Shown here one piece after another: positions 1 to 34,717 of a stretch of DNA of 34,717 nucleotides; position 1 is the first letter of the stretch, and each line of letters begins with the position of its first letter. The stretch spans positions 1 to 34,717 of the forward strand of contig JAFQOQ010000032.1 of NCBI GenBank assembly GCA_017403085.1, given 5' to 3'. The notes below the pieces were generated by a model, which saw only the letters and a list, made by a program, of their open reading frames with translations, did no database searches and was not told where the DNA came from. This stretch comes from Alphaproteobacteria bacterium (GTDB lineage Bacteria > Pseudomonadota > Alphaproteobacteria > Rs-D84). The translations under genes were made by a program, and so were the position numbers.

Positions 1-197
1 AAAAACTTTACATAGAAAAATGGTTAAAAAATGGCGGAAATGTGAGTGGTGTAGCGATTTTTGTTAAAGTGAATTTTGTATTTAATATGATTAACGCTTA
101 TGGACAATTTTACATATACTAGACATAGAAAATTGGTGTACTGGTGAAAGTGGCGGATTTCTGGGGAGTTCGTGTGGAGAAATTCCCCAGCGCTGGT
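1..197. repeat. Element-end repeat, left copy (no gene)
   Basis: This gene-free stretch is an imperfect copy of 6944-7140. Both begin with AAAAACTTTACATAGAAAAA, share the block TTTTGTATTTAAT, carry ACATAT(A/T)CTAGACAT, then GAAAGTGGCGG and GCGCTG, and both run into the same 47-bp tRNA 3' segment. Similarity outside the tRNA part is about 70-75 percent by eye, so these are related but diverged element ends rather than a recent duplication. It probably represents the right end of an element lying mostly upstream of the window. Confidence 0.75.
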
Positions 198-244
198 ATA
201 TCATAATCCTTTGGTCGGGGGTCCGAATCCCTCCGCTGCTACCA
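198..244 (+). repeat. att-like tRNA 3' fragment, copy 1
   Basis: These 47 bp read as the 3' half of a tRNA: anticodon loop with CAT, 3' anticodon stem TCCTT, variable loop TGGTC, T arm GGGGG/CCCTC, acceptor strand CGCTGCT, discriminator A and CCA. The matching 5' half (acceptor AGCAGCG, anticodon stem AAGGA) is absent upstream, so this is not a complete tRNA. It is identical to 7141-7187. Mobile elements that integrate at the 3' end of a tRNA gene leave such direct repeats. The intact tRNA (Met or Ile2 type) is inferred to lie outside the window. Confidence 0.85.
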
Positions 245-288
245 AGACAAACAGCCCCTATTTCGGGCTGTTTTTTATTTTTGTCTTG
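243..288. terminator. Terminator after tRNA fragment 1
   Basis: The stem ACAGCCC/GGGCTGT (251-257 with 265-271) is followed by TTTTTTATTTTT. The flanks CAAGACAA and TTGTCTTG extend the palindrome. It sits directly after the CCA of the tRNA fragment, as expected for a tRNA terminator carried by the element end. Confidence 0.8.
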
Positions 289-390
289 CATTTGTAAATC
301 GCATTTCAGTATAGTTCAATTCAAGGAAGGAAAGGATAACTGTCAGATGTGGTTATTGATCTGACCTTACTCTGGTTTTACAGAGAAACA

Positions 391-425
391 ATGACAAAAA
401 TGGCGACCATCTGGCCGCCGTTTTT
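391..425. terminator. Cargo-bounding hairpin terminator, left copy
   Basis: The stem GGCGACCA/TGGCCGCC, with one A-C mismatch, is followed by T7 on the plus strand and by ATTTTTG on the minus strand, so it can end transcription from either side. It lies 10 bases past the stop codon of the last gene of the minus-strand operon. A 35-bp copy with one mismatch lies at 6514-6548, so the hairpin brackets the whole cargo. Confidence 0.7.
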
Positions 426-434
426 TTGAATGCG

Positions 435-1418
435 TTATTTCTGTTTGCTATTCGCAAGTTGCCGAATGCCCTCAAGATTTGTTTTCACAAATCTTGAATC
501 GTTGTTGAAATATCCTAGCTTAGTAATACCATCGCAAGCCCCATGATAGTCAAAGTAATTGAAAGACCGAATAGCATCAGATTCTGCAGGAAGATAGTGG
601 CCGCTGCTTATTTCAAGATATTTAATAATACCATTGTCAATTACGAAAGAGCCGGCACCGATAATAGGCTTTCCTTTGGAAAGAGATGTGTGTTTTTGGC
701 GTTCTGTATTAACACATGCTTTTAATGAGCCGTCATCGTTTATTACATATATTGTTTCAACGTCTGAACCTGTAGAATATGGAAGACCATCACGATATAC
801 AAAACCATTTTTAATAGTTAGATTATGGGTTGTTTTTAACTCATAATCAACCATCGGAAGCCAGTCCCAAGTTGCTGATGATTCTAACCATACAAAAAAT
901 GGTAATTTAGAACCGCTTTTTTCCCAAATTTTTCTTAGACGACATACATTTAGGCGATGAGATGGGTCAATTATTTCCAGCCAATAATCGCCAAAGAACG
1001 AATTTGTTTCATAATCAAAATATGTTTTTTCAACAACGTTCAATCGTTCTGGATTATCTGATCTGCAATATTCTTGCATAATATCTCGGTCATATAATGG
1101 ATTTTTGGAAGATATTACCTTATTATCTAGCAACCAAATAAGACAACTTAAATGCTTGAATTTTGCTGTACACAATCTTAGGAAATCACGTTTTTCATTA
1201 AAACTTAAACCTTGTATAGAGTCAATACCGTCTTCAAGCAATGCGTGTTTTTGTCTTATTGCGTCTGGGGTTTTGAACTGTGTTGAATGGTATTTTTCAA
1301 AAATTTTGAGGGCATTTGTCCCCTGCTGTCCCAATATGTTGGTCAGTTTCTTTATGGACGGTATATCATAGTATGCCGCACCGTGTGTCAAACTTATATA
1401 ATCATCTATCATGGTCAA
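435..1418 (-). CDS. Unrecognised protein, last gene of island operon
   Basis: This 327-residue protein is not recognised. It has no signal peptide or membrane segment and is rich in aromatic residues (for example TWDWLP near residue 180). A segment near residue 270 reads EISSGHYLP, followed by more aromatic positions. The start is fixed by an ATGA overlap with the stop of the deacetylase gene, and a second ATG two codons on is possible. It is AT-rich like its operon neighbours. As the last of six closely spaced genes it is probably co-expressed with the glycan-type enzymes upstream, but nothing in the sequence shows its reaction. Confidence 0.8.
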   Translation of the reverse strand: MTMIDDYISLTHGAAYYDIPSIKKLTNILGQQGTNALKIFEKYHSTQFKTPDAIRQKHALLEDGIDSIQGLSFNEKRDFLRLCTAKFKHLSCLIWLLDNKVISSKNPLYDRDIMQEYCRSDNPERLNVVEKTYFDYETNSFFGDYWLEIIDPSHRLNVCRLRKIWEKSGSKLPFFVWLESSATWDWLPMVDYELKTTHNLTIKNGFVYRDGLPYSTGSDVETIYVINDDGSLKACVNTERQKHTSLSKGKPIIGAGSFVIDNGIIKYLEISSGHYLPAESDAIRSFNYFDYHGACDGITKLGYFNNDSRFVKTNLEGIRQLANSKQK

Positions 1419-2020
1419 TCAACGTCTGGGTTAAAATCTAGCAGTGCGTTGTCTAACACAGAAATTGTATAATCTTTTAATAGAAAGTCAATTATAAAAG
1501 GTAGAGATTTCAGCATTTCTTTTGGTCTGTCTGGCATCTCGTGTAATTGGTCGCTACCATCGTGAAAGGTTAAAATAGAACCGTTTTGTACGTTGTTTTT
1601 GCAGTTTGTTAAAATTTCTTTTGCGCTGATTCCTGTATAATCATAAGTTCGTGCATCCCCTAAAATAATTGTACGATTATGAAAAAAGTGTTTGTCTGTA
1701 CAATATTTTGGGTCAAAATATGGTGGACGGACAAATTGGCTTTGTATGCCATACTGATTTAGTATTTGTTCGCACTTGTCAAAATCTGCCAAAGAATGAG
1801 AATATGTATGATTACCTATCTTATGACCAGAATTTTTTATTTTACAAAGCAGGTCTGGATATTGTTGGGCGCGTACCCCTAGTATAAAAAATGTTGCTTT
1901 AACTCCAAATTCATCAAGTATTTTTAATACTTGTTCGGTAAAATATGGATTAGGTCCATCATCAAAGGTTAAAAACACTCTTTTTTGGGTTCTGAGGCCA
2001 TGTGATGAAATGCGCAACAT
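1415..2020 (-). CDS. NodB-type polysaccharide deacetylase
   Basis: This 201-residue protein belongs to carbohydrate esterase family 4, which removes N-acetyl groups from GlcNAc-containing glycans in a metal-dependent reaction. The motifs appear in order: TFDDGPN near residue 18 (catalytic Asp and metal Asp), HTYSH near 70 (the two metal His), RPPY near 95, and LTFHDG near 150 (catalytic His). It is close to the bare NodB-homology domain in length, with no signal peptide or membrane anchor, so it appears cytosolic, as NodB is. The start has an AAGGAA ribosome site. It lies 3 bases after the methyltransferase gene and overlaps the next gene by 4. Confidence 0.88.
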   Translation of the reverse strand: MLRISSHGLRTQKRVFLTFDDGPNPYFTEQVLKILDEFGVKATFFILGVRAQQYPDLLCKIKNSGHKIGNHTYSHSLADFDKCEQILNQYGIQSQFVRPPYFDPKYCTDKHFFHNRTIILGDARTYDYTGISAKEILTNCKNNVQNGSILTFHDGSDQLHEMPDRPKEMLKSLPFIIDFLLKDYTISVLDNALLDFNPDVD

Positions 2021-2023
2021 ATT

Positions 2024-2731
2024 TTATTTCCTTAATAACATAAAAAAGTCCATACCAAAGAATTTGATTATAGGCAGTTTGCCAAGCAAAAAGCATGGGT
2101 GTTTATCCATAAATTTATAATTTTGATAAAGCCATGGTATCCATGATAGCCACGCATTATAGTAATCTGCACCACGTAATTTTTCTTTTTTGAATCCTTG
2201 GTGTTTGCATAATCTGTATAATTTCAATGCACTTATATAACTTTCATAGCTGGAATCCAAAGTATGTGTGCCCCATGCGTCCCAATTCTTTTTCGTAAAT
2301 GTTTCATATATAAATTTGACCAGCGCAGAAGCATTCATATGATTTTGTGTGCTTAATATTAAATAACCACCAGGTTTTAATACCCTGTATAGCTCATGCA
2401 CTACTTTTTCTGGCGATTTGCAATGTTCCATTGCCTCTGTGCAAACAACTATATCAAACATATCTGATTGGGTTGTTATTTCTTCCAGATTAGACTTAAA
2501 AAAATTTACATTTTTATGTCGTTGTTTTGCATATTTTAGTGGAATGTCAGATATATCAAATGCTGTAATATTTTTTGAAAAGTGTTTAATTGTGTTCAAA
2601 TTATTACCAATCCCACATGCCGCATCAAGTACAAGGCTATTTTTATTGATGTTTGTACATCTTAAATACTCTTGCAATATCTGTTGTTGCCATGGTGCAG
2701 ATGTGTGTGGAATCAGCTCTTTTTTTAGCAT
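2024..2731 (-). CDS. SAM-dependent methyltransferase
   Basis: This 235-residue class I methyltransferase carries the SAM-binding glycine motif LDAACGIGNN (near residue 35), an acidic residue at the end of strand 2 (AFDIS), the segment FDIVVCTEAMEH (near 90) and VLKPGGYLI (near 115). This pattern is typical of UbiE/COQ5-like small-molecule or sugar methyltransferases. The C-terminal hundred residues are aromatic and basic and may hold the acceptor or sit on the membrane. The gene begins 2 bases after the glycosyltransferase stop, with AAAGGTC as its ribosome site. The substrate is unknown; the company of a GT2 enzyme and a deacetylase suggests a glycan. Confidence 0.85.
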   Translation of the reverse strand: MLKKELIPHTSAPWQQQILQEYLRCTNINKNSLVLDAACGIGNNLNTIKHFSKNITAFDISDIPLKYAKQRHKNVNFFKSNLEEITTQSDMFDIVVCTEAMEHCKSPEKVVHELYRVLKPGGYLILSTQNHMNASALVKFIYETFTKKNWDAWGTHTLDSSYESYISALKLYRLCKHQGFKKEKLRGADYYNAWLSWIPWLYQNYKFMDKHPCFLLGKLPIIKFFGMDFFMLLRK

Positions 2732-2733
2732 GT

Positions 2734-4008
2734 TTATGACCTTTCTGTTTTATATAGTGTAATTCTGCCACATAACTTATACAAAATAATTTTCATTAGT
2801 CCTAAATATGTGCCAAGCCAATCTATCATGTACAATATTGGGGACAGAAAAATTGGAATAATAGCAGATGATACATTTATTTTGGCAATATGTATTTTAT
2901 TGGTATATGCAACAATCATAATAGATGGTATAATAGTTCGTAGTAATAGAGAGCATATTATAATTGACAATATCGTTGTATCGTTTGCCCACAAAGCAAT
3001 GATTATTATAATAAGATGTGCAAGTCCCTCGTTTAACCATCTAAATGTTTTAAATATTGCATAAATAATAAAGGCTAGATTTTTACAGGTTATATGCTTT
3101 ACACCAATTGCTTTCATAGATTTGTAATCTTTTATGAATAAAGAGGTTCCAAAAAACCAAACAGATAATTGTTTTATCAAAATTGTTAGTCTGGGTGCGC
3201 TGTCTACATTCCCAAAATAAGGTATGATTCTGCTGCTAATATTTGCAAAACTGCATAATCTGCCAAATCGCGTGTCTTCAATTAGAGATGGAAATCCATT
3301 AAATTTTTTTAATACACTGCCACGGATAGTAATACCATTGCCAATAAAATGTCTGATTCTAATAGGGTTAAACAATTGTTCTATCATTGGGATTTCGTAC
3401 GCAATAGAAAAGTAGGTTTGCAACAAAGGAAAACTTTTAACCAATGAAAAATTAGATAATTGGTTAAAATTGCGCAACCAAGCAACAGGTTGCTGATATA
3501 CTTGTATGTTGGGAACAATTTGGTCGTTTATGTTGTGTAAATAGTTTTGTGGCACATCAGAGTCCGCATCCAATAACGCAAAAAATATAGAATCTATATT
3601 TTTATAGTTCCTAATTATATTTTTGTATGCGTAATTTAATTGTTCCGCTTTATATCCTTGTGTATATGGATAATGTATTATATGAAAATTATTTGGCATT
3701 TTTAGTGCGTCAAGAATCTCAATTGTATTTTTACCAACGGCTGGTGTCAATTTTTCGCGTTCAGTTGTTATAAAGTAAATATCATATTTATTAGTGGGGT
3801 ATTTTAGTTTTTTTAATTGGTTGTAAAACCGTAAAATGTTTGTTTCTTCATGATAAACAGGACATAACAAAATAAAACGGTTTTTATATGAATTATGATT
3901 TGTTGTACGTCTGTTTTTTATCAAACGCAGGGCATAATAGTATTTGAACAATAAAAACAATGTGTTTATAAGCAATACAACAGATATGATAAATAGCGTT
4001 GTTTGCAT
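2734..4008 (-). CDS. Membrane GT2 glycosyltransferase (NodC/cellulose-synthase-like)
   Basis: This 424-residue protein has one N-terminal membrane segment (about 4-24), a GT-A catalytic domain and three to four C-terminal membrane segments (about 310-410). Visible GT2 features are CPVYHEE near residue 49 (start of the nucleotide-sugar fold), LLDADSD near 145 (DxD metal site), GNGITIRGS near 225, EDTRFG near 245 (catalytic Asp region) and KQLSVWFFG near 280, a degenerate form of the QxxRW motif of processive synthases. Size and layout match NodC and other family 2 polymerases. The activated sugar and product length cannot be read from sequence. It overlaps the upstream kinase gene by one base (TAATG). 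Confidence 0.85.
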   Translation of the reverse strand: MQTTLFIISVVLLINTLFLLFKYYYALRLIKNRRTTNHNSYKNRFILLCPVYHEETNILRFYNQLKKLKYPTNKYDIYFITTEREKLTPAVGKNTIEILDALKMPNNFHIIHYPYTQGYKAEQLNYAYKNIIRNYKNIDSIFFALLDADSDVPQNYLHNINDQIVPNIQVYQQPVAWLRNFNQLSNFSLVKSFPLLQTYFSIAYEIPMIEQLFNPIRIRHFIGNGITIRGSVLKKFNGFPSLIEDTRFGRLCSFANISSRIIPYFGNVDSAPRLTILIKQLSVWFFGTSLFIKDYKSMKAIGVKHITCKNLAFIIYAIFKTFRWLNEGLAHLIIIIIALWANDTTILSIIICSLLLRTIIPSIMIVAYTNKIHIAKINVSSAIIPIFLSPILYMIDWLGTYLGLMKIILYKLCGRITLYKTERS

Positions 4009-4610
4009 TAGTTTATCCCCATAATCCTAAGCATTTGTGTATGAACGTTTTCTGGTGTGTCTTCACCGTTAATTATATGCCAGTTATGCTTTTGTGCATA
4101 TTTACGGTAAAAATCAACCGTTTTGATAAAGAAATCCATATCTTTTATAGGAATCGCAGATTTTTGTTTTTCTCTATCTATATAGCGCAAATAGGCTGTT
4201 TCTGGCGAAACATCTAGCAAAATACTTTTATCTGGCTGTGTGTTTTTAAATGTCAAGTTGTCTAATTTCTGTAAAAACTCATCACCCAATTCAGACAGTT
4301 CACCGAACATTGAATGATATGCTAAAAAAGATACATTCCATCTATCTGCAATTATCAAATCAGTATTATGAAGTGCGTCTGCAACTTCTTTTTGCTGAAT
4401 GCAATACAGAGCCTGGAATAAAAAAGTTATAGCTGTATCGTTATCTGTTAATGTGTAATCGCGAACAAATTTATCAAATATTGATTTTTTATCTTTTTCA
4501 TAGGCGGATGATACCAGACAGGAAATTCCTGAACTGTTGCATTTTTTTAATATTAGGTCGGCCTGTGTGGTTTTTCCTGCGCCGGCAACCCCGTCTATTG
4601 CTACAAACAT
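4008..4610 (-). CDS. dTMP-kinase-like nucleoside monophosphate kinase
   Basis: This 200-residue P-loop kinase resembles thymidylate kinase. It has the Walker A motif GVAGAGKTTQ at residues 8-17, the DRW motif (IIADRW near 90) that positions the nucleotide in TMP kinases, and a lid-like arginine-containing stretch YLRYIDREKQK near 150. Thymidylate kinases phosphorylate dTMP to dTDP. The family also includes kinases of unknown substrate in accessory islands, and this may be one, since the cell needs its own housekeeping tmk. The gene lies 4 bases after the Nudix gene and overlaps the glycosyltransferase start by one base. Its ribosome site is weak, so translation is probably coupled. Confidence 0.8.
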   Translation of the reverse strand: MFVAIDGVAGAGKTTQADLILKKCNSSGISCLVSSAYEKDKKSIFDKFVRDYTLTDNDTAITFLFQALYCIQQKEVADALHNTDLIIADRWNVSFLAYHSMFGELSELGDEFLQKLDNLTFKNTQPDKSILLDVSPETAYLRYIDREKQKSAIPIKDMDFFIKTVDFYRKYAQKHNWHIINGEDTPENVHTQMLRIMGIN

Positions 4611-4614
4611 AACA

Positions 4615-5049
4615 TCACTTTTCTACACTCAATAACTTTGTTTTGGATTCGTACCAATCTGTCAGACCTTTTATTAAGAAATCTGGACGTATGTCCAGTG
4701 ATGACAAATCGGCAATATTATGAAATTTGAATTCTAATTTTTCTTCCTTGGATGCGATTGTATCAGGAGTTTCGGCATTAACCGCGAATAAAATTGTGTA
4801 CTCTTGATGACGTGATGATTCAATATCGCCATAAATGTTTTCAAAAAAACCTATTGGTTCACCGATTGAATAAGTAGAACCAATGGTTTCTTCTTCTAAT
4901 TCGCGCACCAATGCATTAGTTGCGGTTTCGCCAAATTCAACATGACCGCCAGGTAAAAAATACCAGTTTTTACCCTTTACATTAGCCAATAATACTTTGT
5001 CGCCATTGATAATTACCGCACGAGATAAAATTTCAAATTCTTTATTCAT
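4615..5049 (-). CDS. Nudix hydrolase
   Basis: This protein of about 144 residues has a complete Nudix box starting with GGHVEFGETA and ending RELEEE, which matches Gx5Ex7REUxEE and binds the metal used to hydrolyse nucleoside diphosphates linked to another group. The start is placed at 5049: GGGAG precedes that ATG by a proper distance, and the -10 of a strong promoter at 5081-5086 lies inside the longer reading frame that would start at 5094. It is the first gene of the six-gene operon. The substrate is unknown; nucleotide sugars or modified nucleotides would fit the kinase next door. Confidence 0.85.
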   Translation of the reverse strand: MNKEFEILSRAVIINGDKVLLANVKGKNWYFLPGGHVEFGETATNALVRELEEETIGSTYSIGEPIGFFENIYGDIESSRHQEYTILFAVNAETPDTIASKEEKLEFKFHNIADLSSLDIRPDFLIKGLTDWYESKTKLLSVEK

Positions 5050-5080
5050 TATATTCTCCCAGCTTTTCATTGTACAAGGA

Positions 5081-5109
5081 ATTGTATCTTGCAAAAGTTA
5101 AATTGTCAA
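5081..5109 (-). promoter_or_regulatory. Promoter of the six-gene island operon
   Basis: On the minus strand TTGACA (5109-5104) and TACAAT (5086-5081) are separated by 17 bases, a near-consensus sigma-70 promoter. The predicted start is near 5074, giving a 5' leader of about 25 bases before the Nudix ATG at 5049. The neighbouring yegD gene is transcribed the other way from the same 125-base gap. Confidence 0.8.
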
Positions 5110-5173
5110 TTGAACATAATATTGACTTTTGCTTTTTTTATATTATGCTTTTTCTTGACTTAAGGGGATAAAC

Positions 5174-6481
5174 ATGGCTTTTGTTACAGGTATTGATTTT
5201 GGAACTACGAATTCTTCGGCTGCAATATCAAATGGCGGTACACCAAAAATGGTGTCTTTGGAACAGTCTTTTGATACGATACCAACTGCCTTATATTTTC
5301 CAAACAACAAGCCAGGTGTTTATTATGGCCGAGATGCTATGGCGCGTGCCATAGATAATGAATCAATTGCTGGTTATAACGACAAGGAAGAAGATAATGG
5401 TCGTTTTATGCGTAGTATTAAGCGAGCATTAGGAACAAATCTTATGACTAGTGGCACCCTTGTTAAAGGTAAAATGCTTACATTTGATAAAATCATATTG
5501 TATTTTATGCGACACTTGAAAGAAAAAATAGATATGGCAGCTAATGAATCTGTTGAAAGTGTTGTTGTTGGTCGCCCTGTGCATTTCGTAGATAATGACT
5601 TATCAGCAAATCAGCGCGCCCAAGATGAATTGAAAAAAATTGCAACAGATGCCGGTTTCAAAAATATTGAATTTCAGTATGAACCGATTGCCGCAGCATT
5701 TGCTCATGAACGCACATTAAATGAAGAACAATTGGCCGCAGTTATTGATATAGGTGGTGGCACATCTGATTTTACAATTATTAAATTAGGCGGTGATTTA
5801 AAAAATAAGTTTGACCGCAGTGATGATATTCTTGCAAATTCTGGTACTCGTATTGGTGGAAACGACTTTGATAAAAATTTGGCTTTGGCAGAGTTTATGC
5901 CAGAATTTGGCAAAGGAACGCTATACGGTGGACGAACTAAATATGACCCTGTTTTGACAGTTCCCGTAGGACATTTTCACGATTTGTCGGATTGGGGACG
6001 TGTAAATTTGTTATATACATATAAAAACATAAACAACATAAAAAAATGTTTGTGGCAGGCACATGACAAAGAACGTTATGGTCGTTTGTTAGAGGTTATT
6101 GAAAAACAGCTTGGACATAAGGTTTTATCTAGTGTAGAAAAGACGAAAATCCATCTGACCGATAATGATGTGGCACATGTAGTATTAGATTTTCTATCAG
6201 ATAGCCCTAAGTTTGCTGTTCAACGCACAAAATTAGAAGAATCAATAAGTCCATTGATTACAAAAATATCTGACATTGCGAACGATTGCGTAACAATGGC
6301 AGGGATAAAGCCATCTGATGTTCGTTTGGTTGTATTAACTGGTGGTTCTACCGAGGTGCCGTATGTTCGTGAGGTTTTGTGTAGTCTATTCCAAAATGCC
6401 AAAATTTCTGCTGAAAACAAATTGGCAAGTGTTGGATTAGGGCTTACATATGATGCGATGCGTAAGTTTAAGACAAGGTAG
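5174..6481 (+). CDS. yegD: YegD-family Hsp70-like ATPase
   Basis: This 435-residue actin/Hsp70-fold protein has the phosphate-1 loop GIDFGTTNSS at residues 6-15, the connector QYEPIAAAFAHE near 170, the phosphate-2 loop VIDIGGGTSDF near 190 and the adenosine motif VLTGGSTEVP near 390. It is close in length and layout to E. coli YegD (about 450 residues). It has the nucleotide-binding half plus insertions and lacks the peptide-binding and lid domains of DnaK, so it is not a general foldase. The ribosome site AAGGGG precedes the ATG. It diverges from the six-gene operon inside the tRNA-bounded island. Its partner is unknown; related actin-like ATPases occur in mobile and defence clusters. Confidence 0.88.
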   Translation: MAFVTGIDFGTTNSSAAISNGGTPKMVSLEQSFDTIPTALYFPNNKPGVYYGRDAMARAIDNESIAGYNDKEEDNGRFMRSIKRALGTNLMTSGTLVKGKMLTFDKIILYFMRHLKEKIDMAANESVESVVVGRPVHFVDNDLSANQRAQDELKKIATDAGFKNIEFQYEPIAAAFAHERTLNEEQLAAVIDIGGGTSDFTIIKLGGDLKNKFDRSDDILANSGTRIGGNDFDKNLALAEFMPEFGKGTLYGGRTKYDPVLTVPVGHFHDLSDWGRVNLLYTYKNINNIKKCLWQAHDKERYGRLLEVIEKQLGHKVLSSVEKTKIHLTDNDVAHVVLDFLSDSPKFAVQRTKLEESISPLITKISDIANDCVTMAGIKPSDVRLVVLTGGSTEVPYVREVLCSLFQNAKISAENKLASVGLGLTYDAMRKFKTR

Positions 6482-6513
6482 TTCATTCTACTTTCCTTTC
6501 AAGAAATGAAAAG

Positions 6514-6548
6514 ATGACAAAAATGGCGACCATTTGGCCGCCGTTTTT
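6514..6548. terminator. Cargo-bounding hairpin terminator, right copy
   Basis: This is a 35-bp direct copy of 391-425 with one mismatch, in the loop. GGCGACCA/TGGCCGCC forms the stem and a T-rich run follows on the plus strand. It ends the yegD transcript. Confidence 0.72.
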
Positions 6549-6630
6549 ATTTTTATAATTCCTTGTTTTACTCTGTTTTTACACAAAATAATCTGGGACA
6601 TAAAAAACGGAATGTCCAGCGAAATGTTTT

Positions 6631-6828
6631 TTATTTGGTTTCAACCTTATTTGTGGCTAACCATTTATCTACATCACTCTTACGATAACGCACCAGACGG
6701 TCGTTCAAACGAATGTAATTTGGTCCGGTTCCTGAACAGCGATAGGCATATAATGCGGCCTCGGATATTCTTAGATAATTAGACACTTCTTTTGCGGTCA
6801 TCATTTTTTCTAAATCTTTTACTTCCAT
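6631..6828 (-). CDS. AlpA/excisionase-like HTH protein
   Basis: This 65-residue protein matches the HTH_17/AlpA layout: TAKEVSNYLRISEAALYAY forms the recognition helix-turn-helix, then a wing RLVRYRKSDVDKWL. Such proteins act as recombination directionality factors or activate an integrase gene in tRNA-integrating elements. A good ribosome site (AAAGGA) precedes the ATG. It lies between the yegD terminator and the right att copy, and three phased direct repeats lie about 70 bases upstream of its start, which fits a role at the element end. No integrase gene is present in the window. Confidence 0.85.
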   Translation of the reverse strand: MEVKDLEKMMTAKEVSNYLRISEAALYAYRCSGTGPNYIRLNDRLVRYRKSDVDKWLATNKVETK

Positions 6829-6897
6829 GTTTAATCCTTTTGGTTGTTCTACACTATGAATGATAAGGGGAATAAATTGAAAGTCGTGGCAAAAGAT

Positions 6898-6927
6898 TAC
6901 AAAGGTTTACAAAGGGATACAAAAGAG
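6898..6927 (+). repeat. Three phased 10-bp direct repeats
   Basis: TACAAAGG occurs at 6898 and 6908, and TACAAAAG at 6918, with a period of exactly 10 bases, one helical turn. The position between the excisionase-like gene and the att copy suits arm-type integrase or excisionase binding sites. This is inferred from position only. Confidence 0.6.
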
Positions 6928-6943
6928 ATGATGTAATTGTATA

Positions 6944-7140
6944 AAAACTTTACATAGAAAAATGGGTCAAAAATGGCTGAAATGTGGGGTGTGCAGCGGT
7001 TTTTATGTTTAATGATTTTGTATTTAATCTGATTAAGACTTTTGGATTGTTTTACATATTCTAGACATCAACTATTACAAAACAAATGAAAGTGGCGGTT
7101 TTTTGCGGGGTGCGTGTGGGAAAATACTTTGTGCGCTGAA
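6944..7140. repeat. Element-end repeat, right copy (no gene)
   Basis: This diverged copy of bases 1-197 ends at the 47-bp tRNA fragment. Shared blocks are the opening AAAAACTTTACATAG, TTTTGTATTTAAT and CTAGACAT. It carries no credible gene. The reading frames across it are translations of tRNA-derived sequence. Confidence 0.75.
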
Positions 7141-7187
7141 ATATCATAATCCTTTGGTCGGGGGTCCGAATCCCTCCGCTGCTACCA
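7141..7187 (+). repeat. att-like tRNA 3' fragment, copy 2
   Basis: Identical to 198-244 over all 47 bp, from the anticodon loop to CCA. The 5' half of the tRNA is again missing. With copy 1 it defines a 6,943-bp repeat unit. Confidence 0.85.
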
Positions 7188-7196
7188 GAATAAACA

Positions 7197-7220
7197 AACG
7201 ACCCGATGGGTCGTTTTTTT
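7197..7220. terminator. Terminator after tRNA fragment 2
   Basis: The stem AACGACCC/GGGTCGTT with loop GAT is followed by a T run. Flanking CAGAATAAA and TTTATTCTG extend the palindrome. The sequence differs completely from the terminator behind copy 1, so each tRNA fragment has its own downstream terminator. Confidence 0.85.
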
Positions 7221-7342
7221 ATTCTGTGCGTCGGGGTGGTGATGGACACCCAGATGGGGGTCCGACCCGCAGGCAAAAGGCAGACGGGCGGATGCCGGTT
7301 CGCAACGCGAATTTGCCCAGGGGAATGAAGCGCAGCGGAATC

Positions 7343-7361
7343 AATCCCTCCGCTGCTACCA
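7343..7361 (+). repeat. att-like tRNA 3' remnant, copy 3
   Basis: The 19 bases AATCCCTCCGCTGCTACCA repeat the T-stem/acceptor/CCA part of copies 1 and 2. The 155 bases before it (7188-7342) hold the terminator above and a GC-rich stretch with no gene, perhaps the collapsed remains of another insertion. Confidence 0.7.
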
Positions 7362-7368
7362 AAATTCA

Positions 7369-7396
7369 AACCGCCCATGTAGCGGTTTTAATTTTT
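7369..7396. terminator. Terminator after tRNA remnant 3
   Basis: The stem AACCGC/GCGGTT (7369-7374 with 7382-7387) is followed by TTAATTTTT. It lies 7 bases past the CCA of remnant 3. Confidence 0.7.
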
Positions 7397-7397
7397 G

Positions 7398-7426
7398 TTG
7401 TGTTTGTAAAAATCCTACTTTATACT
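7398..7426 (+). promoter_or_regulatory. Promoter of the structured RNA
   Basis: TTGTGT (7398-7403) and TATACT (7421-7426) are 17 bases apart. The predicted start is near 7433, just before the long-range stem of the RNA described next. Confidence 0.65.
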
Positions 7427-7432
7427 GAATGT

Positions 7433-7650
7433 GAATCTGTAGGGATGCAGGTTCGGGACTTAGAAAATCCTAATCAACGCGGCATTTAAAAATGTCGTTA
7501 TCCAAGTATGCGGTGTATTTACACCGCGGGCTTTGCCCGGCCATTTGGTCGGGATGCTGTGGTTATGCAATAGGCGTTTTGCTAAAAACCACGGGGTCTT
7601 TCGTTGATTGATTTTTCTAACTTCCCGACCACCAGATTTTGGTGGTTTTT
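7433..7650 (+). ncRNA. Structured RNA, own promoter and terminator; family unknown
   Basis: A long closing stem pairs 7450-7479 with 7602-7630; one run is AATCAACG against CGTTGATT, and TCGGGA pairs with TCCCGA, giving about 25 pairs with small bulges. Inside it are a hairpin CGGCATTT/AAATGTCG (7480-7497), a perfect hairpin GCGGTGTA/TACACCGC (7510-7527), CGGGC/GCCCG (7527-7539) and TGTGGTT/AACCACG (about 7558-7593). The terminator ACCACC/GGTGGT plus T5 follows at once. The next gene starts 28 bases after it, so this may be either a free-standing small RNA or a leader that controls the glycosyltransferase. I cannot match it to 6S, SRP, RNase P or tmRNA. Confidence 0.65.
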
Positions 7651-7651
7651 A
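7628..7651 (+). terminator. Intrinsic terminator of the structured RNA
   Basis: The stem ACCACC (7628-7633) pairs with GGTGGT (7641-7646), then TTTT. The 5' strand overlaps the last pairs of the long closing stem by two to three bases, so the two helices compete at their edge. Confidence 0.8.
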
Positions 7652-7677
7652 TATATTAAAAAATGAGGATTGTTGGT

Positions 7678-8643
7678 ATGAAGTCAGATAAATCAATTGC
7701 TGTTGCGTTTTGTTTTGATGAAAATATGTGGATGTTGGCAGGGGTTGCAATTGCATCTTTGCTGTATCATGGTATTGGGCATGCGCCATATAATATTTAC
7801 TGTGTTGTGCCAAAAGATTTGGGGTATGCAAAGCGTGAAGAATTATCTGATTTGGTCCAATCGATTGATGCGCGCAGCACAATTGTCTTTTTAGATGCAA
7901 ATGATGATTTTGATGCGTCGGTGACAAAGCAATATACGGTTGGAATTTATTATAGATTTATGTTGGCGAAATTATTGCCAGATGTTTCAAAAATTATCTA
8001 CTGTGATGCGGATGTGTCGTTTAGTGAATCTTTGGAAGATTTATATGACTATGATATGGGTGAAAATTTAATCGCGGGGGTGCGTGATGCAGATCAGGGA
8101 CGCCCCTATCCGAGTAATCAGAATGGGTATGTGAATAGTGGTGTGTTGTTAATGAATCTGGATGAAATACGCCGTAATAAAATGTATGAAAGGTGGATGG
8201 ATATGTCTAAAAGTGACGAGTATGCGTATCCTGATCAAGATATACTGAACAAAACATGCGATGGGCGTATTTTGTATTTGCCACTGAAATATAATTATAT
8301 GTGTGGTACGGGTGGGCGGTTAGAGGCGCGTGTGGCGCGTGGTGTTTATTCGGCGCAAGAAGTGATAGAGGCAAAGAAAAATCCGGTGATTGTTCATTAT
8401 ATCTTGCGTCAGCCATGGAAGGGACGGGCGAATTTATATGGGCATTGGTGGTGGCGGTACGCGGCGATGACACCATTTTTTGAGGCTTTTCGGGCACAGG
8501 TGATACAAAAGCCAGATGTAGAAGTTAGAAAGGTTTTACTGTTTAACTTTATCAATATAATGACAATTAAAATTCGCCAGCATAATATTAAATGCTATTT
8601 GTTTGGTAAATTGCCATTGTGTCGTATTAAGACAGTTTGGTAA
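7678..8643 (+). CDS. GT8 family glycosyltransferase (LgtC-like)
   Basis: This protein of about 321 residues is a retaining family 8 glycosyltransferase of the lipopolysaccharide galactosyl/glucosyltransferase type. Key parts are the nucleotide-sugar start AVAFCFDENMW, the DxD motif IYCDADV near residue 105, NSGVLLMN near 155 and YPDQDILN near 185, followed by a basic, aromatic C-terminal tail typical of membrane-surface attachment. The start is set at 7678, because GAGGA lies 8-10 bases before that ATG; the ATG at 7663 has only terminator sequence ahead of it. It probably adds a hexose to a surface glycan. It is alone, just beyond the att array and the structured RNA. Confidence 0.88.
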   Translation: MKSDKSIAVAFCFDENMWMLAGVAIASLLYHGIGHAPYNIYCVVPKDLGYAKREELSDLVQSIDARSTIVFLDANDDFDASVTKQYTVGIYYRFMLAKLLPDVSKIIYCDADVSFSESLEDLYDYDMGENLIAGVRDADQGRPYPSNQNGYVNSGVLLMNLDEIRRNKMYERWMDMSKSDEYAYPDQDILNKTCDGRILYLPLKYNYMCGTGGRLEARVARGVYSAQEVIEAKKNPVIVHYILRQPWKGRANLYGHWWWRYAAMTPFFEAFRAQVIQKPDVEVRKVLLFNFINIMTIKIRQHNIKCYLFGKLPLCRIKTVW

Positions 8644-8647
8644 TTCT

Positions 8648-8668
8648 GCATATTCCAGACATAGAAAA
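8648..8668. repeat. Short relic resembling the element ends
   Basis: The 21 bases from GCATATTCCAGACATAG onward match the element-end block at 112-132 in 18 positions and resemble 7052-7066. No tRNA fragment follows. It may mark the end of an older insertion that carried the GT8 gene. Confidence 0.4.
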
Positions 8669-8671
8669 AAA

Positions 8672-8705
8672 GCGCGCAGTGGATAATGGTGCGGTTCGTG
8701 CGCGC
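8672..8705. other. GC-rich hairpin without a plus-strand T run
   Basis: GCGCGCA (8672-8678) pairs with TGCGCGC (8699-8705). The T run exists only on the minus strand (complement of the A tract at 8665-8671), so it would terminate leftward rather than rightward transcription. Confidence 0.5.
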
Positions 8706-8726
8706 GCGAATAGAAAGATACAACTA

Positions 8727-8756
8727 TTGACTTTTGAGATGCGATTTTAATATAAT
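8727..8756 (+). promoter_or_regulatory. Promoter of the membrane-protein gene pair
   Basis: TTGACT (8727-8732) and a perfect TATAAT (8751-8756) are 18 bases apart, 41 bases before the ATG at 8798. Confidence 0.75.
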
Positions 8757-8797
8757 GCCACGAGAGTATATATTTGTCGAAAGGAAAAGGTGATTTT

Positions 8798-9295
8798 ATG
8801 AAAAAGTTGTTAATGGCGTTGATTGCGCTGATGCCGGTGTCGGCAATTGCTAATCCGGCGTGTGCGGTATGTACGGTTGCAATTGGTGCGGGGTTGGATA
8901 TCGCACGTCGTCTGGGGGTGCCGGATAGTGTAGTTGGCCTGTGGGCGGGGGCGATGCTGACGCTGGTTGGGTATTGGACACTGAAATTTATGGATAAAAA
9001 GAATTGGCATTTTCGTGGGCGCGATACAATCGTTATATTGTTGTCTGTGGCAATGATTGGGTTTGTGTATATGGGAATGGTTGATTATAATCCTGTGTCG
9101 ATTTGTGGCGTGATTGTTATGGATCCGGTGTTGTTCGGTACAATGTGTGGTGCGCTGATATTTATCGGTACGGCGAAGTTGTATCAGTGGATGAAGAAAA
9201 AAAATGGCGGGCATGCGCATTTTCCATTTGAAAAAGTTGTCATCCCAGTTGTAGCATTGGCTTTGGCCAGTTGGGCAATGATGATTTGTTTTTAA
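8798..9295 (+). CDS. Unrecognised exported membrane protein
   Basis: This 165-residue protein has a signal peptide (MKKLLMALIALMPVSAIA, likely cut before NPA), a CxxC pair at 22 and 25 of the precursor right after the cut, and four predicted membrane segments (about 40-58, 73-94, 103-126 and 143-165). Two further cysteines fall in the third membrane region and one is the penultimate residue. The start is the ATG at 8798, preceded by AAGGTG; an in-frame TTG at 8774 lies upstream but lacks a ribosome site. The cysteines after the signal could bind a metal or take part in redox chemistry, which is only a suggestion. It is followed after 15 bases by the next gene. Confidence 0.8.
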   Translation: MKKLLMALIALMPVSAIANPACAVCTVAIGAGLDIARRLGVPDSVVGLWAGAMLTLVGYWTLKFMDKKNWHFRGRDTIVILLSVAMIGFVYMGMVDYNPVSICGVIVMDPVLFGTMCGALIFIGTAKLYQWMKKKNGGHAHFPFEKVVIPVVALALASWAMMICF

Positions 9296-9310
9296 TAAGG
9301 GGGTGTGAAA

Positions 9311-9862
9311 ATGAAAAAAATAGAAAGCGTACAGGAATTTGTTGAAAAGTTGGATGCGGCAAAAAAAGTTAATCCAAAAGATTTGTCCAGTGACCAGGAT
9401 TTGACAATCGGTATTATGAATCTGATTTCAATCGAAGAACATTTGATGTTTTCGGGCGCAAAGACAGGCAAACACCAATTCTATGATTTGATTAACGAAG
9501 TGCGCGAAATGCGTAAAAACGCAATGCTGAAAATTATCCCGTCGTACGAAGGTGAAGTATGGTGTATTTCTAAACATTTGTTGGCGGCATCTATGCGTGT
9601 GTTCGAAGTTGGAACCAAGGCATTGGCATCAGGCGATAAAAAGACCGCATACGATTTGTTTGATCAGTCATATGGATTATACTGTATGTTCTGGGGTTTA
9701 AACATGGGCGCACTGACCGGTGACGCGCCAGACGTCAAACCTGTTAAGCCACAAAAATCGTCAAAAGTTAAACCGGCGGCCGTTTCCGCACCCAAGGCAG
9801 AAGGTAGCATGTCTAAGCTGAAGAGTTGGGTTAGGAATGCTGTTAATTGCTGTATCGAATAA
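9311..9862 (+). CDS. Unrecognised soluble partner protein
   Basis: This 183-residue protein is mainly helical in character, has no signal peptide, and ends in a Lys/Pro/Ala-rich linker (about 140-165) and a short basic amphipathic tail containing two adjacent cysteines (NCC). It is not recognised. The ATG at 9311 has GGGGGTG as a ribosome site; a GTG two codons earlier is also in frame. The gene follows the membrane protein by 15 bases, so the two form an operon and probably work together, with this one at the cytoplasmic face. Its stop codon TAA is also the first three bases of the palindromic repeat. Confidence 0.8.
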   Translation: MKKIESVQEFVEKLDAAKKVNPKDLSSDQDLTIGIMNLISIEEHLMFSGAKTGKHQFYDLINEVREMRKNAMLKIIPSYEGEVWCISKHLLAASMRVFEVGTKALASGDKKTAYDLFDQSYGLYCMFWGLNMGALTGDAPDVKPVKPQKSSKVKPAAVSAPKAEGSMSKLKSWVRNAVNCCIE

Positions 9863-9966
9863 AATAAATTATAATAATTCATCTAAAAGTAAAACCGATA
9901 GCTCATGTATTTTTATACACTACGCCATCGGTTTTACTTTTATCTAAATCATTATAATTTATTTTA
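9860..9966. repeat. Stop-codon palindromic element, copy 1
   Basis: This palindrome of about 107 bases has three nested levels. The outer arms are TAAAATAAATTATAAT (9860-9875) and ATTATAATTTATTTTA (9951-9966), the middle arms AAAAGTAAAACCGAT and ATCGGTTTTACTTTT, and the inner hairpin TGTAT-TTTT-ATACA. The first TAA is the stop codon of the upstream gene. Related copies at 25991 and 34402 keep the architecture but have a different middle stem that still pairs. Confidence 0.85.
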
Positions 9967-10138
9967 TCCCATGGCAAGGGGTGGAGAGCTGGCTCATGTA
10001 TTTTTATACACTACGCCATTGGTTTTACTTTTATCTAAATCATTATAATTTATTTTATCCCGTGGCAAGGGGTGGAGAGCCGGCCCATGTATTTTTATAC
10101 ACTACGCCATCGGTTTTACTTTTATCTAAATTATTTTT
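9967..10138. repeat. Two further 91-bp tandem units of the palindromic element
   Basis: The loop and right half of the element repeat twice more with a period of 91 bases (CTCATG at 9902 and 9993, CCCATG at 10084). The units are joined by TGGCAAGGGGTGGAGAGC. The left outer arm is missing from these units, so each can still form the middle arm only in part. The last unit decays after TATCTAAATTATTTTTG. Confidence 0.8.
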
Positions 10139-10152
10139 GTTGGGAATTTTTC

Positions 10153-10226
10153 TGGTGCCCTAAGCAAGAATCGGACTTGCGACTCGTCCTTACCAAGGAC
10201 GTGTTTTACCACTAGACTATTAGGGC
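10153..10226 (-). tRNA. tRNA-Thr (GGT)
   Basis: On the minus strand the acceptor GCCCTAA pairs with TTAGGGC, then A and an encoded CCA. The anticodon stem CGTCC/GGACG closes the loop TTGGTAA, which gives anticodon GGT. The T arm is GCAAG..CTTGC with loop TCCGATT. The total is 74 bases. Confidence 0.9.
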
Positions 10227-10288
10227 GATTGATTCTGCGCCAATTATACGGAATAGGGCGCGAAAATCAAGAATAAAATAAAGTCGTA

Positions 10289-10687
10289 TTATGCAACCGA
10301 TATTTTACGACCGTTGCCATGTGTTTCAATGTAAATATGGATTGTGTTTTTGGGCAACATTTCTGATGCAATATCAGGCCATTCAATTAGCGTTATGTCA
10401 TTAGAAATTGCGTGTGATAGGCCGATTTCTGTTAATTCAGATGCGTCTTCGACACGATATAGATCAAAGTGTGATATGCCGTCATAATTCTGGACGATGG
10501 TGAATGTTGGGCTGGGGACGACGGTGTCTGCGCCACGTAATGTTTGGATAATTGTGCGTGCGATTTCTGATTTGCCCATGCCCAGGTCGCCATGTAATGC
10601 GACAACAGTTGGGGCCGATAATGTTTTTGCAAATTCTGCAGCCCATGCACGGGTTTCGTTCAGGTCAGATGATATGTATGTTTTCAT
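10289..10687 (-). CDS. tsaE: TsaE, t6A tRNA modification ATPase
   Basis: This 132-residue ATPase works with TsaB, TsaC and TsaD to make N6-threonylcarbamoyladenosine at position 37 of ANN-decoding tRNAs. The Walker A motif GDLGMGKSE is at about 34-42, followed by SPTFTIVQ, the conserved HFDLYR segment and LIEWPD. The length is at the short end of normal for the family. The gene starts 2 bases after the uvrB stop, so the two form an operon, and tRNA-Thr(GGT), whose product would be a t6A substrate, lies just downstream on the same strand. Confidence 0.95.
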   Translation of the reverse strand: MKTYISSDLNETRAWAAEFAKTLSAPTVVALHGDLGMGKSEIARTIIQTLRGADTVVPSPTFTIVQNYDGISHFDLYRVEDASELTEIGLSHAISNDITLIEWPDIASEMLPKNTIHIYIETHGNGRKISVA

Positions 10688-10689
10688 GT

Positions 10690-12684
10690 TTATTCCACCA
10701 ATAGCAAGTCGTCTTGTAGTTTGTGTATGGCATCACGTATTTCGGCCGCGCGTTCAAATTCTAGGTCTTCGGCAAATTTATGCATTTGCTGGGTCAGTTT
10801 TTTGATTTCTTTGCGGATTGAATCTGCGTCCATGACACCACCGAATTTATCATAAACGAATTTATGGGCTTTGTCAGTTTTTTCTTGTTTGTCGCCGACC
10901 TCGGCAAAAATTGCCTTGGTGACGGTTTTTGGGGTTATGTTGTGTTCGGTGTTATATGCCATTTGCTTTGCACGACGACGTTCGGTTTCGTCAAGGGCCG
11001 CACGCATAGAATCTGTGATTTTGTCGGCGTATAATATTACGCGCCCATTTGCGTTGCGGGCCGCGCGGCCGATTGTCTGAATCAAAGAACGGGTGGAACG
11101 CAAAAAGCCTTCTTTATCGGCGTCCATAATTGCAACCAGTTCGCATTCGGGTACGTCCAGGCCTTCGCGTAGTAGATTGATGCCAACCAGTACATCGAAT
11201 TTGCCCAGACGCAGGTCGCGTAATAGTTCGATGCGTTCCAGGGTTTCAATGTCGCTGTGCAAGTATTTTGCGCGAATATTGTTTTCGGTCAGATAGTCTG
11301 TTAATTGTTCTGCCATTTTTTTTGTCAGGGTGGTGACCAATGTGCGACCGTGGGTTTGTTTGATTTGTGATAGCAGGTCATCAACCTGGTGTTCGGTGGG
11401 TCGAACGTCACATTCTGGGTCAAGCAGGCCAGTTGGACGGATAACTTGTTCTGATACAATGCCGCCAGATTGGGCCAGTTCCCATTCGGCAGGTGTTGCA
11501 GATACAAATATTGTCTGTGGGCGCAGTGCGTCCCATTCTTCGAATGTTAGTGGGCGATTGTCAATGCATGCCGGCAGACGAAAACCATATTGGGATAATG
11601 TTTCTTTGCGTGCGCGGTCGCCACGTGACATTGCACCAATTTGTGGGACAGTGACGTGACTTTCGTCAATGAACAAGATTGCATCGCGTGGCAAATATTC
11701 AAATAGTGTTGGTGGTGGTTGGCCTGGGGCGCGTCCAGATAAATATCGTGAATAGTTTTCAATGCCACGACATGTGCCAGTTGATTCCATCATTTCAATG
11801 TCGAAATTGACGCGTTCGCGCAGACGCTGTTCTTCGATATATTTCATGTTGTTGTGAAAGTATTCCAAGCGTTCGGACAGGTCGCTGCGTATTTGTGATA
11901 TTGCCTGTAATATGCTGGGCATAGGGGTGGCATAGTGAGTGTTTGGGTAAATTGCAATGCGATCGATTTTATGTAATTTTGCACCGGTCAGGGTGTCGAA
12001 TTCCCATATCTCTTCGATTTCGTCGCCCCAAAATGATAGTTTCCATGCGCGGTCTTGGGCGTGGGATGGAAATATGTCCAGTGTGTCGCCACGAACGCGG
12101 AAATCACCACGTTCAAATGCGGTGTCGTTGCGTTTGTATTGTATATCAACCAATGCGCGAATAACATCCTTGATGGAAATATTGTCGCCAGAATTTAATA
12201 CCAATTTCATGCCAGAATACTGTTCTGGCGAACCCATACCATAAATTGATGATACAGAAGATACGACGATGACGTCGCGTTCTTCCAGCATGGCGCGGGT
12301 TGCGCTGTGGCGCATGCGGTCAAGTTGTTCGTTTATTGATGCATCTTTGTCGATGTATGTGTCGGTTGTGGGCAGATACGCTTCGGGTTGGTAATAATCA
12401 TAGTATGACACAAAGTATTCAACATGATTGTTAGGAAAAAAGGCCTTCATTTCTGTGTATAACTGGGCGGCAAGAATTTTGTTTGGTGCCATGATTAACG
12501 CAGGGCGACCAAGGTTTGCAATGACGTTGGCCATTGTAAATGTTTTTCCAGAACCAGTGACACCAAGCAATACTTGGTTTTTGCGGCCGTCTTGGATACC
12601 AGATGTCAATTCAGAAATGGCGGCCGGTTGGTCGCCCATGGGTTTGTAATCACTTTGTAAATCAAATATCATTTTTTTATTCAC
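10690..12684 (-). CDS. uvrB: UvrABC system protein B
   Basis: This 664-residue helicase-like protein verifies DNA lesions in nucleotide excision repair after delivery by UvrA, then recruits UvrC. It has Walker [11 protein letters not shown] (about 42-51), the damage-probing beta hairpin with [10 protein letters not shown] (about 93-102), FIDESH (Walker B region), the helicase motifs SATPAEW and [10 protein letters not shown], and the C-terminal UVR coiled coil ([10 protein letters not shown]) that contacts UvrC. The length is normal. The frame opens with GTG at 12684, and an ATG four codons later is an alternative. It is first in an operon with tsaE and diverges from the AsmA-like gene. Confidence 0.97.
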
Positions 12685-12694
12685 AAGTGTAATT

Positions 12695-12702
12695 GTAATC
12701 CA
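12695..12702. promoter_or_regulatory. Shared -10 palindrome between divergent uvrB and asmA-like genes
   Basis: ATTATAAT near 12695-12702 is its own reverse complement and gives a TATAAT -10 box on both strands. On the plus strand TTCACA lies 17-18 bases upstream; the minus-strand -35 is weak. The two promoters would therefore exclude each other. Support is by motif only. Confidence 0.4.
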
Positions 12703-12730
12703 TTATAATTAAATTACAAGGAAAGAGAGA

Positions 12731-15211
12731 ATGGCATTAAAACCTAGGTATAAACGTAGATTTTTTTGGGGTACGCTGTATGCGTTGGGGGCGTTGTTGC
12801 TGGCGATGGTGATTGTGCCACCAATGATAACGCTGAATAGTTTTAGACCATTTCTGGAAAAAGCCATTTTAGAACAAACGCAGGTGCCTGCAAAACTGAA
12901 CGGCAATATTCATTTTAGTTTGGTTGGTGGTGCGACAATTGTTGCGCATGATGTCGAAGTACCAACTGCCAAAATTGGGTCGGTGCTGTTGTCTGTGCCT
13001 TTTCATAATTTGTTCGATTTGAAAAATGCAACGCTGGATAGGACTGTTGTTGTGTATGATGCAGATATTAGTGTCGATAAATTAGCGCCCGCGGCGTTTA
13101 ATCACAATATTGAAATATATGATTCTGATATTGATTTCGCAGGTAATAAATTTCATATAATTAATGCAGAATTCTCGGATGGCAGATTTAATGGAATTAT
13201 TCGGGCGGGCGGTCACAAGTATGATGTCGAATTTATTGGCGATACGTTTCATATCAGAAATAAAAATAATGATATAGATATTACAGGAAAGATGTTCGAA
13301 GATGGTATGGTGCGTGGGTATTTGTCACTGAAAACAGATAATCTTAAAAAGTGGCTGAATATAGACGGGATAGAAGGCGCGTCAGATGGACCAATTGAAT
13401 TGAGTATGAATTTTGAGTGGGATGGGGGTGATGGATATAAATTTACAAATATAAGCGCAAATAATTTTGCAGGCAGTTTAGAAATTTATCCAAATGGGGA
13501 CAAAGATATCCAATTAGTGTCTGAAAACTTAAATTTTGATTTTTCGTTCTTGTTAAAGCCAAATGCGCATCTGACGCGGACGAATATCAATATGGATTTG
13601 TATGGCGAATTGAAATTGGCGGATTATGTGTTTGAACACCTAAAAATTCAAGCGGTTGGTACGCGCGATAAATTTCAAATCGCAAATGTTGTTGCGGATA
13701 ATACAGCGATAACAGGTGGGTTTATTGATAAAAATGGGGCGCATAATGTGCTGATAAATACGCAAATTGATGGAATTAATTTTATGTGTTTGGCGTCTGG
13801 GGTGCCAGATAAATGGCAATGCAGCAAATTTGCCTATGCAGATATGACAGGCAGTTTTTCTGTTGATAATGGTGTGTTTGATATATTTGTGCAATCAGAT
13901 AAAACAATGCCTGATTTGGCACAGTTTTCAGATTTAATTGCAAAATTAGGTCGTCGTGGGGTTATACATTTTGAGTTTTCTGATATGGCCGGACAATATA
14001 AAATAACAGATAATGGTGTGGTGCCGTCTTATACATTTGTGCGCGGTCGGCCAATGCGCTGGTTAAAAATAGGTTTGCCGTTCTTGCCGGATTATATGAA
14101 AAATGCCACGGGTGATTTTGTGTGGGAAAATTCTATGATGACATTTACGCCAAATGATAAAAAATGGCAGTTGTCTATGTATGATAATTATTTCTATTTG
14201 GCGGGGGATAGTTTTAAGTCGTGGTTCCCTAATTTGGATTTGCGTGCGATACGTGATGCAAAGTATAGTGTGGCCGGATTTTATGATGCGGGAAATATTT
14301 CGAATTTAATTGTTAAAATTGGTAATCAAGAATTTGTTGGAAGTGTGGCTGGGAAAAATATAACGCTGAAAACACGAGAATTAAATATAGATGAAATTGT
14401 TAGCCAAGGGTTCTTGGATAATTATGAACAATTAGAATTTTTAACCAATGTTCCAATTCTGATACCGTTTGGGTTGCCGGTGAATGTGTCGCTGGTGGCA
14501 GATGCGTTGGTATATGATGGGGCGGTGTTTAATAATTTTGTGTATTCACTAAAACCAGATGTTCAAACATTTTCTATTACAGATGCCAGTCGTGGAAATC
14601 TGTTGGCAACAATTGAAAAAAATCAAATATCGTATGATGTGTTTATGCAATTGAATAAGTTTGTTATTAGTGGAAATCTGTTGTCACAAAATATGCCACT
14701 GAACGTAAGAGATGCAATGATTACCGCGGAAATGAATATGACAACATCTGGTCAAATTGCGCATGATATATTTTATAACATGGCAGGCGATATGGATATT
14801 GTATTTAATGGTGGGTATTTAATAGGAATGTCGTTTGATGATTTCTATGCCAGTGCTGAAAATATAACAACATTGAATGCGGAATATGCATTGGCGCGCG
14901 CACTGGAAGGCGGTGAAACAAAGATTAAATCTATGCGTGTTGTAGGGTATTATGATGACGGAAACTTTATTACAACCCAGCCGATTGAATTGGCGATGCG
15001 ACATACGGATGCGGTGGGCGGATTGGCGATAACAGATGGTATGATGACTGCGGAATTTGATTTGACAATGCGTGGCACAGCACCAACGCCGGCGACAATC
15101 GCACTTAGTATTTTGCCTGATGGTGGGCGAAACTATTCTTTGTCAGAAATTATGCAGGATATTGATACTGGGTTTATGCGGGCATTTGTTAAAACCCATA
15201 GTCAGTTTTAA
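12731..15211 (+). CDS. AsmA-family inner-membrane-anchored envelope protein
   Basis: This 826-residue protein has a basic N-terminus (KPRYKRRFF), one membrane segment (about 11-33), then a long periplasmic region rich in beta strands. The opening after the anchor (NSFRPFLEKAI, then a short segment on VPAKLNGNIHFS) and the closing AsmA-like C-terminal domain match AsmA/YhdP-type proteins, which are thought to form lipid-carrying bridges or to affect outer-membrane protein and lipid assembly. The ribosome site GGAAAGAGAG precedes the ATG. It overlaps the convergent small gene on the minus strand by 4 bases. The paralogue type (AsmA, TamB, YicH) cannot be settled by eye. Confidence 0.8.
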   Translation: MALKPRYKRRFFWGTLYALGALLLAMVIVPPMITLNSFRPFLEKAILEQTQVPAKLNGNIHFSLVGGATIVAHDVEVPTAKIGSVLLSVPFHNLFDLKNATLDRTVVVYDADISVDKLAPAAFNHNIEIYDSDIDFAGNKFHIINAEFSDGRFNGIIRAGGHKYDVEFIGDTFHIRNKNNDIDITGKMFEDGMVRGYLSLKTDNLKKWLNIDGIEGASDGPIELSMNFEWDGGDGYKFTNISANNFAGSLEIYPNGDKDIQLVSENLNFDFSFLLKPNAHLTRTNINMDLYGELKLADYVFEHLKIQAVGTRDKFQIANVVADNTAITGGFIDKNGAHNVLINTQIDGINFMCLASGVPDKWQCSKFAYADMTGSFSVDNGVFDIFVQSDKTMPDLAQFSDLIAKLGRRGVIHFEFSDMAGQYKITDNGVVPSYTFVRGRPMRWLKIGLPFLPDYMKNATGDFVWENSMMTFTPNDKKWQLSMYDNYFYLAGDSFKSWFPNLDLRAIRDAKYSVAGFYDAGNISNLIVKIGNQEFVGSVAGKNITLKTRELNIDEIVSQGFLDNYEQLEFLTNVPILIPFGLPVNVSLVADALVYDGAVFNNFVYSLKPDVQTFSITDASRGNLLATIEKNQISYDVFMQLNKFVISGNLLSQNMPLNVRDAMITAEMNMTTSGQIAHDIFYNMAGDMDIVFNGGYLIGMSFDDFYASAENITTLNAEYALARALEGGETKIKSMRVVGYYDDGNFITTQPIELAMRHTDAVGGLAITDGMMTAEFDLTMRGTAPTPATIALSILPDGGRNYSLSEIMQDIDTGFMRAFVKTHSQF

Positions 15212-15585
15212 TTATGGCGTGTGAATTTTTCACGGGTGATGGCCGTGCCAGATGCATCTGCGTAATATTTATATTTGCCAATGCGAACACAGTGAAATCC
15301 ATTTGTTGTAAATGATATTTTGCGCTGGTTGCACAGTAGTGTTTTTGTTGGCCCGATTAAATCAGCAGGGGTGCCGAAAAGCAGTCTGGTAAATTTTTGG
15401 ATAAATCCATGGGATGCATGTGGCGCATATAAAACACCACCGCGTTTTACCAGTCGCGACATATTATATTTATTATAATTATCTTTTAGTGTTTGTGATT
15501 GATATGGACTTAGTCGCAGAAAAAAAATCAATTGGTCAAAATTCTTATGCATGATGTGTATTCTTTTTTTTATAAAATTATACAC
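15208..15585 (-). CDS. Small unrecognised protein
   Basis: The frame opens with GTG at 15585 (125 residues); an ATG at 15552 would give 114 residues. Neither has a strong ribosome site. It is basic, without signal peptide or membrane segment, and contains GGVLYAPHASHG, RKISFTTNGFHCVRIGKYK and YYADASGTA. It is not recognised. The last 4 bases overlap the end of the asmA-like gene, and the aspS terminator lies about 50 bases upstream. The regular amino acid composition suggests a real gene. Confidence 0.6.
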   Translation of the reverse strand: MYNFIKKRIHIMHKNFDQLIFFLRLSPYQSQTLKDNYNKYNMSRLVKRGGVLYAPHASHGFIQKFTRLLFGTPADLIGPTKTLLCNQRKISFTTNGFHCVRIGKYKYYADASGTAITREKFTRHN

Positions 15586-15633
15586 ATGTTGCGTGTTGTA
15601 CCCAATAGGTATGAAATCAAATCGAAAAAATAA

Positions 15634-15655
15634 AATGCCCCGAAGGGCATTTTTT
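15634..15655 (-). terminator. aspS terminator
   Basis: AATGCCC (15634-15640) pairs with GGGCATT (15645-15651) around CGAA, with A/T runs on both sides. On the minus strand ATTTTATTTTTT follows. The aspS stop is at its edge. Confidence 0.85.
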
Positions 15656-17424
15656 TAGTTCTTTTTACGTACTTGGATATGGACGTCACGAAGTTGTTGT
15701 TCGGTGACTTCGTTTGGACTGCCCATAAGTAAGTCTTGACCACGTTGATTGGCAGGGAACGCAACGGTTTCACGAACACTGTCGCCAAAGCCGATGATTT
15801 CAGATACCAATCTGTCAATACCAAATGCACATCCGCCGTGTGGTGGGGCGCCATATTGGAATGATGTGTATAGGCCAGAAAAATTCTTTTCGACCGCTTC
15901 GATTGGATAACCAGCGATTTCAAAGCATTTTTCCATAACACGTGGGTTATAGTTGCGCAGACCGCCACTGCAAATTTCTAGACCGTTCATTACCATGTCG
16001 AATTGTGCGGCCTTGATTTCAAATGGATTTTTTGTATCCAATTCGTCCATTGTCGCCATTGGGTACGAGAATGGATTGTGTGTGAATTTTGGTGCGCCAC
16101 CACGTTCTTCGTCGGGTTCAAAAAATGGAAATGATTCAACCCAACAGAATGCAAAGTCACGCTTATTTACCAAGCCCAGGTCATCGCCCAGTTTTGTGCG
16201 TAATTTGCCGGCAGCCTTGGCGGCAGATTCTGGGGCGTCACATACAAAGAACAGTGATGCGTTGTCGCCGGCAATTTCATGTAATTTTGCAATGCGGTCG
16301 GCATCCAGTTTTTTTGCAACGGGCCCTTTGGCTTCGTCTGCGAATACAATGTATCCTAATCCACCAAGCCCCAGTTCTTTGACCGCGAAATCGCCCAGTT
16401 TATCAAACCATGAACGTGGTTTGTCAGCAGAATTAGGCGCAGGAATTGCACGAACAACACTGCCATTTTCAATTGCGTTTGCAAAGATTCCAAAGTCAGA
16501 ACCACGGAATATTTCAGTCACATCATGGATGATGATTGGGTTGCGTAAGTCTGGTTTGTCAGAACCATACTTTAACATTGCGTCATCAAATGTGATGTGT
16601 GGTATTTCTGGATATACATTTGCGTCTGGTGCAAATGTGCGTACCAAATCAGGCATGATGGCTTCGCCGACGGCCTGGATGTCTGGTAAATCAACGAACG
16701 ACATTTCTAGGTCAAGTTGATAAAATTCTAGTAATCTATCTGCGCGCAGGTCTTCGTCGCGGAAGCATGGCGCAATTTGAAAATATCTGTCGAAGCCAGA
16801 AACCTGTAACAATTGTTTGAACATTTGTGGTGCCTGGGGCAGGGCATAGAATTTGCCATGGTGATAACGGCTGGGGACCAAAAAGCAGCGTGCGCCTTCG
16901 GGTGAGTCAGCAGTTAAAATTGGTGTCTGGAATTCTGAAAAACCAAGATCCCACATTTTGTCACGTAACCATTTCATCATTTTATTGCGTGTCAAAATTG
17001 TGTTGTGTAATTTTTCACGACGCAAATCCAAGAAACGATATTTATAGCGTAATTCTTCGCTGACTTCGTCGTCACCAAATACTTGGAATGGTAATACGTC
17101 TGAATTCGTTAAGACTTCAAAAGATTGTGCCTGAATTTCAATGCCGCCAGTTGGAATTTTGTCATTGATTGCCGCAGCGTCACGGGCAACAACAGTGCCG
17201 GTGATTTTAATTACAGATTCTGGGCGAACTTTTTCTAGTGCTTCGTCACCACCATCAAACACAATTTGGGTTATGCCATAGTTGTCGCGCAAATCAACAA
17301 ATAATAATGCGCCGTGGTCGCGTTTGCGATGAACCCATCCAGACAAAACAACCGTTTCGCCAACGTTTGTGGTGTTTAATTCGCCACATGTATGTGTTCT
17401 GAACTTTGATTTCAAAGATAACAT
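15655..17424 (-). CDS. aspS: Aspartyl-tRNA synthetase
   Basis: This 589-residue class IIb synthetase has an N-terminal OB-fold anticodon domain (VVLSGWVHRKRDHGALLFVDLRD-type start), motif 2 (about FRDEDLRADR, near residue 220), the bacterial insertion (GAD domain) and motif 3 GCAFGIDRL near 535. The start is the ATG at 17424, preceded by AAGGGA. A longer frame back to 17532 exists, but it reads through the T-box leader (ending GTKMLSLKSK) and is not coding. Whether it also charges tRNA-Asn (non-discriminating type) cannot be decided here. Expression is predicted to be controlled by the T-box ahead of it. Confidence 0.96.
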   Translation of the reverse strand: MLSLKSKFRTHTCGELNTTNVGETVVLSGWVHRKRDHGALLFVDLRDNYGITQIVFDGGDEALEKVRPESVIKITGTVVARDAAAINDKIPTGGIEIQAQSFEVLTNSDVLPFQVFGDDEVSEELRYKYRFLDLRREKLHNTILTRNKMMKWLRDKMWDLGFSEFQTPILTADSPEGARCFLVPSRYHHGKFYALPQAPQMFKQLLQVSGFDRYFQIAPCFRDEDLRADRLLEFYQLDLEMSFVDLPDIQAVGEAIMPDLVRTFAPDANVYPEIPHITFDDAMLKYGSDKPDLRNPIIIHDVTEIFRGSDFGIFANAIENGSVVRAIPAPNSADKPRSWFDKLGDFAVKELGLGGLGYIVFADEAKGPVAKKLDADRIAKLHEIAGDNASLFFVCDAPESAAKAAGKLRTKLGDDLGLVNKRDFAFCWVESFPFFEPDEERGGAPKFTHNPFSYPMATMDELDTKNPFEIKAAQFDMVMNGLEICSGGLRNYNPRVMEKCFEIAGYPIEAVEKNFSGLYTSFQYGAPPHGGCAFGIDRLVSEIIGFGDSVRETVAFPANQRGQDLLMGSPNEVTEQQLRDVHIQVRKKN

Positions 17425-17607
17425 TTTGGTCCCTTTTTTATTGTTTCGCAGGGGCTGAAAAAATATATAGGATTTTCGGCACCCAGTGATTGCTGAATTC
17501 AGGGGCGCAAGATTCGTTCTGCGCGGTGCCACCCTGATTTATTACTTTGGTGTGGGGTTAAACGCTCCGTGGGTGTCAGTCACATCATTGCATTTGTGCC
17601 CATAGTG
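17425..17607 (-). promoter_or_regulatory. Asp-specific T-box riboswitch leader of aspS
   Basis: Read on the minus strand, Stem I (17602-17570) is closed by TGGG/CCCA, has an inner helix CACA/TGTG, and its 3' internal loop contains ACTGACA with the Asp codon GAC at 17577-17575 as specifier. After about 33 bases comes the antiterminator core (17536-17500): CAGGG, the 7-base bulge TGGCACC, helix GCGCA/TGCGC and CCCTG. It matches the T-box consensus GGGTGGNACCGCG. TGGC in the bulge would pair with GCCA, and tRNA-Asp has G73. Downstream, CCCCTG at 17454-17449 can pair with the ribosome site (17435-17430), so control may be translational. The leader is about 180 bases, with a very short Stem I. Confidence 0.85.
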
Positions 17608-17613
17608 ATTGGG

Positions 17614-17642
17614 ATTTTAATTCAGAAATTGCAAGTTTGCAA
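17614..17642 (-). promoter_or_regulatory. Promoter of the aspS T-box leader
   Basis: TTGCAA (17642-17637) and TAAAAT (17619-17614) are 17 bases apart on the minus strand. The predicted start near 17607 puts Stem I at the very 5' end of the transcript. Confidence 0.6.
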
Positions 17643-17654
17643 TAAAATAAATTG

Positions 17655-17785
17655 TAAAAATCGTCTGGGAAAAGACGCCTGTGGAATAAGTGATACGAAA
17701 CAGGTATGATTTAAATGCGAACACTGCGTAAATAACACCGGACTGTTGTACGGCCCGAACCCACATCCCTAAAAAGCGTTGTTTG
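17655..17785 (-). ncRNA. Possible small RNA between ftsA-rpe and the aspS leader
   Basis: A terminator-like hairpin CGTCT/AGACG (17677-17662) followed by ATTTTT lies on the minus strand, ahead of the aspS promoter and behind the rpe terminator. The roughly 110 bases before it are non-coding and contain possible stems CCTGT/ACAGG and GGGCC..GGTCC-like pairs. No clear promoter is seen, and the plus strand would also end in a terminator (17791-17820), so the strand is uncertain. It could also be residual leader sequence. Confidence 0.35.
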
Positions 17786-17790
17786 CAAAA

Positions 17791-17822
17791 AAATAAATCC
17801 AGTTTTATCTGGATTTATTTTT
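17791..17822. terminator. Terminator overlapping the ftsA-rpe stop codon
   Basis: AAATAAATCCAG (17791-17802) pairs perfectly with CTGGATTTATTT (17809-17820) around TTTTAT, with a T run on either strand. The stop codon of the fusion gene (17817-17815) lies inside the stem. Confidence 0.85.
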
Positions 17823-19599
17823 GTTCATGGGCTTTTTTTAACAGGCTTTGTACCGCCAATGGAAAATCGTTTGATTTGGCCAGGTATGATCCGCTGACCA
17901 ATAAATCTGCGCCGGCATCCCAACATGGTTGGGCCGTTTTGTCGTTTATGCCACCATCAACAGATATGACAAATTTTAGACCGTACTTTTTACGGGTGCC
18001 TGCCAAAATGGATATCTTGTGCAGGGTTGCAGGATTAAACTGTTGGCCGGCGGCGCCAGGGGTGACGGACATTACCATAACTTCGTCTATGTCGCGTAAA
18101 ATTGGCTTTAATATACTGACAGATGAATCTGGGTGCAGTGCAACACCAACACGACGGCCGGCGTTTTTGACAACACGTATCGCGGCACGCAGTCCAGATG
18201 TGTTGGTTGATAATATTATCGTGTCAGCCCCAGCCGCAATTGCGTCAGATGCCCAGACGGCCGGACTTTCTGTCATTAGATGTACGTGCAGGTGTGCGTT
18301 TGTGTGCGAACGAATAAGTTTTAATTCATCAATACTGCCGGCGATTCTATCAACATAAAAGCCGTCCATTATATCGACGTGTATCATAGATATGTTGGCG
18401 GAATTAAATAATGTGTATGTATCGCCACGCTTCATATTAAAACATAATGTGCTGGGTAATATTGGAACAAAGTGTGCGCGTTTTTTCTTTTTGCGACGAA
18501 AGATTTTTTTTATCCAACCAGAACGACGGGCCCAACGGTCTTGGCGGGCAAGGTATGCGTCGCGATGTGGGCGTTCGCATTCCCAAATGTATTGTGACAG
18601 GGCGCGTACCGTCGCATCAGGGGGCAAGACTTCGGTCACGATGGCAAATGCGTTTTCGATAAAATCACGCAGGCCTTCGACATCGGCACCGCCGCCAGAC
18701 ATGATGATTTTTGTCGGATGATATTTTGTAAATGATGGCAGACATCTGTCCTTAATCTGGCCAATAATATCGACGATAATTGGTATTATTATGTCATTAA
18801 CGTCGCCACGTGAAAAATCATATGCGGTATCCGCGGGGGTAAAACGGTTCATTTCTTTGGGTATCAGTGATGCGACGTTGTGTTTGATTCTGTCCGCTTC
18901 GTAAATATCGATGTTTAATTGTGATGCGATGGCGTTCGTTATGTCTGTGCCACCAAGTTTGATTTTTGTGTGCCAGACCGGACCACGGTCGGTCCATATG
19001 GATGCGGATGTATATTCTGCGCCAAAGTCTAAGAATAATGTTGTTTGTCGCGCCGTGCGATAGGCCGAGTTCTGTAAAAAGTGTGGGTCGAAAAATCCGT
19101 CAGACTGAATGTGGGCGGCCCGCAGATGTTCATAAATATTACTTAACCCAGGTTGTGAATAATATATTATGCCAAATGCAGATATTAATTGGCGGTCAAT
19201 GTGGCCAATTGGGGTGCGCATATTGCGCGCCGTGGGTGTGTCATAACGCAATGGAATAATATGCATTGGAAAATAATCGTCTGGGGCCGTAATCTGAGAT
19301 GTTTGGGCGCGAATATCAGATGCCGTGATTTTGTGTTCGCCGCCCCATGCAGTGCTTTTGGCAAGCATTTCAAATTCAGATGGCCCAAGATTCCCAGTAA
19401 TGTACGCAGAATCAAAATGGGTTCCGATTTGTTTTTCTAGTTCGTCAATGACAGATTTCAGTCCGTATGATGCGTCATTTGTATCAATTGAATAAATTGC
19501 AGAATTATTGATTTTCCCACTGCGGATGCGGTGGGCGATGCCACGTACGCAATGCGTGCCAATGTCTAGGCATAGAAAAGAAGAATCAAGTAAGTTCAT
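17815..19599 (-). CDS. ftsA-rpe: FtsA fused to ribulose-phosphate 3-epimerase
   Basis: This single 594-residue frame contains two whole proteins. Residues 1-357 are FtsA, the actin-like anchor of the Z ring: LDIGT at 11-15, LDFGAEYTS near 190, LGGTDIT near 216 and SGGGADVEGL at 301-310. Residues 358-373 (RRSGWIKKIFRRKKKK) resemble the amphipathic membrane helix that normally ends FtsA. Residues about 377-594 are ribulose-phosphate 3-epimerase, which interconverts ribulose- and xylulose-5-phosphate. They keep PS (Ser383), IHVDIMDG (His407, Asp409), HVHLM (His440), SVTPG and SVDGG (Asp548). No in-frame start codon lies before the catalytic Ser, so the epimerase cannot be made alone. The gene follows ftsQ by 6 bases, without its own ribosome site. 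Confidence 0.9.
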   Translation of the reverse strand: MNLLDSSFLCLDIGTHCVRGIAHRIRSGKINNSAIYSIDTNDASYGLKSVIDELEKQIGTHFDSAYITGNLGPSEFEMLAKSTAWGGEHKITASDIRAQTSQITAPDDYFPMHIIPLRYDTPTARNMRTPIGHIDRQLISAFGIIYYSQPGLSNIYEHLRAAHIQSDGFFDPHFLQNSAYRTARQTTLFLDFGAEYTSASIWTDRGPVWHTKIKLGGTDITNAIASQLNIDIYEADRIKHNVASLIPKEMNRFTPADTAYDFSRGDVNDIIIPIIVDIIGQIKDRCLPSFTKYHPTKIIMSGGGADVEGLRDFIENAFAIVTEVLPPDATVRALSQYIWECERPHRDAYLARQDRWARRSGWIKKIFRRKKKKRAHFVPILPSTLCFNMKRGDTYTLFNSANISMIHVDIMDGFYVDRIAGSIDELKLIRSHTNAHLHVHLMTESPAVWASDAIAAGADTIILSTNTSGLRAAIRVVKNAGRRVGVALHPDSSVSILKPILRDIDEVMVMSVTPGAAGQQFNPATLHKISILAGTRKKYGLKFVISVDGGINDKTAQPCWDAGADLLVSGSYLAKSNDFPLAVQSLLKKAHEQK

Positions 19600-19605
19600 C
19601 GCGTT

Positions 19606-20286
19606 TTATTTTACCAATGTGCGTGTTGGGTCGCGCATATCAATAAGGGTTATGTTCTTGGTTAAAATGCCATGGTTGCGATTTAAGGTCATCAATGTGC
19701 CAATCGCAGATATAGGGTCGTTTTCAGGTAACATAATAGTTATGCCGCCCAGTGTGTGCAGATTCCAACGTCTGTTTTCAATCCATTCAAGATAGTCCAG
19801 GTCCTGGACCAGGTTATGTGCAACCTTGGTTATATCGGATATGTCGTTTGGTAATGTGCCACGAAATACAACATTACCTTCGTCGCGGGTGTCGGTTGGA
19901 CTATTCACAATTGTGCCGTCCGCAGATAATGGAAAGAATTTTTCGCCATCAGTCCATAAGGCAACGGCGCGGTATAATGATACCTTGATTGCAAGGTTGC
20001 CGTTCGGCAGGCGGCGTACCGCAGATTTATTTACACCGGCAACATCATCAATGCGGGCGTTTAATGCAGATAAGTTTAAAGAGTATGCACGTGTTTTTGG
20101 GGCAACTGATGCCGCCGCTGCAATTGCAGACAGGTCTTTGTCGCGAATGTCTGCGGATATAGATATGTTTCGAACTATCGATATTTTGGTGCGGCCCATG
20201 CCAGTCATAATAGTGCGGGTTGCAAAATATACCGCCAATATAATTGCCAGAATAAAATACAACCAAAACCAGATAGAACGTTTCAT
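19606..20286 (-). CDS. ftsQ: Cell division protein FtsQ
   Basis: This 226-residue bitopic protein has a short basic cytoplasmic start, a membrane segment at about 5-24, a POTRA-like region (about 36-105, with SLNLSALNARIDDVAGV) and the beta domain typical of FtsQ (VALWTDGEKFFPLSADGTIV, then LHTLGGITIMLPEND). It links FtsA/FtsZ on the inside to FtsB, FtsL and FtsW/I in the periplasm. It is placed directly before ftsA, as in the dcw cluster, but the rest of that cluster (mur genes, ftsZ) is absent here. The promoter places transcription start next to the ATG, so translation may be leaderless. Confidence 0.88.
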   Translation of the reverse strand: MKRSIWFWLYFILAIILAVYFATRTIMTGMGRTKISIVRNISISADIRDKDLSAIAAAASVAPKTRAYSLNLSALNARIDDVAGVNKSAVRRLPNGNLAIKVSLYRAVALWTDGEKFFPLSADGTIVNSPTDTRDEGNVVFRGTLPNDISDITKVAHNLVQDLDYLEWIENRRWNLHTLGGITIMLPENDPISAIGTLMTLNRNHGILTKNITLIDMRDPTRTLVK

Positions 20287-20293
20287 AAACTTG

Positions 20294-20322
20294 ATTGTAT
20301 CATAAATTTAGCAAAAGTGCAA
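20294..20322 (-). promoter_or_regulatory. ftsQ promoter, apparently leaderless
   Basis: TTGCAC (20322-20317) and TACAAT (20299-20294) are 17 bases apart on the minus strand. Only 7 bases separate the -10 box from the ATG at 20286, and no ribosome site fits in between. Confidence 0.65.
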
Positions 20323-20331
20323 AGCGCATCA

Positions 20332-20718
20332 TTACATTGCGCGCAATAAATATCCGCGACGGAACATGCATCTGCGATATGCACCGACCGATTTAGATGT
20401 GGTGTTGCGTGGAACAGACATCAGGCTGCGTTGGCCAACGTCACGATATTCGTTTGATTGAAATGTTACCCACAGGCCGTCCCAATCAGGCATTTGGCCA
20501 CTTTGATTTGGGGCCAATAATTTTGATATGCGGGAACGTGGCTGGTGTGCGGGGCGGGTAATGCCCAGACAGGCCTTGTGATCGCGTACAAATTGTTCGG
20601 TGGTGACGGATTCATTTTCCCAGTTTAATACCGTGGCGTTGTCAATGTTTCCGCGATTTACGGATGCACATGACGCCAATGCGAGGGCTAAAAAAATGGG
20701 TAATATTTTTATTCTCAT
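20332..20718 (-). CDS. Small lipoprotein
   Basis: This 128-residue protein has a lipoprotein signal (MRIKILPIFLALALASC, lipobox ALAS/C) and a mature part with two further cysteines (KACLG and RRCMFRRGYL), which could form a disulfide. The C-terminal pattern, an aromatic-rich centre followed by YRRCMFRRGY, is common in small proteobacterial lipoproteins of unknown role, where the second cysteine lies in a CM..RGY-type motif. It ends 45 bases before the ftsQ start. The same leaderless promoter layout as ftsQ precedes it. No function is assigned. Confidence 0.82.
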   Translation of the reverse strand: MRIKILPIFLALALASCASVNRGNIDNATVLNWENESVTTEQFVRDHKACLGITRPAHQPRSRISKLLAPNQSGQMPDWDGLWVTFQSNEYRDVGQRSLMSVPRNTTSKSVGAYRRCMFRRGYLLRAM

Positions 20719-20725
20719 GTTTTCT

Positions 20726-20754
20726 ATTATAATTTAATTGCGTTTTGGGGGCAA
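20726..20754 (-). promoter_or_regulatory. Lipoprotein promoter, apparently leaderless
   Basis: TTGCCC (20754-20749) and TATAAT (20731-20726) are 17 bases apart on the minus strand, and the ATG at 20718 begins 7 bases beyond the -10 box. Confidence 0.65.
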
Positions 20755-20767
20755 TAGTTTTTATAAT
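20738..20767 (+). promoter_or_regulatory. Promoter of the rightward envelope operon
   Basis: TTGCGT (20738-20743) and TATAAT (20762-20767) are 18 bases apart. It overlaps the leftward lipoprotein promoter, so the two probably compete for polymerase. It may drive genes from 20795 through 25730. Confidence 0.65.
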
Positions 20768-20794
20768 GTAAAAAAATGGAGCAAGGACAGAGAC

Positions 20795-21118
20795 ATGGCG
20801 ATAACAGTTCAGAATTTTATCAAACTGGCGAATTATTATAACCAAACGGCGATGATGATGTCGGCAATTTGTGTGCAAAAGGGTGGAATTGCCATGGAAA
20901 ATTATGTGGGGCGTTTCTTTGCGGCAGATGTGCTGGAATATGTTGTTGAATACGGCCGGCGTCTGCAAGGTAGTGGCGTGGCGGTGCCGGGTGAAATTGT
21001 GGCGCTGATTAACAGGTTTGCGGCCCAGTATGAGCGGGTACGTGATTTAACGACGCCAACGCAAAAACCAATTCATGAAATGACGTTGGAAGAATTTGAA
21101 AAAGTGATGAATATTTAG
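20795..21118 (+). CDS. Unrecognised small helical protein
   Basis: This 107-residue protein starts at the ATG at 20795, preceded by AAGGACAG; a longer in-frame start at 20738 overlaps the promoter. It is soluble and helical, without signal peptide. Conserved-looking segments are QNFIKLANYYNQTAMMMSAI and a C-terminal EMTLEEFEKVMN. It is first in a run of plus-strand envelope genes and 26 bases before the secretin-like lipoprotein. No function is known. Confidence 0.75.
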   Translation: MAITVQNFIKLANYYNQTAMMMSAICVQKGGIAMENYVGRFFAADVLEYVVEYGRRLQGSGVAVPGEIVALINRFAAQYERVRDLTTPTQKPIHEMTLEEFEKVMNI

Positions 21119-21144
21119 TAGATTGATATGGAAAGGAGATTTAT

Positions 21145-22473
21145 ATGCTGCGTTTGAAAAGTTGGCTGATTGGGGTTGTGGGTATTGCTGCGCTGGTTGG
21201 GTGTGTGCAGCGGCCGGATGTAAATGGTATGCTTTATGACAATGTGACAGTTGTTGATCAATTGGTGATTGACGAGAATTCAGTGCCAATCTTTCCAAAA
21301 AAAGCCGCTTTGACCACAGATACAGCGCGCAGGTTTTCTATAGAATTGCCAAAACGGTGCGAGGTTGATTGGAATAATCAAAGTGTTGTGTCAGTTGTCC
21401 CAGCCGAGAAAGTGGAAATTGTGCGTCTGGGGGTGGGGGATGCGTTGCCTGAATTAAATGTGTCTGATTATGAATTTAAAGATTTAACGGTTAAGCAGGC
21501 GTTGGATAAACTGTTAGACGGTACAGATATTGCAGTTGTTGAAGACGAGGCCTTGTACGAAAAAATTTCCGGTACGATTTCGGCGGGGGGGCTGGAAGAT
21601 GCGGTTGAATTGATGACTAAGATGGGGCGTGTGTATTATTCGTATGATGACACGTTGGGGGAATTGCATTTAACACATCGGGCAAAGTGGCTGATAAAGA
21701 TGCCAAAGGATGAAACCATTATTATGGCTTTATTGGATGCGATGCATGGCGCGGATATGCGAAACCTGCTGGTGAATTGGCGGGATAAGACGGTTGTGTT
21801 CGAAGGAAACTATCAGACAGAACGTGAAGTGGCCAAGATTATCGCAGATATGTCCGGGAAAAAGTATATGATTGCGTGGGATATTGATGTGTATCGTGTG
21901 TATCCGCGTACAGATAATCCGATTGTTTGGATGAATTTATTGCCGGCGTTTGGTGAAGAAAATGTGCGTATGTCAATCCCAGGGGTTGTTGGGCGTGCAT
22001 TGGTTGTTAGTCCGGAAATAAATACTAAAACGTTGCAAGAATTCTTGGGGCAACAGGCAAATGTGGTTTTGATATCGCAGGGTACGTTTGCAATTCCAAA
22101 TGGATGGCAGTCGCGATTTGATATCGGACAATGTGGTAAAGAAGAACGTTTGGAAACTGATTTGATTATCGGTGCGACGGGAAAATATGGTGATTTTGGT
22201 GGGACTAATAAAATTGATGCGAAAATCGTTCTGCGTACAAGTAATGGTGAATTGAGTTCTTTTAATATCCCGTCGTCTGTTGGGGATAATTATGTAATAA
22301 TTGGGATTCCAACACATTCGTTTGTGACAACGCCAGAAACACTGGTTAGTCCGTTTGCAGAACTGGTTGTGTTTATGTCGCCGCGGGTTATTTCAATTGT
22401 AGATGGTGCAGGTGAAATTCAAGATGCAAATGAATTGATTGGTGATGCATTGCGTGATTTTTTGAGTGAATAA
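21145..22473 (+). CDS. Secretin-like lipoprotein
   Basis: This 442-residue precursor has a lipoprotein signal ending LVGC (about residue 20). A secretin/TonB short N-terminal-like region follows (SDYEFKDLTVKQALDKLLDG, near 110-130), then a central domain, and a C-terminal beta region ending ELVVFMSPRVIS, which resembles the closing strand of secretins. Secretins form outer-membrane channels of type II secretion and type IV pili; PilN/BfpB types are lipoproteins. The protein is short for a full secretin, so it may be a reduced or specialised form. The ribosome site AAGGAG is strong. The neighbouring Lol genes would deliver it to the outer membrane. Confidence 0.65.
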   Translation: MLRLKSWLIGVVGIAALVGCVQRPDVNGMLYDNVTVVDQLVIDENSVPIFPKKAALTTDTARRFSIELPKRCEVDWNNQSVVSVVPAEKVEIVRLGVGDALPELNVSDYEFKDLTVKQALDKLLDGTDIAVVEDEALYEKISGTISAGGLEDAVELMTKMGRVYYSYDDTLGELHLTHRAKWLIKMPKDETIIMALLDAMHGADMRNLLVNWRDKTVVFEGNYQTEREVAKIIADMSGKKYMIAWDIDVYRVYPRTDNPIVWMNLLPAFGEENVRMSIPGVVGRALVVSPEINTKTLQEFLGQQANVVLISQGTFAIPNGWQSRFDIGQCGKEERLETDLIIGATGKYGDFGGTNKIDAKIVLRTSNGELSSFNIPSSVGDNYVIIGIPTHSFVTTPETLVSPFAELVVFMSPRVISIVDGAGEIQDANELIGDALRDFLSE

Positions 22474-22482
22474 GGATTGTTG

Positions 22483-23736
22483 ATGTTTTCAAAGTTGGAA
22501 CGGAAAATAGCATTTAGATATTTGGGGGCCAAAAAACGTGGTTTTGGTTCTGTGATTTCGTGGGTGTCGTTGATTGGTATTATGCTGGGGGTGGCGACAC
22601 TGATTGTGGTGATGTCTGTGATGGGCGGATTTCATGACACGTTGTTGGGACGGATTGTCGGTATGAACGGTCATGTGGTGGTCTATCATCAGGATGGGGC
22701 GATTGCTGATTTTGATTTCTTGATTGATAAAATGAAACAGAACAAGGTTGTTGCGGCGCATGCAACGGGGATTGTGCCAATCGCCGAAGGTCAGGTTATG
22801 GCAACCGCCAATGGCAATAATACAGGTGCGATGATACGTGGTATTAGAATGTCAGATTTGGCAGAGAAGACAAAAAATGGAACACGTATTTATGGTAAAG
22901 ATTTGTCTGTGATTTCAGATGGCGAATTGGTTGCAGGGTCGTCATTGACGCGGGCGTTAAATGTAACGATGGGGGATAAGATTTCATTGGTGTCTGCAAA
23001 TGGTGCAACGCCAACGCCGTTTGGTACGATGCCAAGAATTATGTCGTATCCGGTGATGAGCTCTTTCTTTATGGGAATGTATGAATATGATTCTGGGTAT
23101 ATATTTATGCCATTACAGACTGCGCAAAAATATTTAAATATTGGTGATGCGGTGACGCATATTGATTTGTTCTTGAAAAATCCAGAAGATACAACCGCGG
23201 TGGTGGAAAGTTTAGGGCGACTGTTGCCGGATGGTTTTGTGGTGCGTGACTGGCGCGATTTAAATCGTGGGTTCGTGGGCGCATTACAGGTGGAATCAAA
23301 TGTTATGTTTTTAATCTTGTTGCTGATTGTTATAGTGGCGGCGTTTAATATTGTGTCGTCGTTGGTTATGCTGGTCAAAGATAAAAATAAAGATATTGCG
23401 GTGTTGCGTACGTTTGGGGTGTCGCGTAAATCTATGATGAAAATATTTATGCTGTCTGGGACATCAATTGGTGTGATTGGGGCGTTTTTTGGAACGATTT
23501 TTGGGGTGTTGATTGCAATTTATATTGAACCGATACGTCAATTTTTCCAATGGCTGACAGGACGTGATTTGTTCCCGGCAGAATTATATTATTTGTCGGA
23601 ATTGCCATCTAAATTGGTTTGGACGGATGTGTTGGGGATTGCATTGATTGCAGTGTTGTTGGCATTTTTGGCAACATTATATCCTGCGTGGAAGGCGGCC
23701 AATACAGACCCAGTGGAAGTGTTGAGAGGCGAATAA
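22483..23736 (+). CDS. lolC: LolC/LolE-type lipoprotein release permease
   Basis: This 417-residue FtsX/MacB-type permease starts with the family hallmark LERKIAFRYLGAKK, then a membrane segment (about 22-48), a periplasmic domain of about 220 residues and three more membrane segments (about 270-295, 315-340 and 375-400), ending TDPVEVLRGE. LolCDE extracts lipoproteins from the inner membrane and passes them to LolA. The start is the ATG at 22483 with AAGGAT upstream; TTG codons two positions earlier are less likely. Only one permease gene is present, so the complex may be a homodimer or its partner is elsewhere. LolC and LolE cannot be told apart by eye. Confidence 0.92.
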   Translation: MFSKLERKIAFRYLGAKKRGFGSVISWVSLIGIMLGVATLIVVMSVMGGFHDTLLGRIVGMNGHVVVYHQDGAIADFDFLIDKMKQNKVVAAHATGIVPIAEGQVMATANGNNTGAMIRGIRMSDLAEKTKNGTRIYGKDLSVISDGELVAGSSLTRALNVTMGDKISLVSANGATPTPFGTMPRIMSYPVMSSFFMGMYEYDSGYIFMPLQTAQKYLNIGDAVTHIDLFLKNPEDTTAVVESLGRLLPDGFVVRDWRDLNRGFVGALQVESNVMFLILLLIVIVAAFNIVSSLVMLVKDKNKDIAVLRTFGVSRKSMMKIFMLSGTSIGVIGAFFGTIFGVLIAIYIEPIRQFFQWLTGRDLFPAELYYLSELPSKLVWTDVLGIALIAVLLAFLATLYPAWKAANTDPVEVLRGE

Positions 23737-23748
23737 AGGATGTGTTAA

Positions 23749-24459
23749 ATGGCGGGTATTTTGAATTCTTTGTCAAAAATACAAAATGCAGATGTTGTAA
23801 TGTCTGTGCGGGATATTAAAAAGACTTTTATAGAAGGTGGCCAGCCGTTGCATATTCTGCGTGGTGGTGGTTTTGATTTACACCGTGGGGAAATTATTGC
23901 GCTGGTTGGGCCGTCGGGCAGTGGTAAATCAACATTGTTGCAATGTGTGGGGTTGTTGGATAAACCCAGTTCTGGCAGCATTTTAATCGGTGGTGTGCCT
24001 GTGCAAAAAATGGATGAAGATGTGCGTACGAATATCAGGCGTCAAAAAATAGGATTTGTTTATCAAAAGCATAATTTGTTGTCTGATTTTACCGCGTTGG
24101 AAAATGTTATGTTGCCGATGTTGGCAAATGGCGTGGCAGAAGAAGTGGCGATGGCGCGCGCGTTGAAACTATTAAAGTCTGCAAATGTTGCGCATCGTGC
24201 ATCGCATCTGCCGGGGGAAATGAGTGGTGGCGAACAGCAGCGTACTGCCGTGGCACGTGCGTTGGCGAACAACCCAGATATTTTGTTGGCCGATGAACCA
24301 ACAGGTAACCTGGATCCTCAGCATGCGATGACGGTGTTTGATTTGTTATTGGAACTGGTCAGAAAAAATAAAATGGCAATGTTATTCGTGACGCATGATA
24401 TGAATTTGGCGGCGCGCGCAGATAGAAAAATTACAATTAACAACGGTATCGTTGCGTAG
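23749..24459 (+). CDS. lolD: LolD lipoprotein release ATPase
   Basis: This 236-residue ABC ATPase powers LolCDE. Walker A is GPSGSGKST (near 53), the Q-loop is FVYQKHNLL, the signature MSGGEQQRTAVARAL (near 160), Walker B ILLADEPTGNLD and the switch FVTHD. The downstream NLDP and the two-residue spacing are typical of the MacB/LolD branch. The N-terminus has about 15 extra residues before the ABC domain begins at VRDIKKTF. It is 12 bases after lolC. Confidence 0.94.
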   Translation: MAGILNSLSKIQNADVVMSVRDIKKTFIEGGQPLHILRGGGFDLHRGEIIALVGPSGSGKSTLLQCVGLLDKPSSGSILIGGVPVQKMDEDVRTNIRRQKIGFVYQKHNLLSDFTALENVMLPMLANGVAEEVAMARALKLLKSANVAHRASHLPGEMSGGEQQRTAVARALANNPDILLADEPTGNLDPQHAMTVFDLLLELVRKNKMAMLFVTHDMNLAARADRKITINNGIVA

Positions 24460-24487
24460 TATAATATAAAAAACTAAGGAGAGAGTT

Positions 24488-25228
24488 ATGGCACAACAAA
24501 ATAAGCGTTTTCGGGTTGTTCATACCAAGGCACAACGTCTGTGGGGGATTGTTGGATTGGTGGCATTGTTTATATGTGGGCTGATGGTTGGTTGGGGGCT
24601 GAATAGTAGTCATGTGAATAAAAATGCACAGGTTGCACAGGTTGTTGAACCTACGCCAAATCCAGATGCACAGACAAAAGAAACCTGTGCAATTATCGAA
24701 GATTTGTTAATGCAAAAATTGTATCCAGAAGATGCGCCTGATGTTATGGCGCATGAAAGCAATATTGTTGTTTATGAAAAGTTGATAATGAACGGTTGTT
24801 CTGAAAATCAGATGAAATATCATAAACAGATTCAGCGCGAACAAGAAATTGTTAAGGCGTTGCAACAATCAGGAACACTGCAAGAAACATGCGAACAGAT
24901 TGAATCTTTGCTGATGGCAGAATTGCCGGATGCAAATGGTTTTGCAGAAAATCGTATTGTGCGTGCAAAAATATTTGCGAATTTGTCAGAACGTGGATGT
25001 GCTGCAAATTCAGAAAAATATGTCGCAATGGCAAAACAAGAATTGGAAATCGCGCGGGCGTTGGAAGATGATGAATTTGATAAAGAAGAGACAATCGAAG
25101 TGGTCGAAACGTACAAGCGTTTAAATATGCAGGCGGCCGCCGAAGAAATATTCGAGACTGCGAAAAAATTAACAAATCCGGCAATAGATTTTATCTTAGA
25201 AGTTGAAAAAATAATAAATGAAGACTAA
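24488..25228 (+). CDS. Membrane-anchored protein with a duplicated two-cysteine module
   Basis: This 246-residue protein has a basic N-terminus, one membrane segment (about 19-39) and a periplasmic part. That part contains a duplication of about 75 residues. Unit 1 begins ETCAIIEDLLMQKL, has NGCSENQMKYHKQ and ends REQEIVKAL. Unit 2 begins ETCEQIESLLMAEL, has RGCAANSEKYVAMA and ends KQELEIARAL. Each unit has two cysteines in matching positions, which suggests one disulfide per unit. The C-terminal tail (about 205-246) is acidic and helical. The family is not recognised. Ribosome site AAGGAGAG. Its end overlaps the longer possible start of the next gene. Confidence 0.82.
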   Translation: MAQQNKRFRVVHTKAQRLWGIVGLVALFICGLMVGWGLNSSHVNKNAQVAQVVEPTPNPDAQTKETCAIIEDLLMQKLYPEDAPDVMAHESNIVVYEKLIMNGCSENQMKYHKQIQREQEIVKALQQSGTLQETCEQIESLLMAELPDANGFAENRIVRAKIFANLSERGCAANSEKYVAMAKQELEIARALEDDEFDKEETIEVVETYKRLNMQAAAEEIFETAKKLTNPAIDFILEVEKIINED

Positions 25229-25238
25229 GGATAATCGT

Positions 25239-25730
25239 GTGAAAATTCTGGGGCTATTTCTTTCGTTATTGTTTGTAATGCCGTTGTATGCAGACGATGG
25301 GGCAGCGGTTAAAGAGCGTTTGTCATGTGATGATATGATGCAACAAATAAACGAATTAAAATCGGCGCAAGACGAAACTGATGAAGATGCGGATGCGTTG
25401 GAAAAGTTGCAGGCGTCTTATAGAAAACAATGTGTAAAATCAACCGGTGGTCGCAAAAAATCATCGCGGGGCGGGGCAGAGGTTGCAGCGCCCGTGATAG
25501 AAGAAGTAGCGTCGTCTGAGGAAGATATAGCAGAAGCCCAGGACGATGTTGTGGTGCCGGAATACACCCCCGAACAGGTTGCGCAATTTATTCAAAATGG
25601 GTTATGTGCAGATGGTACCGAGCCGAATAAATTTGGTTGCTGTACAGACGAATTGTTTAAAGACCTGGGCGATTCTGTGTTTGCGTGTTGTCCCAAAGAT
25701 GGTGGTGATTGCTTTCCGCCAATGAAATAA
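25239..25730 (+). CDS. Secreted protein with cysteine-rich C-terminal domain
   Basis: The start is placed at GTG 25239, preceded by AAGGAT, because it leaves a clean signal peptide (KILGLFLSLLFVMPLYA). An ATG at 25218 is in frame, overlaps the previous gene and puts charged residues ahead of the signal. The mature protein (about 145 residues) has an acidic, low-complexity middle with a basic patch (GGRKKSSRGG). Its C-terminal domain of 45 residues has eight cysteines if the first is counted: GLCADG, FGCCTDE, FACCPKD and GGDCFPP. The same domain ends the next protein. The spacing suggests a disulfide-knitted or metal-binding unit. The family is not recognised. Confidence 0.8.
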   Translation: MKILGLFLSLLFVMPLYADDGAAVKERLSCDDMMQQINELKSAQDETDEDADALEKLQASYRKQCVKSTGGRKKSSRGGAEVAAPVIEEVASSEEDIAEAQDDVVVPEYTPEQVAQFIQNGLCADGTEPNKFGCCTDELFKDLGDSVFACCPKDGGDCFPPMK

Positions 25731-25750
25731 ATAACCATAAGGTGATTTGT

Positions 25751-25993
25751 ATGAAAAATAAAATATTATGTTGTTCTTTGATAATTATTTCCTTTGTTTT
25801 GGGTTTTGCGCTTGGTGTTTGTTCCCATGTTGCGCATATAAAGTTTGCCCCCAGTGACGTTGGTCTTTGTTCTGATGGTTCTGACCCGGACAAGCACGGT
25901 TGTTGCGCCGGTGAAATATATACCGACATGAATGATTTAGGGTTTAATTGTTGCCCAGAAGTTGGTGGTGATTGTTATCCGCCCCTACGCTAA
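25751..25993 (+). CDS. Small exported protein sharing the cysteine-rich domain
   Basis: This 80-residue protein has an N-terminal hydrophobic segment (about 5-24, with CC at its start and a Cys at 24) and then the same C-terminal domain as its neighbour: GLCSDG, HGCCAGE, FNCCPEV and GGDCYPP. It is close to the minimal form of that domain. The start has AAGGTGA as its ribosome site, and longer frames upstream do not. The gene is 20 bases after its paralogue, so the pair looks like a tandem duplication with domain shuffling. The TAA stop is also the first base triplet of palindromic element copy 2. Confidence 0.78.
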   Translation: MKNKILCCSLIIISFVLGFALGVCSHVAHIKFAPSDVGLCSDGSDPDKHGCCAGEIYTDMNDLGFNCCPEVGGDCYPPLR

Positions 25994-26100
25994 AATAAAT
26001 TATAATAATTCATCTATAGCCAAAAACACCGGCTCATGTATGTTTAATACACTATGCCGGTGTTTTTGACTGTATCTAAATTATTCTAATTTATTTTTAC
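25991..26100. repeat. Stop-codon palindromic element, copy 2
   Basis: The outer arms are TAAAATAAATTATAATAAT and its near-complement ending at 26100. The middle stem is AAAAACACCGG/CCGGTGTTTTT, different in sequence from copy 1 but still paired, and the inner hairpin is TGTAT-GTTTA-ATACA. It starts with the stop codon of the small cysteine-rich protein gene. Confidence 0.85.
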
Positions 26101-26166
26101 CCATGGCAAATTAGGATTTCTTGTCTGTTTGTGATATAGTGATAGTTAATAAATGGGGGAGAGATT

Positions 26167-27276
26167 ATGAAAAAAATATTTTTATTGTGTGCTATGTTTG
26201 GATTGCTTGGATGTGATAAGACAGAACAAAAAGTCGATTTGTTGTGTCGCTTGGCGGGTAGCAGTTATTTAGTTAATGCCAATATATATGAAGATAGGGC
26301 TGATTTAGAAATTAAAGTTTGGGATAAAGATGTACGTCATAAAGAGCGTTTGAAAAATCATACGTGGTTGGAAAATAAAATTCCACAAATTGATGATGTA
26401 TTATTTGTGTCTTTACCGAAAAACAATAAGGGGGATTTTGAAGAACCCGGACATATAAAGTTAGAGTTGAACTCAGTAGGGGTGCCATCTGGTTATGCGA
26501 ATTTTGTGTTGTGGTTTGCAGCTGATAATAATTTTATGATATCGGATGGAATATCGGTTGAAAATGGTGAGTATGTTGTGGGCGAACGGTGTGAAGTTTT
26601 GGTGCCATTTAATTCGGATAAAAAACAAAATACGCTTAATGTGTCTGATGAAGAATTGAAAAAGATAAAAAATTGTAATGCTTATATAGGAAGCTTGTTG
26701 CGGTCGGAAACGGTTGCGCCAAGGTATGCGGAACTGCGGGTATATGACCCAGATACAGGACGAGAAACATTTATGGATGATTCACAGTTGGAAGCGGTGC
26801 TTGGTGAAAATGAATTGCACTATTATCACAATGCTAATCTTAAGCATTATGCGGACAAGGTATTAGATTCTTGTGTTGTGGCAGAAAAGTTAAAACAAAT
26901 AATAAAGCAGGAGTTGGGCAAGGTAAGATATATGTCTGATTTAAAGTGTCCAGATACGGGTATTGTTATAGTGCATGATGTAGAGCAGGTAGGTGCGGTA
27001 GATGTTTATGATGATTATGCAATAATTAAAAATATAAGCTTTGGTAAGGATAATATGCTGGTTAGTGAAGATGGATATGATTTCTTGATGAAGTTATTTA
27101 AGATAGATGAAGTTGTTAATGGTGATAGTAAATTTCTAACGTTTGAAAATGCTGTTGAAAATATTCAATTGAGCGTGCAGGTTGATATTACGACAAATAC
27201 GGTTACAGAATTTAGTTGGTCAGATAAAACCATATTAAGTGAAGATGGGTATAGAATCTGGAATGTTTGTAAATAA
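26167..27276 (+). CDS. Unrecognised lipoprotein
   Basis: This 369-residue precursor has a lipoprotein signal (MKKIFLLCAMFGLLGC). The mature part is rich in acidic residues and beta strands and carries several cysteines spread along its length (DLLCRL, GERCEVL, KNCNAY, DSCVVA, LKCPD and a C-terminal VCK). No known domain is recognised. It is more AT-rich than the flanking core genes and stands alone between palindromic element 2 and a bidirectional terminator, which may point to acquisition. Ribosome site GGGGGAGAG. It is probably at the outer membrane or cell surface. Confidence 0.78.
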   Translation: MKKIFLLCAMFGLLGCDKTEQKVDLLCRLAGSSYLVNANIYEDRADLEIKVWDKDVRHKERLKNHTWLENKIPQIDDVLFVSLPKNNKGDFEEPGHIKLELNSVGVPSGYANFVLWFAADNNFMISDGISVENGEYVVGERCEVLVPFNSDKKQNTLNVSDEELKKIKNCNAYIGSLLRSETVAPRYAELRVYDPDTGRETFMDDSQLEAVLGENELHYYHNANLKHYADKVLDSCVVAEKLKQIIKQELGKVRYMSDLKCPDTGIVIVHDVEQVGAVDVYDDYAIIKNISFGKDNMLVSEDGYDFLMKLFKIDEVVNGDSKFLTFENAVENIQLSVQVDITTNTVTEFSWSDKTILSEDGYRIWNVCK

Positions 27277-27277
27277 A

Positions 27278-27302
27278 AAATCCCCCAAACGGGGGATTTT
27301 TT
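27278..27302. terminator. Bidirectional terminator
   Basis: AAATCCCCC (27278-27286) pairs with GGGGGATTT (27291-27299) around AAAC, with A and T runs on either side. It serves the lipoprotein gene and the convergent acyl-CoA synthetase gene. Confidence 0.9.
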
Positions 27303-28882
27303 TATTCGTGTCTGTTTGGATATTTACCATCGATTAAGTTTTGTCGTACTATGTGGTGTTTTACCTTTTGAGTACTGGTTAATGGTAAATCATCGGTTGT
27401 CATTGCGTAATGGGTGACCCATTTATAACTGGCAACCTTTTTATTGGCGGCTGCGATTGCGGCGCCTAATTCTTCCATTGTCATACCTTCTTCGACACTG
27501 AATACACCGTATGTGACGGTTTTGTCTTTGACCTTGTGTTCAAAAACTGCGACGTTTTTAACCCCAGGAATTGTTATAAACAAACCTTCGAGTTCGTCTG
27601 GATAAACATTTTTACCGCTGTCCAGAACAATTACTTGTTTTTTGCGGCCGGCAAAATGCAATTCGCCGTTTTTATCCATTGATACCATGTCGCCAGTGTT
27701 AAAGAATCCGCGTTCGTCAAAGATTTCTGCGTTTGCATCTGGGTTATTCAGGTAGCCACCGAATACCTGGTGACCGCGCAACCATAATACGCCAACGCCA
27801 TCTTCGTTTTTGTCGCGAATTTCACATTCGTTATTCATGGTTGGGCCACCGAATGCGAATGGGAAACGTTTCTTGGTTGGTTTAGAAATACAGATTGGTC
27901 CAACAGTTTCTGTTAGGCCGTATCCCTGGATAAATGTTAGACCCAGACGTTCATAGAATGTTTCGACTTCTGGTTTTGTTGCGGCGCCCCCTGCAACCAG
28001 CAAGCGGGCCCGACCACCGAATACGTCCAAGATTGGTTTTTGAACCTTGCGTACCAATGCGCCCAGACCAATTTTTTCCAGTGTTTTGCCGTATTTTAAA
28101 ATAAACGATACCAGCCACCATTTCTTTTGTGCCTTGATGTTATCGATGATTTTATTACGGAATACTTCCCATAGGCGTGGAACCGCCGGGATGATTTGTG
28201 GGCGGAACTTTTTAAAGTCGGCCATGATTTCTTTGGGATTGATTGTAGGCTGTAATAATACACCCGCGCCATAATGTAATGTCGCCAGAATTTCAACCGC
28301 AAAACCAAATACGTGATACATTGGCAGGAAACCATAAAGGAAATCACCAGGTCTAATCCATTCGGCCATGTCTTCTAGTGAATTTGCACATTCAATCAAA
28401 TTAAAGTGCGTTAATGGTACGACCTTGGGCACGCCGGTGGATCCAGATGTAAATGACATTGTTGCAACATCCAAAGATTCTGTCGCGGCGGGTTTTAAAT
28501 CTGGGTCTGCTTTGCCATCTTTCTTGGTGATGTCATAGAATTTAAAATTGTTTGTTTTGTAAAAGAAAGATTTTTCAGCGCATACGATATGACAATCGGT
28601 TGTAGATGTCATGTTGTCATATTCAAATGGGGTCAGGTTGGTATCCAGTAATAATACCGTCCCACCCAAAAACCATATTGCAAATAAGGTTATCGGAAAT
28701 TCTGGTATGTTATGCGATAAAATTCCGACAATGTCGCCTTTCTTGACGCCTTGGGCGGCCAGAGATGTGGCACGCGCCTTGACCAGTTCAACAAATTTTG
28801 CATAGGTGACGCCTTCGCGTACCAGATATAAATTATCTGGCCATGTTTGTGCGCTGCGTTCCAGTAATTGATACATATTCAT
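27302..28882 (-). CDS. AMP-forming long-chain acyl-CoA synthetase-like protein
   Basis: This 526-residue ANL-superfamily enzyme activates a carboxylic acid, probably a fatty acid, as acyl-AMP and then as the CoA thioester. Motifs are MSFTSGSTGVPKV (P-loop, near 150), YGLTETVGP (near 310), the FNTGDMVS and FAGRKKQVI hinge near 400-420, and the C-terminal Lys in TSTQKVKHH. The start is the ATG at 28882 with AAGGA upstream. A frame open to 29038 adds a hydrophobic tail that overlaps the divergent exonuclease gene and is not credible. The substrate chain length is not predictable, and acyl-ACP ligase activity is also possible. Confidence 0.88.
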   Translation of the reverse strand: MNMYQLLERSAQTWPDNLYLVREGVTYAKFVELVKARATSLAAQGVKKGDIVGILSHNIPEFPITLFAIWFLGGTVLLLDTNLTPFEYDNMTSTTDCHIVCAEKSFFYKTNNFKFYDITKKDGKADPDLKPAATESLDVATMSFTSGSTGVPKVVPLTHFNLIECANSLEDMAEWIRPGDFLYGFLPMYHVFGFAVEILATLHYGAGVLLQPTINPKEIMADFKKFRPQIIPAVPRLWEVFRNKIIDNIKAQKKWWLVSFILKYGKTLEKIGLGALVRKVQKPILDVFGGRARLLVAGGAATKPEVETFYERLGLTFIQGYGLTETVGPICISKPTKKRFPFAFGGPTMNNECEIRDKNEDGVGVLWLRGHQVFGGYLNNPDANAEIFDERGFFNTGDMVSMDKNGELHFAGRKKQVIVLDSGKNVYPDELEGLFITIPGVKNVAVFEHKVKDKTVTYGVFSVEEGMTMEELGAAIAAANKKVASYKWVTHYAMTTDDLPLTSTQKVKHHIVRQNLIDGKYPNRHE

Positions 28883-28924
28883 TGTATAAAATTCCTTGTT
28901 GTTTTTATATTGGACAGTCGATAT

Positions 28925-28930
28925 TATACT
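28925..28930 (+). promoter_or_regulatory. Possible -10 box for the exonuclease III gene
   Basis: TATACT lies 22 bases before the ATG at 28953, within the 70-base divergent gap. No convincing -35 box is seen, so support is weak. Confidence 0.35.
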
Positions 28931-28952
28931 GATTAGAAATAGGATTGCAAAC

Positions 28953-29729
28953 ATGAAAATACTGACATTGAATATTAACTCTATTCGGGCGCATGCAGAA
29001 AGTTTTCTGGAAATCCTGCGTAAAGGCGAATATGACACGATTATGGTTCAGGAACTGAAGGTCGAGACCGCAAACTTTCCGCATAACCTGTTTGATGAAT
29101 ATGGATATAATATCAAGGTCTTTGGACAAAAGTCTTGGAATGGTGTGGCAACGTTTTCTAAAAATTCCATAGAAGATGTGACGATGGGGTTGCCGACGTA
29201 TCCAGATGTTAATGCGCGATTCTTGGAATGCGTGGTTGATGGCCGTGTGCGCCTGATAAATGTCTATATGCCAAATGGTGATACGGTGGATTCGCCAAAG
29301 TTTCCATATAAATTAGAATGGATGCGGGCATTTACAGATTATATTGCGCAATATATAAATTCGCCGGAACCGGTTATTATTGGCGGGGATTTTAATGTTG
29401 CAATAGAGGATAGGGATATTTGGCGCCCCAAGAATTACGAGGGGATTGCCATTTCTGCGCCCCAGGCACGTGATATTATGAATCAGTGGATAGAACAGGG
29501 GTGGATGGATGCATGGCGTACGCTGCATCCGGATGATGTCGATTATACGTGGTATGGGTATCGTGGGCGCGACACGGTCGCGAATAAACAGGGATTGCGC
29601 CTGGATTATTTCTTGTGTAATCGGGCAGCATGGGCATTGGTGAAAAATTGTGAAATTGATATTGCGCCGCGTCTGGCAGATAAACCAACAGATCATTGCG
29701 GTTTGATGATAGAATTGAAAAAAGAGTAA
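28953..29729 (+). CDS. xthA: Exodeoxyribonuclease III
   Basis: This 258-residue AP endonuclease and 3'-5' exonuclease acts in base excision repair. It has the family motifs NINSIRA (residues 6-12), IMVQELK (catalytic metal Glu near 34), LINVYMPNG (near 108), GGDFNVA (catalytic Asp/Asn near 150), DYTWYGYRG and LRLDYFLC, and the terminal PTDHC with the catalytic His. The more usual form of the last motif is SDHAP, and the T-D-H-C variant keeps the Asp and His. The start is the ATG at 28953 with AGGA upstream. It diverges from the acyl-CoA synthetase gene and converges on mnmE. Confidence 0.93.
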   Translation: MKILTLNINSIRAHAESFLEILRKGEYDTIMVQELKVETANFPHNLFDEYGYNIKVFGQKSWNGVATFSKNSIEDVTMGLPTYPDVNARFLECVVDGRVRLINVYMPNGDTVDSPKFPYKLEWMRAFTDYIAQYINSPEPVIIGGDFNVAIEDRDIWRPKNYEGIAISAPQARDIMNQWIEQGWMDAWRTLHPDDVDYTWYGYRGRDTVANKQGLRLDYFLCNRAAWALVKNCEIDIAPRLADKPTDHCGLMIELKKE

Positions 29730-29740
29730 TGAAAAAATAC

Positions 29741-31042
29741 TTATTTGCCCAGGCATAGTTGGGAAAATGTTTTGTCTAATACTTCGGATGTGGTGATTGT
29801 GCCAAGTATTTTTCCAATTGCGTCAGATGCACGGCGAGTGTGTTCAGCGAATATATCATAATTTTCATTTGCGTTCAGGGCGTGCAATAAATCGTCGCGT
29901 GCAGATTCCAGTAATGATTTTGTGCGTGCATTTAGGGTCAGTTTATCTTCGGTGCCATCCGTAATTTCATGAATTTTCTGGCGCAGTGCGCGTGTTAGAA
30001 TATTCATGCCATCGCCAGTTTTTGCAGATGTATAAATTACGTTTGGTATATTTTGTGTTGTTGTTGTGTCTGATTTGTTTATAACAACGATTTCGTTGTC
30101 GCATAGTTTGTTGTGTGTGGCGGATTCTGGCGTATAGACGTGAATAACGATGTCTGCGTTTTCGATTTCGCATTTTGTGCGTTCGATGCCAATTGATTCA
30201 ATTGTGTCATTTGTGTCGCGCAGACCGGCGGTGTCAGACAGGTTTATTAAAAATCCGTCAATATCTAAATTTATTGATACAACATCGCGTGTTGTTCCGG
30301 CGATATCCGATACAATTGCACGGTTAGATCCCGCCAGATAATTAAATATTGATGATTTACCAACATTTGTTTCACCAACCAGTGCGACATTTATTCCGCC
30401 GCGAATTGCGCGTGATGTGTTATAGTTTTGCAGCGCGGTATCGATTTCATGATATAGTTTTTCTGTACGCGCGTGAATTGTTTCGCCAATGTTTTGTGGC
30501 AAGTCATCTGTGTTATAATCCAAGATTGCCGCCGCATAGGCAGAAATTTCAACCATTTGTTCGCGCCATGTGCGATAAATTTCACTGTCGTGTCCCAGCA
30601 TAGAACGCAGGGCATGTTTGCGTTGTGCGTCTGTTTGGGCACCCAACAGTGCCGCCAGTCCATCGATATCGGCCAAATCCATTTTGTTGTTGTAAAATGC
30701 GCGGCGTGAAAATTCCCCAGGGGTCGCCAGGCGCATGCCCAATGTTTTCAGGTATTCAAATGTTGCATTTATTGTTGCGGGCGCGCCGTGCGTGTGTAGT
30801 TCAATGACATCTGTGCCAGTAAAACTGTGTGGGGCAGGAAAATATATTGCCAGGCACTGATCAATCAGTTCGCCCATGCTGTCGCGCAAATTACAAAAGT
30901 ATGCACGGCGTGGCGCAAAATCTGATTTATTTATAAATGTTGTAAATGTGTTTGCCAGACTGTCCCCAGAAATACGAATTACTGCAACGCCAGATTTGCC
31001 GTGGCCGCTTGACAATGCAAAAATTGTATCGCTGTTATTCAT
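29741..31042 (-). CDS. mnmE: tRNA modification GTPase MnmE
   Basis: This 433-residue protein works with MnmG to place an aminomethyl or carboxymethylaminomethyl group on wobble uridine. It has the N-terminal folate-binding domain (HTHGAPATI, TPGEFSRRAF), a helical domain and the inserted G domain: GETNVGKSS near 220, IAGTTRD, DTAGLRDT and NKSD. It ends with the catalytic CLGK. The G1 loop has ET where most homologues have PN, a mild deviation. The length is slightly short for the family (about 450). It is expressed from its own promoter, divergent from the ABC exporter. Confidence 0.96.
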   Translation of the reverse strand: MNNSDTIFALSSGHGKSGVAVIRISGDSLANTFTTFINKSDFAPRRAYFCNLRDSMGELIDQCLAIYFPAPHSFTGTDVIELHTHGAPATINATFEYLKTLGMRLATPGEFSRRAFYNNKMDLADIDGLAALLGAQTDAQRKHALRSMLGHDSEIYRTWREQMVEISAYAAAILDYNTDDLPQNIGETIHARTEKLYHEIDTALQNYNTSRAIRGGINVALVGETNVGKSSIFNYLAGSNRAIVSDIAGTTRDVVSINLDIDGFLINLSDTAGLRDTNDTIESIGIERTKCEIENADIVIHVYTPESATHNKLCDNEIVVINKSDTTTTQNIPNVIYTSAKTGDGMNILTRALRQKIHEITDGTEDKLTLNARTKSLLESARDDLLHALNANENYDIFAEHTRRASDAIGKILGTITTSEVLDKTFSQLCLGK

Positions 31043-31096
31043 TGTTTTGGGGTAAAAGAATATGTCTTTGGTTCTTTGTTGTTTTGTGATACCATT

Positions 31097-31124
31097 AGTA
31101 TAATCGAAAAGAGGGAAATGTCAA
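31097..31124 (-). promoter_or_regulatory. mnmE promoter
   Basis: TTGACA (31124-31119) and TATACT (31102-31097) are 16 bases apart on the minus strand, giving a leader of about 48 bases before the ATG at 31042. Confidence 0.75.
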
Positions 31125-31157
31125 ACGATTTATTTGTCAATTTTTGTCAAAATTATA

Positions 31158-31186
31158 TTGAAATAACTTCTTGAATTTATTAGATA
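31158..31186 (+). promoter_or_regulatory. Possible ABC exporter promoter
   Basis: TTGAAA (31158-31163) and TAGATA (31181-31186) are 17 bases apart, 31 bases before the ATG at 31218. Confidence 0.5.
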
Positions 31187-31217
31187 TTGCATTGTTGATG
31201 CAAAAAAAGGGGGCTTA

Positions 31218-33014
31218 ATGTTTCGTAAATTGATAAACAGACGTAAAAATAATAAACAAAAGTCGGTCGGTGTTGATTTTCCGGCGACTGTTTTTGGTTT
31301 TTATTGGTCGGTGGTGCGACGGTTTCCGTTGTTTTATAGTGTTACCAGTATTGCAATAATTCTGACATTTTCATTTGATTATATTGTGTTCCCGTTTGCT
31401 AATAAGTGGGCAGTGGAAATATTTGAAAGTGCGTCCCAGGGGATGTGGAATGAAAAGATAGTATGGATTGCGATTTGGTTTGCTGCAATTTTCCTGATGG
31501 GCAGTGTAAGGCAATATATGAATCTGTATTGGCGACCGATTATTAACAGATATACTGGGTTTGTATTGTATAAGCGTGTGTATAAAAATGATACGGACTT
31601 TTTTATAAATAGGCCGGCAGGTCAGGTGACGAATCAAATTGGAACAATTCGTACAAATCTGAACAAGATGACGCTGGAATATTATACAGATATTATAAAA
31701 TATAGCTTGTCTATGTTGGTTTTGTCGGTTGGTATTTTGTGGCAAAATATGTGGATTGCGTTAATGATTATTGTTGCTGCTGGGGTGCGTACGGGTTGGC
31801 GATTTATATGGCAGCGCAAGATTAACGCACAACAAAAAATCTTGCAAGAGGTCAGTTCTAGAATATCTGGTATGCGGACAGATAGTCTGGGAAATGCGAT
31901 GACTGCTAAGCTGTTTGGGAATGTGGAATATGAAAATAAATATATCTGGAATCAACAGGCAGAACAAATTGAAATAGAGCATAAAATTGGATTCTTGCGC
32001 CGTGTCCAAGATAGGCCTTCTTTGGCATTGTGGTATGCAATTAGTTTTATGTTGGTGCTGATGTGTTGGTATTTTATCAAAAATGGCACAATGGCGTTGG
32101 CAGATGGTATGTTTGTCTTTGTTGCAGGACGCCAAATTACAAGTTCGTTTGATTATCTGGTTTCTGTGTTCGTTGAATACAGTGAAAACAAGGCAAAGTC
32201 TGTGCATGCGTATGATGATATAATTCAGCCGTGTTCGATTGTTGATGCGCCGGGGGCAAAAAAATTAACCAAGGTCAAGGGGCATATTGAATTTGATGAT
32301 GTGTCATTTAACTATGGCAAAAAAGATGTTATTAAACATTTTAATTTGAATGTGCGACCACGTGAAAAGATTGGTATTGTTGGATTGTCGGGGGCGGGTA
32401 AAACAACGCTGGTTAATCTGCTACTGCGTGCGTATGATGTTAATTCTGGTGCGATAAAAATAGACGGGGTGGATATTCGTAATGTAAAGCAGGATTCGCT
32501 GCATAAGAATATTTCATTTGTTCCGCAAGAGGCGGTACTGTTTAATCGGTCGCTGATGGAAAACATTCGCTATGCGCGTCCGAATGCCAGCAGGGCAGAT
32601 GTTATAAATGCCGCGAAACGTGCAAATATTCACGAATTTATTGATGGGTTGCCAGATGGATATGATACGTTGGTTGGTAATCGTGGGATTAAATTGTCTG
32701 GTGGGCAAAGACAACGTATCGCAATTGCGCGCGCGATATTAAAGATGTCGCCGATTTTGATTCTGGACGAGGCAACGTCTGCGCTGGATTCTGAAAATGA
32801 AAGGCTGATACAAAAGTCGTTAAAGACTGTGATGCATGGTAAGACGACCATTGCGATTGCGCATCGTTTATCAACATTACGCAACATGGATACAATTATT
32901 GTTCTGGACAAGGGGCGTATTGTTGAAAGTGGTACGCATGCACAATTACTGCGCGCAGGTGGGGCGTACAAGAAACTGTGGGATATACAAACCGGTGGGT
33001 TTGTTGGTGAATAA
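31218..33014 (+). CDS. ABC exporter half-transporter (MsbA-like fold)
   Basis: This 598-residue protein has a six-helix transmembrane domain (about residues 35-315) and a C-terminal ATPase: Walker A GLSGAGKTT near 390, Q-loop VPQEAVLF, signature LSGGQRQR near 495, Walker B ILILDEATSALD and the switch IAHRLS. This is the layout of type IV exporters that act as dimers on lipids, peptides or drugs. The basic N-terminal 20 residues (RKLINRRKNNKQK) lie in the cytoplasm. It could be the lipid A flippase MsbA or another exporter; the neighbourhood does not decide, so no gene name is given. Ribosome site AAAAGGGGG. Confidence 0.9.
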   Translation: MFRKLINRRKNNKQKSVGVDFPATVFGFYWSVVRRFPLFYSVTSIAIILTFSFDYIVFPFANKWAVEIFESASQGMWNEKIVWIAIWFAAIFLMGSVRQYMNLYWRPIINRYTGFVLYKRVYKNDTDFFINRPAGQVTNQIGTIRTNLNKMTLEYYTDIIKYSLSMLVLSVGILWQNMWIALMIIVAAGVRTGWRFIWQRKINAQQKILQEVSSRISGMRTDSLGNAMTAKLFGNVEYENKYIWNQQAEQIEIEHKIGFLRRVQDRPSLALWYAISFMLVLMCWYFIKNGTMALADGMFVFVAGRQITSSFDYLVSVFVEYSENKAKSVHAYDDIIQPCSIVDAPGAKKLTKVKGHIEFDDVSFNYGKKDVIKHFNLNVRPREKIGIVGLSGAGKTTLVNLLLRAYDVNSGAIKIDGVDIRNVKQDSLHKNISFVPQEAVLFNRSLMENIRYARPNASRADVINAAKRANIHEFIDGLPDGYDTLVGNRGIKLSGGQRQRIAIARAILKMSPILILDEATSALDSENERLIQKSLKTVMHGKTTIAIAHRLSTLRNMDTIIVLDKGRIVESGTHAQLLRAGGAYKKLWDIQTGGFVGE

Positions 33015-33015
33015 A

Positions 33016-33041
33016 AAAACGCCCGGGCGGGGCGTTTTTTA
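33016..33041. terminator. Bidirectional terminator
   Basis: ACGCCC (33019-33024) pairs with GGGCGT (33030-33035), with A and T runs outside. It lies between the convergent exporter and ruvA genes and overlaps the last ruvA codons. Confidence 0.85.
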
Positions 33042-33632
33042 TTTTCCAGAACTAATTTCTTTTAATGCCATCGGGACCAGTTTTGATACGTCGGTGGTTG
33101 GATTTTGATTTACCAATCGTTGTGCCATTTCAATTATGTCCAGACGGCGATAGCCTAATGCTTCTAATGCCATTAGTAAATCGGGCAGGGCAGACGACGC
33201 AGATGTTGTGGCGCCCGCGTCAGGTGTGAATAGTGTTGCGGACACACCGCCGATTTTGCTTTTTAATTCAACAATAATTTTTTCAGCCACTTTTTTGCCA
33301 ACGCCCGGTGCGGTGGCGATTGTCTTGGCGTCGCCGGTTGCGATTGCAGACATCAATACGTCTGTGCTGATTGTGCCCATGATGGCCAATGCAACCTTAG
33401 GTCCGACACCAGATACAGTTGTCAGCATATTGAATAAATCTTGGGCGGCAAGACTGGTAAAGCCAAATAAACGAATAGAATCTTCGCGGACAACGGTTTC
33501 AATCCACAGTTCTACCGTTGATTTGTGGGTTAGGTATTCGGGGGTATAAACCTTGTATCCGACGCCGTGTGTCATTAAAATTACGAAGCCGTCACCAATA
33601 TAATCAACTATGCCTTGCAATTTGCCAATCAT
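33039..33632 (-). CDS. ruvA: Holliday junction DNA helicase subunit RuvA
   Basis: This 197-residue tetrameric protein binds the four-way junction and holds RuvB. It has an N-terminal OB domain starting MIGKLQGIVDYIGDG, tandem helix-hairpin-helix motifs (VSGVGPKVALAI near 75, APGVGKKVAEKII near 108), a flexible Ser/Ala-rich linker and the C-terminal RuvB-binding domain (DLLMALEALGYR). The ribosome site AAGGA is good. ruvB and ruvC, which usually adjoin it, are not in the window, and yebC, also a common neighbour, is present but divergent. Confidence 0.95.
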   Translation of the reverse strand: MIGKLQGIVDYIGDGFVILMTHGVGYKVYTPEYLTHKSTVELWIETVVREDSIRLFGFTSLAAQDLFNMLTTVSGVGPKVALAIMGTISTDVLMSAIATGDAKTIATAPGVGKKVAEKIIVELKSKIGGVSATLFTPDAGATTSASSALPDLLMALEALGYRRLDIIEMAQRLVNQNPTTDVSKLVPMALKEISSGK

Positions 33633-33651
33633 TTGTTATCCTTTTGGGGTA

Positions 33652-33680
33652 ATTTTAATCTAATTAAATAAAAAGGTCAA
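33652..33680 (-). promoter_or_regulatory. ruvA promoter
   Basis: TTGACC (33680-33675) and TAAAAT (33657-33652) are 17 bases apart on the minus strand, 19 bases before the ruvA ATG. The -35 box overlaps the ribosome site of yebC. Confidence 0.65.
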
Positions 33681-33683
33681 ACT

Positions 33684-34400
33684 ATGAGTGGGCACAGCAA
33701 ATGGCATAATATTCAACATAAAAAGGGCGCAGCCGACGCAGCACGCAGCGGATTATTCACAAAATTAGCGCGCGAAATTACAATGGCGGCAAAATTGGGC
33801 GATAAAAATCCAGATAACAATCCACGTTTGCGTCTGGCAATTTTGACTGCGCGCAAGAATTCGATGCCGAATGATAATATTAAACGCGCAATTGAAAAAG
33901 CGTCAGGTGCAAATACAGAAAACTATGAAGCCGTTCGTTATGAAGGCTATGGCCCAGGTGCGGTGCCAGTTATTGTAGAGGCTTTGACCGATAATCCACG
34001 TCGTACAGTGCCAGAAATCCGTAACATATTTGCCAAAAATGGTGGTAATATGGGCGAAGAGGGTTCTGTTGTCTTTATGTTCCAGCGTGCAGGCCAGATT
34101 ATGTATCCGGCATCAATTGGCAAAAGCGAAGATGAAATGATGGAAATTATTATGGAGGCCAATGCCGATAATCTGGAAACTTCTGAAGAAGGCTTTATCA
34201 TCACAACCAAGCCAGAAGATTTTATTACCGTACAAAAATTCTTGGCCGATAAATTGGGCGAACCAGAACAGGCAGAATTAACCTGGTTGCCAAACATGCC
34301 AATGGATTTAGATGACGAAGCCTATGCAAAAATCGAAAAATTGGTTGATGCGCTGGATGCCAATGATGATGTGCAGAAGGTATTCACCGCCGCCGCCTAA
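33684..34400 (+). CDS. yebC: YebC/TACO1 family protein
   Basis: This 238-residue protein is of the YebC family, which is implicated in translation of difficult sequences (TACO1, YebC2) and annotated in older work as a transcriptional regulator. It opens with the hallmark MSGHSKWHNIQHKKGAADA, followed by LAREITMAAKLG and PNDNIKRAIEKASG, and has the conserved EGYGPGAVPVIVE and FAKNGGNMGE segments. Length and sequence are typical. The ribosome site is AAAAGGT. The gene ends at palindromic element copy 3. Confidence 0.96.
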   Translation: MSGHSKWHNIQHKKGAADAARSGLFTKLAREITMAAKLGDKNPDNNPRLRLAILTARKNSMPNDNIKRAIEKASGANTENYEAVRYEGYGPGAVPVIVEALTDNPRRTVPEIRNIFAKNGGNMGEEGSVVFMFQRAGQIMYPASIGKSEDEMMEIIMEANADNLETSEEGFIITTKPEDFITVQKFLADKLGEPEQAELTWLPNMPMDLDDEAYAKIEKLVDALDANDDVQKVFTAAA

Positions 34401-34401
34401 A

Positions 34402-34511
34402 TAAAAATAAATTATAATAATTCATCTACAGCCAAAAACACCGGCTCATGTATGTTTAATACACTACGCCGGTGTTTTTGACTGTATCTAAATCATTCTA
34501 ATTCATTTTAC
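34402..34511. repeat. Stop-codon palindromic element, copy 3
   Basis: It begins 2 bases after the yebC stop. The middle stem is AAAAACACCGG/CCGGTGTTTTT, as in copy 2, and the inner hairpin TGTAT/ATACA is kept. The right outer arm (ATTCTAATTCATTTTA) is slightly diverged. Confidence 0.85.
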
Positions 34512-34544
34512 GCTATGTAGTCTGAATTTCTTTGTAATAATCAC

Positions 34545-34572
34545 TTGATTTTGTTTTCATTTAGTATATAAT
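34545..34572 (+). promoter_or_regulatory. Promoter of the tRNA cluster
   Basis: TTGATT (34545-34550) and a perfect TATAAT (34567-34572) are 16 bases apart, 20 bases before tRNA-Gly. Confidence 0.75.
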
Positions 34573-34592
34573 CACAGGGCTTTGAATTTGTT

Positions 34593-34667
34593 GCGGGCAT
34601 AGTACAAAGGCTAGTATGCAAGCCTTCCAAGCTTGAAATGCGGGTTCGATTCCCGCTGCCCGCACCA
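34593..34667 (+). tRNA. tRNA-Gly (TCC)
   Basis: The acceptor GCGGGCA pairs with TGCCCGC, then A and an encoded CCA. The anticodon stem CAAGC/GCTTG closes the loop CTTCCAA, which gives TCC. The T arm is GCGGG/CCCGC with loop TTCGATT. The total is 75 bases. Confidence 0.95.
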
Positions 34668-34673
34668 AGGATT

Positions 34674-34717
34674 GGGCGTGCGCCGGAGTTGGAGAGCCGG
34701 GGCAGACTGTAAATCTG
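34674..34717 (+). tRNA. tRNA-Tyr (GTA), 5' part, cut by the window end
   Basis: The D arm CCGG..CCGG and the anticodon arm GCAGA-CTGTAAA-TCTG give anticodon GTA. The rest of the gene, including the long variable arm, lies beyond the window. It follows tRNA-Gly by 6 bases, so they are one transcript. Confidence 0.85.

Follow-up and report, generated by a model that had tools for sequence, protein, structure and literature searches.

A fused FtsA and ribulose-phosphate 3-epimerase gene in Rs-D84, an alphaproteobacterial family without detectable FtsZ

FtsZ is the near-universal builder of the bacterial division ring, with FtsA as its membrane anchor and helper. The best-studied case of bacteria without FtsZ is Chlamydia, for which MreB-based division has been proposed. 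The bacteria described here resemble Chlamydia in lacking FtsZ, in having a reduced genome and in keeping FtsK and MreB, but there is no FtsA in Chlamydia (PMC10591338), whereas FtsA and FtsQ are kept here. In E. coli, FtsA forms membrane filaments upon FtsN binding, and work on such filaments asks which functions truly require FtsZ (PMC7613929). Ribulose-phosphate 3-epimerase (Rpe) is usually a free soluble enzyme. Its gene lies near a division gene, damX, in E. coli (damX-dam-rpe), but there the genes are separate, with no fusion, and the division protein is unrelated.

The gene described here joins the two proteins. It was found in a metagenome-assembled genome, and the window analysed is the whole of one contig (C32) of that bin (G000), with a length of 34,717 nucleotides. 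In GTDB both the order and the family are named Rs-D84, and genome reduction is general in the order, with incomplete glycolysis and a non-oxidative branch of the pentose phosphate pathway that lacks transaldolase (PMC12306168). The NCBI taxonomy places the genus Enterousia in the Alphaproteobacteria as incertae sedis. Named relatives of the fusion come mainly from animal gut metagenomes, several Candidatus Enterousia species being among them. A closed chromosome of 1,001,484 bp, taken as that of Ca. Enterousia intestinigallinarum (OX097180.1) and read in overlapping stretches, served for comparison.

The fusion gene and its two halves

A sequence-only reading of the window had proposed FtsA and Rpe in one uninterrupted frame with a junction near 18470. 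The frame was recovered with exactly the extent given in Table 1, on the minus strand (no strand had been given earlier), and the junction was located at 18471/18472. Pfam matches to both proteins fall in this single frame, FtsA (PF14450) at residues 190-324 with 39.7 bits against a cut-off of 31.8 and Ribul_P_3_epim (PF00834) at residues 390-573 with 141.3 bits against a cut-off of 21.1. The corresponding protein of the closed genome scores 53.7 bits against Pfam FtsA. A homolog of ftsQ is present at the fusion locus in 80 of 80 relatives and, in those listed, stops just short of the fusion; the two genes likely form part of the same operon. The protein encoded upstream of ftsQ has no match in Pfam or NCBIfam and is tied to the fusion by position alone. 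Two plus-strand genes of the window, at 12731-15211 and 21145-22473, code for proteins of 826 and 442 aa with no Pfam match, both conserved close to the fusion on the closed chromosome as well.

Table 1. Features of the fusion locus (positions in the window)
Feature	Position	Strand	Basis and remarks
ftsA-rpe fusion gene	17815-19599	minus	594 aa, ATG start; open frame and Pfam matches
FtsA domain, residues 1-342	18574-19599	minus	PF14450; actin-like fold with FtsA-type 1C subdomain
Long amphipathic helix, residues 343-367, predicted counterpart of the FtsA C-terminal membrane helix	18499-18573	minus	AlphaFold2 and conservation
Lys/Arg-rich linker, residues 368-376	18472-18498	minus	Net charge
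Ribulose-phosphate 3-epimerase domain, residues 377-594, plus stop	17815-18471	minus	PF00834, NF004076, fold
ftsQ	19606-20286	minus	PF03799, 31.8 bits; 6 nt gap upstream of the fusion
Conserved protein (128 aa) upstream of ftsQ, with a lipoprotein-like signal peptide	20332-20718	minus	

Like the FtsA proteins of E. coli, T. maritima and V. maritimus, the N-terminal half is encoded after ftsQ and possesses an actin-like fold with subdomain 1C, the nucleotide-site residues and a helix following the actin domain. Its model has the four subdomains expected of such a fold and aligns with V. maritimus FtsA (7q6f) with a Z of 32.6 and an rmsd of 3.0 over 333 residues (of 382; VIA-align), against a Z of 24.9 for PilM and about 21 for MreB, being thus nearer to FtsA structures, the double-filament ones included, than to either of the latter. 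Residues D12, G14, D191, G302 and G303 of the nucleotide site are identical in all 93 distinct fusion proteins of the comparison set (pairwise identity 44-98%). It differs from known FtsA in belonging to a cell without FtsZ, in having its helix internal rather than C-terminal and preceded by about 342 aa, and in carrying an enzyme. With the NCBIfam ftsA equivalog (TIGR01174), seven family members score 67-88 bits, below the cut-off of 175.85, which suggests that the role of this half may have changed; the FtsA proteins tested from sister families score 162-280 bits. In comparison to E. coli FtsA, this half has lost 11 residues from 1A, 7 and 8 around 2B and 14 close to the end of 2A, with subdomains assigned according to the general FtsA fold. 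These losses and the low score would fit a release from FtsZ binding; they need not mean a new role. An Arg at position 300 of E. coli FtsA was considered as a marker of FtsZ loss and discarded, as FtsA of one sister family (f4) also lacks it yet occurs with FtsZ. A literature search for FtsA-FtsZ contact residues found no paper.

The AlphaFold2 model of the whole fusion, built with 75 aligned sequences, has a mean pLDDT of 94.8 and a pTM of 0.64, values which fit two sound domains about a hinge, their mutual position being uncertain. Just ahead of the epimerase it shows a single long helix, whose counterpart in alignments is the amphipathic helix at the end of sister FtsA proteins. The FtsA tail had been said to persist as a linker at residues 358-373; it is indeed retained, but is longer, spanning 343-367. 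Hydrophobic residues occupy positions 349, 356, 363, 366 and 367 in 89-98% of the 93 relatives and basic residues positions 346, 352 and 355 in 82-98%, while the median net charge of residues 360-376 is +7. The mean maximal hydrophobic moment of the helix is 0.64 as opposed to 0.50 for shuffled sequences and is individually unusual in only 20 of the 93, so that its amphipathicity appears only moderate. Homology with the FtsA tail suggests membrane binding, though a coiled coil would be compatible with such a pattern too. It had also been stated that no start codon could release the epimerase alone. This holds for the window, with no in-frame ATG, GTG or TTG between residues 342 and 383. Of the 93 relatives, 58 have an in-frame ATG in this interval, but a Shine-Dalgarno-like stretch precedes only three ATG or GTG codons in total.

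The C-terminal half shares with Rpe its barrel, metal ligands, catalytic aspartates and phosphate-site glycines, and its model superimposes on 2fli with a Z of 33.0 and an rmsd of 1.4 over 213 residues at 34% identity (VIA-align). The catalytic residues named in the earlier reading (S383, H407, D409, H440 and D548) are all present and are identical in the 93 distinct relatives, as are M411 and M442. It departs from Rpe in forming the C-terminal domain of a predicted membrane-helix protein and in having the loop PGAAGQ in place of PGFGGQ. The protein scores 175.8 bits with NF004076 (cut-off 165) and 148.1 bits with the rpe equivalog TIGR01163, below its cut-off of 212.6, of which a free enzyme from a sister family also falls short (L143, 161.2 bits). 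This half is thus a divergent member of the family, with ribulose-5-phosphate as its putative substrate. By fold and gene position, the fusion is an FtsA and an Rpe.

Distribution and origin of the fusion

The fusion spans all 13 genera of Rs-D84, the GTDB family to which Ca. Enterousia belongs, with a PF00834 match in 172 of 183 genomes and in 114 of the 115 of good quality. Among the matches listed, the frames are open over about 577-633 aa except in one genome, where it lies near a contig end (G160), and in six free paralogs of 223-228 aa; no re-splitting into two genes was seen among these matches from 13 genera. FtsA was present in all 41 genomes of the family in the order sample. A second FtsA was looked for, but in genomes of the family PF14450 matches nothing beyond the fusion and an MreB-sized protein, apart from one extra fusion copy in a mixed bin.

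That bin is the source of the window, where an artefact of assembly or frame had to be considered. It contains two Enterousia species, with two copies each of UvrB (88% identity between them) and of the fusion (73% identity; contigs C5 and C32), and the fusion on C5 is 94% identical to the protein of another species. However, the same open frame is shared by independent genomes, the closed chromosome included. Its recurrence in 13 genera far exceeds what chance would give, and these unbroken frames refute an artefact, which is hardly conceivable. Two findings had been named as ones that would overturn the fusion, a frame error at the junction and separate ftsA and rpe genes in relatives; the former is absent and the latter fails, the fusion being fixed within Rs-D84. 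The fusion is genuine and old. A literature search for FtsA, ribulose-phosphate 3-epimerase and fusion found no paper, subscription journals being thinly covered.

Across 19 close pairs, dN/dS is approximately 0.03-0.09 in the FtsA half and in the Rpe half, and it is higher only in the linker, at up to 0.33, so that this is where constraint is weakest. Together with the invariant residues, these low values indicate that both halves are maintained, and as judged from substitution rates both are under strong purifying selection.

Elsewhere in the order (families f2-f6), ftsA and rpe stand as two genes wherever both were found. The stop codon of ftsA shares bases with the start codon of rpe in f3 (L143, TAATG) and f6 (L144, TAATG; L145, ATGA), while in f2 (L142) rpe probably starts at the ATG at 3361, 18 nt past the ftsA stop. 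FtsA proteins of f2, f3 and f6 end in an amphipathic stretch, for example KVKNWIKEHL. In f4 (L148-L151) an ABC-transporter-like gene of about 590 aa lies between the two genes. An 891-aa frame with Rpe in G196 was examined as another fusion and found to be a spurious frame overlapping the neighbouring ABC-transporter-like gene. Rs-D84 is monophyletic (100/100) on a UvrB tree, which leaves out f5 as it has no UvrB match. Linked but separate genes in the sister families and a single Rs-D84 clade point to one event, and most simply the fusion would have arisen once, at the base of Rs-D84, when the ftsA stop of the coupled pair was lost.

FtsZ, the remaining divisome and pentose metabolism

No FtsZ was detected with PF00091 in any of the 183 Rs-D84 genomes, whereas it was found in 17 of 18 genomes from elsewhere in the order and, among sampled Pseudomonadota (all at least 92% complete), in 392 of 397. 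The five exceptions among the latter comprise two Rs-D84 genomes and three others (G458, G552 and G533), and a recognizable FtsA occurs only in the two from Rs-D84: PF14450 matches nothing in G458 or G552, while G533 (93% complete, 8% contaminated) has one MreB-sized match of 350 aa and two below the cut-off. In the closed chromosome, FtsZ was not found using E. coli FtsZ, sister FtsZ proteins or an HMM built from these. That a divergent FtsZ was overlooked was rejected as far as possible, as the sister-FtsZ HMM at maximum sensitivity gave a best E-value of 0.25 for a 42-aa fragment. FtsZ was lost on the same branch on which the fusion arose. As a side observation, one genome of f5 (G186; 0.7 Mb, 93% complete) has no FtsZ or Rpe match, and the FtsA model matches only an MreB-sized protein in it.

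The earlier reading had started from an FtsA that tethers FtsZ and would carry the epimerase to the division ring or the membrane, as a metabolic input to division or as a neutral fusion. The FtsZ part of this does not survive, for with no FtsZ found in the source genome or in any of the 183 family genomes there is no Z-ring to which the epimerase could be carried and the FtsA half cannot be its anchor.

Besides the fusion, the closed chromosome keeps FtsQ, FtsK, two FtsW/RodA proteins, FtsI, PBP2, MreB, MreC, MraY and MurG. Searches of it with E. coli queries did not find FtsL, ZapA, MinC or MinE, this being a weak test for FtsL, which is short and fast-changing. Mur ligases (PF08245, MurC-F) were not found in the sampled Enterousia genomes, of which the closed one retains MraY, MurG, FtsW and FtsI. 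A genome from another genus of the family (G178) has four Mur-ligase matches and is still without FtsZ.

Transketolase (tkt) and rpiB were found in the closed chromosome, while E. coli queries recovered no prs (ribose-phosphate diphosphokinase), transaldolase or rpiA. The fused Rpe is usually the only epimerase of the cell. A second, free rpe in relatives had been raised as a possibility; most genomes have none, and a few have a distinct PF00834 paralog. These paralogs (217-225 aa), present in six genomes of the genus (L003, L005, L006, L010, L011 and L013) and in one of f4 (L131), adjoin a phosphomannose-isomerase-like gene in a sugar cluster, and as distinct sugar-cluster genes they were ruled out as orthologs of the fused Rpe.

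Possible roles of the fused protein

The explanation we favour, and consider probable, is a bifunctional membrane-tethered protein whose fixation dates back to the Rs-D84 ancestor, with an FtsA half that works without FtsZ and an Rpe half that is an active epimerase. Its gene history, the FtsZ loss and the selection are read from sequence, and from these we infer the function of both halves. The ftsA and rpe genes, neighbouring and overlapping in sister families, became one frame through loss of the ftsA stop, which turned the amphipathic FtsA helix into an internal hinge. The FtsA half would still bind ATP, be held on the membrane by helix 343-367 and the basic linker, and form a membrane-bound actin-like filament as E. 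coli FtsA does with FtsN. Together with FtsQ, FtsK and FtsW-FtsI, such a filament would organize septal wall synthesis from the cytoplasm without FtsZ, a task possibly shared with MreB, and FtsA may act on FtsW-FtsI directly. The Rpe half would exchange Ru5P and Xu5P beside transketolase and RpiB, and its tethering may reflect its origin instead of a shown need.

Accidental joining in a shrinking genome, after which the halves keep their old jobs and the attachment means nothing functionally, is quite possible, though somewhat short of an even chance. It is compatible with FtsA acting without FtsZ and denies only that the joining matters. The adjacent, overlapping genes of the sister families would ease accidental read-through, the linker is poorly constrained and genome reduction is general in the order (PMC12306168). 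Yet the fusion is unbroken across 13 genera, with no re-split among the matches listed, and accident alone fails to explain the loss of FtsZ on the same branch. It is rather unlikely that the FtsA half has left division to MreB and now serves, for example, as an anchor or filament for elongation or for an epimerase-centred metabolic assembly. The presence of MreB, MreC, RodA and PBP2, the loops lost in or near subdomain 2B among others and the score below the ftsA equivalog cut-off would agree with this, as would the finding that tabulated intracellular bacteria either retain both FtsZ and FtsA or lack both (PMC10591338), so that FtsA alone suggests a new job. The position of ftsQ directly upstream at 80 of 80 loci speaks against it, and a second pair of FtsW-like and FtsI-like proteins besides RodA and PBP2 argues for a working divisome. 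Against the explanation that we favour, MreB could also do the work of division alone, as proposed for Chlamydia. The low ftsA equivalog score and the moderate amphipathicity of the helix count against it too, and with FtsL not found by the E. coli query the link from FtsA to FtsW-FtsI is a putative one.

Two further proposals give the epimerase a part in division. Epimerases of this kind generally form oligomers, and 2fli, the closest solved relative of the Rpe half, holds many chains. An oligomeric epimerase might cluster FtsA on the membrane in place of FtsZ filaments, so that a sugar enzyme would help to build the divisome and division would depend on FtsA alone, but this we regard as unlikely. 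It is less likely still that the epimerase senses pentose-phosphate flux and controls FtsA, and with it division, through the shared chain. The epimerase active site is invariant and changes in central carbon metabolism, including deletions of rpe and tktA, alter cell size in E. coli (PMC5825171), but no sequence feature indicates communication between the halves, and the pTM of 0.64 with its high pLDDT fits two hinged domains.

There is a real chance that the favoured explanation, an FtsA half acting without FtsZ beside an active epimerase, describes a new kind of division system. At least 183 species with FtsA, FtsQ and FtsW-FtsI, and without FtsZ, would constitute a natural experiment on FtsA-only division, and the fixed joining of FtsA to a pentose-phosphate enzyme would allow a physical coupling of metabolism to division to be tested cleanly. 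These gut bacteria with tiny genomes may divide by means of an FtsA-based machine that resembles none described so far.
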